From assembly GCF_003641205.1 (NCBI RefSeq), contig NZ_CP032762.1:4216001-4280000 (forward strand): a DNA stretch of 64,000 nucleotides, written 5' to 3'. How positions within the stretch are numbered: the stretch's first letter is position 1; each line of letters begins with the position of its first letter. Positions 1 through 64,000 of the stretch are shown one piece after another. The notes beneath the pieces are model-generated. The model was not told where the DNA came from and searched no databases. It worked only from the letters and a program-made list of their open reading frames with translations. Origin of the DNA: Rhodococcus sp. P1Y (GTDB taxonomy: Bacteria > Actinomycetota > Actinomycetes > Mycobacteriales > Mycobacteriaceae). A program made the translations under genes and the position numbers.

Positions 1-263
1 GCCTCGATGTCGCGTTCTCACGAGACCAGTCGTCGAAGGTGTACGTGCAGGACCGGATGGCGGAGAACGGCGCGCAACTGTGGAGATGGTTGCAGCAAGG
101 CGCGCACTTTTACGTGTGCGGAGATGCATCGCGCATGGCCAAGGACGTCGACAACGCGCTGAAAGGTGTTGTTGCGCAGCATGGACGACTCGCGCCGTCG
201 AGCGCCGACGCCTACGTCAAGGCGTTGTCGGCCGAGAAGCGGTATGTTCGCGACGTCTACTGA
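1..263 (+). CDS. NADPH-dependent flavoprotein reductase (CysJ / P450-reductase-like), C-terminal fragment
   Basis: Only the 3' end is in the window: about 86 residues read from base 3 to a TGA. The segment contains AFSRD, KVYVQDRM, a YVCGDASRMAKDV stretch and the terminal RYVRDVY, which is the usual ending of the FAD/NADP-binding half of diflavin reductases such as the sulfite reductase flavoprotein CysJ or bifunctional P450-reductase fusions. The GDA.RMAKDV block lies in the NADP-binding subdomain and the final aromatic residue is the one expected to stack on the flavin. Which family member it is cannot be told without the upstream part. Its stop overlaps the convergent TetR gene by 7 bases. 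Confidence 0.75.
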   Translation, partial: LDVAFSRDQSSKVYVQDRMAENGAQLWRWLQQGAHFYVCGDASRMAKDVDNALKGVVAQHGRLAPSSADAYVKALSAEKRYVRDVY

Positions 264-820
264 CCTGGCAGACGTGACGCGCACACTGCGCCTGCGACGA
301 CGAGCGGTTCGGTTGTTCGCATCGCCCGCGCCAGCACGAATGCCCCCTCGAGGGCGCAGATCATTCCGATCGTCCACTCACGAGCATCGTCGGGTTCCAG
401 ACCTCGCGACACCATGAGGTCGGTTCCCTTATCGATCCACCCGGTGAAAACATCGGCCGTCGCGGTGCGCAGCGTCTCGTTGGTACTGGCAACCTCGAGG
501 GCGATCGTGGCAATCGGGCACGCATCTGCATAGTCCGTCGCTTCCAGCAGGGTCGCAGCTGCGGCGAACATCGTGGTGACCGCCTGCGGAAGCGGAATGT
601 CGTTGTCGAGGAACGAGTAGACCAGGTCTCCGTAGGCCGGACCGGTCACCCGCACCACCTCTTCGCCGAGGTTCTGCTTACCGCCGGGAAAGAAGTGATA
701 GATCGAGCCGAACGGCGCCTCCGCTGCCGCCGCGATCTGCTTCAACCCTGTTCCTGGATAACCATTTCGGCGAAACAACTCGCTGCTCGCGTCGAGAATC
801 CGTGTGCGCGTGTCCGACAT
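257..820 (-). CDS. TetR family regulator (LmrA/YxaF type)
   Basis: This is a 187-residue one-domain repressor. The N-terminal helix-turn-helix spans about residues 8-52 (RILDASSELFRRNGYPGTGL, then IAAAAEAPFGSIYHFFPGGK); the glycine-rich PGGKQNL after the recognition helix is typical of the LmrA/YxaF subgroup of TetR proteins. The rest is an all-helical ligand domain with a CPIATIALE segment usual for this subgroup. The gene is divergent from an alpha/beta hydrolase with only 54 bases between start codons, and an imperfect TAGA-N4-TCTA palindrome lies there, so it probably controls itself and that hydrolase. Ligand unknown. Confidence 0.85.
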   Translation of the reverse strand: MSDTRTRILDASSELFRRNGYPGTGLKQIAAAAEAPFGSIYHFFPGGKQNLGEEVVRVTGPAYGDLVYSFLDNDIPLPQAVTTMFAAAATLLEATDYADACPIATIALEVASTNETLRTATADVFTGWIDKGTDLMVSRGLEPDDAREWTIGMICALEGAFVLARAMRTTEPLVVAGAVCASRLPGQ

Positions 821-858
821 ACTCTTGCCCTCCTACCGAGATGGCCCTACGCTACCAG

Positions 859-870
859 TAGAACGATCTA
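859..870. promoter_or_regulatory. candidate TetR operator TAGAACGATCTA
   Basis: The 12 bases read TAGA-ACGA-TCTA, an inverted repeat with 4-bp arms, in the 54-bp gap between the divergent TetR and hydrolase genes. LmrA/YxaF-type repressors are known to bind TAGAC-like half sites. The assignment rests on position and partial symmetry only. Confidence 0.35.
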
Positions 871-874
871 TCAA

Positions 875-1732
875 ATGCCGATGCTGGAGATGCAGATGCC
901 CGAAGTCGCGCTCGCCCCAGGAACCATCGAATACGAAGACACCGGCGGAGACGGTCCTGTCCTGGTGTTCGTTCACGGCCTCACCATGGACGGATCTGTG
1001 TGGGACGACGTAGTCGCGGGCCTCGCCCCCGCGTATCGATGCATCCGACCTGTCCTGCCGCTCGGCGGACATCGGATTCCGATGCACGCCGACGCGAACC
1101 TCGATCTCCTGGCGCTGGGACTGTTGCTGGGCGAGTTCCTCGAACGCCTCGATCTGCACGACGTGACGATCGTCCAGAATGATTGGGGCGGCGCCCAGGT
1201 GTTGATCGCCAACGGTTCCACCGATCGCATTGCACGGCTCGTACTCACTGCGTGTGAGGCCTACGACAACTACCCACCCGGCCTGCCGGGCACAATGCTC
1301 GGAATCATGCTGCGCGCCCCCGGTGGGTTACGTGCACTGCTATTCGGACTGAAGTTCACGCTAGCGAGGCGTGCTCCCGGCTCTTGGGGCTGGATGAGCA
1401 AGCGGCCGGTCCCCAAAGCGATGATGGACTCGTGGTTCGAACCGGCCACCTCCAACGCCCTCGTTCGACGTGACCTTCGCAAGTACGCGCTGTCGACGCC
1501 TGCGGACTCCATCCTGCTCCAATGGGCCGAGTCCAACTCGGCATTCGACAAGCCCGTCCTCGTAGTGTGGGGCACCGAGGACAAGGTCATGCCTATCGAA
1601 CACGGCCGCAGGCTTTCTCGCCTCTATCCGAACGCGAGGTTGATCGAGCTCGACGACACCTACACGTTGATACCCATCGACAAACCTGCCGAATTGACCT
1701 CCGCCATCATCGACTTCGTGCCCCTGCGATAA
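875..1732 (+). CDS. alpha/beta hydrolase, haloalkane-dehalogenase-like nucleophile, catalytic His not evident
   Basis: This is a cytoplasmic alpha/beta-hydrolase-fold protein of about 285 residues. The oxyanion segment VFVHGLTMDG is at about residue 31. The nucleophile elbow reads VQNDWGG (Asp about residue 103) instead of GxSxG, as in haloalkane dehalogenases and related proteins. The acid-loop segment VVWGTEDKVMP is present. Where the catalytic His normally sits, the sequence reads DDTYTLIPIDKP with no His, so dehalogenase activity is doubtful. Four in-frame ATGs (875, 881, 890, 896) are possible starts and none has a good Shine-Dalgarno; the first is used. It is divergent from the TetR gene, its likely regulator. 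Confidence 0.8.
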   Translation: MPMLEMQMPEVALAPGTIEYEDTGGDGPVLVFVHGLTMDGSVWDDVVAGLAPAYRCIRPVLPLGGHRIPMHADANLDLLALGLLLGEFLERLDLHDVTIVQNDWGGAQVLIANGSTDRIARLVLTACEAYDNYPPGLPGTMLGIMLRAPGGLRALLFGLKFTLARRAPGSWGWMSKRPVPKAMMDSWFEPATSNALVRRDLRKYALSTPADSILLQWAESNSAFDKPVLVVWGTEDKVMPIEHGRRLSRLYPNARLIELDDTYTLIPIDKPAELTSAIIDFVPLR

Positions 1733-1745
1733 CTACGATTACGCC

Positions 1746-2300
1746 ATGACCACGTTGGCCGATCGACCGAACACTGCCCTACTCGTCGTCGATGTGCAGA
1801 AGCAGGTCATGGCGAGCTCGATCGACTCCGGCGCTGTGATCACCCGCATCGCAGAGCTGGTCACGCGGGCACGGGCGTCATCGGTGTCGGTTGTTTGGGT
1901 TCAGCACTCGTCGGACGAGCTCGTGGAAGGGTCACCGGGCTGGGAGTACGTCCCCGAGCTCACCAGAGACGTCGCCGAGCCGTTGATCGCGAAGAAATAC
2001 GGCGACTCGTTCGAGGACACCGAGCTCGAATCCGTACTCGCAGATCTACGAGTCGGGTCGCTAGTCGTCGCGGGCGCGCAAACCGATTTCTGCATCAGGA
2101 GCACCCTGCACGGCGCACTTGCCCGCGGGTACGACGCCACCCTCGTCAGCGATGCGCACACCACCGAGGATCTAAGTGAGTGGGGCGCTCCCCCACCTGC
2201 ACAGGTGATCTCGCATACCAATCTGTACTGGGACAATCAGCGGGCTCCAGGGCGCATCGCTGGTTCGATCCGAGCCGAGGACATCGATTTCGCCCGGTAG
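1746..2300 (+). CDS. isochorismatase-family cysteine hydrolase
   Basis: This 184-residue protein belongs to the isochorismatase-like cysteine hydrolases (nicotinamidase and related amidases). The triad is visible: Asp in ALLVVDVQ near residue 17, Lys in AKKYGDSF, and the nucleophilic Cys in QTDFCIRST. The cis-peptide neighbourhood and the downstream DAHTTEDL segment are also typical. Substrate cannot be told; it could be a carbamoyl or amide compound. It starts 13 bases after the hydrolase stop, so the two may be co-transcribed. Confidence 0.85.
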   Translation: MTTLADRPNTALLVVDVQKQVMASSIDSGAVITRIAELVTRARASSVSVVWVQHSSDELVEGSPGWEYVPELTRDVAEPLIAKKYGDSFEDTELESVLADLRVGSLVVAGAQTDFCIRSTLHGALARGYDATLVSDAHTTEDLSEWGAPPPAQVISHTNLYWDNQRAPGRIAGSIRAEDIDFAR

Positions 2301-2313
2301 ATTCGGTGGGTGG

Positions 2314-2703
2314 TCAGTCCGAGCTCAGATACTCCTTGGCGACCGCGTCCGGCGCGAACACCAGCCAGCCGTCTTCGAGAAGTTGACGCAACTCGTCGGC
2401 AGCAACGACATCCAACTGGACGAGCACAGCCGAGTAGCCGTCGAAGTGCGGAATCGTGAAGCAGGATTTCGGATGTGCGGCGAGCACTGCTTCCTTGTCC
2501 CCTAGGTCCTCGGTGCGAATTCCGAGAATCGGCCCCTCCGGCGGCGACTCGTCACCGAACCGCTTGATGTCGGCCTTACTGAACGGCCTCTCCCAGGCGA
2601 AGACCTTTCCACCGATCGACCACGCCTGATTGCCGTAGCTCGTTCCCGTCGTCACCTCGGGCAGTTCTGCCACAAGCCGATCGACGTCGTCCAAGGTAGC
2701 CAT
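2314..2703 (-). CDS. MmcQ/YjbR family DNA-binding-like protein
   Basis: This is a 129-residue protein of the MmcQ/YjbR (CyaY-like fold) family. Characteristic segments are the N-terminal LPEVTTGTSYGNQAW, the KVFAWERPF strand, and the C-terminal DELRQLLEDGW followed by APDAVAKEYL. The start is placed at the ATG of MATLDDVDRL; an upstream extension in this frame would run into the neighbouring VOC gene and has no family similarity. The biochemical role is unknown. It converges on the cysteine hydrolase with 13 bases between stop codons. Confidence 0.8.
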   Translation of the reverse strand: MATLDDVDRLVAELPEVTTGTSYGNQAWSIGGKVFAWERPFSKADIKRFGDESPPEGPILGIRTEDLGDKEAVLAAHPKSCFTIPHFDGYSAVLVQLDVVAADELRQLLEDGWLVFAPDAVAKEYLSSD

Positions 2704-2725
2704 GACGCCAGAGTAATCGCGGAAA

Positions 2726-3115
2726 TCAGCCCGTGTAGCTCGAAATCTGGATGAGGTTGCCGCAGGTGTCGTCGAAGGTGGCGACGGTGACGGGGCCCAT
2801 ATCCGTCGGCTTCTGCGTGAACACGACGCCGAGGCCGACGAGGCGATCGTATTCGGCCTGCACATCGTCCACAGCAAAAGACGTGAACGGAATCCCGTCC
2901 GCCATCAGTGCGTCTCGAAACGGCTTGACCGCGGGGTGCTCGGCCGGTTCGAGCCCGAGCTCGGGTCCGTCCTCGTTGTCCGGACTCACCAGTGTGAGCC
3001 ACTTGTGTTCGCCCAGCGGGATCTCGTGCTTGACCTTGAACCCCAAGACGTTTGTGTAGAACTCTTGGGCGTGGTTCTGATCGGTGACCATCAGGCTGGA
3101 GATGTAAATCTTCAC
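2726..3115 (-). CDS. VOC (glyoxalase/bleomycin-resistance fold) family protein
   Basis: This protein of about 129 residues has the VOC fold: beta-alpha-beta modules beginning KIYISSLMVTDQNHAQEFYT and ending VATFDDTCGNLIQISSY. The GTG start is chosen because AGGAG lies 6 bases upstream and because it overlaps the ArsR stop as GTGA, indicating translational coupling. ArsR-VOC pairs of this type are common in actinobacteria. Whether it is an enzyme or a binding protein is unknown: one end of the metal site is clear (final Asn/Gln strand), but the His ligands are not obvious. Confidence 0.82.
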   Translation of the reverse strand: MKIYISSLMVTDQNHAQEFYTNVLGFKVKHEIPLGEHKWLTLVSPDNEDGPELGLEPAEHPAVKPFRDALMADGIPFTSFAVDDVQAEYDRLVGLGVVFTQKPTDMGPVTVATFDDTCGNLIQISSYTG

Positions 3116-3420
3116 TGTTGCTCCTGGTTCGGTTCGGGGACATGCCATCTATCGCTGATCCGCGTCAACGGACCGGTGTCGAGAAAGTGAAACTTGTAGC
3201 GGCCCTTACGTTCGGCACGAACCAGCCCTGCCGCTTCGAGTACCTCCAGGTGCTGTGACACCGCCTGCCTCGACGAAGCAAGACCATGCTTGGACACCAA
3301 CCGGGTGCACAACTCGAACAGCGTCTGTTCGTCCCGAAGAACCAACTCGTCGAGGATCACTCGCCGGGTCTGATCCGACAACGCTTTGAACAATTCGGCG
3401 ACTCCCGGCTCCTCGGGCAT
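3112..3420 (-). CDS. ArsR family regulator
   Basis: This is a 102-residue winged-helix repressor: MPEEPGVAELFKALSDQTRR leads into the ArsR domain, the recognition helix is in SSRQAVSQHLEVLEAAGLV, and the wing is RAERKGRYKFHF. The terminal RISDRWH segment is common in ArsR proteins paired with VOC or SRPBCC genes. No cysteine metal box is visible, so it is not an obvious metal sensor. The ATG at 3420 is the only start that excludes a non-homologous extension and it lies exactly where a transcript from the promoter at 3427-3456 should begin, so the mRNA is probably leaderless. Confidence 0.88.
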   Translation of the reverse strand: MPEEPGVAELFKALSDQTRRVILDELVLRDEQTLFELCTRLVSKHGLASSRQAVSQHLEVLEAAGLVRAERKGRYKFHFLDTGPLTRISDRWHVPEPNQEQQ

Positions 3421-3426
3421 CCACCA

Positions 3427-3456
3427 ACCATAGGCAAGTCGCTGCTTGCATGTCAA
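3427..3456 (-). promoter_or_regulatory. near-consensus promoter with operator for the ArsR-VOC operon
   Basis: On the minus strand TTGACA (3451-3456) is followed after 18 bases by TATGGT (3427-3432). The spacer holds the inverted repeat GCAAG-N6-CTTGC (3434-3449), well placed for repression by the ArsR protein. The -10 box ends 6 bases before the ATG, implying a leaderless message. Confidence 0.65.
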
Positions 3457-3478
3457 TCGGTGAGCTAGCGTTTTCTTC

Positions 3479-3766
3479 ATGGCCGAGGAACCCGAATACA
3501 CCGACGACGGTCGATTCATCGTGATCAAAGGCCGACGATGGCGCGCAACCGATCCCGCCATCCCCGAGGATCGAAACGCCGAGCTGCGATCGATTCTGAT
3601 GGCGTGGCGGCGCGACGTGCGAGCCACCGGCGGCGCGCCGGAGTCGCGGGCAGGGGTTCAAGCGGCGAAAGTTGCCCTGGGCGAACGAGGGACGCCCTGG
3701 TGGGAGCAGACCGATGATGAACGACGTGCCCGCTGGGAGACGGAGGTGGCACGACCCGAGGACTGA
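3479..3766 (+). CDS. conserved actinobacterial hypothetical protein (often labelled biopolymer transporter Tol)
   Basis: This is a 95-residue, highly charged soluble protein without signal or membrane segment. The layout, a short acidic start, FIVIKGRRWRATDPAIPE, then a helix NAELRSILMAWRRDVRATGG and a C-terminal TPWWEQTDDERRARWE, matches a small family common in actinobacteria and often carried in annotation as biopolymer transporter Tol without experimental support. I assign no function. It is divergent from the ArsR gene with 58 bases between starts. Confidence 0.72.
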   Translation: MAEEPEYTDDGRFIVIKGRRWRATDPAIPEDRNAELRSILMAWRRDVRATGGAPESRAGVQAAKVALGERGTPWWEQTDDERRARWETEVARPED

Positions 3767-3770
3767 GGCG

Positions 3771-3952
3771 CTACTCCCCCGTTCGGTAGAGCCGCCAGAA
3801 CCAGATGGCGGATCCGCCGAGCAGCAGGCCGCCCGATCCGTATGCGCCGACAACCATCAGACATGCGCCCAGGGCACACATCAGCACGATCGCTGCCAGC
3901 TGTAGACCGTCACCCCACGCCACAGCCGCCGAGCATAGTCCGCTGCCGGCAA

Positions 3953-3956
<4 letters not shown>
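3771..3956 (-). CDS. small predicted membrane protein
   Basis: This is a 61-residue hydrophobic frame with two likely membrane helices ([20 protein letters not shown] and a [13 protein letters not shown] segment). The start is a TTG that overlaps the stop of the upstream aldo/keto reductase by 4 bases (TTGA), which would allow translational coupling. No family was recognised. It may instead be a non-coding tail of the transcript; the evidence is hydrophobic composition and tight packing only. Confidence 0.4.
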
Positions 3957-4933
<977 letters not shown>

Positions 4934-5001
4934 CTTCTGCTCCTTGATCGTGGAATCCCCAGTCAAGAGCCTGCGGCGACGTGGAGGGAGTGCCTGCCTA
5001 C

Positions 5002-5023
5002 AGGGGTACTGCCAGTGACCCCT
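5002..5023. promoter_or_regulatory. candidate operator between aldo/keto reductase and XRE regulator
   Basis: AGGGGT (5002-5007) and ACCCCT (5018-5023) form an inverted repeat around a smaller CTG/CAG symmetry in the 121-bp gap between the divergent genes. It lies roughly between TTGAAG and TGTAGG on the minus strand, the likely reductase promoter, so it is a plausible site for the XRE regulator. Confidence 0.4.
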
Positions 5024-5054
5024 TCAATAGCCGAGCGTGTCGTAGATTCGATCC

Positions 5055-5939
5055 ATGGCCGAGAGAGCGGACATCAAGGACTTTCTGACGACGCGACGTG
5101 CCCGGCTGACTCCAGAGCAAGCCGGGCTTCCCGATTTCGGTGGTCGACGACGAGTTCCGGGCCTGCGGCGCGAAGAAGTCGCGTTATTGGCCGGGATGAG
5201 CGTCGAGTACTACGTGCGCCTCGAACGTGGGAATGCCAGCGGCGTCTCGGGCTCGGTCCTCGACGGCATCAGCCGCGCTCTTCAACTCGATGACGCCGAG
5301 CATGCGCATCTCCATGATTTGGTGAGTGCTGCCAACGATGGAAAGAGACCGTCGCGTCGACGAACACGGACGGGTTATCGGCAGATCAGCGAGAACATGC
5401 AGCGGACACTCGACGCGATGTACACCGTGCCCGCATACGTCCAGAATGGACGGCTCGATATCGTCGCCACCAACGCACTCGGTCGTGCGATGTTCTCGGA
5501 AATGTATGTCGACGAGCACAGGCCTGCAAACTTCGCGCGTTTCCTATTTCTCGATTCTCGTTCACCCTCGTTCTACTTCGACTGGGAGGACGCCGCGCGG
5601 CAAACCGTCGCACTACTTCGTAGCGAAGCAGGTAGAGCACCACATGATCGAGCGCTGAGTGACCTCGTGGGTGAACTATCCACTCGCAGCCATGCTTTCC
5701 GAACCAGGTGGGCCTCCCATGATGTCCGCGAACACAGAACGGGCATCAAGGAGATCCATCATCCTGCTGTCGGAGATCTCCATCTGACCTACGAAGCCAT
5801 GAATCCCACCTCGGACCGAGGCATTCTGTTCGTCGTTTACACCGCCGAACCCGGCTCGGCCTCCCACGAGCGACTGCAGCTTCTCGCAAACCTGACTGCT
5901 ACCAATCCATCAGCGCCACAGGATTACCCGTCCCGATGA
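5055..5939 (+). CDS. XRE-family regulator with MmyB-like ligand domain
   Basis: This is a 294-residue regulator. Residues 1-85 form the helix-turn-helix domain with the typical opening DIKDFLTTRRARLTPEQAGL, the RVPGLRREEVALLAG helix and the VSVEYYVRLERGNA-like segment (read as MSVEYYVRLERG). Residues from about 105 onward form the MmyB-like domain (YTVPAYVQNGRLDIVATNAL, later FDWEDAAR and DLHLTYEAM), which in solved relatives binds a small hydrophobic ligand. It is divergent from the aldo/keto reductase and probably controls it. A large hairpin follows its stop directly. Confidence 0.9.
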   Translation: MAERADIKDFLTTRRARLTPEQAGLPDFGGRRRVPGLRREEVALLAGMSVEYYVRLERGNASGVSGSVLDGISRALQLDDAEHAHLHDLVSAANDGKRPSRRRTRTGYRQISENMQRTLDAMYTVPAYVQNGRLDIVATNALGRAMFSEMYVDEHRPANFARFLFLDSRSPSFYFDWEDAARQTVALLRSEAGRAPHDRALSDLVGELSTRSHAFRTRWASHDVREHRTGIKEIHHPAVGDLHLTYEAMNPTSDRGILFVVYTAEPGSASHERLQLLANLTATNPSAPQDYPSR

Positions 5940-5940
5940 G

Positions 5941-5974
5941 GTTGTTCGCTACCAGGTACCCGGTAGCGAACAAC
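5941..5974. terminator. perfect 13-bp inverted repeat after the XRE gene
   Basis: GTTGTTCGCTACC (5941-5953) and its exact complement (5962-5974) flank an 8-base loop that itself contains GGTACC. It starts one base after the XRE stop codon. No T-run follows, so it may be a stem-only terminator or a regulator site for the hydrolase gene downstream. Confidence 0.55.
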
Positions 5975-6086
5975 ACCCGTCAGCGCTCCCAGGTTATTGC
6001 TGCCAGCAACGACGACGTAGTCCTGACGGCGGACGAGAGTACTCGTACAGAACGCCTCGAACACTCGTCCTCCGAAAGGCACCATC

Positions 6087-6815
6087 ATGGCTGAGCAGCC
6101 CACCATCGTCCTGATTCACGGAGCGTTCGCCGACGCGGCAAGCTGGGCGCCTGTCACCAGGCGCCTCATAGACAAGGGCCACACAGTTCTGGTGCCCGCC
6201 GTTCCGAACCGCAGCCTCATCGGCGATTCGGCCTACATTCGCTCCATCGTCGAGAAGATCGACGGACCGGTACTCTTGGCCGGCCACTCGTACGGCGGTG
6301 CAGTCATCACGGTCGCAGGCGTCGCGGACAACGTCGTGGGTCTCGTCTACGTCTCCGGCTACGCGCTCGAAGAGGGCGAGTCCCTCGGCGAGCTGCAGGG
6401 TCGCTTCCCCGACTCGGATTTGGCCGCGAACCTCGTGTACGCGCCGTTCCCCAACGCCGGAGCCGAAGACGGCACCGACGTCTCGGTGAAGATCGACGCC
6501 TTCCACGCGGTGTTCGCTGGAGGTATCCCTCCCGAGACAGCCGAGGTTCTTGCAGTATCCCAACGGCCGCTGGCCGCAGCAGCATTCGGCGAGCCTGCCC
6601 CAGTCGCCGCATGGAAGACCAAGCCGGGGTGGGGCATCGTCAGCAGCAACGATCGCACCATCAACCCCGATGTCGAACGCTTCGGCTACGAGCGTGCAGG
6701 TCTACGCAGCGTCACCGAAATCGACGCACCGCACCTGGTCATGATCGCCGAACCCGCAGCAGTCGTTTCCGTCATCGAAGAGGCGCTTGCCTCCGTCGCA
6801 TCCCCGACGGTCTAG
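6087..6815 (+). CDS. alpha/beta hydrolase (EstC/HNL-like)
   Basis: This is a 242-residue cytoplasmic alpha/beta hydrolase. The oxyanion region is TIVLIHGAFADAASW, the nucleophile elbow is LAGHSYGGAV (Ser), and a late HLVMIAEP segment supplies the catalytic His, with an Asp in the SSNDRTINPD loop. This pattern matches the EstC-like and hydroxynitrile-lyase-like hydrolases that are abundant in actinobacteria. It has its own promoter region of 147 bases and converges with a MarR regulator with 16 bases between the two stop codons. Substrate unknown. Confidence 0.88.
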   Translation: MAEQPTIVLIHGAFADAASWAPVTRRLIDKGHTVLVPAVPNRSLIGDSAYIRSIVEKIDGPVLLAGHSYGGAVITVAGVADNVVGLVYVSGYALEEGESLGELQGRFPDSDLAANLVYAPFPNAGAEDGTDVSVKIDAFHAVFAGGIPPETAEVLAVSQRPLAAAAFGEPAPVAAWKTKPGWGIVSSNDRTINPDVERFGYERAGLRSVTEIDAPHLVMIAEPAAVVSVIEEALASVASPTV

Positions 6816-6831
6816 AGCTGGGAGCCGTCGG

Positions 6832-7293
6832 TCAAGGACGACCCGCCATGTGATCGCGCATTCGGCGGTAACCGTGCCCGACGGCGTCGACCTCGCCGGG
6901 CGACAGAAGGTCGAACATGTTCGCACGCACGGCGTCGACGTGACCGGGACTGGCCGACGCCAACTTGTCGAGTCCAGCGTCGGTCAACTCGGCGGACATG
7001 CCGCGCTTGTCGTCGACGGCCTTGACGCGACGCGCCCAACCCGCCTCGACCAAGCGGCTGATCGCGCGGGTCACGCCGCTTCGGGTCGTGGTCACGGCGT
7101 CGGCCAACTGACTCATGCGCAGACGACATTCGGGCGCCTCCGAAAGGACGACGAGCAGTTCGAAGTCCGTGAACGAAATGCCAGAATCCTTCGTCAGCTG
7201 CGCGTCGAGCGTTCGAATGAGTAGCCTCGTTGCATCGAGGTAGGCCCGCCAGGCAATTTGCTCCTGAGGTTCGAGCCACCGAGTCTCGTTCAT
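6832..7293 (-). CDS. MarR family regulator
   Basis: This is a 153-residue winged-helix regulator. The DNA-binding core reads RLRMSQLADAVTTTRSGVTR followed by ISRLVEAGWARRV and the wing DDKRGMSAELTDAG, all diagnostic of MarR. The ATG of MNETRW is used; the TTG two codons earlier lacks a better ribosome site. It is divergent from a VOC-family gene, and two matching 12-bp sites of MarR type lie in the intervening 101 bases, so it likely represses that gene and itself in response to a small aromatic or phenolic ligand (inference from the family). Confidence 0.9.
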   Translation of the reverse strand: MNETRWLEPQEQIAWRAYLDATRLLIRTLDAQLTKDSGISFTDFELLVVLSEAPECRLRMSQLADAVTTTRSGVTRAISRLVEAGWARRVKAVDDKRGMSAELTDAGLDKLASASPGHVDAVRANMFDLLSPGEVDAVGHGYRRMRDHMAGRP

Positions 7294-7318
7294 GATCAAC
7301 AGCCTAGGCCCCAGGTAG

Positions 7319-7366
7319 TTGACACGGCAACCAAAAAGGTTAGGCTCGATTTAGTTGATCGAGCAA
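7319..7366. promoter_or_regulatory. two copies of a MarR-type operator
   Basis: TTGACACGGCAA (7319-7330) and TTGATCGAGCAA (7355-7366) are imperfect palindromes of the same form, spaced 36 bases start to start, each preceded by TAG. They lie in the gap between the divergent MarR and VOC genes. The repeated form and location suggest operator copies for the two promoters. Confidence 0.55.
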
Positions 7367-7394
7367 TCGGTTTCAGTGCCAAAAGGAGTTCGAC

Positions 7395-7904
7395 ATGACC
7401 ACCATGGACGAAGACCAGAGGTCCATTCACCACGCCGCCGAGCGCGAACGTATCAAACAGAGCTACTTGGTAGCAGCCGACACGAGGCCACCGTCGTCCG
7501 CGCGCGGACTTCACCACACTGCACTCGTGAGCAGCGACGTCGAAAAGACCGTGCAGTTCTATCAGGGCATACTCGAATTTCCACTGACCGAGTTGATCGA
7601 GAACCGCGACTACCCTGGGTCTTCGCACTTCTTCTTCGACATCGGAAACGGAAACCTACTGGCGTTCTTCGATTTCCCCGGACTCGACGTCGGGCCGTAC
7701 CAGGAGGTCCTGGGGGGACTCCATCATGTCGCGATCAGCGTCGAACCGACGCGATGGGCGGCGTTGCGGGACAGGCTGATTGCCGCGGGAATCGAGTTGG
7801 CCGAACACAGCGAGGTATCCCTCTACTTCCGCGACCCGGACGGCGCGCGCATCGAGCTCATCGCCGATCCGCTCGGCGAGATGTACGGCAACCACGTTCT
7901 CTGA
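7395..7904 (+). CDS. VOC family dioxygenase/glyoxalase-like protein
   Basis: This 169-residue VOC-fold protein has an N-terminal tail of about 40 residues, then two beta-alpha-beta modules: GLHHTALVSSDVEKTVQFYQ and GGLHHVAISVEPTRW. A metal site of the usual His/His/Glu kind is suggested by HH near residue 43, HH in the second module and ARIELIADP at the end. An AAAAGGAG ribosome site lies ahead of the ATG. Such proteins are metal-dependent dioxygenases, epimerases or thiol transferases; the MarR partner suggests an inducible detoxification role. Confidence 0.85.
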   Translation: MTTMDEDQRSIHHAAERERIKQSYLVAADTRPPSSARGLHHTALVSSDVEKTVQFYQGILEFPLTELIENRDYPGSSHFFFDIGNGNLLAFFDFPGLDVGPYQEVLGGLHHVAISVEPTRWAALRDRLIAAGIELAEHSEVSLYFRDPDGARIELIADPLGEMYGNHVL

Positions 7905-7997
7905 CCAGCCGGTCTGCGGCTCGTGCTTGGAGAGTCGGTGTAGAGCACTACAATTCTTCCACGGGTGCGAAGCACGGATATTCTCGAGGAGGCCGGC

Positions 7998-8672
7998 GTG
8001 GCGGGGACGATTTCGGCGACGGTTGCCGAACTCATGATCGAGTTGGCCGAGCTCGACAATCCCAGGTTCCGAGAGGTCAACTCCAAGCACGGTGACGACC
8101 ACGGCGTGAATCTCACCGCGCTACGCGCGATCGCGAAACGGCTGAAAGTTCAGCACGACCTCGCCCTGGAACTGTGGGCTACCGACGATTCGGCTGCTCG
8201 CCTGCTCGCGTTGCTCATCTGCCGTCCAAAGCGCTTCGAACGCGACGAGCTCGACCACATGCTCCGTGAGGCGCGTACGCCCAAAGTGCACGACTGGCTC
8301 GTCAACTACGCAGTGAAGAAGAATTCGCACTCCGAGGAACTTCGGGTGACCTGGATGGACGACGCCGACGCGGTAGTGGCCAGCGCTGGGTGGGCACTCA
8401 CGGCCGAACGCGTGGTCAAGAGACCTGACGAGCTCGACCTAGCCGCCCTTCTAGACATCATCGAAGCCGAGATGAAGGACGCTCCGGATCGTTTGCAGTG
8501 GGCCATGAATCACTGCCTTGCCCAGATCGGAATCGAACACGCGGACCATCGGCCGCGCGCACTCGAGATCGGTGAACGGTTGAGGGTTCTCGAGCACTAT
8601 CCGACTCCCCCCAACTGCACGTCACCGTTCGCACCCAGTTGGATAAACGAAATGGTGGCCCGCAGGTCCTGA
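7998..8672 (+). CDS. AlkD-like DNA alkylation repair family protein (HEAT-like repeats)
   Basis: This protein of about 224 residues consists almost entirely of helical repeats and matches the AlkD/COG4912 group: a region with VNLTALRAIAKRLK, then RLLALLICRPKRFERDELDH, VHDWLVNYAVKKN and CLAQIGIEH in the order expected. AlkD enzymes excise positively charged alkylated bases; whether this divergent member does is not shown, since the catalytic Asp/Trp pair cannot be placed with certainty (a candidate is DDADAVVASAGW). The GTG at 7998 is favoured over one at 7965 because GAGGAGG lies 5 bases upstream. Confidence 0.8.
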   Translation: MAGTISATVAELMIELAELDNPRFREVNSKHGDDHGVNLTALRAIAKRLKVQHDLALELWATDDSAARLLALLICRPKRFERDELDHMLREARTPKVHDWLVNYAVKKNSHSEELRVTWMDDADAVVASAGWALTAERVVKRPDELDLAALLDIIEAEMKDAPDRLQWAMNHCLAQIGIEHADHRPRALEIGERLRVLEHYPTPPNCTSPFAPSWINEMVARRS

Positions 8673-8750
8673 CCGCAGGACACGCGACGGTCACCGGAGG
8701 GGCTGACGAGACATTCGCCACTGGCGGTGCCATTTTCCTCTCGTCGTGCG

Positions 8751-8779
8751 TTGACGATACAAAAGGATAGTTTTCGATA
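8751..8779 (+). promoter_or_regulatory. candidate promoter for the small gene at 8799
   Basis: TTGACG (8751-8756) and TCGATA (8774-8779) are separated by 17 bases, just upstream of a 45-codon frame. A shifted -10 reading, GATAAC, would give a 19-base spacer. Confidence 0.4.
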
Positions 8780-8798
8780 ACCGACGGAAAGAAGCGCC

Positions 8799-8936
8799 AT
8801 GCCACCATGCACATCGAAGACGACCGAGAACGTCGGAATTCTCGCCAGATTCAAGAACCTGTTCAATCGATTCACCGACGGAGACGATCTCAACGCTCGC
8901 GCGATGGGTAATCGCGTGGACGACATCGTCCCATGA
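8799..8936 (+). CDS. possible 45-residue protein of unknown function
   Basis: ATG to TGA encodes 45 residues: a short tail, then ILARFKNLFNRFTDGDDLNA, a plausible amphipathic helix, then a short acidic end. It sits between a promoter-like TTGACG-N17-TCGATA and a perfect 12-bp hairpin that begins 6 bases after its stop, so the 334-base stretch 8673-9006 looks like a self-contained transcription unit. It may encode a small protein or a small RNA; the ribosome site (GGAAAG) is weak and no family is recognised. Confidence 0.35.
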   Translation: MPPCTSKTTENVGILARFKNLFNRFTDGDDLNARAMGNRVDDIVP

Positions 8937-8941
8937 AAGAT

Positions 8942-8973
8942 GTGGCTGCAGCCGTTCGAAAGGCTGCAGCCAC
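8942..8973. terminator. bidirectional hairpin terminator
   Basis: GTGGCTGCAGCC (8942-8953) is exactly complementary to 8962-8973 with an 8-base loop. It lies between the rightward small gene and the leftward ArsR gene. There is no long T-run on either side. Confidence 0.65.
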
Positions 8974-9006
8974 CTGCGTCTTCAGCGCCCTCGCAGTAGG
9001 ACTGGC

Positions 9007-9333
9007 TCACTCTCCGCCCAAGCGTCCGAGCAGATCCACCGCTGCCTTGGTGTACTCCCCTATCCATCGATCCGATATCCGCTTGATCGGCAAGGGCGCG
9101 AGCGCCAAGTGCCGCTCACGACCGACCTTCCGACCGGTGACGAGTTCTGCTCCCTCCAGCACTCGCAAATGCTGGAGGGCGGTTGTGCGATCGATGTCCG
9201 GCAGCTCGGCGCACAGCTCTCCGGTCGTTCTCGGCGACTCTTTCAAGAGATCGAGCATGCGACGACGGATCGGCGACGCGAGCGCCTTGAACACCCGATC
9301 ATCGTCTTCACCCTTGTGCTGGACTCCATTCAT
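9007..9333 (-). CDS. ArsR family regulator paired with SRPBCC gene
   Basis: This is a 108-residue winged-helix regulator: DDRVFKALASPIRRRMLDLL, then a GELCAEL helix, DIDRTTALQHLRVLEGAELV as recognition region, and a wing with GRKVGRERHLAL. The RISDRWI ending is typical of ArsR proteins next to SRPBCC genes. The start is ATG-AAT-GGA (MNGVQHKG); the frame upstream of it belongs to the opposite gene. Only 16 bases separate this start from the divergent SRPBCC start and a perfect palindrome covers both, so autoregulation and control of the partner are very likely. Confidence 0.9.
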   Translation of the reverse strand: MNGVQHKGEDDDRVFKALASPIRRRMLDLLKESPRTTGELCAELPDIDRTTALQHLRVLEGAELVTGRKVGRERHLALAPLPIKRISDRWIGEYTKAAVDLLGRLGGE

Positions 9334-9358
9334 GTTGTAAAAATACAACATGAATGGA
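9325..9358. promoter_or_regulatory. 34-bp palindromic operator containing both divergent start codons
   Basis: Arms of 15 bp (9325-9339 and 9344-9358, TCCATTCATGTTGTA and its complement) flank AAAA. Both genes therefore begin ATGAATGGA. The central TAAAAAT can serve as a -10 element a few bases ahead of the rightward ATG, implying leaderless transcripts. It is the obvious ArsR binding site. Confidence 0.75.
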
Positions 9359-9820
9359 AGTCTGACGGAACTGTCTTTCACCGTGTCGGGGCATATTTCA
9401 CGTCCGATCGGCGAGGTGTACGAGGCAGTGGCCGATCCGGAGCAGTTGTCGAAGTACTTCACCACTGGCGGTGCGCGAGGCCGACTCGAACCGGGAACCG
9501 AAGTGACGTGGGATTTCCACGACTTCCCAGGCGCGTTCCCCGTTCGGGTTGTTGCCGCCGATCCTCCGACTCGGATCGTCATCAGCTGGGATGGTGACGG
9601 CACCACATCCGAGGACGGCACCACCACAACCACTTTCGAGTTCGAGCCGGTCGACGACGGTGCTCGTACTCTCGTCACCATCAGGGAGTCCTCATGGAAG
9701 CCGACGTCGACCGGAGCGAAGAACGCATTCGGCAATTGCCAGGGGTGGACCGGCATGCTAGCAGCCCTCAAGGTGTGGGTGGAGCACGGAATCAACCTGC
9801 GTGAGGGCTTCTACAAGTAA
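9350..9820 (+). CDS. SRPBCC (AHSA1/START-like) domain protein
   Basis: This is a 156-residue single SRPBCC-fold protein: FTVSGHISRPIGEVYEAVAD opens the helix-grip fold, YFTTGGARGRLEPGTEVTWD and ADPPTRIVISW follow, and the C-terminal helix is NCQGWTGMLAALKVWVEHGI. Proteins of this AHSA1-like group bind small hydrophobic ligands and often accompany an ArsR regulator, as here. No catalytic function can be assigned. Its stop abuts the stop of the convergent reductase-like gene with no spacing. Confidence 0.88.
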   Translation: MNGSLTELSFTVSGHISRPIGEVYEAVADPEQLSKYFTTGGARGRLEPGTEVTWDFHDFPGAFPVRVVAADPPTRIVISWDGDGTTSEDGTTTTTFEFEPVDDGARTLVTIRESSWKPTSTGAKNAFGNCQGWTGMLAALKVWVEHGINLREGFYK

Positions 9821-10438
9821 CTACGCGCCCCGAACGTCGTCCATGTCACCGGTTGCGGGTATTCCCTCCTCCAACCCGTAACGCAGGAAGACCGTCCCCT
9901 TTCCTCCTGCCAGCGGGGGCTCGAGAAGCTTCAGGTTGCTGGGTACTGCACCCTCCCCGAAGACCTTCTTGCCCTCTCCCAACACGATGGGGTGCACCCA
10001 GAGATCGAGGCGGTCGAACAGCTTCTCGCGCAACAGAGTTTGTACCAGATCGAGGCTCCCCACCACCGTGACGTGGTCGTGTCGGTCACGGATTCCGCGT
10101 AAATCGCCGACCAGATCGGATCCGAGTTGTGTGGAACCCGCCCACGGCAGTTCAGGCGTGCCGCGAGAAGCCACATATTTAGGGATCGAGTTGAACAGGG
10201 TCGCGAACGTATCGTTCTGATTCGGCCAATAGGCAGCGAAGATGTCGTACGTCCGCCGACCGAGTAACAGAGCATCAGTATTCTCGCACGCAGCACCGAC
10301 CTGCGCTCCGGAGACCTCGTCGAGCAACGGTGCCTGCCATCCTCCGAACGCGAAGTTTTCCGGATCCTCGTCAGGACTTCCCGGCGATTGCCCGACGAGG
10401 TCGAGCGTAGTGAACAGTTCGATTTGAATGATGCCCAT
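9821..10438 (-). CDS. dihydrofolate reductase / RibD C-terminal family protein
   Basis: This is a 205-residue Rossmann-like protein of the RibD-C/DHFR-like family: MGIIQIELFTTLDLVGQSPG at the start, ALLLGRRTYDIFAAYWPNQN, then KYVASRG, the DHVTVVGSLDLVQTLL segment and HPIVLGEGKKVFGEG near the end. Such proteins are NADPH-dependent reductases of unknown physiological substrate, distinct from true FolA. AAGGGA lies ahead of the ATG. It sits 29 bases downstream of a hydrolase gene, probably in the same transcript. Confidence 0.88.
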   Translation of the reverse strand: MGIIQIELFTTLDLVGQSPGSPDEDPENFAFGGWQAPLLDEVSGAQVGAACENTDALLLGRRTYDIFAAYWPNQNDTFATLFNSIPKYVASRGTPELPWAGSTQLGSDLVGDLRGIRDRHDHVTVVGSLDLVQTLLREKLFDRLDLWVHPIVLGEGKKVFGEGAVPSNLKLLEPPLAGGKGTVFLRYGLEEGIPATGDMDDVRGA

Positions 10439-10467
10439 TGTTGATCCCTTGATAGAGGTAAACGCTT

Positions 10468-11334
10468 CTAGCCCAATACCGTTCGGAGTGTCGCGGCAAA
10501 CTCTGTCGGCTTGCCCATCTGGCCGAACTCTCCACCGAGAAATCCCGAATGGCCGCCTGGGAAGATCACCGGCTTCAGGCCGAGGAGTGCGGCAGCTTTA
10601 TGCGCTGCACGAGCGGCGATGTGGCCGTCATCGGGACCACCTGATTCTTCGCCGACGCCGATCACCACGCGTATGGGTGCTGCGCCGATCGCATCGACGT
10701 CCGGCACGAAATCGACGCCGCCGCCGCGCATGTTGGACATGAGTGGATCGTCCCGCGCACCGTCGTCCTCAGCCGGAAAACCGAACTGCGCCGGATCTCC
10801 TGCCGGCTGCGCGAGGAAGGCGTCGTCGATCGGGCCCATGTGCATCAGAAGCGCCATGAACTTGACCATCGCGGGCCCGAGGCCCTGCGAGTCGTACGTG
10901 GACACCATGTCCGTGCACACCGACACGATGTTCTCGCGGTCGTCGAGAGCTCCGCCGGCCGGAGGTTCGTGCGCGACCAGGGTCCGCACATCACCCGGGT
11001 AGCGAGCAACGAGGGCCAGTCCATTCACCGCTCCCCCGCTCGATGCGAAGATATCGACGGGCCCCGAACCCAATGCATTCAAGACGGCGTGAAGGTCCTC
11101 GGCATGGTCGTCGAACGAGACCGCGGCGGTGGGATCATCCCGTCGGCTGCGACCTGTGTTCCGCGGGTCGTACGTCACGACGACCCTGTCGGTGAAGTGC
11201 GACGTCAAGGTCCCGAACCCGGTCGCGTCCATGGGTGATCCGATGAGAACCAGCGGTATGACGCCTGGTTCGAGTTCGCCGAGAACGTCGTAGGTCAAGG
11301 TCGCGCCGGGAACCGACACTGTCTGAGTTTTCAT
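10468..11334 (-). CDS. alpha/beta hydrolase
   Basis: This is a 288-residue alpha/beta hydrolase. The nucleophile elbow is IFASSGGAVNG (Ser), the strand before it includes VVVTYDPRNTGRS as in many actinobacterial hydrolases, and the catalytic His is in FPGGHSGFLGGEFGQ. A late VVIGVGEESGGP strand would carry the acid. The sequence resembles putative esterases and proline-iminopeptidase-like hydrolases; substrate unknown. It heads a two-gene leftward unit with the DHFR-like protein and is divergent from a methyltransferase gene. Confidence 0.86.
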   Translation of the reverse strand: MKTQTVSVPGATLTYDVLGELEPGVIPLVLIGSPMDATGFGTLTSHFTDRVVVTYDPRNTGRSRRDDPTAAVSFDDHAEDLHAVLNALGSGPVDIFASSGGAVNGLALVARYPGDVRTLVAHEPPAGGALDDRENIVSVCTDMVSTYDSQGLGPAMVKFMALLMHMGPIDDAFLAQPAGDPAQFGFPAEDDGARDDPLMSNMRGGGVDFVPDVDAIGAAPIRVVIGVGEESGGPDDGHIAARAAHKAAALLGLKPVIFPGGHSGFLGGEFGQMGKPTEFAATLRTVLG

Positions 11335-11425
11335 AAACGAGTTGACTGTCGGTGAGGCGGAAACTCATCGTGACATTGGAGCATTTCTGGCTGTGGTTGA
11401 CTTGAAGTTCAACCAAAGGGGCCTT

Positions 11426-12556
11426 GTGCAGCAGCTTCACCGTGAGACCGTCGACTGGATCGAGAACGGGCGCGAACGCTCGGCGTTGTGGCGTTCGGAG
11501 AACAACGCGCCCGCTCCGAAGACCATCCACGTCATCGACGACACCATCAGCGCAGACGTCGCCTACAAGCGCGCGTCGCTCGGCGAACCACTTCTGTGGC
11601 GGGGCGACTTCAACAATGCACGCCAGCTACTGAAGGCGATGACCCGCAGGGCCGAGCCCAAGAAGCGTCGACCGTCGTCCTCGGCAGCAGAGGACTTCCA
11701 CCTTCACCGGCAGGACCAGGCACGGCGAGCTCGCACACTCGGCATGTTGCTCGTCGAACTCGATGCCGACTTCGGTCTCGATTACGGCCGAGCACCCGAT
11801 GTCCGACTTGCTGCCAGTGAGGTCTACGGGCCCAGCTCTACTGCTTCGTTGTTGTCGCTCCGGGAGTTGCTCAGCCTCATCGGTGCTCACGAGTGGCGAC
11901 GTAAAGGCATCCATATCCCCGCCCTCGACGCGTCGATCGAACCGCATTTCGGTGTCTTCTCGCCCCTACGTGGTGAGTACGTGCAGCTCGTGGCGGAAAC
12001 TCCCCTGCCCGCCGGAACGAAGACGGCGTTCGATATCGGCACGGGCACAGGCGTTCTGGCAGCAGTGTTGGCGAAACGCGGTGTCTCCCACATAGTCGCG
12101 ACCGACAAGGACCCACGAGCCGTAGCCTGCGCGACCGTCAACATCGATCGATTGGGGTACGCCGATCAGGTCGAGGTGCACTTGGTTGACATCTTCCCTT
12201 CCGGTAGGGCTTCGCTCGTCGTGTGCAATCCGCCGTGGATCCCGACCAAGCCGACGTCGGGCATCGAGCATGCCATCTACGACCCGGGTAGTCGGATGTT
12301 GCGAGCATTTCTGGATCGACTCCCCAAGCACCTCGAGCCCGGCGGCGAGGCGTGGTTGGTGATCTCGGACCTCGCCGAGCTTCTCGGGCTCGCTACCCGG
12401 GAAGACTTGCTGGCGGCGATCGAGCGTGCCGGTCTCGACGTGCTCGGCCGGACGGACACTTCGCCGACGCATCCCCGCGCTTCCGACGCCGATGATCTCT
12501 TCCACGCTGCCCGCTCGCGCGAGACGACGACGCTGTGGAGGTTGGGGGTGCGCTGA
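11426..12556 (+). CDS. class I SAM-dependent methyltransferase (HemK/RlmG-like, NPPW motif)
   Basis: This protein of about 376 residues carries a Rossmann methyltransferase domain in its C-terminal half: motif I FDIGTGTGVLAAVLAKRG, an acidic motif II ATDKDPRAVACA, and VVCNPPWIP, the NPPY-like motif of enzymes that methylate planar nitrogens (PrmC/HemK, RlmG, N6-adenine enzymes). The first 190 residues form a separate helical domain that may bind the substrate, probably RNA or protein. The GTG at 11426 is preferred because AAAGGGG sits just upstream; a TTG at 11342 would add 28 residues. Target unknown. Confidence 0.82.
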   Translation: MQQLHRETVDWIENGRERSALWRSENNAPAPKTIHVIDDTISADVAYKRASLGEPLLWRGDFNNARQLLKAMTRRAEPKKRRPSSSAAEDFHLHRQDQARRARTLGMLLVELDADFGLDYGRAPDVRLAASEVYGPSSTASLLSLRELLSLIGAHEWRRKGIHIPALDASIEPHFGVFSPLRGEYVQLVAETPLPAGTKTAFDIGTGTGVLAAVLAKRGVSHIVATDKDPRAVACATVNIDRLGYADQVEVHLVDIFPSGRASLVVCNPPWIPTKPTSGIEHAIYDPGSRMLRAFLDRLPKHLEPGGEAWLVISDLAELLGLATREDLLAAIERAGLDVLGRTDTSPTHPRASDADDLFHAARSRETTTLWRLGVR

Positions 12557-12580
12557 CCCTCTGCTCACAACGGTGTTGCG

Positions 12581-12610
12581 CGTTCACAACCAAGATTTCG
12601 GTTGTGAACG
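12581..12610. terminator. bidirectional hairpin between convergent genes
   Basis: CGTTCACAACC (12581-12591) and its exact complement (12600-12610) flank an 8-base loop in the 113-bp gap between the methyltransferase and the TetR gene, which face each other. The TTCACAAC half also appears at 13415, so a protein-binding role is possible. Confidence 0.55.
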
Positions 12611-12669
12611 GATGTTCATGTTGTACGCACGGGCGCTGATCCGCAGGTGCGACCGTAAGTCGCCATGAA

Positions 12670-13317
12670 TCAGACGAGGGTTACGTATCCGATGACCATG
12701 TCCGTCAGCATCTTCCGCAGACGTTCTCTGTTTTCGGGGGCGACGGGGTCGAACTGGAACAACCAATCGAAGGTGTACTGGTTGGAGACACGAAAGAAAC
12801 TGAAGCTGGTGATAGTGAAGTGAAGATCCACTGCGTCGACGGTGGCGTTGAATACCCCTGCTTCACGTCCGCGACGCAGTATGTCTGCCAGCAGGTCGAG
12901 CGCAGGGCCTGCCAATTCGCTCCGCTCCCCTGATTGCGCCAGGTGGAACGCCTTGAGCGTGTTTTCGCTCGCCATCAAACGTACGAAGTCCGGATTGCGC
13001 TCGTGGTAGTCGAAGGTCAGCTCGACCACTCGTCGAAGTGCATCCACGGGATCGAGTTCATCGACATGGACCCGCTGCTCTTCGGCTCGAATGCTCACGA
13101 TCGCATTTTCGAGGACCGATCTGTATAGACCTTGCTTGTCGCCGAAGTAGTAGTAGATCATCTTCTTCGTCGTCTTCGTCTGCAGCGCGATGTCGTCCAT
13201 CCTGGCACCGGCGAAGCCTTTGGCTGCAAACTCGGACATGGCCACGGTCAGGATGTTCCCACGGACGTCGCCGCCTCGTGCCCCGCGACGGCCACCTACC
13301 TCGGACGCTGTCGACAT
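12670..13317 (-). CDS. TetR family regulator
   Basis: This is a 215-residue repressor. The helix-turn-helix covers about residues 17-65: GNILTVAMSEFAAKGFAGAR, MDDIALQTKTTKKMIYYYFG and DKQGLYRSVLENA. The C-terminal part resembles the domain found in TetR proteins of catabolic loci (YHERNPDFVRLMASEN, then TFDWLFQFDP). It is divergent from the ABC transporter operon at 13.8 kb across a 481-base gap that contains GTTCAC half sites, so it may control that operon alongside the LacI-type protein at its other end. Ligand unknown. Confidence 0.88.
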   Translation of the reverse strand: MSTASEVGGRRGARGGDVRGNILTVAMSEFAAKGFAGARMDDIALQTKTTKKMIYYYFGDKQGLYRSVLENAIVSIRAEEQRVHVDELDPVDALRRVVELTFDYHERNPDFVRLMASENTLKAFHLAQSGERSELAGPALDLLADILRRGREAGVFNATVDAVDLHFTITSFSFFRVSNQYTFDWLFQFDPVAPENRERLRKMLTDMVIGYVTLV

Positions 13318-13798
13318 CGAATCGAACCCCTGACTTTCCCTAGGATCAGCAATTTACACCGAACAGTGAACCACGGCACCCGCGGGAAAGTTTCGACAAC
13401 CGCACCGACCCATGTGTTATTCACAACGCGTCGGTGGTCATTTTTCGCATAGGTCCATCCAACTCGGGCATCGAACCTGGTGAAGAGGCAAACGGCTCGA
13501 CCCGAACCAGACAGGGACTGGATTTCAGCTTGCGCAATCCCTGGACGTGTCGGCGATCACGTTGTACCGTTCGCCTAGTTCACCAAAGAGTGAAATGCTG
13601 TTCACGCAGACCAAGTACACCCCAACGACTCGATCCCGATCGCGCAATCGGGATCCGACGCTTCACCCCTGCGGCGCAGGCAGGTCGAAATGCCTCCGCG
13701 CGCCAGCACTCGTCGAGGACGCAACAATTCGGCGTGCAATCCAATTCCGTTCGCGCGCTGAAAAATAGACCTCACTCCCCACCGAAGGATGGATGGCC
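13318..13798. promoter_or_regulatory. 481-base regulatory gap upstream of the ABC/M24 operon
   Basis: I see no convincing gene here. It holds ACAGTGAAC near 13366, TTCACAAC near 13415, TTCAC-N6-GTGAA (13579-13594) followed by TGTTCAC (13599-13605), and a stem GATCCCGAT (13632-13640) with its complement at 13647-13655. The GTTCAC/GTGAAC half sites are candidates for TetR binding; the stem lies in the probable leader of the operon. No TPP or other known riboswitch core was recognised. Confidence 0.5.
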
Positions 13799-14653
13799 AT
13801 GACAGCATCTGAGATGCAGACAAGCCCCGTAGCCGCCACGCCGCCGGCAACGACAACACCGACAGAACGTCCTGCGCACCGCAAGCTGCTTCCGCGTCGC
13901 GACTCTCTCGTCACCGGCATCAAAGCAGTAGTCGGCATACTCGGACTGCTGGGCCTGTGGCAGCTGGCAGTCGTGGTCACCCGACCTCCCGAGTACATTC
14001 TGGTGGGCCCGATCGATGCCTTTGTCGAATTGTTCGCCCGCTTCGACTATTTCACGACGAATGCATGGGTCACAGTCGGCGAGGCCTTGGCTGGTTTCGT
14101 CGGCGGTACATTGCTCGGCATCGTTTTCGGAGGGCTACTCCACTACTCACCGACAATCAGAAGCTTTTTGTATCCCGCGTTGGTCGCGATCGACACGATT
14201 CCGAAGGTCGCGCTCGCTCCCCTGTTCATCGTGTGGTTCGGCTTCGGATTCGAGTCGAAAGCGTTCGTCGCCATGGCAATCGCGTTCTTCCCCTTGGTCA
14301 TCAACACGTTCGACGGCCTCAGCACCGTCCCACATGAACTCAAAGAACTTGCGCGAATCAACAGGGCTTCGACATGGAAGCGGCTGACAAAGATCGAATT
14401 CATCTACGCCTTGCCGTCGATCTTCTCGGGCGCCAAAATCTCGATCTCGCTCGCGGTCGGCGGCGCGGTCGTCGGCGAATTCATCGCCGGCTCGAAGGGG
14501 CTGGGCTACGTCATCATGCTCGCCAACAGTCAGGTGGACCTGGCAGCCATGTTCGCAGCGTTCTTCGTACTGGCAGCGATTGCGCTCGTACTGTTCTTCA
14601 TCGTCGATTTCACCGGCAAGAAGCTCATGCCATGGAAGTCCCACGCGAAATGA
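13799..14653 (+). CDS. ABC transporter permease (SsuC/TauC/ThiX-like)
   Basis: This is a 284-residue integral membrane permease of the nitrate/sulfonate/taurine and thiamine-precursor class. A polar N-terminus of about 35 residues precedes six likely helices, starting with VVGILGLLGLWQLAVVV. The ATPase-contact loop is HELKELARINRASTWKRLTK. The gene ends with FFIVDFTGKKLMPW. An AAGGA lies 9 bases before the chosen ATG; an ATG at 13793 is also possible. It is the first gene of the five-gene operon. Confidence 0.9.
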   Translation: MTASEMQTSPVAATPPATTTPTERPAHRKLLPRRDSLVTGIKAVVGILGLLGLWQLAVVVTRPPEYILVGPIDAFVELFARFDYFTTNAWVTVGEALAGFVGGTLLGIVFGGLLHYSPTIRSFLYPALVAIDTIPKVALAPLFIVWFGFGFESKAFVAMAIAFFPLVINTFDGLSTVPHELKELARINRASTWKRLTKIEFIYALPSIFSGAKISISLAVGGAVVGEFIAGSKGLGYVIMLANSQVDLAAMFAAFFVLAAIALVLFFIVDFTGKKLMPWKSHAK

Positions 14654-14674
14654 CCAACCACCTTGGAGACCACC

Positions 14675-15697
14675 ATGCGTAACATCCGAGCGCTGCCGAT
14701 CTTGATCACCGCGGCCGTTCTTTTGCCTCTGACGTCCTGTAGCACTACGGATTCCGAGAATTCGATGTCGGTCATGGTCGACGTCGGCTACCTGCCCAAA
14801 CATGCGCCGTTCTTCGCGGCCGTGGATCGCGGGTTCTTCGCCGAGGAAGGACTCGATGTCACCGTCATGCCTGGCTCCGGTTCGGGGAACACGGTCGCAG
14901 CAGTGGACACCGGCAAGGTCGACGCGGGGTGGGCCGATTTCGGTGTCACCGTACTCAACCAGGGCCGCGGCGCTCAGGTCACACAGGTCGATCTCCTGCA
15001 GGCTCGGTCAGCATACGCGGTAGTTGGACTGTCGGACGGCAACATTCACGGCTGGGAGGATCTCCCGGGCAAAACCATCGCCACCGAAGGTGCAGGCGCA
15101 ATGACCGCCATGTGGCCGTACGCGCTCAGCAAACTAGGGCTTAGGGCAGACGACGTCGACGTCATTCACGCGGCCAGCAGCGCCAAGATCCCGGGATTGG
15201 TCTCTGGCCAATGGGACGCCAATCTGGCCCTATCGGTCTCGGACGGCCCTGCGATCGACGCTCTCGGCAAGGTTCCTGTGGTGTTGAAGTGGTCTGACCT
15301 CGGCATCGACCTGTACGGAAACGGGATCATCTTCTCGAACGAGGAGTTGAAGAACAACCCGGACAGGGCAGTGAGGTTCAACAGAGCGATGCAGCGCGCC
15401 TACCTGTGGTCCTGTGAAAACCCGGAGGGTGCCGCCGATTCGTTCCACAAAGAAGTCCAAGGATACGAAACCAGCACCGTCGTACTGGCTCTCGACGAGC
15501 AATGCGCACTCAACAATCGCATCGGCGAAGAGTCGGCGCCATTCGGTCTCATGACCGACGAGGGCGTGCAGCAGATGATCGACGTCTCCCGCGAGTTCCT
15601 CGGACTCGACCCGAACTCGACGTTGACTCCCGCACAGGTCTACAGCAACGACTACATCGACCCACTGCCCACCACCGACGAGATCTCCGCACCATGA
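14675..15697 (+). CDS. NMT1/THI5- and TauA-like substrate-binding lipoprotein
   Basis: This is a 340-residue exported solute-binding protein. The signal peptide ends in the lipobox LPLTSC, so it should be anchored outside the membrane. The mature part has the class II binding fold of the SsuA/TauA/NMT1 group: VDVGYLPKHAPFFAAVDRGF, then EEGLDVTVMPGSGSGNTVAA and WADFGVTVLNQGRGA. These proteins deliver nitrogen- or sulfur-containing small molecules or pyrimidines. GGAG lies 7 bases before the ATG. The ligand is not deducible, though the M24, RidA and PhyH neighbours point to a nitrogenous compound (inference). Confidence 0.9.
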   Translation: MRNIRALPILITAAVLLPLTSCSTTDSENSMSVMVDVGYLPKHAPFFAAVDRGFFAEEGLDVTVMPGSGSGNTVAAVDTGKVDAGWADFGVTVLNQGRGAQVTQVDLLQARSAYAVVGLSDGNIHGWEDLPGKTIATEGAGAMTAMWPYALSKLGLRADDVDVIHAASSAKIPGLVSGQWDANLALSVSDGPAIDALGKVPVVLKWSDLGIDLYGNGIIFSNEELKNNPDRAVRFNRAMQRAYLWSCENPEGAADSFHKEVQGYETSTVVLALDEQCALNNRIGEESAPFGLMTDEGVQQMIDVSREFLGLDPNSTLTPAQVYSNDYIDPLPTTDEISAP

Positions 15698-15722
15698 CCG
15701 CCTATCTGACTGGGAGTACGCA

Positions 15723-16496
15723 ATGAACAAGGCCGTTGAAGTCAACAACGTAGGAGTCTCGTTCCGGTCGCGCGACGGCGCCGACAACACCGTTCTGAAG
15801 GGCGTGAACTTCGACGTCGAACACGGCCAGTTCGTCTCAATCGTCGGCCAATCCGGTAGTGGTAAGACAACGCTGCTCAAGACCATCTCGGGTCTTCAGG
15901 CGACAACAGAGGGCGAAGTACTCATCAAGGGTGCGCCGATCGCCGCAGGTGTCGAGGAGATCGGTATGGTGTTCCAAAGTCCTGTTCTTCTTCCGTGGCG
16001 CAACAACCTCGACAACGTCCTGCTGCCTCTCGAGTTTCGCGGCACCCGCGACCACGCATCGAAGACCAGAGCGCTCGAACTCCTGGACATGGTTGGTCTG
16101 AAAGACAAAGCCAAGCGATACTCGTACGAACTTTCGGGCGGCATGCAGCAACGAGTAGCCATCTGTCGGGCCTTGGTCTCGGATCCGGAGCTCCTGCTCA
16201 TGGACGAACCGTTCGGCGCACTCGACGCGATGACCCGCGACACCATGAACTTCGAGATTCAGCGCATCTGGCAAAAGGCAGGGTGCAGCGTCGTTTTCGT
16301 CACGCACAGTATCTCGGAAGCTGTCTGGTTGGGCGATCGAGTCGTCGTGGTCGGCGACCGTCCCGGCCGCATCATCGCCGATATCACCATCGACCTGCCC
16401 AGGCCTCGCAACAAAGAACACCGCTACTCTCCCGATTTCGCCGAATACGTCAGTGAAGTCGAATCGCACATCGGGGTCACCGCCGGAATCAGCTGA
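15723..16496 (+). CDS. ABC transporter ATPase (SsuB/TauB-like)
   Basis: This is a 257-residue nucleotide-binding subunit. Walker A is VGQSGSGKTTLLK, the Q-loop is MVFQSPVLLPWRNNLDN, the signature is YELSGGMQQRVAICRALV, Walker B is [14 protein letters not shown] and the switch His is in VFVTHSISEAVWLGD. The VFQ..LLPW form is typical of nitrate/sulfonate/taurine transporters. It powers uptake with the permease and lipoprotein encoded just upstream. Confidence 0.95.
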   Translation: MNKAVEVNNVGVSFRSRDGADNTVLKGVNFDVEHGQFVSIVGQSGSGKTTLLKTISGLQATTEGEVLIKGAPIAAGVEEIGMVFQSPVLLPWRNNLDNVLLPLEFRGTRDHASKTRALELLDMVGLKDKAKRYSYELSGGMQQRVAICRALVSDPELLLMDEPFGALDAMTRDTMNFEIQRIWQKAGCSVVFVTHSISEAVWLGDRVVVVGDRPGRIIADITIDLPRPRNKEHRYSPDFAEYVSEVESHIGVTAGIS

Positions 16497-16529
16497 CCCT
16501 CGAACACTTTTCCAACTACAGGAGTACCC

Positions 16530-18188
16530 ATGTTGCATATATCTGCCAATCTGGACACGCTTGCCGAGAAGTTCGGTCTACACCCGCACAAGAGTCTGTT
16601 GTTCTCTGCAATTCGGTTGGACTCTCATCCGCTCGTCACCCCGTTGATCGCCTCGCGCGACGGAGCCGACCCCACGATCCTCGTCAGGCAGCAGGAACAG
16701 GGAAACGTCCTGTCCGCAGGCGTCCCAGCCGAACGTATCCGGTTCTACGCCCCCTGGGTCACGATCGATCCGCGCCCCATCGCGGATGTCGTCGTCGCGC
16801 AGAGTCTGACGTCCCTGGTCGAAGAACTGGCCGACGGCGATACCGTGCTTCTCGACGGCGATGTGGTGTACAGCCACCAGCTGACGTTGACCGAAAGCCT
16901 GACGGTGTCCGTCGAACCGACGTCAACGAGCCCCGTTCGGGTTCACTCCTTGTCGACGTCGGACATCGTCGATCGGTTCACCGACTGGCGTCGACGCGGT
17001 GCTGACGCCGCCACCCAGTTGATCGCCGACGTACCACATCTGCGAGGGCTGACCGAGGACCTCGGTGCCGCCGACACCCGCTACGCGGGTCTCGAATCCA
17101 TTGCTGCCGAACGAGGTATCGATGGACTGGTTCTGATAGCGCCGCCGAACTTCTCCGAGGTCACCGGGCTATCCGGCAACGGCGACGTCGCCGTATGGGT
17201 GCCGGGCAGTGACCGGGTTTTCGTAGTCACCACCACCGGTGGCACCCGCTATGGCGACTCCATCGGCGAATACGTATCGCTCGGCGAAGCCGTTGCTGCG
17301 CTGGTGCCAGGCGGGCGGATCGGTATCGAGGAGGAATTCATCTCGGTCGGTCTTGCCGCCCAACTCGTCGACGCAGGCCTCGACTTGACCTCGACATCGA
17401 TCGATCTCGCACACTGGCGTGACATCCGCGACCACGAAGACCTACCCTTTCAGGTCATCGCGGCCAGAACGACCGTCTACGCGATCGAGGAAGCTTTGGC
17501 CTGGGCCGAACGAGAAATCGAGGCCGGGACCAAGTTCACCGAACTCGACATCTACCGTCACTACGTCGAATTCATCGACAAGTTCACCAGCGAGCACTCC
17601 ATCGAGTTCGACGTCGAACCGTACTTCACCAATCTCCACTCCTCGAACCGGATGCTGTTTCCCGGACCTCCCACCGACTTCCCCATCAACGGTGACACCA
17701 CGTGCATCCAGCTCGATGCCGGCGTAAAGGTGACCATCGATGGCGTCGTAGTCGCGACGTCCGACATGGCGCGTTCCCTGCCACGTACGCCCGCGGCCAA
17801 GGAAGCGTACGCATTCTTCTTCACTGTCGTCAGGGAAGGAATCATCGGCCAGCTGCGCCCCGGTGTTGTCTGCGAGGACGTGCACGAGGGAACGCTGCAG
17901 TTCCTGGCCCCACATCTCCCCCGCATGATCGAGATCGGAATGCTCGGCGAGGAAACAGATTTCAACACCATTTACCGACGACGCAACGTCGGACACCTCA
18001 TGGGTAAGCAGGAATCCTTCGCCAACGAGCTACGCCCAGGATACAAGCACGCACTCGATGTCGGATCTTACGGCGCAGCCGAAATCCCCTGGCGCTACGG
18101 CGACGTGGCGATCGGCACCGAAGATCTCTGGTTCATCGGACGCAACCGAACCTACAACCTCACCCAGCGCGACAGGACGCACGCATGA
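16530..18188 (+). CDS. M24-family metallohydrolase (creatinase / aminopeptidase P-like), long form
   Basis: This 552-residue protein has the pita-bread M24 domain in its C-terminal half. The five metal ligands can be placed: Asp in IQLDAGVK, Asp in TSDMARS, His in NVGHLMGK, and two Glu in GAAEIPW and GTEDLWF. The family usually has about 360-450 residues; here roughly 150 extra N-terminal residues (LSTSDIVDRFTDWRRRGADA lies past them) form an additional domain. M24 enzymes cleave Xaa-Pro peptides, creatine, ectoine or other amide C-N bonds. AGGAG lies ahead of the ATG, and the stop overlaps the RidA start as ATGA. Likely the key hydrolase for the imported compound. Confidence 0.85.
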   Translation: MLHISANLDTLAEKFGLHPHKSLLFSAIRLDSHPLVTPLIASRDGADPTILVRQQEQGNVLSAGVPAERIRFYAPWVTIDPRPIADVVVAQSLTSLVEELADGDTVLLDGDVVYSHQLTLTESLTVSVEPTSTSPVRVHSLSTSDIVDRFTDWRRRGADAATQLIADVPHLRGLTEDLGAADTRYAGLESIAAERGIDGLVLIAPPNFSEVTGLSGNGDVAVWVPGSDRVFVVTTTGGTRYGDSIGEYVSLGEAVAALVPGGRIGIEEEFISVGLAAQLVDAGLDLTSTSIDLAHWRDIRDHEDLPFQVIAARTTVYAIEEALAWAEREIEAGTKFTELDIYRHYVEFIDKFTSEHSIEFDVEPYFTNLHSSNRMLFPGPPTDFPINGDTTCIQLDAGVKVTIDGVVVATSDMARSLPRTPAAKEAYAFFFTVVREGIIGQLRPGVVCEDVHEGTLQFLAPHLPRMIEIGMLGEETDFNTIYRRRNVGHLMGKQESFANELRPGYKHALDVGSYGAAEIPWRYGDVAIGTEDLWFIGRNRTYNLTQRDRTHA

Positions 18189-18661
18189 CCGACACGAACA
18201 CCATCGATCCGAAAGTCCGACTCGCTGAGCGCAATCTGAGTCTTCCCGAACTCGGCGCCCCCGCCTATTCGTACGACGCCTGGACCCAGCATCGCGACGT
18301 CCTGTACATGTCCGGGCAGATTTCGAGGACCCCCGATGGCGAGGTCCTCAGCGGCCGAGCAGGTGAGGGTGCGACAACAGCGGACGCCGCAGCCGCAGCC
18401 GAGGTCGCCGCCCTGAATCTACTGGCCAGAATCGACCAAGCCGTCGGCCTCGAGAACGTCGAACAAATCCTCAAGCTGAACGTCTGGATCGCCAGCGGAC
18501 CCGACTACACCGAGCAACCGACTGCTGCGGAGTCCGCGTCGAAGCTGTTGATCGACGTGTTGGGCCCCGCTGGCCGTCACGCTCGAACGACGTTGCCGAC
18601 GCATGTACTGCCGAAGAACGCCTTGGTCGAGCTCGAAGCTATCGTCGCCGTGCGGCAGTAG
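18185..18661 (+). CDS. RidA/Rid7-like imine deaminase family protein
   Basis: This is a 158-residue protein of the YjgF/RidA superfamily. Diagnostic segments are VLYMSGQISRTPDGEVLSGR, the LLARIDQAVGLENVEQILKL helix and GRHARTTLPTHVLPKNALVE, where the Arg in HARTTL matches the catalytic Arg of RidA. RidA proteins hydrolyse reactive enamine/imine intermediates. The 4-base overlap with the M24 gene implies coupled translation, so it probably clears an imine formed during breakdown of the imported substrate (inference). Confidence 0.88.
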   Translation: MTDTNTIDPKVRLAERNLSLPELGAPAYSYDAWTQHRDVLYMSGQISRTPDGEVLSGRAGEGATTADAAAAAEVAALNLLARIDQAVGLENVEQILKLNVWIASGPDYTEQPTAAESASKLLIDVLGPAGRHARTTLPTHVLPKNALVELEAIVAVRQ

Positions 18662-18677
18662 GGTCCGCAACCGGACC
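18662..18677. terminator. short hairpin after ridA-like gene
   Basis: GGTCCG-CAAC-CGGACC starts right after the RidA-like stop codon, in the 58-base gap to the convergent PhyH gene, and a second GGTCCG follows. It is a probable terminator although no T-run is present. Confidence 0.45.
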
Positions 18678-18719
18678 TGACTTGGTCCGACGCTGGCCGG
18701 ACGTCGCGTGCAGGTCTCG

Positions 18720-19901
18720 TCAGGCTTGGTGGCGTGTGTACAGAGCATCTGCGGCGTCGTCGAACTCTTGTTGTGTCATGCCGGTATCGACTGCACGCTT
18801 GAGAAGTTCGGCATGGGTTTCACCGGCCAGACCGGTGATGGGTTGGTCGAGATCGAGATTGGAGGGAAATGCGTAGCCTTCCGCCGACGCGGCGACGACA
18901 TTGTCGACTTCGCGACCTCTACCGCTGCGCGCCCAGTCGAGAAGCGTCGAGTACAAGCTCGAACCGATTGCCAATCGGTCGACACTGTCCATGGCTCGCC
19001 CGAAGGGCGACGAGACCTGCAGCAGGTTGGCCATGCGATAGATGTCTGTCGAGGTGTTGTGGCCTGCTGCGTGGAACAGAGCCGGGTTGAAGAAGACGGC
19101 GTCTCCTTCTTCCAGTGGCAACTGAATGTAGTTGTCGACGAAGTACTCTCGGAACTCGGGCAGGTTGAAGGCGATGTAGCCTGCTTCGAATTTCTGCGAG
19201 TACGGCAGGTACATGGTCGGGCCGCTCTCGACGGGCATGTCGCAGTGCGCGACAGCGCCTTGCAGGGTCAGAGCCGGGGACAGGCGATGAATGTGCGCGC
19301 GAAACTTGGCAGCTGTGTCGGTGGACATGAACCCGAGGTGGTAGTCGCGGTGCGGATTCTGGGCCGCGCCGCCAGGATTGACAACGTTGATCGACGAGGT
19401 CACCTGGTACATCGGACCGAGCCACGCTTCGGAGATCAGCGCGAGAATGTCGTTCGCGTAGTAACGGGCGAACTGCTCCGGTTCGGCGACGGCCAGCTTT
19501 TGCAGCGCACACCAGATGCGGTCGTTGGCACCGGGCTTGGCGAAATGATCGCCGTTACTGACACCGCCGTCGCGCTGCTGCGCGATGATGTCCTTGAACG
19601 TCGCGGTGGTCTCGGCGATCGCATGCTCAGCGGTGAACGACTTCTTGAACACGACGATGCCGGGGCCGTTGAGCAGTGCGTCGGCGAGTTCGTCCTGGAT
19701 GTCGGCGCGCACGACAGGGTCGGCAGCGTTCTGGGTTAGGGCCGCACCGTCGTACATCAGCACGTTCTGCACGACATCCGTCGCGTACGGGTAGTCGGCG
19801 AGCACCGTCTCCTGCGAGACGAGTGCAGCGAACTCGTCGATATCGCAGTCGATCTCGCGAAGTCGGTCGGCTCGCGGTGTCTGCTGGATGTTGCTGGTCA
19901 T
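18720..19901 (-). CDS. PhyH-family Fe(II)/2-oxoglutarate dioxygenase
   Basis: This 393-residue protein belongs to the phytanoyl-CoA dioxygenase (PhyH) family. The iron-binding facial triad appears as His and Asp in NPHRDYHLGF and the distal His in ALFHAAGHN; the intervening MYLPYSQKFE and LEEGDAVFFNPAL strands form the double-stranded beta-helix. It would hydroxylate a small molecule. The ATG of MTSNIQQT has AAGGG 7 bases upstream. It is convergent with the ABC/M24/RidA operon and divergent from the LacI-type gene, so it probably belongs to the same catabolic module. Confidence 0.87.
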   Translation of the reverse strand: MTSNIQQTPRADRLREIDCDIDEFAALVSQETVLADYPYATDVVQNVLMYDGAALTQNAADPVVRADIQDELADALLNGPGIVVFKKSFTAEHAIAETTATFKDIIAQQRDGGVSNGDHFAKPGANDRIWCALQKLAVAEPEQFARYYANDILALISEAWLGPMYQVTSSINVVNPGGAAQNPHRDYHLGFMSTDTAAKFRAHIHRLSPALTLQGAVAHCDMPVESGPTMYLPYSQKFEAGYIAFNLPEFREYFVDNYIQLPLEEGDAVFFNPALFHAAGHNTSTDIYRMANLLQVSSPFGRAMDSVDRLAIGSSLYSTLLDWARSGRGREVDNVVAASAEGYAFPSNLDLDQPITGLAGETHAELLKRAVDTGMTQQEFDDAADALYTRHQA

Positions 19902-20030
19902 CGGATGCCCTTCTGGGTGAGAGTTCGTCGCGTCGCGGACGTCAGCAAGTGGATCGAGTACGAGCATTGCCGAGTAACCTTGCATCGGACAACCCACAAA
20001 CCCCTCAACTTTCCCTCAGGAGTGATCGGT

Positions 20031-21050
20031 GTGCCCCATCCGTACCCGGTCCGTGAAATCGCACGACAAGCTGGCGTCAGCGAGGCCACCGTCGACCGAG
20101 TCCTGCACGGCCGCCCCGGGGTCAGGTCCGGAACGGTTCTGCAGGTCAGGCAAGCGATAGCCGACCTGGACCGCCAAAGCACCCAACTGCGCTTGTCGGG
20201 GCGCACGTTCATGTTGGACGTCGTGATGGACACCCCCCAACGTTTCTCCGACTTGGTGCGCCGATCTCTGGAAGCCGAACTGCCCACCATGCAGCCGGCC
20301 ACGATCCGGGCACGGTTCCACGTCAAGGAGCACTGGGCTATCGACGACCTCACCGCAAAGCTGAACACCATCGCCGAAAATGGCAGCCACGGCGTCATTC
20401 TCAAGGCCCCCGACACTGCACAGATATCGCTCGCCATCGACGCTTTACACGCTGCAGGGATACCCGTGCTAACCCTCGTGACTGACGTACCAGCGAGTCG
20501 ACGCCTTGCCTACATAGGCATGGACGACCGTGCAGCGGGCAGCACCGCCGCATTCTTGATCCAGAGGTGGCTGACCAGATCCGACGCGGCAGTTCTCGCG
20601 CTGACGAGCAGAAACATGTTTCGTGGCGAAGAGGAACGAGAGATGGGCTTTCGTTCTGCAATGAGAACGAACGATCCGGGCCGTCGCATCGTCGAGATCT
20701 CCGATACCGACGGCCTCGATGAGAACACCAGGCGGCTGGTGGCCGGAGAATTGGAACGCAGCCCGGATGTCGGTGCCGTCTATTCCATCGGAGGCGGCAA
20801 CCGCGGCGTGGTCGACGCGTTCGGCGACTGCGCACGGACCTGCGAGGTATTCATCGGCCACGATCTCTCGAACGACAACCGAGCCCTGCTCGCGTTGGGG
20901 CACCTGACTGCCGTGATCCACCACGACCTGCGCCAAGATATGCGCACCGCCGTGCACGCGTTCATGGTTCATCACGGCGCGCTCGGAGGTCCGATATTGC
21001 CCTACCGGTCCAAGATCGACATCGTCACTCCGCACAACATCCCTCAATGA
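20031..21050 (+). CDS. LacI family regulator
   Basis: This is a 339-residue regulator. The N-terminal helix-turn-helix and hinge read PVREIARQAGVSEATVDRVL and HGRPGVRSGTVLQVRQAIAD; the periplasmic-binding-like sensor follows (FMLDVVMDTPQRF, GVILKAPDT, IPVLTLVTDVPASRRLAYIG, HDLSNDNRALLALGHLTAVI). This ligand half resembles those of LacI proteins that sense sugars or amino compounds. The GTG start has AGGAG 8 bases upstream. The 129-base gap to the divergent PhyH gene should hold its operator but no clear palindrome is visible there. Confidence 0.9.
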   Translation: MPHPYPVREIARQAGVSEATVDRVLHGRPGVRSGTVLQVRQAIADLDRQSTQLRLSGRTFMLDVVMDTPQRFSDLVRRSLEAELPTMQPATIRARFHVKEHWAIDDLTAKLNTIAENGSHGVILKAPDTAQISLAIDALHAAGIPVLTLVTDVPASRRLAYIGMDDRAAGSTAAFLIQRWLTRSDAAVLALTSRNMFRGEEEREMGFRSAMRTNDPGRRIVEISDTDGLDENTRRLVAGELERSPDVGAVYSIGGGNRGVVDAFGDCARTCEVFIGHDLSNDNRALLALGHLTAVIHHDLRQDMRTAVHAFMVHHGALGGPILPYRSKIDIVTPHNIPQ

Positions 21051-21168
21051 GGGCCTGGACGCAATTGTTCGAGAGTCTCCAGCGACGGTGACTTCCGATC
21101 ATTCTCGTCAGCGGACAGCGCTGAACGCGACGTGTGTGCCCGTTCACCACGGGCAGCCGCCCCAGATC

Positions 21169-21219
21169 TACCCCTCTGTTGTGCGCCCACAGCCCCTCGG
21201 TGCGCACAACAAGGGGGTA
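21169..21219. repeat. 18-bp imperfect inverted repeat (terminator-like)
   Basis: TACCCCTCTGTTGTGCGC (21169-21186) pairs with 21202-21219 with two mismatches, the inner 10 bp being perfect, around a 15-base loop. It lies between the LacI gene and the oppositely oriented tRNA gene and probably ends both transcripts. Confidence 0.55.
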
Positions 21220-21278
21220 AATAGCCGAGCCTGGACAGAAAAAATCCCCGCCCAGCGAGCTGGACGGGGATCTTGGTG

Positions 21279-21351
21279 CTCCCCCGGCTGGACTCGAACC
21301 AGCAACCGTCCGATTAACAGTCGGAAGCTCTGCCAATTGAGCTACAGGGGA
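21279..21351 (-). tRNA. tRNA-Asn (anticodon GTT)
   Basis: Read on the minus strand the 73 bases fold as a tRNA: acceptor TCCCCTG pairs with CGGGGGA (one G-T pair), D-arm begins GTAGCTCAATTGGCAGAGC, the anticodon loop holds CTGTTAA with GTT, and the T-arm is GCTGG-TTCGAGT-CCAGC. The discriminator base is G and the 3' CCA is not encoded (CAC follows). GTT reads Asn codons. Confidence 0.95.
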
Positions 21352-21523
21352 TTACTTCGGTGGCTTCGTACCTTCGTGCGCGCCGAGAGAAACAATAGCG
21401 CACACCCCCATGGGAGTACCAAATCGCCCTGCCGCGGCCGCGTCAGGCAGGATGGAGGGACGCGCGCACAATAGGGCCGGAGTGGAGCCTGCGGAATGAC
21501 CGAAAACACTGTGGGAGACTGTG

Positions 21524-21772
21524 ATGATTCGTTTGGTTCTGGCTGCTGGAGCAGCGTACGTACTCGGAGCCAAGGCAGGTCGTGGGCGTTACGAACAGAT
21601 TCGTAAGACCGCCTCGGCTGTTGCAGGCAGCCCTGCCACCAAGAAGGTCATCGAAGTGAGCAGGCAGAAGTTGTCGGACTCGCTGAACACGCAGCCGAAG
21701 CTGGAGCCGATGAAGCAGGTCGACGAGGACGCCCAGCTCTACATTCCTCAGGATCAGCTGCGACGGAGCTAG
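21524..21772 (+). CDS. small conserved actinobacterial protein with N-terminal membrane segment (YtxH-like)
   Basis: This is an 82-residue protein. The first part, LVLAAGAAYVLGAKAGRGRY, is a membrane-helix-like, glycine/alanine-rich segment ending in a basic patch, followed by a helical region (IRKTASAVAGSPATKKVIEV). The AGRGRYEQI signature is common in small actinobacterial YtxH-like proteins of unknown role. GGGAG lies 6 bases before the ATG. Its stop codon shares CTAG with the stop of dnaG on the other strand. Confidence 0.75.
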   Translation: MIRLVLAAGAAYVLGAKAGRGRYEQIRKTASAVAGSPATKKVIEVSRQKLSDSLNTQPKLEPMKQVDEDAQLYIPQDQLRRS

Positions 21773-23682
21773 CCGACTTCTTCGACGTTGCCGACCGCCT
21801 GCTCCAACAGGCTGCGTCGGTACTGTTCGAGAGCGATGACGTCGCCGAGCAACGCGTAGTACTCGTCGGGGTTGTCCTGCGGTGACATGCGCTGCATTTT
21901 GGACTTCAGCTCCGCCACCTGCTCCCCCACCCACACTTCCTGCAACCGAGCCATCACGCCGGTGATGTAGCGCGACAGCGCGATGTCCGCGACGGGAATG
22001 TGTTCGACGGCCAGTTCCATCACGAGTGACTTGATCACCGGTGTCTCGGTGCGCTGTGCGACGGCGTCGACCCACTCGCCACCGCCGAGTCCCGCAGCAG
22101 TGCCTCCCGCGGCCGTGACAGCGGCACTGACGGCCGCGTAGGCCGGATGGGTGAACGTCTCCGGGGGTAGAGAGTCGAATACGGAACCAGCGATGGCGGG
22201 GTTCTGCAAAGCCGACTTCAGGGCCTCACGTTGCGGCCACAGGGCCGGATCCTTCGGCTGCGGACGCACGGGGCCTGCTGGAACCTCAGCGGACGCTGTC
22301 GGACGCTTGTCGAACGGAGTCCGCTTCTTGGTCTCGCCGCGCGCACTCTTCTTCGCTTCGTCTCGGACACGGGCCAGCACCATCGCGGTGTCGTCCCAGC
22401 CGGTCCATCCTGCGAGTTGGCGTGCGTATTCGTCACGTAGCGACGCATCCTTGATACGTGCGACCACGGGAACCGTTCGCTTGAGCGCCTCGACACGCCC
22501 CTCGGGTGTGTCCAGGTCATGTTCGCTGAGAAGCGATTTGACGACGAAGGCGAACATCGGCGTCCGCCTGGCCACCAAATCACGGACGGCAGCGTCGCCC
22601 GACTTCTGCCGAAGCTCGCATGGGTCCATTCCGTCGGGTGCGACTGCGACGAACGTCTGTCCGGCGATCTTCTGATCCCCTTCGAACGCTTTCATCGCCG
22701 CTGCTTGACCGGCGGCATCACCGTCGAAGGTGTAGATGACTTCACCGCGGAAGTAGCTGTCGTCCATCATCAATCGTCGCAACATCGCGAGGTGATCTTC
22801 ACCGAATGCAGTGCCGCACGACGCAACGGCGGTCTTGACGCCTGCGAGGTGCATGGCCATGACGTCGGTGTATCCCTCGACGATGACGGCCTGATGGGAC
22901 TTGGCGATGTCCTTGCGCGCGAGGTCGAGGCCGAACAACACTTGAGACTTCTTGTACAGCATGGTTTCCGGCGTGTTGATGTACTTGCCGGGCATGGTGT
23001 CGTCGTCGAACAGCTTGCGTGCACCGAAGCCGATGACGTCGCCGCTCTGACTGCGAATCGGCCAGACGAGCCTGCGGCGGAACCGGTCGATGGGAGTTCC
23101 GCGCTTGCCGGGCGTTGCGAGGCCGGCGTCGATGATTTCCTTGGCTTCGAAACCGCTGGACAGCAAATGCTTCGTGAGCGTGTCCCAGCCGTCGGGCGCG
23201 TAACCACATCCGTACGTCAGCGCTGCCTGGCCGTCGAAGTTGCGTTCGGTGAGGTAGTCGCGCGCAGTCTGGGCATCGGGCTCCCGCAGGCGAGCGGCGT
23301 AGAACTCCTGTGCGGCGGAGTTCGCGGCGATCAAGCGCGCACGGGTACCCCGGTCACGTTGAACCGAGGGCCCACCGCCCTCGTAGGTGATCGAGTAGTT
23401 GAGTCGATCCGCGAGTTGCTCGACGGCCTCGACGAAGGAGATGTGCTCGATCTTCTGCAGGAACGAGTAGGCGTCACCGCCCTCGCCGCAGCCGAAGCAA
23501 TGGAAGTGGCCGTGGTTGGGGCGAACGTGGAACGACGGCGACTTCTCGTCGTGGAACGGGCACAGGCCCTTCATCGAGTCGCCGCCCGCGCGCTTGAGCG
23601 AAACGTAGTCGCCGACGATGTCTTCGATCCGTGTACGTTCGCGAATGGCCGCTATGTCACGTTCAGGAATTCGGCCGGCCAC
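21769..23682 (-). CDS. dnaG: DNA primase DnaG
   Basis: This 637-residue primase makes RNA primers at the replication fork with DnaB. The CHC2 zinc module is visible as CPFHDEKSPSFH and FHCFGCGEGGD. The TOPRIM catalytic core follows: VIVEGYTDVMAMHLAG and the FDGDAAGQAA acidic motif. The C-terminal helicase-binding part contains AVEHIPVADIALSRYITG. Length and order are normal. It is adjacent to dgt downstream of it in the genome, with a 42-base gap, as in mycobacteria. Confidence 0.97.
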   Translation of the reverse strand: MAGRIPERDIAAIRERTRIEDIVGDYVSLKRAGGDSMKGLCPFHDEKSPSFHVRPNHGHFHCFGCGEGGDAYSFLQKIEHISFVEAVEQLADRLNYSITYEGGGPSVQRDRGTRARLIAANSAAQEFYAARLREPDAQTARDYLTERNFDGQAALTYGCGYAPDGWDTLTKHLLSSGFEAKEIIDAGLATPGKRGTPIDRFRRRLVWPIRSQSGDVIGFGARKLFDDDTMPGKYINTPETMLYKKSQVLFGLDLARKDIAKSHQAVIVEGYTDVMAMHLAGVKTAVASCGTAFGEDHLAMLRRLMMDDSYFRGEVIYTFDGDAAGQAAAMKAFEGDQKIAGQTFVAVAPDGMDPCELRQKSGDAAVRDLVARRTPMFAFVVKSLLSEHDLDTPEGRVEALKRTVPVVARIKDASLRDEYARQLAGWTGWDDTAMVLARVRDEAKKSARGETKKRTPFDKRPTASAEVPAGPVRPQPKDPALWPQREALKSALQNPAIAGSVFDSLPPETFTHPAYAAVSAAVTAAGGTAAGLGGGEWVDAVAQRTETPVIKSLVMELAVEHIPVADIALSRYITGVMARLQEVWVGEQVAELKSKMQRMSPQDNPDEYYALLGDVIALEQYRRSLLEQAVGNVEEVG

Positions 23683-23724
23683 GAAGGGCAGTCTAGTCCT
23701 GTCCTGTGACTGCCGAGAAACAGA

Positions 23725-25002
23725 TCAGCCCCAGCTGGCCTGAGCTCCGAGACTGCGCTTGTCGATCAATTCGAGCCTGCTTTCGGTGTACGACGCGATC
23801 TGATCCACCACCACTCGGGTCCGTTCACCGTCGGTCTCGGCGCGGTTCCATGCCGGCACGAAGATCGGGTCCAACTCCGCCGGCGCGGACCGCTGTAACC
23901 ATTCGGCGACCCGGTGAATTCGGTCACGCTGGCGTTCTTGGCGGATCTTGTGTCCGGCGTCGGACATCACGTACCGCAACGCCATCGTCTTGAGCAACGC
24001 CACCTCGGACGCGACCACCGGCGGGATCACGAGGTCGGCGTCGTACCTGGCCAGCGGCGCGGTTCCCCACTTCTCACGAGTGCCGTTGATCGCTGCCGTC
24101 GCGAATCGCCCGACGAGTTCGCTCGTCAAATGCTTCAGAGCAACCGACGCCTCCAGCGTCCCGTCGAACTTCCCCACCGCCAGCACAACGGGCATACGCG
24201 AGAGCCGATCCGCCGCTTCGATCAGCTCGTTCACGTCGAGTCCGCGGAATTCCCTGACGCCGAGTTCGGCCAATTCTCGCTGCTCGCCGAGGTCGCCGAG
24301 CGACCGCAACTCGATCCGGCCGTCGATCACGCCGTCTTCGACGTCGTGCACCGAATAAGCAACGTCGTCGGCCCAGTCCATCGACTGAGCTTCCAAGCAT
24401 TTACGACGCTCGGGTGCGCCGTCGCGTACCCAGTCCAGGATCTCGCCATCGTCGTCGTACGCGCCGAATTTGGCACCGGGGGAAGGTCGGAGCCAGGGGT
24501 ACTTCGTTGCCGCGTCGAGGGAAGCCCGCGTCAGGTTCAGTCCGACGCTGCGGCCTTCGGCGTCGAGGATCTTCGGCTCCAGACCCGTCAGAATGCGCAG
24601 GTTCTGGGCATTGCCCTCGAATCCCCCGCAGTCCACCGCGACTTCGTCGAGTGCTCGCTCGCCGTTGTGGCCGTAAGGCGGGTGACCGATGTCGTGTGCG
24701 AGTCCCGCAAGGTCGACCAGATCGGGGTCGCTCCCGATTCCTTCGGCGATACTGCGACCGATCTGTGCGACCTCGAGCGAGTGGGTCAAACGAGTGCGCG
24801 GGGTGTCGCCGTCACGTGGGCCGGTCACCTGCGTCTTGTCGGCCAGCCTACGTAAGGCCGCGCTATGGAGCACGCGCGCTCGATCCCGAGCGAAGGCACT
24901 GCGATGCGACGCGTTCTCCACTGTGCTGTTCAGCCCGGCCGTCTTCGGCGCTTCGGACACGAAGCGCTGCACATCCTGGGCGGTGTAGTCGGTCAACGTC
25001 AT
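23725..25002 (-). CDS. dgt: deoxyguanosinetriphosphate triphosphohydrolase-like protein
   Basis: This 425-residue HD-domain phosphohydrolase hydrolyses dNTPs to deoxynucleosides and triphosphate. HD-motif residues are in [35 protein letters not shown] and a later [16 protein letters not shown]. The substrate-arm region [10 protein letters not shown] is conserved. The ATG of [10 protein letters not shown] overlaps the stop of the upstream YdcF-like gene (ATGA). An upstream extension is out of character. It and dnaG form a leftward pair. Confidence 0.93.
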
Positions 25003-25718
25003 TGGCCTGCCGTGTAGGAGAAGTCTGCGGTGAAATGCGTCAGCTGATACCAGAGCAATGCTCCGGTCTCGCGTGCAATCCCGTGCGCCTGAGATTCTCT
25101 GGTGTACACCGCCGGACCAGTGCGGGTCGGCGACGTCCAGGCGTCGAGGTCCGCGTCCCGTGCCATGGTCCGCGTGCGAAGCGAATGCCACGGGTCGCTC
25201 ACCAGGACGACTGACGACTTCCCTTGTGCACGAAGAGTTTCACTGACCGCCTCGATGCTTTCGAGCGTGTCCGATCCCTGTTCGACGGCAATGATCTTGT
25301 CAGCGGGCACTCCCTGATCGATGAGGAAGTTCCGTCCGGAGGCGGCTTCGGTGTAGAGGTCGCCCTCCTGCTTGCCGCCGACCGTCACGATCTCCGGAGC
25401 CACGCCTTCCTCGAACAGCGATGCGGCCTGCGACAACCTCGCTTCGAATACCGTCGACGGCGTCCCGGAGTACTGGGCTGCGCCGAGGACGACGATCGCG
25501 TCCGCAGGCGTGTGGTCATCGATGCGCGCCACCTGCCACACACGCACTGCGGTACCACCGACCACGATCAATCCCATCAAGACGACGCCGGCGATCAATC
25601 GCGTCGTCCACCGACCGAGCGTGCCGAAGAACCCGAGCCGTGCGGGTTCGGGTTCGGTGTAGTCGTACGAATCCCCGTATGGGTCGCCGTACGGATCGCG
25701 GTCGAGAGTCGAGTTCAC
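24999..25718 (-). CDS. YdcF/SanA-like DUF218 membrane protein
   Basis: This protein of about 239 residues has a Tyr/Asp/Gly-rich N-tail, one membrane helix ([20 protein letters not shown]) and an extracytoplasmic DUF218 domain: [44 protein letters not shown] and [20 protein letters not shown]218 proteins (ElyC, SanA) are linked to envelope integrity. A GTG right after a G-run is taken as start because it follows the response-regulator stop; an ATG at 25817 inside that gene is less likely. Confidence 0.82.
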
Positions 25719-25773
25719 CCCCCGAGTTTGCCAGTCCCGGTGCTCGGCCGACGGATCGGCGCGCAGTCGGGCC

Positions 25774-26382
25774 TCACAACCAGCCTCGTTCCACCGCGAC
25801 GCGGACCGCCTCGGCACGGGTACTCGTACCGGTCTTGCCGATCGCCGAAGACAAATGGTTCCGCACTGTCCCCTCCGACAGATTCAACGTGGCGGCCACC
25901 CTGGCGGCTGTTCCGCCTGCTGCCGCAGCACGAAGAACCTCCTGCTCACGCGCGGTCAACGGTGAGATCCCGTCGGTCAATGTCTCGGTGGCAAGCGTCG
26001 GATCCACGACGCGCAGGCCCATGTGGACGCGGCGAACTGCGTCGGCGAGCTGCCTCGCCGGTGTGTCCTTCACGACGAAGCCGCCGGCGCCCGCATCGAT
26101 GGCTCGGCGGAGATATCCAGGTCGCCCGAACGTGGTGACGATCAACACGCGACAGGTTGGCACACGTTTTCGCAACTCGGCAGTGGCTTCGATTCCGTCC
26201 AGCCCGGGCATCTCGACATCGAGCAACGCAACGTCGGGCGCGCATTCCAACGCCGCCGCCACGACCTCGTCGCCGCGGCCCACTTCGGCGACGACGTCGA
26301 GATCGTGTTCCAAGTCCAACAGTGCTGCCAACGCACCGCGCACCAACGCTTGGTCGTCCGCCAGCAACAGACGAATGCTCAT
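25774..26382 (-). CDS. NarL/LuxR-type response regulator
   Basis: This is a 202-residue response regulator. The receiver domain has the acidic pair in LLLADDQALVRG, the phospho-acceptor Asp in VALLDVEMPGLDG and the Lys in GFVVKDTP. The output domain is a LuxR helix-turn-helix: LTAREQEVLRAAAAGGTAAR then LNLSEGTVRNHLSSAIGKTG. It overlaps the kinase stop by ATGA. A 16-bp palindrome ahead of the operon is its probable target, so it likely controls the neighbouring ABC-2 exporter (DesK/DesR-like arrangement). Confidence 0.94.
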   Translation of the reverse strand: MSIRLLLADDQALVRGALAALLDLEHDLDVVAEVGRGDEVVAAALECAPDVALLDVEMPGLDGIEATAELRKRVPTCRVLIVTTFGRPGYLRRAIDAGAGGFVVKDTPARQLADAVRRVHMGLRVVDPTLATETLTDGISPLTAREQEVLRAAAAGGTAARVAATLNLSEGTVRNHLSSAIGKTGTSTRAEAVRVAVERGWL

Positions 26383-27512
26383 GCCGAGACCACTTCCACT
26401 CGAAATCCTCCCGACGAGGACCGTCCGACGGTCAGAGTCCCGCTCACCGCCGCCACCCGCTCTGCCAGTCCTCGAAGACCGTTGCCGTCGCCCGACGACG
26501 TTTCCGAAATTCCGGTCCCGTCATCACAAATTTCTATTCGGGTAGGGCTCACTTCTACACCGCATCGTCGAGCGCCGCTGTGGCGAATCACATTGGTAAC
26601 CGCTTCGCGCAGGGTCCAACCGAAGAGTTCACGATTGCGCAAGGGAACGACGTCGGCGTCCGGCGGGAGTGCGGCCTCGATTCCTGCGGCATCCAATGCC
26701 GAACGCGCGGAGATCAACTCCGTTGCGACATCGACCTTGCGCATGCCTCCGACGGTCGATCGGACATCGCTCAATGCCTCCCGTGCAAGGGTTTCGAGCT
26801 GCGCGATCTCGACGGCCGCGCGGGCCGGATCTATCTCGATGAGCCGACCTGCAAGTTCTGCTTTGACGGTGATGACGGTGAGCGAGTGTCCGAGGATGTC
26901 GTGGACGTCGCGGCTGACCCGTTCGCGTTCGGCCACGATTGCCAGATCCGCCAATTGCTGACGCGCAACGGCGAGTTCGTGATTGCGTTTGAAGACCTGG
27001 GTGATGCCCCAGGCCGCGACCGCACTGATCAGCAGCTGAAAGGCGAAGAAGGAGCCCGGGTTCCAGTCGGGAACCACGCGCGGAACCAGTTCGATCACTG
27101 CAGCGAGGACGATGACCAAAGACCAGGCCTGACGGTTGGGCAACGTCATCACCGCGAGGACTGCCATGTAGATCGTCGCGCCGAACGCTTCACTGCCGAT
27201 CAACAGCGTGAGGACAAGGGTCAGGAGCGCCATGATGATCAAACCCGCCCACGCCCACAAAGTGCCGAGACGGCGCCCGGACCGGCTGGCTTTTCGAAAG
27301 CTCCAGAACGTGATCACGAACGTAGCGCCGAAACCCACGACGGCCGCTACTCCGACGATCCGGTGCCACACTTGTGCAAGCTGGAGTGACTCGCCGAGCG
27401 GATAGGCCAGATAGAACAACCAGAGCAAACCGAAGACCCAGCCGAAACGGAACATCCGAGTCTCTGCGCCTCCGAATGCATCCGTCTCGACCGGTGTCGT
27501 CATGGTGCTCAC
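26379..27512 (-). CDS. sensor histidine kinase (HisKA_3, DesK-like)
   Basis: This protein of about 377 residues has a membrane half with five or six helices (for example FGWVFGLLWLFYLAYPLG, VVGFGATFVITFW, LIIMALLTLVLTLLIG) and a cytoplasmic kinase half. The phospho-acceptor His lies in ERVSRDVHDILGHSLTVI, the HisKA_3 type. The ATP-binding part has LREAVTNVIRHSGAR and ICDDGTGISE. The GTG at 27512 has GGGAG 7 bases upstream; an ATG three codons later is possible. It follows the ABC permease by 14 bases and overlaps its response regulator. Confidence 0.92.
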   Translation of the reverse strand: MSTMTTPVETDAFGGAETRMFRFGWVFGLLWLFYLAYPLGESLQLAQVWHRIVGVAAVVGFGATFVITFWSFRKASRSGRRLGTLWAWAGLIIMALLTLVLTLLIGSEAFGATIYMAVLAVMTLPNRQAWSLVIVLAAVIELVPRVVPDWNPGSFFAFQLLISAVAAWGITQVFKRNHELAVARQQLADLAIVAERERVSRDVHDILGHSLTVITVKAELAGRLIEIDPARAAVEIAQLETLAREALSDVRSTVGGMRKVDVATELISARSALDAAGIEAALPPDADVVPLRNRELFGWTLREAVTNVIRHSGARRCGVEVSPTRIEICDDGTGISETSSGDGNGLRGLAERVAAVSGTLTVGRSSSGGFRVEVVSA

Positions 27513-27526
27513 GCTAGTACTCCCGC

Positions 27527-28309
27527 TCACACACGCTTGGTATCGCGACGGAACAGGATCGCGGCGCCCGCTATGAACAGTCCTGCCCAGACGACGAGGT
27601 TGAGTACGGCCACGGCGAGGGTGCTCAACGACGGCTCGGTGAATGGAGCTCTGGCCACAGTGGCAAGACCGTAGAGCGGTGTGAACTGAGCAATCATCGA
27701 GAACCACCCGCTGTCCGCGAGCGGGACGAACAGTCCGCCCGCGAAGGCAAGGACAGCAAGGACTGGCCCGAGTACCTGCATCACGTTCTCGGACGGCAGC
27801 AGATATCCCATGAACAGACCGAACGCTGCGAACACCGAACTACCGAGCCAGGCGATGACGCCAGTCGTGATCCAGGCCCAGATCGGCATGTCCGCGCCGA
27901 AAATGGCAGCGACTGCGTAGACGACGATCACCGATGCGAGACCCATCGTCATGGCGACCAGCATTTTGGTCGCGATATAAGCGACCGGCCGAAGCGGAGT
28001 CAGACGCAGCTGACGGCTCCACCCTTGCGCTCGCTCCACCGACACCATCGCCCCACCGCTCGTCGCCGCGAGCATCGCGCCGTAGACGGCCATGCTGATC
28101 GCGACGAAGGCCGTCACGTTCCCGTTGGCGAATGCGTAATTGGTACTGAAATCTGATTGCGTTCCGAAGATCACGAAGAACACCGGCGGCATCACGAGCG
28201 TGAACACAACGGTGCGACGGTTGCGGACCAGTCTCTTGATTTCGAGTCCGAGGAACGTCGGGCTGAAGCCGCCGAGACGGAGTGTCGGACGGGCTGTCAA
28301 AGTAGTCAT
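27527..28309 (-). CDS. ABC-2 type transporter permease
   Basis: This is a 260-residue membrane protein with about six helices and the ABC-2 layout: FLGLEIKRLVRNRRTVVFTL at the start, SVERAQGWSRQLRLTPLRPV as the coupling region, and VLNLVVWAGLFIAGAAILF at the end. Together with the ATPase encoded upstream (ATGA overlap) it should form an exporter of drugs, lipids or an antimicrobial peptide. The downstream two-component system of the NarL type is a common partner. Confidence 0.9.
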   Translation of the reverse strand: MTTLTARPTLRLGGFSPTFLGLEIKRLVRNRRTVVFTLVMPPVFFVIFGTQSDFSTNYAFANGNVTAFVAISMAVYGAMLAATSGGAMVSVERAQGWSRQLRLTPLRPVAYIATKMLVAMTMGLASVIVVYAVAAIFGADMPIWAWITTGVIAWLGSSVFAAFGLFMGYLLPSENVMQVLGPVLAVLAFAGGLFVPLADSGWFSMIAQFTPLYGLATVARAPFTEPSLSTLAVAVLNLVVWAGLFIAGAAILFRRDTKRV

Positions 28310-29217
28310 TTCGTGCTCCCCACGAGATCGTTGGATCGGTCGGTGGTCAAGGCGAGGAACGCGTCCTCGAGGTTCTTGGAGACAATTTCGAGGTCGACGG
28401 CTCCGATATCCAAGAGGTGACGAGCAACTGCGTCAGAATCACGTCCGTGGACGATGACGCGTTCGCCGCGGGTCTCCACCTGGTCGACACCTGGCAGGCG
28501 CAACAGTGCGGAGCTGTCGATACCTGGAGCCGTTGCCGTGACGGTTCGACCGGACGCGAGATTCTTCACCTCGGCCGCGCTACCGTCGGCGACGATTCGT
28601 CCGTGCCGCAACAACACGATTCGATCGGCGTAGGCGTCGGCCTCGTCCAGATAGTGTGTCGCGAACAGGACAGTCCGACCGCCGCGCGCATCGTGCCGGA
28701 TCGCATTCCAGAAGTCGCGGCGTCCTTCGACATCCATTCCCGTGGTGGGCTCGTCGAGTATCAACAAGTCCGGCTCTGGAAGCAGCGCAAGTGCGAACTT
28801 GAGTCGCTGCTGCTCGCCGCCCGAGCACTTCGCCACTCTGCGATTGGCGATCGCCGTTATGCCCGCCCGTTCTATCACGTCGTCGATCGGTTGAGTGTGG
28901 CAGAACAGGGCAGCCGTGAGGCGAACAGTTTCGCGCACGGTCAGGTCTCGAATCAGGCCGCCGGACTGCATGACTGCCGAGATGCGTCCTGCTCTGATCG
29001 CCTCGGCAGGTGCGGCCCCGAATACCCTGGCACTGCCGGAGTCCGGCTCTGCGAGCCCGAGCATCATGTCGATCGTGGTTGTCTTGCCCGCCCCGTTCGG
29101 ACCGAGAAACGCCACGACCTCGCCGGGTTCGATTCGTAAACTCACATCGGCCACCGCCTGGACCTTGCCGAAGGACTTGCTGAGGTGCTCCAGGTGCACC
29201 GCTGGTGTCGTTGTCAT
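28306..29217 (-). CDS. ABC transporter ATPase (DrrA/CcmA-like)
   Basis: This 303-residue protein has Walker A FLGPNGAGKTTTIDMML, a Q-loop region ISAVMQSGGLI, signature KCSGGEQQRLKFALALL, Walker B DLLILDEPTTGMD and switch His VLFATHYLDEADAYADR, followed by a C-terminal extension (VETRGERVIVHGRDSDAVAR) typical of DrrA-like exporter ATPases. The ATG has GGAG about 10 bases upstream. It is the first gene of the leftward ATPase-permease-kinase-regulator operon. Confidence 0.94.
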   Translation of the reverse strand: MTTTPAVHLEHLSKSFGKVQAVADVSLRIEPGEVVAFLGPNGAGKTTTIDMMLGLAEPDSGSARVFGAAPAEAIRAGRISAVMQSGGLIRDLTVRETVRLTAALFCHTQPIDDVIERAGITAIANRRVAKCSGGEQQRLKFALALLPEPDLLILDEPTTGMDVEGRRDFWNAIRHDARGGRTVLFATHYLDEADAYADRIVLLRHGRIVADGSAAEVKNLASGRTVTATAPGIDSSALLRLPGVDQVETRGERVIVHGRDSDAVARHLLDIGAVDLEIVSKNLEDAFLALTTDRSNDLVGSTK

Positions 29218-29275
29218 AGGAAGAACTCTCCTCGCGTACGCCCTCCGAGCCCTCGTCCGTACGTCACGATCGCGG

Positions 29276-29291
29276 CATGACAAGTGTCATG
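29276..29291. promoter_or_regulatory. 16-bp palindrome upstream of the ABC/two-component operon
   Basis: CATGACA-AG-TGTCATG lies 59 bases before the ATPase start. It overlaps TTGTCA, a possible -35 element on the minus strand. ATGAC-type palindromes are typical targets of NarL-family response regulators, so autoregulation by the operon's own regulator is suggested. Confidence 0.5.
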
Positions 29292-29411
29292 GTCGACGGT
29301 TCGTCCTTACTGTCGGTGCCTTGTCCTTTGCGTCGACGCACGGTATGCAGCACGTGTGGATACATCGACGTGGCATCGATCGTGCGACGAACTCGACCCT
29401 CGGGGTCATCG

Positions 29412-30155
29412 GTGAATGACGAGGAGGTCATCCTCGACGGAGGCAACCGCAACCGCGTGGTCCGCATCGGAGACACCGTCCGACGGACGACCGGGCGGCA
29501 CTCTCACGCCGTGCACGAGCTGCTGTCACACCTCGAGGTGGCCGGATTCAGCTACTCCCCCAGATTCCTCGGCGTCGACGAGGAGGGGCGCGAAATCCTG
29601 TCGCACGTCGACGGAACCGTCGGGAATCATCCGATGCCCGAGCCGATCCGGAGTATCGCCGCGATGGAGTCCGCCGTCGCCGTCGTGAGGCAGCTGCACG
29701 ACGTCACCGTTGGTCTCCGATTGCCCGCCGGGCATGCCAAGCACCTGCCGCTCGGCGCGGTACCAGAGGTCATCTGCCACTGGGACGCCGCGCCCTACAA
29801 TTTCGTTTTCGAGGGCGTCGAACCCGTCGGTTTGATCGACTTCGACGAGGCGGGACCGGGACGGCGGGTCGATGACCTCGCCTATTTCGCGTATCGATTT
29901 GCGCCGCTCTGCGCCGACGAGAACCTCACCGACGGTGGATGGCCGAGGAGCATCGACCGGCTCGGGCGCCTGCGCCGAATCTTCGAGCTCTACCCGACGC
30001 CACACGCCCACCTGGTGCCCGACCTAATCGTCGACCGATTGACGACGTTGACTCTCGACCCTCGAACACCGGCGGCCCACGTTCCAATGTACGAGCTGGA
30101 CCGAGCATTCGTGCGCGAGCACAGGCAACGGATTGCTGCTCAGATCCGCGGTTGA
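29412..30155 (+). CDS. aminoglycoside-phosphotransferase-like (APH) kinase family protein
   Basis: This protein of about 247 residues has an APH/choline-kinase-like fold. The catalytic loop is ICHWDAAPYNFVF (His, Asp and Asn in HxDxxxxN) and the metal-binding Asp is in GLIDFDEAGPGRR. The N-terminal lobe includes VVRIGDTVRRTTGRH. The protein is short for an antibiotic kinase and its substrate is unknown. The GTG at 29412 fits the domain start and has CGGGG upstream; an ATG at 29277 would add 45 residues unlike the family. Confidence 0.82.
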   Translation: MNDEEVILDGGNRNRVVRIGDTVRRTTGRHSHAVHELLSHLEVAGFSYSPRFLGVDEEGREILSHVDGTVGNHPMPEPIRSIAAMESAVAVVRQLHDVTVGLRLPAGHAKHLPLGAVPEVICHWDAAPYNFVFEGVEPVGLIDFDEAGPGRRVDDLAYFAYRFAPLCADENLTDGGWPRSIDRLGRLRRIFELYPTPHAHLVPDLIVDRLTTLTLDPRTPAAHVPMYELDRAFVREHRQRIAAQIRG

Positions 30156-30191
30156 CCCTCTGCGTCCGTACTGCCGGTAGATTCAGTTTTC

Positions 30192-32216
30192 ATGGCAGTC
30201 GACACGGCGAAGCATCACGGTATCCAGCGGTTCCTCGCACTCAGCGCACTCACCACCCTCCTCGGCTTCGCCGTTCTTCTCGGCGCGAGCGGGCAGGCGT
30301 CCGCGGAAGCTCCCTCGCGACTGGCCGGCCAGATCACCGACAACGTGCAGGCACTCGACGAGGGCCAATCGACCGACGTACAGACTGCGATCGACGATCT
30401 CTACGACGCCGACCGAATCCGACTCTGGGTCGTGTACGTCGCGGACTTCGACAACACGGCGCCCGCCGACTGGGCCAGAGCTACCGCCACAGCCAGTGGC
30501 TTCGGAGATCGAGACGCACTGCTCGCCGTCGCGACCGTGGATCGATCGTACGCAACATGGGTGGCCGACGGTCTGACGCAAATCACCCAGGCGGAGATCG
30601 ACGAGATGGAGACCGACAACATCGAACCGGCTCTGCGCGAGGACGACTGGGCTGGGGCAGCCATCGTCACCGCAGGTTCACTCGGTGACGCGTATGCGAA
30701 TTCCGGTTCGGGCGGGTCGAGCACGCCCTGGTTGATCGGCGCAGGCGCCGTCGTTGTCGCGGGAGGTGGCGCCGTCGTCTACTCGTCTCGGCGAAACAAG
30801 GCACGTCGACAAGCTGGTATCGAAGCGGCGAACAACATCGATCCCACCGACACGACCTCACTGTCCGCACTTCCCCTCGACATCCTCGATGCTCGCGCAC
30901 ATTCGATGCTCGTCGAGACCGACAACGCGGTCCGCGCGAGCGAGGAAGAACTGGCGATCGCGCGATCCGAATTCGGTGACACCACAGCAGCCCCCTTCGT
31001 CGCAGCATTCGACGAAGCCAAGAAGGCACTCGCGTCGGCGTTTCAAGTTCGTCAACGCCTCGACGACGCCATCCCCGAGACACCTGATCAGCGCCGCGCG
31101 CTCCTGATCCAGATCATCTCCTCGTGCGGACGCGCCGATCACGAATTGGACTCCCGCGTCGCAGAGTTCGAGTCGATGCGGGATCTACTGATCAACTCCG
31201 GGCCACGGCTCGATTCGCTGACTCAGGCCGTCGTAGCTCTCACGGTGCGCGTTCCCGAGTCGGAAACGGTGTTGACGCAGCTGCGGGCCGAGTTCGCCGC
31301 GCCCGCACTGGCGTCGATCATCTCCAACGTCGACATCGCCCGCGAGGACATCGAATTGGCCGAGAAGAACATCGCGATCGGTCGCGACGCCGCATCCAAG
31401 CCAGCAGGCCAGCAAGGTGCGCTGGTGTCGGCCGTTCGCACGGCGGAGAAGGCCGTCGACCAAGCTCGGGCTCTTCTCGACGGAGTCGACCACGCGGAGA
31501 ACGACATCCGCAACGCCATCGCGACGCTCCCCGCGGCGATCGAGGACGTCCGCAGCGACATCGCAGCGTCGTCGTCGTTGGCACAGCACGGTGGCACCGC
31601 ATTGCAGAATGCTCGCGCCGCGGCCGAACAGGCGCTGCGCAATGCCGAAGCGTCCAAGGACTCCGATCCGCTCGGCAGCTTCAACCAACTGGTGGAAGCA
31701 GACCGACACCTCGACGAGGTGGTCGAGGACGCAACCGAAGCGAAAACCCAAGAGGACCTGCTTCGCGCACGCCTCGCGCGCGATCTCGGTGGGGCGCAGT
31801 CGCAGATCACCGCCGCCCGGGACTACATCTCGACACGACGCGCAGGCGTCGGCGCCGAAGCCCGAACTCGACTGGCCGAGGCCGAACGCCATTTCGACGC
31901 TGCACGGCAGCTGGAACAGTCGGACCCAGCGAAAGCACTCCAGCACGCCCAGGCGGCAGCCCAACTAGGTTCCCGTGCATCACAGACTGCTCAGGCCGAC
32001 GTAGCCAACTGGGAGGAGCGCAGACGGCCACGCGGCGGTGGTGGAGGCGGCACCGCGGGCGCCGTTCTCGGCGGAATCCTCATCGACAGCATGTTGCAGG
32101 GCAGCCGCGGCGGCGGAGGTTTCGGTGGCGGCTTCGGTGGTGGTGGCTTCGGGGGGTGGCGGCGGTGGCGGCTTCGGTGGCGGTGGTGGTGGACGCGCTG
32201 GCGGGGCCGGTTCTAG
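30192..32216 (+). CDS. TPM-domain membrane protein with disrupted glycine-rich tail
   Basis: This is a 674-residue surface protein. A signal peptide (FLALSALTTLLGFAVLLG to ASA) precedes a TPM domain (LDEGQSTDVQTAIDDLYDAD, LWVVYVADFDNTAPADWA), a membrane helix WLIGAGAVVVAGGGAVVY, then about 400 residues of Ala/Arg/Glu-rich coiled coil. Family members end in a Gly/Ser-rich tail. Here the tail reads GGGFGGGFGGGGFGGW and then becomes WRRWRLRWRWWWTRWRGRF after a run of six G at 32151-32156. Dropping one G restores a glycine-rich tail ending at 32247. Either a homopolymer error or a real frameshift. Role unknown; a homologue sits beside dgt in mycobacteria. Confidence 0.85.
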   Translation: MAVDTAKHHGIQRFLALSALTTLLGFAVLLGASGQASAEAPSRLAGQITDNVQALDEGQSTDVQTAIDDLYDADRIRLWVVYVADFDNTAPADWARATATASGFGDRDALLAVATVDRSYATWVADGLTQITQAEIDEMETDNIEPALREDDWAGAAIVTAGSLGDAYANSGSGGSSTPWLIGAGAVVVAGGGAVVYSSRRNKARRQAGIEAANNIDPTDTTSLSALPLDILDARAHSMLVETDNAVRASEEELAIARSEFGDTTAAPFVAAFDEAKKALASAFQVRQRLDDAIPETPDQRRALLIQIISSCGRADHELDSRVAEFESMRDLLINSGPRLDSLTQAVVALTVRVPESETVLTQLRAEFAAPALASIISNVDIAREDIELAEKNIAIGRDAASKPAGQQGALVSAVRTAEKAVDQARALLDGVDHAENDIRNAIATLPAAIEDVRSDIAASSSLAQHGGTALQNARAAAEQALRNAEASKDSDPLGSFNQLVEADRHLDEVVEDATEAKTQEDLLRARLARDLGGAQSQITAARDYISTRRAGVGAEARTRLAEAERHFDAARQLEQSDPAKALQHAQAAAQLGSRASQTAQADVANWEERRRPRGGGGGGTAGAVLGGILIDSMLQGSRGGGGFGGGFGGGGFGGWRRWRLRWRWWWTRWRGRF

Positions 32217-32235
32217 ACGCGCCCTCGTCTTCGGG

Positions 32236-32380
32236 GTGACCGGATGAGACAGTCGCACACTCAGAGTGACCGAATGAGCCGTTCGCTCCGCCTTGTGACC
32301 GAATGAGACAGTCGCACACTCAGAGTGACCGAATGAGCCGTTCGCTGCAGCCCGAAAACGCCCAAGGTGACCGAATGAGA
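32236..32380. repeat. intergenic 30-bp repeat cluster (five copies)
   Basis: The sequence GTGACCGAATGAGACAGTCG, or close variants, begins at 32236, 32266, 32295, 32325 and 32367. The first four copies form two tandem units of 59 bp. The last copy is part of the large terminator hairpin. The same unit recurs at 53228-53314. Function unknown. Confidence 0.8.
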
Positions 32381-32398
32381 CATTCGGTCACCTTGGGC
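32360..32398. terminator. strong bidirectional hairpin, 18-bp perfect stem
   Basis: 32360-32377 and 32381-32398 (GCCCAAGGTGACCGAATG and its complement) are perfectly complementary around a 3-base loop, between the converging TPM gene and glycyl-tRNA synthetase gene. AAGCGAAAA follows. It incorporates one copy of the 30-bp repeat, suggesting the repeat can evolve as terminator stems. Confidence 0.75.
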
Positions 32399-32415
32399 CA
32401 AGCGAAAATGGCGAA

Positions 32416-33801
32416 CTACGCTCCGAGCAGTCGCTGCCCGAGGTAGGCCTCGACCTGGTCGAGTGCGACGCGCTCCTGAGCCATGCTGTCGCGCTCGCGG
32501 ATGGTCACGGCGTGGTCGTCGATGGTGTCGAAGTCGACTGTGATGCAGAAGGGCGTGCCGATTTCGTCCTGTCGACGGTAGCGGCGCCCGATGGCTCCGG
32601 CGTCGTCGAATTCGACGTTCCAGTACTGACGCAATTGCTGCGCGAGATCCTTGGCCTTGGGCGTCAGGTCGGCGTTGCGCGAGAGCGGGAGCACAGCAAC
32701 CTTGACGGGTGCGAGGCGACGATCGAGCTTGAGCACGACGCGCTTGTCGACGCCGCCCTTCGCATTGGGAGCCTCGTCCTCGGTGTACGCGTCGACGAGG
32801 AATGCCATCAGCGAACGTGTCAGACCGGCTGCGGGCTCGATGACGTACGGCGTGTAGCGCGTGTCCGTTGCCTGCTCGTAGTAGCTCAGGTCCTGGCCCG
32901 ATGCCTTGGAGTGCACGGTCAGGTCGTAGTCGGTGCGGTTGGCGATGCCTTCCAGCTCGCCCCACTCACTGCCCTGGAACTTGAAGCGGTACTCGATGTC
33001 GACTGTCCGCTTGGAGTAGTGCGACAGCTTCTCCTGCGCGTGCTCGTACAACCGCAGGTTCTCGGGGTCGATGCCGAGGTCGGTGTACCACTTCATGCGG
33101 TAGTCGATCCAGTACTGATGCCACTCGTCGTCTTCGCCGGGCTTGACGAAGAACTCCATCTCCATCTGTTCGAACTCGCGGGTGCGGAAGATGAAGTTTC
33201 CTGGCGTGATCTCGTTGCGGAAGCTCTTGCCGATCTGGCCGATGCCGAACGGCGGCTTCTTGCGCGACGTGGTGAGCACGTTGGCGAAGTTGACGAAAAT
33301 GCCCTGAGCGGTCTCGGGACGCAGGTAGTGCAGTCCCTCTTCGTTGTCGACAGGTCCGAGGTACGTCTTGAGCAGACCCGAGAATGCGCGCGGCTCGGTC
33401 CACTGGCCCGGATCGCCGGTCTCGGGATCACGGATGTCGGCGAGACCGTTCTCGGGCGGACGTCCGTGCTTCTCCTCGTAGGCCTCGAGGAGATGGTCGG
33501 CGCGATAACGCTTGTGGGTGATGAGCGACTCGACAAGCGGATCGGAGAACGTCTCGACGTGACCCGAGGCTTCCCAGACCTCACGCGGCAGGATCACCGA
33601 TGAGTCGAGACCGACCGTGTCCTCGCGGGTGGTGACCATATTGCGCCACCACTGCTTCTTGATGTTGTCCTTGAGCTCGACGCCTAGAGGGCCGTAATCC
33701 CACGCCGACTTGGTACCGCCGTAGATCTCGCCGCACTGGTAGACGAGTCCTCGGCGCTTGGCGAGGTTGGCGACGGTTTCGACTTTGGACTTGGGTGCCA
33801 C
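32416..33801 (-). CDS. glyS: glycyl-tRNA synthetase (alpha2 type)
   Basis: This 461-residue class II synthetase charges tRNA-Gly. The N-terminus [20 protein letters not shown] and the [20 protein letters not shown] block are diagnostic of the single-chain alpha2 enzyme. Motif 2 appears around [20 protein letters not shown] and motif 3 near [12 protein letters not shown]. The anticodon-binding domain at the C-terminus contains [13 protein letters not shown]. Length is normal. It is divergent from the SmtB-Zur pair, an order known from mycobacteria. Confidence 0.97.
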
Positions 33802-33897
33802 TGGCGGAGCTCTCCATCTTGGTGTCTTGCGAGAGGGACGTATACCAGCAGAAGCCTATCGGTCGACGGTGGTTTCTCCGAACGGTCCCCACCGAGG

Positions 33898-33934
33898 TTT
33901 GACATGCACAGTCGTGCATATCAAAATGGATATG
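33898..33934 (+). promoter_or_regulatory. promoter and operator region of smtB-zur
   Basis: TTGACA (33898-33903) is followed by two overlapping inverted repeats: ATGCAC-AGTC-GTGCAT (33904-33919) and CATATC-N6-GATATG (33917-33934). A poor -10 (CAAAAT) lies 17 bases downstream of TTGACA. The second, AT-rich repeat resembles the sites of ArsR/SmtB metal sensors; it precedes the operon by about 70 bases. Confidence 0.45.
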
Positions 33935-34001
33935 GTTTGCATTAACACTCACTGCACTAGGGTGGAGTCCGGACCCGCGCACTCATCGAAGGAGAAATCT
34001 G

Positions 34002-34388
34002 TTGGCAATCCTGGAGACAGACCCTTCGCACCTCGGTGACGATCACGTGGCGATCGGCGGCCATACGCACGATCCATTCGTTTCCGCCCCACCCGCGCCG
34101 ATCCCTCCGAAGGAGACACTGGCCGCGGCCGGAGACATCCTGCGGGCACTGGCTGCGCCGGTTCGAATCGCCATCGTTCTTCAATTGCGGGAGTCCGAGC
34201 GCTGTGTGCACGAACTCGTGGGCGCCCTCGGAGTGACCCAGCCGCTGATCAGCCAACACCTGCGAGTGCTGAAGGCTGCCGGCGTGGTGCAAGGAGAGCG
34301 CAACGGACGGGAAGTCCTTTACCGACTCGTCGACGACCACCTCGCCCACATCGTCGTCGACGCCGTGGCGCATGCCGAGGAAGGCTGA
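34002..34388 (+). CDS. smtB: SmtB-like zinc-responsive ArsR regulator
   Basis: This is a 128-residue ArsR/SmtB repressor. The winged helix reads GDILRALAAPVRIAIVLQLR, SERCVHELVGALGVTQPLIS, QHLRVLKAAGVVQGERNGRE. The C-terminal helix DDHLAHIVVDAVAHAEE carries the Asp/His...His/Glu ligands of the alpha-5 zinc site. A His-rich N-tail (GDDHVAIGGHTHDP) may add ligands. The start is a TTG preceded by GAAGGAG. It is followed by zur with 4 bases between stop and start, so both zinc regulators share one message, as in mycobacteria. Confidence 0.9.
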   Translation: MAILETDPSHLGDDHVAIGGHTHDPFVSAPPAPIPPKETLAAAGDILRALAAPVRIAIVLQLRESERCVHELVGALGVTQPLISQHLRVLKAAGVVQGERNGREVLYRLVDDHLAHIVVDAVAHAEEG

Positions 34389-34392
34389 ACAC

Positions 34393-34824
34393 GTGACCGA
34401 CAAGACCGAGACCGTACGACCACGTAAACCCGTGGCAGTCGGCGTACGCGCAACCAAGCAGCGCAGCGCGATCTCCGACCTACTCGACGACATCGAGGAG
34501 TTCCGCTCCGCGCAAGACCTGCACGACGAACTACGCAAGCGCGGTGAGGGCATCGGTCTGACCACCGTCTACCGAACACTCCAAACCCTGGCCGACGCAG
34601 GCACGGTCGATGTGCTGCGCGTCGACACCGGCGAGTCCGTGTACCGCCGCTGCTCCTCTGGTCATCACCATCACCTGGTCTGTCGAGACTGCGGCTACAC
34701 CGTCGAGGTCGAAGGGCCGACGGTCGAGAAGTGGTCGCAGAGCGTCGCCGAGGACAACGGTTTCACCGAGGTCAGTCACACCGTGGAAATCTTCGGCCTC
34801 TGCAGCGAGTGCAAGGCCAAGTAA
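34393..34824 (+). CDS. zur: zinc uptake regulator Zur (FurB)
   Basis: This is a 143-residue Fur-family repressor. The helix-turn-helix is GVRATKQRSAISDLLDDIEE and LTTVYRTLQTLADAG; metal-binding residues include SSGHHHHLVCRDCGYTVEVE and the C-terminal GLCSECKAK, giving two CxxC pairs of the structural zinc site. It shuts off zinc uptake genes when zinc is plentiful. The GTG start has AGGAAGG 8 bases upstream, better than an ATG at 34372 that lies inside smtB. Confidence 0.92.
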   Translation: MTDKTETVRPRKPVAVGVRATKQRSAISDLLDDIEEFRSAQDLHDELRKRGEGIGLTTVYRTLQTLADAGTVDVLRVDTGESVYRRCSSGHHHHLVCRDCGYTVEVEGPTVEKWSQSVAEDNGFTEVSHTVEIFGLCSECKAK

Positions 34825-34825
34825 C

Positions 34826-35221
34826 TCAGGGCAACAGTCCTTCGCGGGCTTTCTCCACCCCTCCGAGCACGAGAACCAGCATCGTCATCAGCGCTTCGTC
34901 GTCCAGGCCGCTTGCTGGAAAAGTGTAGCGCAACAACACATCTGCCGACTTCTCGTGGACGTTGACCGAAATGGATCCGAACTGTGAGTCCGCGTTTCGG
35001 TCAGCGACCTTCTTGTGCAACGCAGCTTTCAGTGGCCGATCCCACGCCAGGACTGCCGTCAGCGACAGCACTTCCAAACCCGGCGACAGTGCCACCGAGC
35101 GAAGTGAGCACAGAGCGCCCGCATAATCGAAACCGAGCGAGCCCTCCTCCCCCACCACGACAGTCGCGAACTGTGCCAACGCTACTTCTGCGCGGGATTG
35201 CAAAGACAACTGCTCACTCAT
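34826..35221 (-). CDS. conserved actinobacterial protein of unknown function
   Basis: This is a 131-residue soluble protein: [20 protein letters not shown], then [39 protein letters not shown] and a C-terminal helix. I know the same gene immediately beside uppS in mycobacteria and have no function for it. Its start overlaps the uppS stop by 8 bases, so it is translationally tied to the isoprenoid synthase gene. It converges on zur with 1 base between the stops. Confidence 0.82.
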
Positions 35222-36032
35222 ACTTGACTCCACCGAATCTGCGATCACGTGATGCGTATTCGACGCATGCTTCCCACAGATCCCGGCGGTCGAAGTCCGG
35301 GAAAAGCTTCTTCTGAAACACGAACTCCGCGTAGGCCGATTGCCAGATGAGGAAGTTCGACGTCCGCTGCTCCCCGGACGGACGTAGGAACAGGTCGACG
35401 TCCGGCATATCGGATTCGTCGAGGTATTTGGCGACGGTCGCCTCGGTGATCTTCTCGGGATCGAGCTTGCCTGCGGCAACCTGCCGCGCAATTTCCTTTG
35501 TGGCGTCGGCGATTTCGGCCCGGCCGCCGTAGTTGACGCACATGGTCAAGGTCATGACCGTGTTCTTCTTCGTCAGTTCCTCGGCCACTTCGAGTTCCTT
35601 GATGACGCTGCGCCACAACCGTGGTCGCCGCCCTGCCCATCGCACGCGCACGCCCATCTCGTTCATCTCGTCGCGGCGCCGCCGAATCACGTCACGGTTG
35701 AAGCCCATGAGAAATTTGACCTCGTCAGGGCTTCGCTTCCAGTTTTCGGTCGAGAATGCGTACGCGGAGAGCCACTTGACGCCGATGTCTATGCACCCGC
35801 AGACCGTGTCCATGAGAACGGCTTCGCCCTTTTCGTGACCTGCGGTGCGCGGCAGTCCACGGTCCTGAGCCCAGCGTCCGTTGCCGTCCATCACCAGGGC
35901 GACATGCTTCGGGATGAGCTCCGGCTGAAGAATCGGCGGTCTCGCACCGGACGGGTGTGGATCCGGGGGACGTACCGCCGACACCTCGTCAGGCTGAGTA
36001 CGCGGTTCTCGTCGCAGAATCACGGTCTTCAT
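35214..36032 (-). CDS. uppS: (di-trans,poly-cis)-decaprenyl diphosphate synthase UppS
   Basis: This protein of about 272 residues makes the long cis-polyprenyl diphosphate that becomes the lipid carrier for peptidoglycan and arabinogalactan. Key motifs are [19 protein letters not shown] (catalytic Asp), [15 protein letters not shown] and [20 protein letters not shown]. It has a 45-residue Pro/Arg-rich N-tail, like the mycobacterial enzyme. The start is set at [10 protein letters not shown] but the ATG at 36053 is possible; the N-tail overlaps the end of recO by 44 bases. Confidence 0.94.
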
Positions 36033-36813
36033 CCTGCCCGACGGTCGATCCAACGGACGAAGCAGGCTCGCCCTGATGCGGCGCGGACCTCTCGATGAGT
36101 GGCAGTGTTCGCAACTGACGTTCGAGATGCCATTGCAGATGAGCAGCGACCAGTCCGCTCGCCTGAGATCGAACTGCCGTCGACGTCGTCTCCGTGTAGT
36201 CCCATTCTCCCCGTTCGAGCGCGACCATCAGATCCATGACTCCCGTCATGGGTGTTGCCGAGCCGGGTGGTCTGCAATGGACGCAGACCGAACCACCTGC
36301 CGCGACGTGGAATGCGCGATGCGGACCTGGCGCGGCGCATCGTGCACACTCCGTCAACGACGGCGCCCAGCCGGAGAACCCCATGGCACGAAGTAGGAAG
36401 GCGTCGAGAATCAGTTCCGAGGGCCGTGCACGTTCACTCAGGGCACGCAGAGCTCCGACCGTCAGCTGATGCAGGCGCTTCGCCGGGGCATGTTCCTCGC
36501 CCGCCAACCGTTCCGCGGTCTCGAGAATCGCGCACCCTGTGGTGTAGCAACCGTAATCGGTGACGATGTCACCGCCGAACGCATTGACGGTGTGCACCTG
36601 GGTGACGATGTCGAGGTTGCGACCCGGATAGAGCAGCACATCGACGTGCGCGAAGGGTTCCAGCCTGGCGCCGAACTTGGACTTCGTACGGCGGACGCCT
36701 TTGGCGACGGCCCTGACGATGCCGTTGTCGCGGGTCAGGAGCGTGACAATGCGGTCGGCTTCGCCCAGCTTGTGCTGGCGCAGCACGACTGCGTTGTCCC
36801 GGTAGAGCCTCAC
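35989..36813 (-). CDS. recO: DNA repair protein RecO
   Basis: This is a 274-residue RecO that helps load RecA on gapped DNA. The OB-fold begins [20 protein letters not shown] and [20 protein letters not shown], and the zinc module is [15 protein letters not shown] with VCVHC. GTG is the start, with GGAG close upstream. There is an acidic, Ser-rich C-tail ([11 protein letters not shown]). It precedes uppS in the leftward series. Confidence 0.94.
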
Positions 36814-36934
36814 GTTCTCCAGTCTCCCACGTTGCAGGTGGGATGGACTTCTGCCACTCCGCCGGTCAGGTTCACACTCCCGCAGCGGCGACCATATGAT
36901 CAGCGCCGAACGCGCAACGGCGAGGACGAACTCG

Positions 36935-37849
36935 TCAGAACCCCAGTTTGCCCATCTGCTTGGGATCGGTCTGCCAATCCTTGGCAATTTTGACGTGCAG
37001 ATCGAGGTAGATCCTCGTACCGAGGAGCTTCTCGATCTGAAGCCGCGACGCGGTACCGACTTCCTTCAGTCTCGATCCGCCCTTGCCGATGATGATGGCC
37101 TTCTGACTCGATCGTTCGACGTAGAGGATGGCATGGACGTCGAGCATGTTGTCGTGCCCCTCGCGAGGGGTGACCTCCTCGATCACCACGGCGAGTGAGT
37201 GAGGGAGTTCGTCACGCACGCCCTCGAGCGCGGCCTCGCGAATGAGTTCGGCCATCAGGATTTCTTCCGGCTCGTCGGTCAACTCACCGTCCGGATAGAA
37301 CGCAGGCCCCTGCGGCAACTCCGATGCGAGCAGATCGACCAGCTTCTCCACCTGCTCACCCGACGCCGCCGACACCGGGATCACGTGGCTGTCCTCACCG
37401 AGCAGCTTCGACAGCGCCATCAACTGCTGTACGACGCGTTCCTTCTTGACCTTGTCGATCTTGGTGATGACACCGATCAACGTCGTCTTCGGTGCGATGT
37501 GGCGAACCTGCTCGAGAATCCACCGATCACCGGGGCCGATCTTCTCGTCTGCAGGGATGCACAGGCAGATGACGTCGACCTCGGAGTACGTGTCCTGCAC
37601 CAGGTCGTTGAGGCGCTGACCGAGAAGCGTTCGGGGACGGTGCAATCCGGGAGTGTCGACGAGAATGAGCTGAGCGTGCTCGCGATGGACGATGCCGCGG
37701 ATCGTGTGCCGCGTCGTCTGTGGACGAGACGACGTGATGGCGATCTTCGAACCGACCAGCGCGTTGGTCAGCGTCGACTTCCCCGTGTTCGGCCGGCCGA
37801 CGAAACAGATGAATCCGGACCTGAAATCGTGTTCGCTCGAATCGGTCAT
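36935..37849 (-). CDS. era: GTPase Era
   Basis: This is a 304-residue GTPase that binds 16S rRNA in 30S maturation. G motifs: VGRPNTGKSTLTN (G1), DTPGLHRPRT (G3), ITKIDKVKK (G4), VSAASGEQ (G5). The KH domain contains VIEEVTPREGHDNMLDVHAI and IIIGKGGSRLKEVG. In mycobacteria an amidase gene lies beside era; here a 121-base gap without a gene separates it from recO. Confidence 0.97.
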   Translation of the reverse strand: MTDSSEHDFRSGFICFVGRPNTGKSTLTNALVGSKIAITSSRPQTTRHTIRGIVHREHAQLILVDTPGLHRPRTLLGQRLNDLVQDTYSEVDVICLCIPADEKIGPGDRWILEQVRHIAPKTTLIGVITKIDKVKKERVVQQLMALSKLLGEDSHVIPVSAASGEQVEKLVDLLASELPQGPAFYPDGELTDEPEEILMAELIREAALEGVRDELPHSLAVVIEEVTPREGHDNMLDVHAILYVERSSQKAIIIGKGGSRLKEVGTASRLQIEKLLGTRIYLDLHVKIAKDWQTDPKQMGKLGF

Positions 37850-37912
37850 CGAGCACCTCCCAGCTCTTCCCGCCGCCGAAGGGCCGGGATGGTCGTCGTG
37901 GTATCGCCGTTG

Positions 37913-39241
37913 CTATCGAGCATCGGCGTCTTCTGTCTCGGAAACCTGATCGTCTCGGTCGTCACCCTCCGGAGCGGGTACGCGTTCGACGAGAACCGTC
38001 GTGATACGAACGCGACCTTTGGGATCGGCGCCACCTTCGCCGACGAGGGTCAATCCGTGCGTTTCGACCCGCGAGCCGGGCAGCGGTACGCGACCGAGTT
38101 CGTAACCGAGCAGCCCACCGATCGTGTCGACGTCTTCCGATTCGATGTCGATCCCGAACAACTCGCCGACATCCTCGAGCGGAACACGCGCCGAAATGCG
38201 GTATCGACCATCACCGAGGTCTTCGATGGGCGCGACTTCGTCGGCGTCGTACTCGTCGGCAATCTCTCCGACGATTTCCTCCAACACGTCCTCGATGGTG
38301 ACGAGCCCTGCTGTTCCGCCGTATTCGTCGACGAGCACTGCCATATGGTTTCGGTCGCGCTGCATTTCCGCCAGCAGACTGTCGAGGGCTTTCGAGTCCG
38401 GTACGAACACGGCAGGACGCATCAGCTGATCGACGCGAACGCCTCGACCTCCATCGGTGGAGTAATAGGTCTGCTGGACAAGATCTTTGAGGTAGACGAC
38501 ACCGACGATGTCGTCGACGTTCTCCCCGATCACCGGGATTCGCGAATGCCCACTTCGTACCGCGAGGGACGTCGCCTGTCCTGCAGACTTGTCGGATTCG
38601 ATCCACACCATCTCGGGCCTGGGAACCATCACTTCACGTGCAGAGGTGTCGCCGAGCTCGAAGACCGACTGGATCATACGGCGCTCGTCGTCTGCCACCA
38701 CGCCTCGTTCGCGCGCCATGTCGACGAGTTCGCGCAGCTCGATCTCAGAGGCGAACGGGCCGTTGCGAAATCCACGGCCGGGGGTGATGGCATTTCCGAT
38801 GAGGATGAGCAGACGACTGACCGGGCCCAGGATCCAACCGAGGGCCCGCAGAGGAAACGCTGCCGACAGCGCGATCGAGTATGCGTGCTGCCGACCGAGA
38901 GTTCGCGGACCGACACCGACCGCGACGTAACTGACGAGAACCATCACGATCGCCGTCACAGCAAGCGCGAGAGTTTCCGAGAACAGGTCCATCATTCCGC
39001 CCGCGAGCAAGACAGTCGCGGCGATCTCGCACAGGATCCGAAGCAGCACCGTCAGATTCACGTACCTCGGGCGATCTGCGACTATGGATCGGAGACCGAT
39101 GGCACCCGAACGTTCGTCCTTGACCATGTCTTCGAGACGCGCCCGCGACACCGTGTTGAGTGCGGAATCGACTGCGGCGAAAAGCCCTGCGACGGGCACC
39201 AGCACCACAGCGGAGACGATCAGTGCCGGCGCATTGCTCAC
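37913..39241 (-). CDS. CorC/hemolysin-family CBS-domain membrane protein
   Basis: This is a 442-residue protein. The N-terminal DUF21 region has four likely helices ([20 protein letters not shown] first, then [18 protein letters not shown]). Two CBS domains follow ([75 protein letters not shown]), then a CorC_HlyC domain ([20 protein letters not shown]). Such proteins are magnesium/cobalt efflux or transport factors. The GTG start overlaps the YbeY stop as GTGA. Confidence 0.93.
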
Positions 39242-39780
39242 AGGTTCTCGTCCCTGGCGAACCCGGTCTTACCGAGCAGACGCTCGTCGCGCGCCGCCTG
39301 GACATCGGCCTCTTCCGCCCGCCGAAGATCCTCGTACCACTCTTCGAGGATCCGGTTCTGGAGACCGAACATCTCCTTCTCCTCATCCGGCTCTGCGTGG
39401 TCGTAGCCGAGCAGATGCAACACCCCGTGCACCGTCAGCAACGCCAACTCGTGTTCGAGCGGATGTCCAGCAGCTGCAGCTTGATCGGCGGCGAACGATG
39501 GGCACAACACGATGTCTCCGAGCATCGACGGCCCAGGTTCGGGGGCGTCCGGCCGTCCGCCGGGCTCGAGCTCGTCCATCGGAAACGACATGACATCGGT
39601 CGGACCGGGCAGGTCCATCCATCGCATGTGCAGATCGGCCATCGTCGCCGAGTCGACCAGCACCATCGACAGCTCGGCGGCGGGGTGAACGTCCATACTT
39701 GCGATCGCGAACCGTGCCACGCTCACGAGTTCCGGCTCGGAGATATCCATCCCCGACTCGTTGGACACCTCGATACTCAT
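39238..39780 (-). CDS. ybeY: endoribonuclease YbeY
   Basis: This is a 180-residue metal-dependent RNase in 16S rRNA maturation and ribosome quality control. The zinc motif [11 protein letters not shown] fits H-x3-H-x5-[20 protein letters not shown] and [11 protein letters not shown] are also typical. A C-terminal acidic extension ([15 protein letters not shown]) is seen in actinobacterial forms. It sits between phoH and corC in the order found in mycobacteria. Confidence 0.95.
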
Positions 39781-39835
39781 TTACCGCTCATTCTCTCGAC
39801 AGACTTGAAGTCTTACCCACACAGGACACATCAGT

Positions 39836-40885
39836 CTATCGGCGAGCAGAACGTGGACCACCCGAGCGTCGCTCCGCTCGGTTTCCGATCTGTTCGTTGC
39901 TCTCCCGCGAGGACTCGAAACGCTCGTACGCGTCGACGATCTCCGACACCAGACGGTGACGGACCACGTCACTGCTGGTGAGGTGGGCGAAGTGGATATC
40001 GTCCACCTCGGTCAGAATTTCGCTTGCCGCACGGAGACCCGAACGCGCTCCTCCGGGCAGGTCGACCTGGGTGACGTCGCCGGTGACGACGATCTTGGCA
40101 CCGAAACCGAGCCTGGTCAGGAACATCTTCATCTGTTCAGCGGTGGTGTTCTGCGCCTCGTCGAGAATGATGAACGCGTCGTTGAGAGTGCGCCCACGCA
40201 TGTACGCCAGCGGCGCCACCTCGATGACGCCTGCCTGCATCAGCTTCGGGATGGCTTCGACGTCCATCATGTCGTGCAACGCGTCGTGCAGCGGCCGCAA
40301 ATAGGGATCGATCTTCTCGTGCAGGGTCCCCGGCAGGAACCCCAGACGCTCACCGGCTTCGACCGCGGGCCTGGTCAGAATGATGCGACTGACCTGTTTT
40401 GCCTGCAACGCCTGCACGGCTTTCGCCATCGCAAGGTAGGTCTTGCCAGTGCCGGCAGGGCCGATTCCGAACACGATGGTGTTGGCGTCTATGGCGTCGA
40501 CGTAGCGCTTCTGATTGAGGGTCTTGGGCCGGATGGTCTTGCCCCGACGCGACAGAATGTCCAGGCTGAGCACCTCGGCGGGCGACTCGGACACTCCCTC
40601 GGTCAACATGGCGACCGTTCGACGGACCGCGTCGGGAGTCAGAGGCTGAGCCCGCTTGACGACGGCAGCCAGCTCCGAGATCACACGCTCGGCCAGAGCA
40701 ACGTCGGCGACCTTGCCCGTCAACGTCACCGCGTTTCCCCGTACGTGGATGTCCGCGCTGAGCACCTGCTCCAACGCCCGCAGATTCTCGTCCGAGGCAC
40801 CGAGTAGCGGTGGAACGGCGTCGGGCGCCAATTCCATACTCGATCGAACCTGGCGCTCGGCGGGAAATTCGCTGTGTTCGCTCAC
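39836..40885 (-). CDS. phoH: PhoH-family ATPase
   Basis: This 349-residue PhoH-like protein has an N-terminal KH-like part ([20 protein letters not shown]) and a P-loop ATPase domain: [57 protein letters not shown] and [13 protein letters not shown] basic C-terminal tail ends the protein. PhoH is linked to RNA metabolism and often to YbeY, which is encoded next. The start is GTG. Confidence 0.94.
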
Positions 40886-40967
40886 GTGGTGGCTATGGCC
40901 TGCTTTCGGGTGTCGCTGTCGGTTCGTTGATTCGAGTTTAACGCTCGGGGACCGACACGCATTCCCA

Positions 40968-41714
40968 TTAATCGAGCACCGCGGCGAGAGACTGCTTCCA
41001 GCACTCGCTCCCCGGCCGGAGAAACGAGAAGTGGTCTTCGCCGTCGACGACCGTCAGGGACGCCGTGTCACCTGCAGCCACAGCGGCGGCGACGTATCGT
41101 TCGCTCTGGGACACGGGCACCTGAACGTCGAGGCCAACATGGATACAGCGCACAGGGATCCCGGTCGGTAGAAGGTGTATCGGTGACGCGGCGCGGTACG
41201 CCTCTGGATCGTCGTCGTAGGCGACGCCGAGCAATTCCTCCAGCACCGGGCTGACAATCCCCTTGGCCGGGCCGACAGTGAGATCCAGTACACCGGCCTG
41301 ACACACCACGCGGGACAGTCCGATGATCGAATCCTGCTGCCCCGCCGCCCACATCGCAAGGTGGCCACCTGCCGAGTGACCGATCAATCGAACGTCTCCC
41401 ATGTCGAACCGAAGCGTCGAATGCTCTTGTACTACATCGCCTATCGCGTTCAGAGCCGCGAGAACATCGGCGCTGATCTCCGGCCATGCGCCGCCGGCAT
41501 CGATGCGTCGGTACTCGATGTTCCAGGCTGCGAAGCCTGCTCGAGCGAATTCGACAGCGTACTGCGTTCCGAGGTTCAGGGCATACCGGCCGCTCCAGGA
41601 TCCGCCGTGAACGACGGCGACCACCGGAATCGGCTCCGTCGGAGAACCTTCCGGGAGATACAGGTGCCCGAACTGCTCCGGGTGAGCACCGTAGGCAATC
41701 TTGATTCGATTCAC
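40968..41714 (-). CDS. alpha/beta hydrolase, BD-FAE/kynurenine-formamidase-like
   Basis: This is a 248-residue alpha/beta hydrolase of the esterase/lipase group. The oxyanion HGGSW is in VVAVVHGGSWSGRYAL, the nucleophile elbow is RLIGHSAGGHLAM (Ser), the acid is in HVGLDVQVPVSQSERY and the His in VDGEDHFSFLRPGS. The pattern matches BD-FAE/kynurenine formamidase-like enzymes. A GTG start at 41714 overlaps the rsmE stop (GTGA), so the two are co-translated. Physiological substrate unknown. Confidence 0.85.
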   Translation of the reverse strand: MNRIKIAYGAHPEQFGHLYLPEGSPTEPIPVVAVVHGGSWSGRYALNLGTQYAVEFARAGFAAWNIEYRRIDAGGAWPEISADVLAALNAIGDVVQEHSTLRFDMGDVRLIGHSAGGHLAMWAAGQQDSIIGLSRVVCQAGVLDLTVGPAKGIVSPVLEELLGVAYDDDPEAYRAASPIHLLPTGIPVRCIHVGLDVQVPVSQSERYVAAAVAAGDTASLTVVDGEDHFSFLRPGSECWKQSLAAVLD

Positions 41715-42487
41715 GATGCCGACCCGAAGTCGAGCGGCGCACTGGACCACCGATCAGTCGACACCCCGATTGCGCCGAGCGCAACAGCTGCGGCAGTCGA
41801 GGTTCGTAATACCGTGGGACCCAACATCACCGGCGTCGCACCCGCGCCCGTCAGCTTGTCGATCTCCTTGTCGTCGATGCCACCTTCAGGCCCCACCACG
41901 AGCAGCACCTCCGACACGTCCCGGAAAGGCAGCGACGAGAATTCTGCGGTAGCGGCCTCGTGCAGCACTGCGACGATGCCGCCCCTGGCCGTCACAGACG
42001 TCACCAAGGACACGACGGCTGCCGTGTCGAGGAGATCGTGAACCTCGGGCACGAACGGCCGCCTCGACTGCTTCGAAGCGGCGGCCGCGACGCCGCGCCA
42101 CTTCGCGACGCCTTTGACGGCCTTGGCACCCTCCCACCGAGCGACACAGCGCGACGATTGCCACGGGTAGATCGAGTCGATTCCCGCCTCGGTTGCCAGT
42201 TCGACCGACAGCTCCGATCGCTCTGCCTTGGGTAGGGCCTGCACCAACCCGACGGTCGGCGTCGGCCGATGGGCCTCCGAACGCGCGTCGACCAGTAGTT
42301 CGAGCCGATCCCGCTCGACTGCGGTCACAACGGTGTCCGCGAGCCCGCCTGCACCGTCGGAGAGCAGGATTCGCTCCCCGACGCGGATGCGGCGGACGGT
42401 AGCCGCGTGGTGGCCTTCCTTGCCGTCGAGTACGGCTGTGCCGCCTACATCAGGCAGGTGGCGCAGATAGAAGACGGTCGCAGCCAT
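41711..42487 (-). CDS. rsmE: 16S rRNA m3U1498 methyltransferase RsmE
   Basis: This is a 258-residue SPOUT-class enzyme that methylates U1498 of 16S rRNA. An N-terminal PUA-like part (MAATVFYLRHLPDVGGTAVL, then GKEGHHAATVRRIRVGERI) is followed by the knotted domain with LVQALPKAERSELSVELATE, LVVGPEGGIDDKEID and GPTVLRTSTAAAVALG. It lies 3 bases after dnaJ and precedes the hydrolase gene in one leftward unit. Confidence 0.94.
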   Translation of the reverse strand: MAATVFYLRHLPDVGGTAVLDGKEGHHAATVRRIRVGERILLSDGAGGLADTVVTAVERDRLELLVDARSEAHRPTPTVGLVQALPKAERSELSVELATEAGIDSIYPWQSSRCVARWEGAKAVKGVAKWRGVAAAASKQSRRPFVPEVHDLLDTAAVVSLVTSVTARGGIVAVLHEAATAEFSSLPFRDVSEVLLVVGPEGGIDDKEIDKLTGAGATPVMLGPTVLRTSTAAAVALGAIGVSTDRWSSAPLDFGSAS

Positions 42488-42490
42488 GGG

Positions 42491-43645
42491 TCAGCGACCG
42501 CTGAATGCTTCCCGCAGGCGGGAGAACAATCCGCCGCTGTGCTGCGAGCCGGTGGTGACGACCTCGGCGGCATCCCGATCGCGCAGTCGCTTCAGGTCCT
42601 CCAACAGTTGCGTCTGCTTGCTGTCCAGCTTCGCCGGCACGACGACTTCGAGGTGCGCGTGCAGATCGCCACGGATTCCGGATCGCAGCTTCGGCATGCC
42701 GTGTCCACGAAGCACCGCGACCGCGCCGGGCTGGGTTCCCTGGTCGATCGAGATCTCGGTGGGACCGTCGATGATGGCGTCGATGGACACCGACGTTCCG
42801 AGTGCGGCGTCGACCATCGGTACGCGGATGGTGCAATGCAGGTCGTCGCCGTCACGGACGAACACCTCGTGCTGCTGCTCGACGATTTCGACGTACAAGT
42901 CGCCCGCAGGACCGCCGCCGGGGCCGACCTCGCCTTGCGACGCCAGCCTGATGCGCATTCCGTTGCTGACCCCGACGGGAACCTTCACCGAGATGTCGCG
43001 ACGCGAACGCACGCGGCCGTCGCCTGCGCACTTGCGGCACGGGTCGGGGATGGTCTCGCCTGCGCCGCGACACGTCGGGCAGGGACGTGACGTCATGACC
43101 TGGCCGAGGAACGAGCGCTGGACCGATTGAACCTCGCCCGCGCCGCCACACGTCTCACAACGAACGGGCTTGGAGTCACCGTTGGTTCCGGAACCGGTAC
43201 ACAGATCACACAGAATCGCGGTGTCGACGGTAATGTGCTTGGTGACACCCGATGCACATTCGTCGAGCGTCAGCCTCGTTCGCAGGAGGGAATCCGCCCC
43301 CGGCTGAGTTCGTCCACGTGGACCACGGCTCGCACCGCCGGCGCCACCGCCGAAGAACGCTTCGAACACATCACCAAGGCCACCGCCGAACCCGGCGCCG
43401 CCGAATCCACCGCCCCCGCCTCCACCTTGCTGAAGCGGGTCGCCGCCGAGGTCGACGACACGGCGCTTCTCCGGATCCGACAGCACCTCGTAAGCGGTCG
43501 AGATCTCCTTGAACCGAGCCTGAGCGGCCTCGTCCGGATTCACATCGGGGTGGAGTTCGCGGGCCAGCTTGCGGTAGGCGCGCTTGATCTCCTGGTCGGT
43601 GGCCTTCTGACCGACGCCGAGTGTTCCGTAATAGTCCCGTGCCAC
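42491..43645 (-). CDS. dnaJ: molecular chaperone DnaJ (DnaJ2)
   Basis: This is a 384-residue Hsp40. The J-domain has [18 protein letters not shown], with HPD; a Gly-rich part ([20 protein letters not shown]) follows; four zinc-finger repeats are present ([32 protein letters not shown]); the C-terminal substrate domains follow. It works with DnaK/GrpE. As in mycobacteria it pairs with hrcA, here with a 112-base gap. Confidence 0.96.
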
Positions 43646-43757
43646 GTAAGTCTCTTTCGTTCAGGTCGTTGTAGTTGAGTCAAGTCCGTCGTGATGATCG
43701 ACCACGCCGTCGATCGAATACGTTGTGCACTGCCGTCGTGCACCGATGCCGAAATCT

Positions 43758-44801
43758 TCAGCGTTCCGCGAGGACCTCGCCGATGTATCTGGCAACGGCT
43801 GCGACCGATGCAATTGTTCCTGGGTAGTCCATTCGCGTGGGCCCGAGCACACCCATTCCTCCCAGCACCATGCCAGCCGAACCGTAACCAGTGGAAATCA
43901 CCGAGGTTCCACGCATCTCCTCGACCTGGGTTTCCTCGCCGATGCGCACCGTCACAGTCCTGGTGTCCTGCGTCACAGCCAGCAGTTTCAGTACTACCAC
44001 CTGCTCCTCCAGCGCTTCGAGAACTGCGCGGAGCGAGCCCGGAAAACCTGCATCTCCGGCGAAGTCGGCCGCGTTGCGGGTCAGGTTCGCAGTCCCGCCC
44101 AACACCAGCCGCTCCTCGGGGTGTTCGACGAGCGATTCGATCAGCACGGACGCCGATCTGATCGTCGCGTTGCGCAGTGACGCCGGTGCGTTCTCGGCGA
44201 GTTCTGCCACCGCAGCCGATGCCGCAGCCAGGCGCTTGCCCTCGAGCGCGCCGCCGAGAAGTCGACGCAACTGCGAGAGCTCCTCGTCGTCGATGACGTC
44301 GCCGAGCTCGACGATGCGCTGGTCGACACGACCGGAATCCGTGATGAGAACCATGAGCAAGCGTGCCGGGGTGAGCGCGACGATCTCGAGGTGGCGAACC
44401 GAGGACACCGACAGAGTTGGATACTGAACGACGGCTACCTGACGCGTCAGCTGCGCCAGCAACCTCACACCGCGTCGAAGCACGTCGTCGAGATCGACAC
44501 CGTTCTCGAGGAATTCCAGAATCGCGCGACGTTCGGCAGGTGACAGCGGTTTGACGTCGGCGATGCGATCGACGAACTGCCGGTATCCCTTGTCCGTCGG
44601 CACGCGACCCGAGCTGGTGTGCGGCTGCGCGATGTAGCCCTCTGCCTCGAGGACCGCCATGTCGTTGCGCACAGTTGCGCTGGACACGCCCAGGTTGTGG
44701 CGTTCGACCAATGCACGTGAGCCGACGGGTTCCTGAGTGGAGACGTAGTCGGCGACGATCGCGCGCAAAACCTCGAACCGCCTGTCGTCCGTACTCGACA
44801 T
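43758..44801 (-). CDS. hrcA: heat-inducible transcription repressor HrcA
   Basis: This 347-residue repressor binds the CIRCE element upstream of chaperone genes. The winged-helix N-terminus is [20 protein letters not shown] then [20 protein letters not shown]. The GAF-like domain contains [17 protein letters not shown] and the end [20 protein letters not shown]. No CIRCE (TTAGCACTC-N9-GAGTGCTAA) is seen upstream or in the dnaJ gap, so its targets must lie elsewhere. Confidence 0.95.
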
Positions 44802-44950
44802 TGTCTTCGATCCCCCTCCGATCCGTTCTCCGTCACGTGCAGCCCGCCAAGGGCGAGGTCGTCGCCCGAGTCTAGTAGCCGTCGAACGATCACCGCTTCA
44901 AGGCCTTAGTGTGGTGCGGTGGCCTATTCGACTCCGACGACGTTCACCTC

Positions 44951-45274
44951 ATGATCTTCAAGGGCGTTCGCGACGGTAAGCCGTACCCGGAGCATGGTCT
45001 GTCCTTACGCGATTGGTCGAAGATTCCCCCACGTCAGTTGCGGCTCGATGAGATCGTGACGACGACGAAAGTTCTCGAACTCGACCGTCTGCTGTCCGAG
45101 GACTCGACGTTCTACGGCGACCTGTTTCCCCATGCCGTGCACTACCGAGGTGTGGTGTACCTCGAGGACGGCCTACACCGCGCGGTGCGGGCTGCGCTGC
45201 GGAACCGCACAGTCCTGCACGCGAGGGTGTTCGATTACGACTTTCTCGCGGCGACGCCGCCCGTGCACGAATAA
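44951..45274 (+). CDS. conserved actinobacterial protein beside hrcA
   Basis: This is a 107-residue protein with the run MIFKGVRDGKPYPEHGLS, then WSKIPPRQLRLDEIVTTTKV, LEDGLHRAVRAALRNRTVLH and ARVFDYD. I know a close relative at the same place beside hrcA in mycobacteria; it is small and of unknown role. The ATG is chosen by that similarity; a longer form starting at 44909 is possible. It is divergent from hrcA. Confidence 0.82.
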   Translation: MIFKGVRDGKPYPEHGLSLRDWSKIPPRQLRLDEIVTTTKVLELDRLLSEDSTFYGDLFPHAVHYRGVVYLEDGLHRAVRAALRNRTVLHARVFDYDFLAATPPVHE

Positions 45275-45286
45275 TTACGTCCGGCG

Positions 45287-45361
45287 GTAACTACGCACGC
45301 ACGATGCAAGTCTCGAGCCGTGCGTGCGTAGTTACGCCCCGCGGTAACTACGCACGCACGG
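45287..45361. repeat. 17-bp perfect inverted repeat plus a third half-copy
   Basis: GTAACTACGCACGCACG (45287-45303) is exactly complementary to 45319-45335 around a 15-base loop. A third copy of the left arm, GGTAACTACGCACGCACGG, lies at 45343-45361. It is in the gap between the hrcA-side gene and hemW, which converge, so it probably acts as a terminator. The CGTGCGTG core recurs in the hairpin at 63546. Confidence 0.7.
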
Positions 45362-45426
45362 GCGGCTACGCCGCAATCCCACGGGCGGCTACGCCGCAAT
45401 CCCACGGGCGGCTACGCCGCAATCGC
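45358..45426. repeat. three tandem 23-bp repeats spanning the end of hemW
   Basis: The unit ACGGGCGGCTACGCCGCAAT plus three bases occurs at 45358, 45381 and 45404. The third copy contains the hemW stop codon (45412-45414) and last codons; the first two lie just beyond it. They look like a duplication of the 3' end of hemW. Confidence 0.8.
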
Positions 45427-46620
45427 GCGCACCACAGCGTCGGCGAGCAGCCGTCCCCGATCGGTCAGGACGTAGTTCTCACCCTCCACGACCATGAGAC
45501 CATCCGCGACGACCTGGTCCGCTGCACGGCGTTCCGAGTCGTCGAGCGCAGCCGCGGACAGACCGGTCCTGAGTCTGATTTCGAGCATGAGCTGTTCGAG
45601 GTGCCGGTCCCCGGCGGTCAGTAACTCGCTGCCCGCCACCGGAAGCTCACCCGACACCAACTGCTCTGCATATCGGGCGGGGTGCTTGACGTTCCAGAAG
45701 CGGGTGCCGCCGATGTGGCTGTGCGCGCCGGGACCTGCACCCCACCAGTCGCCGCCATCCCAGTAGCCGATGTTGTGCTTGCATTCGGCGTCTCGACCCG
45801 TAGCCCAGTTGGACACCTCGTACCAGTGCAGACCCGCCTCGGAAAGCACCGAATCGATGCGCTCGTATCTGCTGGCGAGCACATCGTCGTCCGGCATCGG
45901 AAGCTCGCCCCGGCGGACTTTCCTAGCCATTGCGGTGCCGTCCTCGACGATGAGCGCGTAGGCGGACACGTGGTCGACGCCTGCTTCCAGTACCGCAGCC
46001 AGCGACGCGTCCAGATCGACGTCGCGTTCGCCGGGGGTGCCGTAGATGAGGTCCAGGTTGACGTGATCGAACCCCGCCGCCCGCGCTTCCTTCGCCGCAG
46101 CAACCGCACGGCCAGGGGTATGCGTTCTGTCCAGAACTGCCAACACGTGCGGCGCGGCGGACTGCATGCCCAGGGAAATCCGGGTGAAGCCGGCGGAGTG
46201 CAGCTGCTCGAAGAACTCCGGTGATGTCGATTCCGGGTTCGATTCGGTGGTGACCTCGGCGTCCGTGGTGAGCCCGAAACTCCCGCGGACGGCGTCGAGC
46301 ACGTCGGTCAATCCACTTCCGCCGAGCAACGAGGGCGTCCCGCCCCCGACGAACACCGTGTCGGCCGTGGGGACGTGCCCGGCCCGCTCGCTCATCAACG
46401 CGGCCGCAGCACCGAGTTCGCGACGGAGCCCTTCCATCCACGACTGCGGCGACGCGGAAGTTCCCAGCTCACCGGCCGTGTAGGTGTTGAAATCGCAGTA
46501 TCCGCACCGAGTAGCGCAGAAGGGGACATGGACGTAGATCCCGAACGGCCGTCGTCCCACGCCCTCGAATGCCGCGTCGGGCAATTCGAGATGGGCGGTG
46601 GGTGCAGCCAGAAGATTCAC
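45412..46620 (-). CDS. hemW: HemW-like radical SAM protein (coproporphyrinogen oxidase family)
   Basis: This is a 402-residue radical SAM protein. The iron-sulfur motif is FCATRCGYCDF (C-x3-C-x2-C), preceded by FGIYVHVP; other motifs are VFVGGGTPSLLGG, LGMQSAAPHVL and NLDLIYGTPGERD. It lacks the N-terminal Cys cluster of true HemN in the part visible, so I favour HemW, a heme chaperone. The GTG start has GGGAG 9 bases upstream. The 3' end overlaps a tandem repeat. Confidence 0.9.
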   Translation of the reverse strand: MNLLAAPTAHLELPDAAFEGVGRRPFGIYVHVPFCATRCGYCDFNTYTAGELGTSASPQSWMEGLRRELGAAAALMSERAGHVPTADTVFVGGGTPSLLGGSGLTDVLDAVRGSFGLTTDAEVTTESNPESTSPEFFEQLHSAGFTRISLGMQSAAPHVLAVLDRTHTPGRAVAAAKEARAAGFDHVNLDLIYGTPGERDVDLDASLAAVLEAGVDHVSAYALIVEDGTAMARKVRRGELPMPDDDVLASRYERIDSVLSEAGLHWYEVSNWATGRDAECKHNIGYWDGGDWWGAGPGAHSHIGGTRFWNVKHPARYAEQLVSGELPVAGSELLTAGDRHLEQLMLEIRLRTGLSAAALDDSERRAADQVVADGLMVVEGENYVLTDRGRLLADAVVRAIAA

Positions 46621-46695
46621 CGGTCCAGTCTCCCAGAAGCCGCTACACTCCCCCGCCACCGATGCGATCGAAAACTTTTCACCTGCTCTGCCAGC

Positions 46696-46723
46696 CTATT
46701 TACCTTCGATTTGGGGTAAATAG
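46696..46723. promoter_or_regulatory. inverted repeat between hemW and the sulfite reductase operon
   Basis: CTATTTACC (46696-46704) and its exact complement (46715-46723) flank 10 bases in the 388-base gap. It lies about 50 bases upstream of the -10 of the leader peptide and could be an operator for the sulfur operon or the hemW promoter. Confidence 0.4.
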
Positions 46724-46757
46724 CGCTACCGCGGTCGGACCTGGGCTTAGGCCGTGG

Positions 46758-46763
46758 CACAAT
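46758..46763 (+). promoter_or_regulatory. -10-like element CACAAT ahead of the cysteine leader peptide
   Basis: CACAAT ends 7 bases before the GTG at 46771, the spacing expected if transcription starts on that GTG, making a leaderless message. No convincing -35 is seen (TCGGAC at the right place). Confidence 0.45.
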
Positions 46764-46770
46764 GGTCACC

Positions 46771-46866
46771 GTGACTGACTCTGGGATCCCCCTCGTGGCG
46801 CGCCGCCATGTAGATCTCAAGCGTGTTTGCAGTTCGTCGTGTCGTTGTTGTCGAGCATGTAGCTGA
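46771..46866 (+). CDS. cysteine-rich leader peptide of the sulfite reductase operon
   Basis: GTG-initiated 31-residue frame ending CSSSCRCCRACS-stop, with Cys at positions 20, 24, 26, 27 and 30 and none earlier. It has no Shine-Dalgarno but lies 7 bases after CACAAT, so it is likely leaderless. It ends 142 bases upstream of the sulfite reductase start. Leaderless cysteine-rich frames that act as cysteine-responsive attenuators have been reported in mycobacteria; by analogy, slow translation of the Cys codons when cysteine is scarce would raise expression of the downstream genes. An in-frame ATG at 46762 is an alternative start. Confidence 0.7.
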   Translation: MTDSGIPLVARRHVDLKRVCSSSCRCCRACS

Positions 46867-47008
46867 GCTCTGCGCCAGCCCGCTCGACCCGGCCTACAGC
46901 AGCACATTTCTCGTCAGACCCAAGATCCGTCCGGATGAGCGTGCACGCGGTGAGAATCAGCCCTCTCTCCGCAGCCGCCCGGGAGTCGAAAGATCCAGGA
47001 GCACATCG

Positions 47009-48742
47009 ATGTCGTCGACCACCGACGCGGCAACGCCCGCCGCATCGTCCGACCCCGCGCGCGTTGCCCCGAGGGAACGCACCGCTCGTCCGACGAAGCG
47101 CAGGGCCGAGGGCCAGTGGGCACTCGGTTATCGTGAGCCGCTGAACGCGAACGAGCAGGCGAAGAAGGACGACAACCCGCTCAACGTTCGCGCCCGCATC
47201 GAGAACATCTACTCGAAACAGGGCTTCGACAGCATCGACAAGGGCGACCTACGCGGCCGCTTCCGCTGGTGGGGTCTTTACACCCAGCGTGAGCAGGGCT
47301 ACGACGGCACGTTCACCGGCGACGAGAATCTCGACCTGCTCGAAGCCCGGTACTTCATGATGCGCATCCGGTGCGACGCTGGAGCGCTCAACGTCGAGCA
47401 GCTCCGTACTCTCGCCGGTATCTCGAAGGACTTCGGTCGCGACACCGCCGACTTGTCCGATCGCGAGAACGTTCAGTACCACTGGATCGAGGTCGAAAAC
47501 GTCCCCGAGATCTGGCGTCGCATCGAAGCAGTGGGTCTGAAGACGACCGAGGCCTGCGGCGACTGCCCACGCGTCGTGCTCGGGTCCCCGTTGGCTGGCG
47601 AAGCCGTGGACGAGATCCTGGACCCGACCCCCGCTATCGACCAGATCGTCGAGCGCTACATCGGCAAGCCGGAGTACTCGAACCTCCCACGCAAGTTCAA
47701 GACGGCGATCTCCGGACTCCAGGACGTCGTTCACGAGATCAACGACGTCGCCTTCATCGGCGTCAACCACCCCGAACACGGCCCTGGCCTCGACCTCTGG
47801 GTCGGCGGCGGTCTGTCCACCAACCCGATGCTGGCGCAGCGCGTCGGCGTCTGGGTGCCGCTCGCCGAAGTCCCCGACGTGTGGGAGGGCGTTGTGTCGA
47901 TCTTCCGCGACTACGGCTACCGCCGTCTGCGCGCGAAGGCCCGGCTCAAGTTCCTCATCAAGGACTGGGGCATCGAGAAGTTCCGCCAGGTGCTCGAAGA
48001 CGAGTACCTGCATCGCAAGCTCATCGACGGGCCCGCACCCGAGAAGCCCTCACGTCCGCGTGATCACGTCGGCATTCAGAAGCTGAAAAACGGGCTCAAC
48101 GCGGTCGGCGTCGCGCCCATCGCTGGACGCGTCTCCGGCACGATCCTGGGTCAGGTCGCCGACGCTGCCGAGAAGGCAGGCTCGGACCGCATCCGCTTCA
48201 CGCCGTACCAAAAGCTCATCGTGCTCGACGTGCCCGACGACAAGCTCGAAGCACTGATCAGCGATCTGGACGCGCTGGGTCTCCCGGCCAGGCCGTCGCA
48301 CTGGCGCAAGAACCTGATGGCCTGCAGCGGGATCGAATTCTGCAAGCTGTCGTTCGCCGAAACCCGAAAGCGTTCACAGGTTCTCGTCCCCGAACTCGAG
48401 CAGCGCCTAGCCGACATCAACAGCCAGCTCGACGTCCCGGTGACCATCAACATCAACGGATGCCCCAACTCGTGTGCGCGGTCGCAGATCGCCGATATCG
48501 GATTCAAGGGGATGTTGGTCGACGACGGCGACGGGAATCAGGTCGAGGGCTTCCAGGTTCACCTAGGAGGCAGCCTCGGACTGGACAGTGCATTCGGGCG
48601 CAAGTTGCGTCAGCACAAGGTCAACAGCACCGAGCTGGGAGATTACATCGACAGAGTGGTGCGGAATTTCGTGAAGCACCGCGAAGACGGCGAACGGTTC
48701 GCTCAGTGGGCCGTACGAGCAGACGAGGCGGATTTGCGATGA
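47009..48742 (+). CDS. sirA: ferredoxin-dependent sulfite reductase (siroheme, 4Fe-4S)
   Basis: This is a 577-residue enzyme reducing sulfite to sulfide with electrons from ferredoxin. Two repeated halves are visible; the siroheme/cluster ligands are Cys in ACSGIEFCKLSFAETR and NINGCPNSCARSQIAD (C-x5-C, C-x3-C). TEACGDCPRVVLGSPLAG is another conserved block. Similarity is to mycobacterial SirA/NirA rather than to NADPH-CysI. The ATG has AGGAG 7 bases upstream; a longer frame from 46823 is rejected. It is followed by cysH with an ATGA overlap. A cysteine leader peptide lies upstream. Confidence 0.95.
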   Translation: MSSTTDAATPAASSDPARVAPRERTARPTKRRAEGQWALGYREPLNANEQAKKDDNPLNVRARIENIYSKQGFDSIDKGDLRGRFRWWGLYTQREQGYDGTFTGDENLDLLEARYFMMRIRCDAGALNVEQLRTLAGISKDFGRDTADLSDRENVQYHWIEVENVPEIWRRIEAVGLKTTEACGDCPRVVLGSPLAGEAVDEILDPTPAIDQIVERYIGKPEYSNLPRKFKTAISGLQDVVHEINDVAFIGVNHPEHGPGLDLWVGGGLSTNPMLAQRVGVWVPLAEVPDVWEGVVSIFRDYGYRRLRAKARLKFLIKDWGIEKFRQVLEDEYLHRKLIDGPAPEKPSRPRDHVGIQKLKNGLNAVGVAPIAGRVSGTILGQVADAAEKAGSDRIRFTPYQKLIVLDVPDDKLEALISDLDALGLPARPSHWRKNLMACSGIEFCKLSFAETRKRSQVLVPELEQRLADINSQLDVPVTININGCPNSCARSQIADIGFKGMLVDDGDGNQVEGFQVHLGGSLGLDSAFGRKLRQHKVNSTELGDYIDRVVRNFVKHREDGERFAQWAVRADEADLR

Positions 48743-49449
48743 GTACCCGTATGGATTTGTCGGTCGACGAGCTGAAGGCGATCGCCGAGCGCGGCGCCCG
48801 TGAACTCGACGGCGCGAACGCCGTCGAGCTTCTCGAGTGGACCGAACGTGAGTTCGGAAAGAACTTCATCGTCGCGTCGAACATGCAGGATGCCGTTCTG
48901 GTTCACCTTGCAGCACAGGTGCGTCCGGGTGTCGACGTCTTGTTCCTCGATACCGGCTACCACTTCGCCGAGACCATCGGCACCCGCGACGCCGTCGAGG
49001 CTGTCTACGGCGTCAACATCATCAACGCGCGTGCGGATCTCACTGTCCCGCAGCAGGATGCGATCGAGGGCAAGGACCTGTTCGCGCGCGAGCCGAACCG
49101 GTGCTGCGCCATGCGCAAGGTCGCACCGCTCAAGAAGGAACTGGCGAACTACAGCGCCTGGGTCACCGGCATTCGACGGGTCGAGGCCCCCACCCGGGCC
49201 AACGCGCCCCTCGTTTCGTTCGACGACGCATTCGGACTGGTGAAGATCAATCCGATCGCCGCATGGTCCGACGACGACATGCAGCGTTACATCGACGAAC
49301 ACTCCATCCTCGTCAACCCGCTCGTCGACGAAGGATATCCCTCGATCGGGTGCGCACCGTGCACCGTCAAGCCCGCCCCCGGCGCCGATCCGCGTAGCGG
49401 TCGGTGGGCCGGTAAGGCCAAAACGGAATGTGGGTTGCACGCCTCATGA
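48739..49449 (+). CDS. cysH: APS reductase (phosphoadenylyl/adenylyl-sulfate reductase)
   Basis: This is a 236-residue reductase. The 4Fe-4S cysteines of the APS-specific class are present as a vicinal pair in PNRCCAMRKVAP and as GCAPCTVKP, and the catalytic Cys is in TECGLH at the C-terminus. The cluster marks it as using APS directly, so no APS kinase is needed, in agreement with the absence of a CysC domain nearby. It overlaps sirA and cysD by 4 bases each (ATGA). Confidence 0.95.
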   Translation: MSTRMDLSVDELKAIAERGARELDGANAVELLEWTEREFGKNFIVASNMQDAVLVHLAAQVRPGVDVLFLDTGYHFAETIGTRDAVEAVYGVNIINARADLTVPQQDAIEGKDLFAREPNRCCAMRKVAPLKKELANYSAWVTGIRRVEAPTRANAPLVSFDDAFGLVKINPIAAWSDDDMQRYIDEHSILVNPLVDEGYPSIGCAPCTVKPAPGADPRSGRWAGKAKTECGLHAS

Positions 49450-50387
49450 CATCGACATCGACAGTGCTGTCCGAGCGCACCACCATCGACAGCGACCGTT
49501 TCGACACCCTCGACGCTCTCGAATCGGAAGCCATTCACATCTTTCGAGAGGTTGCCGGCGAGTTCGAGCGGCCGGTCATCCTGTTCTCCGGCGGCAAGGA
49601 CTCGACGGTCCTGCTGCACCTGGCGATCAAGGCGTTCTGGCCTGCCCCGCTGCCGTTCACGCTGCTCCACGTCGACACCGGCCACAACCTGCAGGAGGTG
49701 TTGGACTTCCGCGACTACGTCGTGGCCAAGTACAACCTGCGCCTGCATGTCGCCAGCGTGGAGGACTACATCGCCGACGGCCGTCTCACCGAGCGCCCGG
49801 ACGGAATTCGTAACCCGTTGCAGACCGTGCCCCTGTTGGACTCCATCTCGGAGAACCGCTTCGATGCAATCTTCGGCGGAGCCCGTCGCGACGAGGAACG
49901 TGCGCGCGCCAAGGAGCGAATCTTCTCTTTGCGCAACGCCTTCGGCCAGTGGGACCCCAAGAAGCAGCGTCCCGAGCTGTGGAATCTGTACAACGGCAAG
50001 CACTCACCGGGTGAGCAGGTGCGAGTGTTTCCACTGAGCAACTTCACCGAACTCGACATCTGGCGCTACATTGCCCGCGAAAACGTCGAACTCGCCAGCA
50101 TCTACTACGCCCACCAGCGCCCGGTCTACCAGCGTGACGGTATGTGGATGACGCCCGGCGTGTGGGGTGGTCCCACCGAATCGGAAGAGTTGCAGACCCT
50201 CTCGGTGCGCTACCGCACCGTCGGCGACGGATCCACCACCGGCGCTGTTCTGTCGGACGCCGCCGACAACGAGGCAATTCTGGCCGAAGTGGCCGCATCC
50301 CGCCTCACCGAACGCGGCGCAACCCGCGGTGACGACCGCGTCTCCGAGGCAGCCATGGAAGACCGCAAGCGCGAAGGATACTTCTGA
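49446..50387 (+). CDS. cysD: sulfate adenylyltransferase small subunit CysD
   Basis: This 313-residue subunit makes APS from sulfate and ATP with CysN. The PP-loop is VILFSGGKDSTVLLHLA; other conserved parts are HVDTGHNLQEVLDFRD, IFGGARRDEERARAKERIFS and the C-terminal EAAMEDRKREGYF. It is linked to cysH by ATGA and to cysN by TGATG, so the subunits are translated together. Confidence 0.96.
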   Translation: MTSTSTVLSERTTIDSDRFDTLDALESEAIHIFREVAGEFERPVILFSGGKDSTVLLHLAIKAFWPAPLPFTLLHVDTGHNLQEVLDFRDYVVAKYNLRLHVASVEDYIADGRLTERPDGIRNPLQTVPLLDSISENRFDAIFGGARRDEERARAKERIFSLRNAFGQWDPKKQRPELWNLYNGKHSPGEQVRVFPLSNFTELDIWRYIARENVELASIYYAHQRPVYQRDGMWMTPGVWGGPTESEELQTLSVRYRTVGDGSTTGAVLSDAADNEAILAEVAASRLTERGATRGDDRVSEAAMEDRKREGYF

Positions 50388-51688
50388 TGGGCTCACAGCT
50401 TCTACGTCTCGCCACCGCAGGCAGTGTCGACGACGGCAAGTCCACCCTGGTCGGGCGGTTGCTGTACGACACGAAATCCGTTCTAGCCGACCAGATCGAC
50501 GCCGTCACCCGCGCGTCCGTGGACCGCGGCCTCAGCACTCCCGACCTGTCGTTGCTCGTCGACGGCTTGCGTGCCGAGCGCGAACAGGGCATCACCATCG
50601 ACGTGGCGTACCGCTACTTCGCTACGCCTGCGCGCTCGTTCGTACTCGCCGATACCCCGGGACACGTTCAGTACACCCGCAATACCGTGTCCGGCGCCTC
50701 GACGGCTCAGCTTGTCATTCTCCTCGTCGATGCCCGTAAAGGCGTCATCACCCAGACCCGCAGGCACGCCGCGGTTCTCGCACTTCTCGGAGTACCCAAG
50801 CTGGTTCTCGCCGTCAACAAGATCGACCTCGTCCCCGACCCGGCTCAGGTGTTTGCGGACATCTCCGCGGAATTCAACTCCCTGACGAGTTCGCTGGGGT
50901 GGGCAACCGAGGACGTCACCGAGATTCCCGTCTCTGCGCTGCACGGCGACAACGTCGCTGTGCGTTCGACGAACACCCCGTACTACGACGGGCCCACCCT
51001 GATCGAACATCTCGAGTCGGTGCCGGTCGATGCCGAACCTCATCGCGTCGGTCTCAGGTTCCCCGTCCAGTACGTCATTCGCCCTCGCACGGCAGAATTC
51101 CCGGACTACCGCGGTTACGCCGGACAGGTCGCGGCAGGCACCGTATCCCCCGGCGACGAGGTACTCGTTCTTCCGTCGGGCACCCGGACCACTGTCGAGC
51201 GCATCGACACCGCCGACGGCGTACTCGCAACCGCGAATGCCGGCCGAAGCGTCACCCTGATCCTCGCCGACGACGTCGACGTCTCGCGCGGCGACACCAT
51301 CGTCTCCCCACAGGATGCGCCGGAGCCCATCGGCGAATTCGACGCCACCGTGTGCTGGCTCGCCGAGAAGCCTCTACGCGCCGGTGCCCGCCTGCTTCTC
51401 AAGCACGGCACTCGAACGACTCAAGCCATTGTCGGCACGTTGGTGGAAAAGTTCGACGAGCAGAACCTCACAGCAGACCCCTCACCGGAGTCCTTGGAGC
51501 TCAACGACATCGGCCGAATCTCTGTTCGCGTGGCCGAGCCGATCGTCGCCGATGACTATGCCGTCAATCGCCATACCGGCAGCTTCCTGCTGATCGACCC
51601 GGCAGGCGGAAATACGCTCGCCGCAGGTCTCGTCGGCGATGCTCTGTCGGCGGTCGAACTCGGAACCGCCGCGCCTGCAGTTGTATGA
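50387..51688 (+). CDS. cysN: sulfate adenylyltransferase GTPase subunit CysN
   Basis: This 433-residue GTPase activates CysD. G1 is AGSVDDGKSTLVGRLL, then GITIDVAYRYF, DTPGHVQYTRN and VNKIDLVPD; the elongation-factor-like beta-barrels follow. The APS-kinase (CysC) domain fused to it in mycobacteria is missing, so this is the short form, consistent with a direct APS reductase route. It overlaps the next gene by ATGA. Confidence 0.95.
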   Translation: MGSQLLRLATAGSVDDGKSTLVGRLLYDTKSVLADQIDAVTRASVDRGLSTPDLSLLVDGLRAEREQGITIDVAYRYFATPARSFVLADTPGHVQYTRNTVSGASTAQLVILLVDARKGVITQTRRHAAVLALLGVPKLVLAVNKIDLVPDPAQVFADISAEFNSLTSSLGWATEDVTEIPVSALHGDNVAVRSTNTPYYDGPTLIEHLESVPVDAEPHRVGLRFPVQYVIRPRTAEFPDYRGYAGQVAAGTVSPGDEVLVLPSGTRTTVERIDTADGVLATANAGRSVTLILADDVDVSRGDTIVSPQDAPEPIGEFDATVCWLAEKPLRAGARLLLKHGTRTTQAIVGTLVEKFDEQNLTADPSPESLELNDIGRISVRVAEPIVADDYAVNRHTGSFLLIDPAGGNTLAAGLVGDALSAVELGTAAPAVV

Positions 51689-52434
51689 ACACCCTGATTG
51701 CCGTCGGACACGGCAGCCGCGATCCACGCTCCGAGCGCACCGTGGCAGCCGTCGTCCGACAGGTCCGCCGTCGACGTCCCGATCTCGACGTACGCGTGGC
51801 ATTCCTGGACTTGACGTCTCCCAGCGTCGACGAGGTGTTGAACGAGGTTGCCTCCGAAGGTATCCGGTCAGCTGTGCTTGTACCGTTGTTGCTGGGGAAC
51901 GCATTTCACGCACGTGTCGACCTGCCAGCTCTGCTGGACGCAGCGCGAGCTCGACATCCGCATCTGGTGCTGGTCCAGGCCGAGGTTCTCGGTGACGATC
52001 CGCGGTTGATCGCTGCTGTGCGGGCCCGCATCGTCCAGTCAGGTGTCGACATAGCCGACGCCGGGGTCGGCGTCTTGCTGACAGCTGTCGGCTCCTCGCA
52101 CGCTCCTGCCAATCAACGGACACGAGCATTGGCAGAACGCCTGCTGTCGGGCACTGCGTGGACCACTGCCGTGACCTGCTTTGCAACTGCTCGGGATCCG
52201 CAGCCGGCCGAAGCGTTGGCCCGCATCGAAGCGGCAGGCGCCGATCGAATCGTCGTCGCACCTTGGTTTCTCGCGCCCGGCCTGTTGACGGACCGGGTAT
52301 TCGACATCGTCGACGAGCTGATGCCGTCAGCCGTGCGTGCAGGCGTGCTGGGCGACCATCCGCTCGTCGCCGACGTGGTGTCGAGCCGTTACGAGACTGC
52401 GGCACTGACGGTCTCGACAAGAATCACCGCCTGA
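51685..52434 (+). CDS. sirohydrochlorin chelatase (CbiX/SirB family)
   Basis: This 249-residue two-domain chelatase inserts metal into sirohydrochlorin; in a sulfite reductase operon the metal should be iron, giving siroheme. Domain 1 starts LIAVGHGSRDPRSERTVAAV with the metal His and has a second His in NAFHARVDLPALL. Domain 2 repeats it: AVGSSHAPANQRTRALAERL, ending with VVAPWFLAPGLLTDRVFDIV. It is the last gene of the operon. Confidence 0.92.
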   Translation: MNTLIAVGHGSRDPRSERTVAAVVRQVRRRRPDLDVRVAFLDLTSPSVDEVLNEVASEGIRSAVLVPLLLGNAFHARVDLPALLDAARARHPHLVLVQAEVLGDDPRLIAAVRARIVQSGVDIADAGVGVLLTAVGSSHAPANQRTRALAERLLSGTAWTTAVTCFATARDPQPAEALARIEAAGADRIVVAPWFLAPGLLTDRVFDIVDELMPSAVRAGVLGDHPLVADVVSSRYETAALTVSTRITA

Positions 52435-52436
52435 CG

Positions 52437-53117
52437 TCAGCCTAGGATCGACGAGTCCTCCACCGTCCGCTGATACGTGTACAACGTGGTGACCAGGCAG
52501 ACGACGGTCGCCGCGATCAACACCTGAGGTCCAGTGATGAACACACTCATCACGCCGCCGATCACCGCACCCAGTGTGAACCCTGCATAGAGCAGGAAAT
52601 ATTCGAGCCAGTCTTTTGCGGATCCACCACTGATGTGCCGTTCGATCCCCTGCCCCATCTTGACCAATGTGCCAGTGACGTAGCTGAGTGGAATCGACAC
52701 CTCACCGTTCTTCACGAACGACGTATTCAGTGCGCCCATTGCGAACGAGATGAAGAGGATCGGTACGAATTGCACCTGCGGCGCACTCCACCCGCTCAAG
52801 ATCACGTCGACCACCGACGCGATCGCCAAGGCAATCGTCGTGAGAACTGTCGCGCCGTGTGGATGGTCTTTCCACAGATGTCGCCTGCACAGTGACGCAA
52901 TAACGACGCCCCCGACGAACGTCAGGATGAGCAGAATTGCTGCACCCGCCATGGCGTTCTCACCACGAAAGAACCCAACGGCCCCGCGTTCGGTATTTCC
53001 CGTCATGAACGTGACGAAGTAACCAGCGGTGTTGGTGAACGCGGCAGCGCCGACCAGACCTGCAAGTCCGGCCAGCACCCAGGACAGCCTGGCGTGGGAA
53101 TTGAACACTTCGCGCAT
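52437..53117 (-). CDS. YoaK family (DUF1275) membrane protein
   Basis: This is a 226-residue membrane protein with six likely helices: LSWVLAGLAGLVGAAAFTNT at the start and GYFVTFMTGNTERGAVGFFR with the conserved FMTGN motif, ILLILTFVGGVVIASLC, then FIPILFISFAMGALNTSF-like helix. DUF1275 proteins are of unknown function. It converges with the siroheme chelatase (2 bases apart) and is read in the same direction as the sulfate ABC operon downstream of the repeat cluster. Confidence 0.88.
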   Translation of the reverse strand: MREVFNSHARLSWVLAGLAGLVGAAAFTNTAGYFVTFMTGNTERGAVGFFRGENAMAGAAILLILTFVGGVVIASLCRRHLWKDHPHGATVLTTIALAIASVVDVILSGWSAPQVQFVPILFISFAMGALNTSFVKNGEVSIPLSYVTGTLVKMGQGIERHISGGSAKDWLEYFLLYAGFTLGAVIGGVMSVFITGPQVLIAATVVCLVTTLYTYQRTVEDSSILG

Positions 53118-53227
53118 GCACTCCGACGATAGATAACGGCGGGCCCCGGCGCCCTATGGAATCCATCACGATCCGGGGTTTCGGTCCGTTTCGCCCACAG
53201 TTCGGTGCTTGCCACGCCGAGGCGTAG

Positions 53228-53314
53228 GTGACCGAATGAGACAGTCGCTTTGGGCCCCGGTGACCGAATGAGACAGTCGCACACTCAGAGTGACCGAATG
53301 AGACAGTCGGTCAC
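53228..53314. repeat. second cluster of the 30-bp intergenic repeat (three copies)
   Basis: Copies of GTGACCGAATGAGACAGTCG begin at 53228, 53260 and 53290. The last copy forms the stem GTGACCGA with TCGGTCAC (53290-53314). It lies in the 257-base gap downstream of cysA and probably terminates the sulfate ABC operon. The same unit is found at 32236-32380. Confidence 0.8.
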
Positions 53315-53374
53315 ACAGGAGACAACGAAAACCGGGGCAACGTTGGACGCGGCCCCGGCTTGTCGTCGGTCGGG

Positions 53375-54442
53375 CTAGCTCGACGCTGCTCGCTCCAGAG
53401 GGCTTGTTTCGACGACGTCTCCGGTGGATGCAATCTTGGGGATCCGCGTCGCCCGCGCGTAGACGGTTTCGCCCGGGGCGAGTTGCAGAGCTTCGCTGTC
53501 GCCGCGGGTGATCTGTGCAGCGAACTGTTCGCCGGTTGCGGTGTTCTTCAGTTCCACCTTGACCTCGAAACCGAGGTGCACGACGCGCTCCACGATTGCG
53601 CGCGTGACTCCAGCCGACTCTGCTGTACCGCTTGCCTGCGCTTGCGAGAGGGAGGGATCCCGGCCGACGCGGATGTCGTGCGGACGGACCAACTGACCAT
53701 TCAGTCGCGCGACCTGCCCGAGGAACGACATGACGAAGTTGTTGTCCGGCCGATCGTACAAGTCCTCGGGGGTTCCGATCTGTTCGATCCTGCCCTTGTT
53801 CAGCACCGCAATGCGGTCCGCGACATCGAGTGCTTCTTCCTGGTCGTGGGTGACCAGGACCGTCGTGACGTGGACCTCGTCGTGAAGGCGTCGTAGCCAT
53901 GTCCGTAGGTCCTCACGAACCTTGGCGTCCAATGCGCCGAACGGTTCGTCGAGCAGGAGTACCTGTGGATCGACAGCCAGCGCGCGGGCAAGAGCCATGC
54001 GCTGACGCTGTCCACCGGACAACTGCGCGGGAAAGCGAGTGTGAAATCCCGCGAGACCGACGATTTCGAGAAGCTCGTCCACCTTGCGCTTGATCTCGTC
54101 CTTGGGGCGCTTCCTGATCTTGAGCCCGAACGCGACGTTGTCTCGCACGCTGAGGTGTTTGAACGCCGCGTAGTGCTGGAACACGAACCCGATCTCGCGA
54201 CGCTGAGGACTGATCCAGGTGACGTCCTGGCCTCCGAGAATCACCTGGCCGGAGTCCAACTGTTCCAGGCCGGCAATAGATCTGAGCAGTGTCGACTTGC
54301 CCGACCCGCTGGGCCCGAGCAGGGCGGTCAGCGAACCTTTCGGTATGTCGATGCTGACGTTGTCGAGCGCTGCGAAGTCACCGTAATGCTTGTTGGCACC
54401 GACAACGGAGATTTCGATCTCGTCGGATTTCTGTACGGTCAT
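53375..54442 (-). CDS. cysA: sulfate ABC transporter ATPase CysA
   Basis: This is a 355-residue ATPase with a TOBE-like C-terminal domain. Walker A is [21 protein letters not shown]-loop [18 protein letters not shown], signature [16 protein letters not shown], Walker [16 protein letters not shown] and H-loop [15 protein letters not shown]. The C-terminal part ([14 protein letters not shown]) matches sulfate/molybdate importers. The start ATG overlaps the cysW stop as TAATG. It completes the leftward subI-cysT-cysW-cysA operon. Confidence 0.95.
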
Positions 54443-55242
54443 TACTTCGTCCTCTTCTTGTCGAGGGTCGTCATCAGGAGCAGGACGATGACGGCGATAG
54501 CCATGAGCAGAGTCGACGCGGCATATGCGCCCTGCTGGTTGAAGTCCTCGTAACGCGAGTTGACGAGAAGCGTCAAGGTTTGCGAAATGCCGGGAAGGTT
54601 CGTCGACACCATGATGACTGCACCGAACTCCCCGAGCGATCTCGCCACCGTCAGCACGATGCCGTACGTCAGTCCCCATCGGATCGCGGGAAGTGTGATT
54701 CGCCAGAACGTCTGCAGTGACGACGCACCGAGCGTGGAGGCCGCCTCTTCCTGTTCTTCACCGATCTCGTACAGGACCGGCTCGACTTCGCGAACCACGA
54801 ACGGGAGGGTGACGAAAATTGTTGCTATCACCATGCCAGGCAGGGCGAAGATGATCTTGAATCCGAGACTTTCCACTCCCCCGAACCAACCGTTGGCACC
54901 CCACAGCAGAATCAGCGCGACACCCGTGACGATCGGTGACACAGCGAACGGCAAATCGACGATGGCTTCGACGATTCCCTTGCCGCGGAATCGTCCTCGG
55001 ACCAGAGCGAGCGCAGTGATCACACCGAAGACGACGTTGATCGGCACGACTATAGCCACGATCAACAGCGACAACTGAAGCGCAGATTGCGAAGCGGGTG
55101 TCGTGATCAGACCCCAGAACGCGGCGAACCCGTCCTCGAACGTGCGATAGAGGATGGCGCCGAGAGGAAACAGAACAAGCGCGGCGAGGTAGAGCAATGC
55201 CACCGTGCGAAGCGAGATCTTGACCGGCAGTCCGATCTTCAT
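54442..55242 (-). CDS. cysW: sulfate ABC transporter permease CysW
   Basis: This is a 266-residue permease with six helices; the first is [20 protein letters not shown]. The ATPase-contact loop is [23 protein letters not shown] ([20 protein letters not shown]). The [20 protein letters not shown] segment is characteristic of CysW. Forms the membrane pore with CysT. Confidence 0.94.
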
Positions 55243-56138
55243 CGAGTTTGCTCCTCACGTCGCGCCAAACGGTTGCCGATGATGCGCAGGACGAACAGGA
55301 CGACGAAGGCCAGTGCCAACAACACCACCGAGATCGCGGCGGCGTCCACGGGCTGATCGTATTCGATCAGTTCACGGATGTACTGCGACGCAATCTGAGT
55401 CTCACCCGGGATGTTGCCCCCGATGAGCACAACGGACCCGAATTCGCCGATTGCGCGCGCAAACGCCAGACCGGTACCGCTGAGAACCGATGGAAGCAGG
55501 ACGGGCAGCACGATCGAACGAAATATCGTCCAATTGTTGGCCCCGAGCGATGCGGCTGCTTCCTCCACCTCGTTGTCGAGTTCGATCAGCACCGGCTGCA
55601 CGGCGCGCACGACAAATGGAAGTGTGACGAACAACAGGGCCACCACGACGGCAGGCTTGGTGGCGTTGAACACCAGACCGACAGGGCTCGCGGGGCCGTA
55701 CAACGACAGCAGCACGAGACTGGCAACAATGGTCGGCAGGGCGAACGGAAGATCGATCAACGCGTTGACGAACCGCTTGCCGGGGAACTCGTCACGAACG
55801 AGCACCCATGCGATCAGCGTTCCGAACACGAGGTTCACGAGGGCAGCAGCCGCCGACACCTCGAGCGTCACCTTGAACGTGGCCACGGCCCGAGGCGCAG
55901 TGACCGCGTCCCAGAAACCGACGATGCCGTCGTCGAAGGATTTGACGGTCAGAGCAGCGAGCGGCAGCAACACGATTACGCTGAGCCACAACATCGCCAC
56001 GCCGAGCCCGAACGGACCGACCGATCCGGACCCGCGGAACTTCTTCCCCTTGCGAGGAGAGGGCCGCAGGCCCGGACCACCGGGTGTGGAAGCTACGGAA
56101 CGACCCGGACTGTCGGGGTCGAGACTGGTCGAGGACAT
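55239..56138 (-). CDS. cysT: sulfate ABC transporter permease CysT
   Basis: This is a 299-residue permease with a 35-residue polar, Pro/Gly-rich N-tail and six helices, starting at FGLGVAMLWLSVIVLLPLAA. The conserved loop is NEVEEAAASLGANNWTIFRS and SGTGLAFARAIGEFGSVVLI follows. It overlaps cysW by ATGA. The pair with CysW imports sulfate or thiosulfate delivered by the binding lipoprotein. Confidence 0.94.
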   Translation of the reverse strand: MSSTSLDPDSPGRSVASTPGGPGLRPSPRKGKKFRGSGSVGPFGLGVAMLWLSVIVLLPLAALTVKSFDDGIVGFWDAVTAPRAVATFKVTLEVSAAAALVNLVFGTLIAWVLVRDEFPGKRFVNALIDLPFALPTIVASLVLLSLYGPASPVGLVFNATKPAVVVALLFVTLPFVVRAVQPVLIELDNEVEEAAASLGANNWTIFRSIVLPVLLPSVLSGTGLAFARAIGEFGSVVLIGGNIPGETQIASQYIRELIEYDQPVDAAAISVVLLALAFVVLFVLRIIGNRLARREEQTR

Positions 56139-56144
56139 GGTGTG

Positions 56145-57167
56145 CTACTTGGTGTTTTCTTTGTAAATCGTCGTGATCGCACCGGTGTCACCGAACAGTT
56201 CGGCGTCGACTGCATCCCAGCCACCGAGCTCGTCGATCGTGTGCAGGCTCGACGGGGTGAAGAACTTGTCGGAGAACTCAGCGGCGATCTCCGGGTTGGT
56301 CGGACGGAAACCGGCCTCGGCCCACACCCGCTGCCCCTCGTCGGTGTAGATGAAGTCGTTGAGCGCGTTGGCTTTGTCGAGTTGCGAGCTCGAGTTGACG
56401 ACAGCAACGGGGTTGTCGATGCGGAAGGTGTCCGCGACGTCGACGTGCTCGACCTTCTCGCCCTGCTCCTCGATCAGCAGAGCCTCGTTCTCGTAACTCA
56501 GCAGAACGTCACCCTGTCCTTGGAGGAAGGCTTCGGTCGCTGCCCGGCCGGATTCGGGCTGCACCGGAAAGTGACCGGACACGAGCTGTTGAACGTAGTC
56601 GAGTCCTGCTTGCTTGTTCTGACCGCCGTTGCTCTTCGCCGCATACGGCGCGAGAAGGTTCCACTTGGCCGAACCGGAGCTGAGCGGGCTAGGGCTGATG
56701 ACCTGAACGTCGGGCTTCAACAAGTCGTCCCAGGTTTGAATGTTCTTCGGGTTTCCCTCTCGCACGACCAGGGTGACAACGGAACCGAAAGGCACGCCGC
56801 CGTAAGCATTCTCGTTCCAGTTCTCGTCGACCTTGCCTGCTTTGACCAGACGGGTGACATCGGGCTCGACGGAGAAGTTCACGATGTCTGCGGGAGCGCC
56901 GTCGGCGACCTTGCGAGACTGATTGCCCGACGCGCCGTAGTCCGCGTTGATCGTCGTTCCCTCGCCTGCTTCGGTCTCGGCGAATGCGGGACCGATTGCG
57001 TCCCAGCCGTTCTTGGGCACTGCGTATCCGACGAGCGTGAGAGCTGATCCGCCGCCCGATCCGCCTTCGGCTCCGACGGTATCGCTCGAACCACCGCCGC
57101 AGGCGGCGAGGACAAGCGTTCCCACTGCAGCGAAGGTGGTGAGCAGGTATCGAGACTTGAGCCTCAT
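56145..57167 (-). CDS. subI: sulfate-binding lipoprotein
   Basis: This is a 340-residue lipoprotein. The signal peptide ends with VGTLVLAAC, a lipobox, followed by a Gly/Ser linker. The mature part has the sulfate-binding pattern TLVGYAVPKNGWDAIGPAF, DYGASGNQSRKVADGAPADI, VFPVQPESGRAATEAF-like and DEGQRVWAEAGFRP. It is the first gene of the transport operon, 6 bases before cysT. A second cysteine leader peptide lies 188 bases upstream. Confidence 0.95.
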   Translation of the reverse strand: MRLKSRYLLTTFAAVGTLVLAACGGGSSDTVGAEGGSGGGSALTLVGYAVPKNGWDAIGPAFAETEAGEGTTINADYGASGNQSRKVADGAPADIVNFSVEPDVTRLVKAGKVDENWNENAYGGVPFGSVVTLVVREGNPKNIQTWDDLLKPDVQVISPSPLSSGSAKWNLLAPYAAKSNGGQNKQAGLDYVQQLVSGHFPVQPESGRAATEAFLQGQGDVLLSYENEALLIEEQGEKVEHVDVADTFRIDNPVAVVNSSSQLDKANALNDFIYTDEGQRVWAEAGFRPTNPEIAAEFSDKFFTPSSLHTIDELGGWDAVDAELFGDTGAITTIYKENTK

Positions 57168-57355
57168 CGAGAAGAACCTTTCATCGCATGTCTATCTGAA
57201 TGGTCGAGAACTGATGAACAGTGAGGAACCGACTACCGACCGATGGACCTCGGGCGGCACGGTACGGGCGCCGAGCGAAATCGATGCGTCGATCAGGACG
57301 AAGCCGCAGCAGGCTCACGCAGTGCGTGAAGGCAGGGCCGGGACAGCAGTCGAGA

Positions 57356-57457
57356 TCAGGATGCCGAGTGACAACAGTCGATATCAGCGACTGCGAGCAT
57401 GCCGACTGCGATCAACGCCAATTCATGGCGGACCTGGTACTCGGCTGCGTCGGACAC
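57356..57457 (-). CDS. cysteine-containing leader peptide of the sulfate transport operon
   Basis: GTG-initiated 33-residue frame that ends AVADIDCCHSAS-stop, with Cys-Cys at positions 28-29. The GTG lies 7 bases after a -10-like TAGATT (57465-57470), the same layout as the leader of the sulfite reductase operon, so it should be leaderless. It lies 188 bases upstream of the sulfate-binding protein gene in the same direction. Role by analogy: ribosome slowing at CC when cysteine is low lets the operon be expressed. An internal ATG (57400) could give a 14-residue form. Confidence 0.6.
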   Translation of the reverse strand: MSDAAEYQVRHELALIAVGMLAVADIDCCHSAS

Positions 57458-57464
57458 GGACAGA

Positions 57465-57470
57465 AATCTA
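57465..57470 (-). promoter_or_regulatory. -10-like element TAGATT of the sulfate transport operon
   Basis: On the minus strand TAGATT is followed after 7 bases by the GTG of the leader peptide. A weak TTAGAG is 18 bases upstream. The spacing supports a leaderless start. Confidence 0.5.
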
Positions 57471-57524
57471 GCAGAGGATTCGGACGGACTCTAATCCTGC
57501 GGCCGTCCACGTCGTCTGCGCGCT

Positions 57525-57602
57525 CTACCTGGTCAGCAACCACGCCAGAACAACGAGTACCAGCAGCGCGACGAGTGCGAGCGTGACCCTCGACTTCGGC
57601 AT
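57525..57602 (-). CDS. 25-residue single-helix membrane peptide
   Basis: ATG to stop encodes 25 residues: MPKSR, then a hydrophobic stretch VTLALVALLVLVVLAWLL and a short end TR. That is one membrane helix with a positive flank. It overlaps the stop of the gene upstream by 4 bases (ATGA), so it is probably translated by coupling. It is too short for family assignment. In mycobacteria the corresponding space between the sulfate operon and the GH15 gene also holds small membrane genes. Confidence 0.5.
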   Translation of the reverse strand: MPKSRVTLALVALLVLVVLAWLLTR

Positions 57603-57838
57603 CAGTGACCTTCCGTGATCGATGGGCCCGGCACAGGAACGGTATCGCTGTCCGAGCGGGCGTCGCGACCGAGGACGTGGAGCACGGCGGCGAGCACTCG
57701 ATCGAACACGCGCGCCAGTCCGAACGCCGCAGGAACGGCGACGAGGATAACGACCAGGGCCTGTGGCACGAACGGGAGCCCGGTGATCCAGAGTTCGACT
57801 CCGTCCCACCACCTAGCTATCGCATCCACATCAACCAC
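57602..57838 (-). CDS. small conserved membrane protein
   Basis: This protein of about 78 residues has DAIARWWDGVELWITGLPF then a helix VPQALVVILVAVPAAFGLAR and a soluble acidic/Pro-rich tail (DSDTVPVPGPSITEGH). The GTG of VVDVDAIARW is a reasonable start, although the ribosome site is weak. It is divergent from the GH15 gene and co-translated with the 25-residue peptide. A function is not known. Confidence 0.6.
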   Translation of the reverse strand: MVDVDAIARWWDGVELWITGLPFVPQALVVILVAVPAAFGLARVFDRVLAAVLHVLGRDARSDSDTVPVPGPSITEGH

Positions 57839-57941
57839 CTTAGGTGTGCCGCAGGTGCGCTCCGCTTCCGGCCTGCCGGTCCGCCACGCCGAAAACCGCC
57901 AGCGGTAGACGTCGAGCGCCGTGGGCGGTGATGATTGGCAT

Positions 57942-59984
57942 ATGACGGGATTCGAGGAGCAGTCGACGGTAGTGCCCGTGCGAGACGATTCGATTCCACG
58001 GCCCGGTGCACCCAATGAGGCCGAACACGGGGTTCAAGGCGTTCTGGGCAGCACCGAAGCGCCGGTGTCCACGCTCACCTCGGCGCGAAGCGCCTTTCCG
58101 CCGATCGACGACTATGCCTTCCTTTCCGATTGTGAAACGACCTGCCTCATCGCTCGCAACGGCTCGGTCGAGTGGATGTGTGTACCCCGCCCCGACTCCC
58201 CCAGCATCTTCGGCGCAGTTCTCGACCGGAGTGCCGGCCATTTCCGGGTCGGACCCTATGGCCAGTCCGTGCCGGCGGCACGTCGTTATCTACCCGGCGG
58301 ACTGATCGTCGAGACGACGTGGCAGACCGAGACCGGCTGGCTCATCGTCCGCGACGCTCTCATCATGGGTCCATGGCACAACACCGATCAACGATCACGA
58401 ACCCATAAGCGGGCACCGAGCGACTGGGATGCCGAACACATCCTGCTCAGAACGGTCAAGTGCGTCAGCGGCACGGTGGAACTGGAAATGAGCTGCGAAC
58501 CGGCGTTCGATTACCACCGCGCGCCCGCACGATGGGAATACACCGGCAAGGTGTACGAGGAGGCCACGGCAACCTGCGAGGCAAGTGCGGACGGCGACCA
58601 ACCCACCCTCAAGCTCACCACCAATCTGCGGATCGGCATCGAAGGTCGTGAGGCCCGCGCGCGCACCAGAATGTCAGAGGGTGACAACGTCTTCGTCGCC
58701 ATGTCCTGGTCCGATCTCGCGGCGCCGCAGACGTTCGAGGAAGCTGCTGAGAAAATGTGGCGCACGTCGGAGTGCTGGCGACAGTGGATCACCATCGGAC
58801 GATTCCCGGATCACCCGTGGCGCGGGTTTCTGCAGCGAAGCGCGCTCGCATTGAAAGGCCTCACCTACGCACCGACCGGCGCACTGCTCGCAGCGTCGAC
58901 GACCTCACTGCCGGAAACACCTGGCGGCGAACGTAACTGGGACTACCGCTACGCGTGGGTACGCGACTCGACCTTCGCCCTGTGGGGTCTGTACACGCTC
59001 GGACTCGATCGCGAAGCCAACGACTTCTTCTCCTTCATGTCCGACGTATCGATGACCGAGGACGGCAAGGCCAATCCACTCCAGGTCATGTACGGGATCG
59101 GCGGGGAGAAGACGCTGGAGGAGACCGAACTTCCGCACCTGTCCGGGTACGACGGTGCGAAGCCGGTGCGAATCGGCAACGGTGCATACAACCAGGAGCA
59201 GCACGACATCTGGGGCACGATGCTCGATTCGGTGTATCTGCACGTCAGGTCCCGCGAGCATGTGCCGGAGTCACTGTGGCCTCTGCTGAAACGACAGGTC
59301 GAGGAAGCTATCGCCAATTGGCGCAAGCCGGACCGTGGCATCTGGGAGGTACGCGGTGAGCCGCAGCACTTCACGTCGTCGAAGGTCATGTGTTGGGTCG
59401 CGCTCGATCGCGGTGCGAAATTGGCTGCCATCCACGGCGAGACGGACTACGCCGGCGAGTGGAACGACATCGCCGACGAGATCAAGGAGGACATCCTCGA
59501 GCACGGTGTCGACGAGCGCGGTGTACTGACGCAACGGTACGGACACGAATCGCTCGACGCCTCACTGCTTCTCGTGCCGTTGCTCCGGTTCCTGCCCGCC
59601 GACGATCCCCGCGTACGCGCGACAGTGCTCGCAATCGCGGACGAACTGACGGTCGACGGTCTCGTCCTCCGGTACAAGGTCGACACCACCGACGACGGTC
59701 TACAGGGAGAGGAAGGAACATTCACGATCTGCTCCTTCTGGCTCGTGTCCGCGCTCGTCGAGATCGGCGAGCTGGCGCGCGCAAAGCATCTCTGCGAGCG
59801 ACTTCTCGGGTATGCGAGCCCGCTGAAGCTCTACGCGGAGGAGATCGATGCACGCACCGGTCGCCACCTCGGGAACTTCCCGCAGGCGTTCACGCACCTG
59901 GCATTGATCAACGCCGTTGTCCACGTCATTCGCGCCGAGGAGGCTCAGGCCTCGGGGCATTTTCAGCCCGCGCACACCAACTGA
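57942..59984 (+). CDS. GH15 glycoside hydrolase, probable trehalase
   Basis: This protein of about 680 residues belongs to GH15 (glucoamylase/trehalase). The N-terminal beta-sandwich (PPIDDYAFLSDCETTCLIAR, WMCVPRPDSPSIFGAVLD) is followed by the alpha/alpha-barrel with PGGERNWDYRYAWVRDSTFA, and the late VMCWVALDRGAKLA and EEGTFTICSFWLVSALVEIG hold catalytic Glu residues. Mycobacterial relatives at this position are phosphate-dependent trehalases, so trehalose is the likely substrate (inference). ATG 57942 is used; a GTG at 57921 is possible. About 45 N-terminal residues are low complexity. Confidence 0.88.
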   Translation: MTGFEEQSTVVPVRDDSIPRPGAPNEAEHGVQGVLGSTEAPVSTLTSARSAFPPIDDYAFLSDCETTCLIARNGSVEWMCVPRPDSPSIFGAVLDRSAGHFRVGPYGQSVPAARRYLPGGLIVETTWQTETGWLIVRDALIMGPWHNTDQRSRTHKRAPSDWDAEHILLRTVKCVSGTVELEMSCEPAFDYHRAPARWEYTGKVYEEATATCEASADGDQPTLKLTTNLRIGIEGREARARTRMSEGDNVFVAMSWSDLAAPQTFEEAAEKMWRTSECWRQWITIGRFPDHPWRGFLQRSALALKGLTYAPTGALLAASTTSLPETPGGERNWDYRYAWVRDSTFALWGLYTLGLDREANDFFSFMSDVSMTEDGKANPLQVMYGIGGEKTLEETELPHLSGYDGAKPVRIGNGAYNQEQHDIWGTMLDSVYLHVRSREHVPESLWPLLKRQVEEAIANWRKPDRGIWEVRGEPQHFTSSKVMCWVALDRGAKLAAIHGETDYAGEWNDIADEIKEDILEHGVDERGVLTQRYGHESLDASLLLVPLLRFLPADDPRVRATVLAIADELTVDGLVLRYKVDTTDDGLQGEEGTFTICSFWLVSALVEIGELARAKHLCERLLGYASPLKLYAEEIDARTGRHLGNFPQAFTHLALINAVVHVIRAEEAQASGHFQPAHTN

Positions 59985-60002
59985 GCGTGAGTGCAGACTG
60001 TG

Positions 60003-61010
60003 TCAGCGTCCGAGCTGCTGGGCCCACTCGCTCATCAGCTCGGACACCGTCGCTCGCCGCGCACGCAGGTGTCCGGTCCCGGCCCACATCGACAACGCCG
60101 AGGGATCGCCCGCAGCTCCGGCCTTGGCGCGCATCGGCGCCGTCAGGTAATGCAGGTCCGGATAGGCCAACGGGGCGTCCTCGGAATTGTCGAGCATGAA
60201 TTCGTTGACGATCCCGCGAGCCGGCCGACCGGAAAATGCCCGTGTGACAGCGGTATCCGCAGTCTCCGTGAGTTGATCACGGTGAACCTGCCGGGTTCCG
60301 GCCTCGGTGGTGTTCAAGAAAGCTGTACCGAGTTGTGCAGCGTCGGCGGCACCGGATTCGAGGAGCGGCGCGATGTCGAACCCGTCCATGAGGCCGCCCG
60401 CTGCAATGCGCGGCAGCGTCGACACCGCGCGGACGGCTGCGAGCACCTGATCGAGAGGCTCCTCGGGGGCCGAGCCGTCGAAGCTACCGCGATGGCCGCC
60501 CGCTTCCGGGCCTTGAACGACGAGCGCATCGACACCGTTCCGCTCGGCTTCGGCCGCTTCGGTAGCCGAGGTGACTGTGCACCACACCTCGGTGCCGACC
60601 TCGTGGAAGGCAGCGACCTCCGCCGCGTCGAACGTGCCGAAGGTGCTGGAGACGAGAGGCACCGGATTGTGGATCAACCAGCGAAACTTCTCCGGGTAGA
60701 AGTCGTCGCGCCGCGGTAGCACGCCTGGCTCAGCGTCGTACTTCTCGAACCACGGAGCAATGCGAGCGGCGTACGCGTCGACATCGGCTGAAGTCGGATC
60801 GTCGGGCAGGAAAAGATTGACGCCGAATCTCACGTCGCGCATCGAATCTATTTGAGCTGCAAACTTTTCCAGATCCAGCAGCGCACCGGCAATCATGCCG
60901 AGGCCGCCGGCAGCCGTCACCGCTCTCGCGAGATCGGGCGTCGACGGACCACCGGCCATCGGGGCACTGACGATCGGGACGGACAGTTCACTGAGGATTC
61001 GCGTCGTCAC
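60003..61010 (-). CDS. nitronate monooxygenase (NMO/2-nitropropane dioxygenase family)
   Basis: This is a 335-residue FMN enzyme with a TIM barrel: LSVPIVSAPMAGGPSTPDLA at the start, VTAAGGLGMIAGALLD, and the catalytic His in VVQGPEAGGHRGSF, then RIAAGGLMDGFDIAPLL and AAQLGTAFLNTTEAGT. Class I nitronate monooxygenases detoxify alkyl nitronates such as propionate 3-nitronate. It converges with the GH15 gene across 18 bases. Confidence 0.93.
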   Translation of the reverse strand: MTTRILSELSVPIVSAPMAGGPSTPDLARAVTAAGGLGMIAGALLDLEKFAAQIDSMRDVRFGVNLFLPDDPTSADVDAYAARIAPWFEKYDAEPGVLPRRDDFYPEKFRWLIHNPVPLVSSTFGTFDAAEVAAFHEVGTEVWCTVTSATEAAEAERNGVDALVVQGPEAGGHRGSFDGSAPEEPLDQVLAAVRAVSTLPRIAAGGLMDGFDIAPLLESGAADAAQLGTAFLNTTEAGTRQVHRDQLTETADTAVTRAFSGRPARGIVNEFMLDNSEDAPLAYPDLHYLTAPMRAKAGAAGDPSALSMWAGTGHLRARRATVSELMSEWAQQLGR

Positions 61011-61036
61011 GATCCTCGAATCTACGCGGCTTCGCG

Positions 61037-62878
<1,842 letters not shown>

Positions 62879-62974
62879 TCGTATCCTTTGCTGGCGTTTG
62901 CAAGAGAGAACTGGTCCATCGTCCCACGCGCACGCGTCGGCAACCGAAGTGGCTGCTGACTAAACTCGACGCTC

Positions 62975-63538
62975 ATGGCTGGCAACTGGAGCAAATTCAC
63001 ATCGGAACTGGGAAAGATCGCGCTGCGCGAGGGCCCGAGGCTGTTTCGCCAGCTGCAGAAATCAGGTGCCCTCCAGAAGGGCAAGGACGCGATCACGAAC
63101 AAGACATCGCCCGGGCCCGCGACTCCCTCGGGCCGACCGGTGGCATCGAAGACAGTCCCGACGGCTCATCGCGCCCGACGCGTCGAGTACTCCCCCGACC
63201 TCGACGGAAAGGCCGATCCCGGCGAGATCGTGTGGACGTGGGTGACGTACGAGGAGGACGCGAGCCAGGGCAAGGACCGGCCGGTTCTGGTCGTCGGCCG
63301 AGACGGCACGACCTTGCTCGGGCTGATGCTGTCCAGCCAGGACAAGCGGGACGGCGACCCCGACTGGGTGCCGATCGGCTCCGGATCGTGGGACGCCGAG
63401 GGTCGGCCGAGCTGGATCAGGCTCGATCGGGTTCTCGACGTGCCCGAGACAGGGATTCGCCGCGAGGGCGCCATCCTCGCCAAAGGGAAGTTCGACGCCG
63501 TCGCAGCCCGACTTCGTTCGCAGTACAGCTGGTCCTGA
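62975..63538 (+). CDS. PemK/MazF-like (SH3 barrel) protein without visible antitoxin
   Basis: This is a 187-residue protein. The first 70 residues are basic and helical (MAGNWSKFTSELGKIALREG, FRQLQKSGALQKGKDA). From about 70 on it has the SH3-like barrel of PemK/MazF proteins: DLDGKADPGEIVWTWVTYEE, GKDRPVLVVGRDG, LGLMLSSQDK and WIRLDRVLDVPETGI. MazF toxins cut RNA, but this one is longer, stands beside lepA as in mycobacteria and has no antitoxin gene at either side. TAAACT 8 bases before the ATG suggests a leaderless message. Confidence 0.8.
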   Translation: MAGNWSKFTSELGKIALREGPRLFRQLQKSGALQKGKDAITNKTSPGPATPSGRPVASKTVPTAHRARRVEYSPDLDGKADPGEIVWTWVTYEEDASQGKDRPVLVVGRDGTTLLGLMLSSQDKRDGDPDWVPIGSGSWDAEGRPSWIRLDRVLDVPETGIRREGAILAKGKFDAVAARLRSQYSWS

Positions 63539-63545
63539 CGCTCCT

Positions 63546-63587
63546 CGTGCGTGGGTAATGACACTCCGGTGTCATTACCCACGCACG
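63546..63587. terminator. bidirectional hairpin with 19-bp perfect stem
   Basis: CGTGCGTGGGTAATGACAC (63546-63564) is exactly complementary to 63569-63587 with a TCCG loop, 8 bases after the PemK-like stop and 6 bases before the transglutaminase stop. The CGTGCGTG start resembles the repeat at 45319. Confidence 0.8.
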
Positions 63588-63592
63588 GGCCG

Positions 63593-64000
63593 CTAGGCCA
63601 ATCTCGTGATCTCCACCACGACATCGAGTGCCGTCGAGCCACCGCCGGAAAATATGCCCTTGAGCGGCGGAACGTCCGCGTAGTCGCGACCGAGGCCGAC
63701 GGATACGTGCTGTTCGTTGACGGCGATGGCGTTGGTCGGGTCGTAACCCCACCAGGCGCCGGTCCACGCCTCGATCCACGCATGCGACTGGCCTTCGACC
63801 GAAACGCCGACGGCCGCGTCCTTCTTCGGATGCAAGTAGCCCGAGACATACCGGCTCGGAATTCCGATGCTGCGCAACAGAAGCAGCGTCAGGTGCGCGT
63901 AGTCCTGGCAGACGCCTTTCTTCTCCGACCACGCCTCGACGGCGGAGGTGTGCACTCCCGTCGTCCCCGGCACGTACGACATTTCCTGGTTGACCCAGTT
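63593..64000 (-). CDS. transglutaminase-like protein, C-terminal fragment
   Basis: The C-terminal 135 or so residues are in the window, in frame to its edge (NWVNQEMSYVPGTTGVHTSA...). The transglutaminase-like triad is present: Cys in KKGVCQDYAHLTLLLLRS, His in GQSHAWIEAW and Asp in GYDPTNAI. The core is a papain-like fold; such actinobacterial proteins act as peptidases or transglutaminases of uncertain substrate and often lie near lepA in mycobacteria. The start lies beyond the window. Confidence 0.9.
   Translation of the reverse strand, partial: NWVNQEMSYVPGTTGVHTSAVEAWSEKKGVCQDYAHLTLLLLRSIGIPSRYVSGYLHPKKDAAVGVSVEGQSHAWIEAWTGAWWGYDPTNAIAVNEQHVSVGLGRDYADVPPLKGIFSGGGSTALDVVVEITRLA

Follow-up and report, generated by a model that had tools for sequence, protein, structure and literature searches.

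A putative cysteine-responsive leader frame upstream of the sirA operon in Rhodococcus and the conservation of one of its UGU codons

Upstream of the sirA operon of Rhodococcus sp. P1Y lies a short GTG frame with a cluster of Cys codons near its stop. Is this frame a chance occurrence, or does it encode a leader peptide through which the operon responds to cysteine? In the second case a sharper question can be asked, namely whether the sensor is a run of Cys codons or one fixed-register UGU codon behind a conserved nascent peptide. An answer would place a cysteine-responsive leader system in rhodococci, whose sulfur metabolism bears on fuel desulfurisation. For the strain IGTS8, homologues of the sulfur regulators CysB, Cbl, CmbR, and McbR are reported missing in the available part of PMC8557817. 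The window, i.e., the whole stretch of DNA analysed here, comprises 64,000 nt (positions 4216001-4280000 of a single-contig genome of 5.87 Mb). Coordinates of features refer to the window.

The leader frame occupies 46771..46866 of the forward strand (MTDSGIPLVARRHVDLKRVCSSSCRCCRACS). Read directly from the sequence, it has 31 codons from the GTG at 46771 and ends with the stop TGA at 46864-46866; the GTG is assumed to be the transcription start as well. The Cys codons are, in order, TGC, TGT, TGT, TGT, and TGT, and all of them lie inside CSSSCRCCRACS. An earlier sequence-only reading of this DNA had described a 31-codon GTG frame with five Cys within the final 12 residues, preceded by CACAAT (46758-46763) at seven bases and followed by sirA after 142 nt. 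The sequence agrees with each of these statements; the 142 nt separate the leader stop from the sirA ATG at 47009. The same reading had called such clustering of Cys rare. For all short frames (10-60 aa) of the window, both strands included, we examined 1638 ATG/GTG starts. Only three of them, all nested in the leader frame, have five Cys in 12 residues, and 21 of the 1638 have a -10-like hexamer spaced for a leaderless start.

According to profile searches sirA (47009..48742, forward strand) is a sulfite/nitrite reductase-type gene. Its product is NirA/sulfite-reductase-like and scores below the cut-offs of those models. The genes cysH, cysD, cysN, and a CbiX-type chelatase gene follow on the same strand (48739..52434) with adjoining or overlapping starts, and profile matches back this gene order, which had previously been proposed from the letters. 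The Shine-Dalgarno (SD) sequence of sirA, AGGAG, is located at 46997..47001 (forward strand), and an SD-like sequence precedes the ATG in all 37 loci inspected. Over 46823-47008 the sirA frame is open and shares sequence with the leader, which may lead automatic annotation to place the sirA start too early. Open frames of the same genus range from 574 to 657 aa. An N-terminal extension of SirA was considered and is rejected on account of these varying lengths and of the SD-ATG at 47009.

Relatives provide a stronger test of chance than a window scan. We searched SirA in 61 related genomes, 54 of which matched, and kept the loci of the best 30; from GTDB species contigs the best 80 loci of at least 581 SirA relatives were kept. 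The closest named relatives by SirA, among the matches listed, are Rhodococcoides kyotonense (95%). The sequence-only reading had proposed comparing the upstream regions of relatives. In this comparison sirA is preceded in 106 of the 110 loci (best 30 of 54 plus best 80 of at least 581) by a short frame whose core is LVARRHVD(xxRVC); in the window the core is at 46792..46842 of the forward strand (LVARRHVDLKRVCSSSC). Two of the four loci without the frame are contig ends (L010 and L098), and the other two, L070 (Gordonia) and L109 (Williamsia), have full upstream DNA. Some loci are present in both collections. The stretch from core to stop is unique in 84 leaders, and when 60 nt upstream are included the number of unique sequences is 96; the close leaders include 57 unique core-to-stop peptides. 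Over the 12 codons from L to D+4, pN/pS is 0.18 in the 84 unique close leaders; in the 69 distant leaders described below it is 0.44. Third positions of the core change while the residues are kept, which indicates that selection acts on the peptide and makes translation of the leader frame most likely. Judging by these comparisons, we conclude that the frame is not a chance occurrence.

The promoter region is conserved as well. CACAAT belongs to an extended -10 element at 46755..46763 of the forward strand (TGGCACAAT), and the pattern TGGCAnn(A/T)T is found 6-7 nt ahead of an in-frame ATG (61 leaders) or GTG (35 leaders) in all 96 unique leaders. A leaderless-type placement of the predicted promoter is thus shown to be supported across relatives. 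Further upstream, 48-75 nt from the predicted leader start, a perfect 9-nt inverted repeat CTATTTACC-N10-GGTAAATAG occupies 46696..46723. The corresponding dyad, ATTT[AC]CC-N6..13-GG[TGA]AAA, is present in 73 of 97 unique upstream regions, with a spacer of 10 in all 73, against a mean of 0.0 per set in 20 mononucleotide shuffles. The inverted repeat is probably an operator of a transcription factor. The accessible text of PMC8557817 names an Rrf2/CymR-like candidate regulator for R. qingshengii IGTS8.

Which Cys codons could carry the signal? The emphasis that the sequence-only reading had put on the Cys cluster has to shift: from core to stop the close leaders have between 1 and 7 Cys, and a single UGU is nearly invariant. 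This proposed sensing codon is at 46840..46842 of the forward strand, nine residues after the core Asp (D+9). Cys stands at D+9 in 149 of 153 leaders (80/84 unique close and 69/69 unique distant ones) and is encoded by UGU in 139 of the 149. In 45 of the 69 distant leaders it is the sole Cys from core to stop. The exceptions (L044, L046, L048, and L094 among the unique close leaders, and L129) have shorter CSCL or CSCLG tails. L247, L248, and L251, with core scores under 20, were left out of the count.

Most of the distant leaders were obtained by searching the whole order with a sequence model whose last position is D+7; 178 of 200 genomes gave E <= 0.01. Weak matches of this search include chance ones, because the window's own genome gave an unrelated match at E 0.0015, and the distant places were hand-picked across many families. 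Six of the 69 (L262-L267) were chosen via an NCBI profile that may cover the Cys column; excluding them, Cys is at D+9 in 63/63 leaders, with UGU in 54. The gene downstream of the further leaders encodes SirA at 67 of 94 distinct places, a CysA-like protein at 4, and CysD at 3, and no query protein was found at 20 (the 94 places stem from 100 loci, six of which are the same places twice).

UGU is the minority Cys codon in the genes used as background. The sirA genes of 106 loci contain 747 UGC and 14 UGU among 761 Cys codons, which are non-independent since the genes are orthologous. Sixteen genes of the window contain 36 UGC and 14 UGU among 50. Inside the leaders themselves, Cys at D+5 is encoded by UGC in 76 cases and by UGU in 19. 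Binomial figures for UGU at D+9 are vanishingly small relative to either gene background if shared descent is ignored. The comparison singles out a fixed UGU at D+9, not the Cys run, as the apparent conserved cysteine signal of the leader. A ribosome pausing at D+9 would, as we assume, hold the conserved residues in the upper tunnel, approximately 2 to 12 positions from its P site. Such a position suggests that the nascent chain may contribute to sensing, and wobble reading of UGU could sharpen the sensitivity.

Other leaders with a similar core in the window's genome also have TGT at D+9. Three of them (L208, L209, and L215, at G000:C1:4704984, 5657390, and 5212428) have UGU nine residues past the Asp and precede, by profile, an SDF-family symporter, a family-5 solute-binding protein, and an OsmC/Cys-Met enzyme pair. 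Another, on the minus strand at G000:C1:2043532-2043600 (L204, VSFRHELLLTSRRTVDLCRLGGCCCRCC), has a -10 element TAGGAT at 7 nt. It is of the Ms5788A type (36.6 bits, under the cut-off of 45) and precedes genes for a DUF4395 protein and a rhodanese identified by profile. A less clear leader of this kind in the genome, at 57134, continues as a longer frame. A Cys at D+9 with a preference for UGU is possibly new: the literature searched yielded no statement of the D+9 UGU rule or of the hairpin with CAGCCC described below, and key papers lie beyond that search. In particular, a paper by Lyubetsky reportedly deals with PF00480/PF14340 genes and sulfur metabolism. PF14340 is DUF4395, found next to one leader here, so that paper may hold a part of what we call possibly new.

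A different leader of the leaderless type with Cys codons is found in the window on the reverse strand (57356..57457, VSDAAEYQVRHELALIAVGMLAVADIDCCHSAS). Its -10 element TAGATT is 7 nt before the GTG, and the frame lies 188 nt upstream of sbp, the first gene of the sulfate transporter operon sbp, cysT, cysW, cysA (53375..57167, reverse strand). Profiles identify Sbp and CysA; both permeases match BPD_transp_1 and are assigned to cysT and cysW by position. The leader belongs to the Ms4533A family (NF042937, 57.4 bits, above the cut-off of 31). Among 24 sbp loci compared, it is present in all 23 loci of the same genus, the window's own included, and absent from L197, which belongs to another family; six weaker sbp loci (L198-L203) stand outside this comparison.

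Between the leader and sirA we found one more conserved element. Of 47 representative spacers, 41 contain the hexamer CAGCCC, against a mean of 6.4 and a maximum of 12 in shuffles, and in 35 of these 41 it lies 43-62 nt ahead of the sirA ATG. In the window CAGCCC (46958-46963) begins 51 nt ahead of the ATG, in the loop of a hairpin at 46947..46972 of the forward strand (GCGGUGAGA-AUCAGCCC-UCUCUCCGC). The motif is often in a hairpin loop, and the stem sequence varies among close relatives. The native arms have a mean energy of -10.5 kcal/mol, and random re-pairing gives -6.6 (sd 0.46; the lowest of 5000 is -8.5). This permutation test took all motif-bearing representatives (41/47), including L005, L015, and L055. 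In a shuffle test, 19 of the 41 representatives were better than 95% of their own shuffles (approximately 2 expected), and 22 were not. In the covariation alignment A3, 66 cells changed on both sides against 33.2 in shuffles (0/500), a kind of count that relatedness inflates; a slide control of this test peaked at zero. A3 includes 42 of 62 unique windows. L015, L019, L024, L041, L055, and L060 were left out together with fourteen close relatives of rows that were retained; the stem of one of these relatives, L005, is broken.

The hairpin is not universal. CAGCCC is absent from 16 of the 96 unique leaders, seven of which belong to the R. fascians group (L014, L016, L020-L022, L025, and L026). 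In L015, L019, and L024 of the same group and in L041 it is found only more than 100 nt from sirA and lacks a good stem; in L052, where the distance is 111 nt, the stem is good; and in L055 and L060 it is outside the loop. The hairpin model R2 is too small for finding new sites (window 23.4 bits, E 0.089 with 71 sources; E 2 for the whole genome). Neither the 47 representative leaders nor the sirA genes behind them, over their first 300 nt, contain a partner GGG(C/U)UG for the loop, and we therefore reject a kissing interaction at these places. We regard the CAGCCC hairpin as a candidate readout element, which possibly acts through Rho control or initiation control.

Taken together, the frame very probably opens the sirA-cysH-cysD-cysN-chelatase transcript as a leaderless upstream frame at its 5' end and acts as a cysteine-responsive attenuator. 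The proposed promoter, start, and favoured codon follow from what is conserved in the anatomy of the leaders. Stalling, the sign of its effect, and its coupling to the expression of sirA are extrapolated from published relatives in M. smegmatis. Ribosomes would initiate at the 5' GTG of the leader. When Cys-tRNA is scarce, they would slow at the Cys codons, above all at the D+9 UGU (46840-46842), with the conserved RRHVDxxRVxS segment just within the exit tunnel. The stall would then raise the expression of the operon, which produces sulfide for cysteine. We count against the attenuator reading that L070 and L109 lack the frame, that folding energy is ordinary (z -0.34 and -0.80), and that CysDN and CysI of R. 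qingshengii IGTS8 show no significant difference between sulfate and dibenzothiophene, conditions other than cysteine starvation, in the available part of PMC8557817. Against it also stand the leaders without Cys at D+9 (L044, L046, L048, L094, and L129) and the result of the blocking test given below. A simple consensus scan of 46600-47100 likewise gave no intrinsic terminator, the mark of a classical transcription attenuator, and at gathering thresholds Rfam finds only a tRNA in the window.

How a stall might reach sirA can be imagined in several ways. A stalled ribosome could shield a C-rich stretch after the leader stop from Rho, which would restrict transcription of the operon to times of cysteine shortage; with plentiful cysteine Rho would stop transcription before sirA. 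An intrinsic terminator is indeed absent, Rho is weakly suggested for mycobacterial cys leaders in the accessible part of PMC1262725, and the spacers of 47 representatives, measured alone, are rich in C (mean 0.40) and poor in G (0.26). We nevertheless hold this version doubtful: in the distant leaders L217, L226, L228, L255, L256, L258, and L265 almost no spacer precedes sirA, which leaves such a site no room. Unmasking of the ribosome binding site by a stalled ribosome is the reported mechanism of one M. smegmatis leader. Here the Cys tract would pair with the sirA start region, and the stalled ribosome would disrupt the pairing. In a consensus fold of nine close leaders sirA codons 3-5 do pair with the Cys tract. 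None of its seven pairs, however, changes on both sides in any sequence, and covariation contributes a slightly unfavourable term (+1.2). The thermodynamic test in 47 representatives of the 96 was negative: blocking the mRNA at D+9 eased the opening of the sirA SD-start region by a mean of 0.18 kcal/mol, approximately as at the control position D-3 (0.17), and blocking at D+5 or at the stop gave -0.11 and -0.07 kcal/mol. With D+9 close to the control, unmasking is unsupported, and we consider it unlikely.

Explanations without attenuation fare worse in our assessment. The leader peptide could act in trans, e.g., bind a metal or a protein, and be merely co-transcribed with sirA. The strong purifying selection in close leaders (pN/pS 0.18) would suit such a peptide, but a trans function needs no near-fixed UGU at D+9, and distant forms often keep a single Cys from core to stop (45/69). 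We therefore consider it very improbable. It is hardly credible that the frame is incidental and that the region owes its conservation to a promoter or to an N-terminal extension of SirA. The window does keep the sirA frame free of stops back to 46823; however, this extension is not retained among same-genus matches (574-657 aa), the leader is conserved through synonymous changes, and the SD and ATG match a sirA start at 47009.

Within the attenuator reading we tentatively propose a more specific version. A single wobble-read UGU nine residues behind an arrest-like motif, RRHVDxxRVxSxx-C, would be the sensor. It would be ancestral and present across actinobacterial families, ahead of several operons per genome. 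The Cys clusters of rhodococci and mycobacteria would be later additions, and in rhodococci and nocardiae an undescribed hairpin with a CAGCCC loop would relay the signal to sirA.

It remains to compare the leader with known systems. The design is not new, since mycobacteria are known to have leaders of this type. A study of 2020 by Canestrari is said to report cysteine-responsive attenuation in M. smegmatis, and its title reportedly calls the leaders polycysteine-encoding frames. A paper of 2015 (PMC4633059, as far as available) had reported leaderless Cys frames ahead of cysA2, Rv0485, and nirA/Msmeg_4527. Cysteine-dependent attenuation via such frames in M. smegmatis, with operon expression that increases through the Cys codons under cysteine limitation, is described in the accessible part of PMC9031893, and the study (Canestrari 2020) is also cited in the available text of PMC9094748 and PMC13236596. 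Of the sequence-only reading, the leaderless frame gains good support from its conservation and from where the promoter lies, and cysteine sensing is backed by the published mycobacterial relatives. The claimed novelty does not hold. Records named Rhodococcus, Nocardia, Gordonia, Tsukamurella, and Mycobacterium have the same core ahead of sirA, which contradicts the "different peptide" and the "new genus", and curated NCBI models for such leaders already exist, so the design is not extended.

By its sequence the window leader corresponds, in rhodococci, to the leaderless Cys leader that mycobacteria have before nirA/Msmeg_4527. It is located immediately upstream of nirA/sirA and has its Cys codons clustered near the stop, as is typical of the Ms4527A type. 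The downstream gene, the leaderless-type GTG/ATG start, the core, and the C-terminal Cys cluster are in common. In contrast, the window tail is CSSSCRCCRACS, and the score with NF042936 (leader_Ms4527A) is 37.5 bits (E 1.2e-9), under the NCBI cut-off of 45. Across 41 genomes, the window's own included, 38 match NF042936 at E <= 0.1 and none reaches the cut-off, so that copies in the genus have probably been left unnamed. The spacers also differ: that of the window has 142 nt and the CAGCCC hairpin, whereas in same-family loci taken as Mycobacterium (L131-L137, L139, L140, L142, L144-L147, L149, L150, and L153) the aligned SirA start follows after approximately 44-86 nt. The broad model NF042934 (cis_reg_atten, a putative leader peptide) matches the same core, window residues 8-24, with 19.4 bits (cut-off 27), but the window peptide has extra Cys codons. 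No Pfam family was found for three leader peptides.

Less direct parallels exist as well. The leader before sbp, of the Ms4533A type, shares with the sirA leader the leaderless-type start, the terminal Cys codons, the sulfur pathway, and the window, but it has the core RHELALIAVGMLAVADIDCC and two Cys. Cys leader peptides with no conserved terminators were predicted in 2005 for Mycobacterium, P. acnes, and B. longum (PMC1262725, in its available part). The window leader resembles them as a short frame with Cys near the stop and no conserved terminator hairpin, whereas Rhodococcus has 0 mentions in the accessible text of that paper. A similar idea was put forward outside actinobacteria: uORFC-8-2 before cysS in Rhodobacterales is an upstream frame whose Cys codons are proposed as a sensor of Cys-tRNA, but in these alphaproteobacteria an intrinsic terminator is present and UGC is dominant (PMC8632094, as far as accessible).
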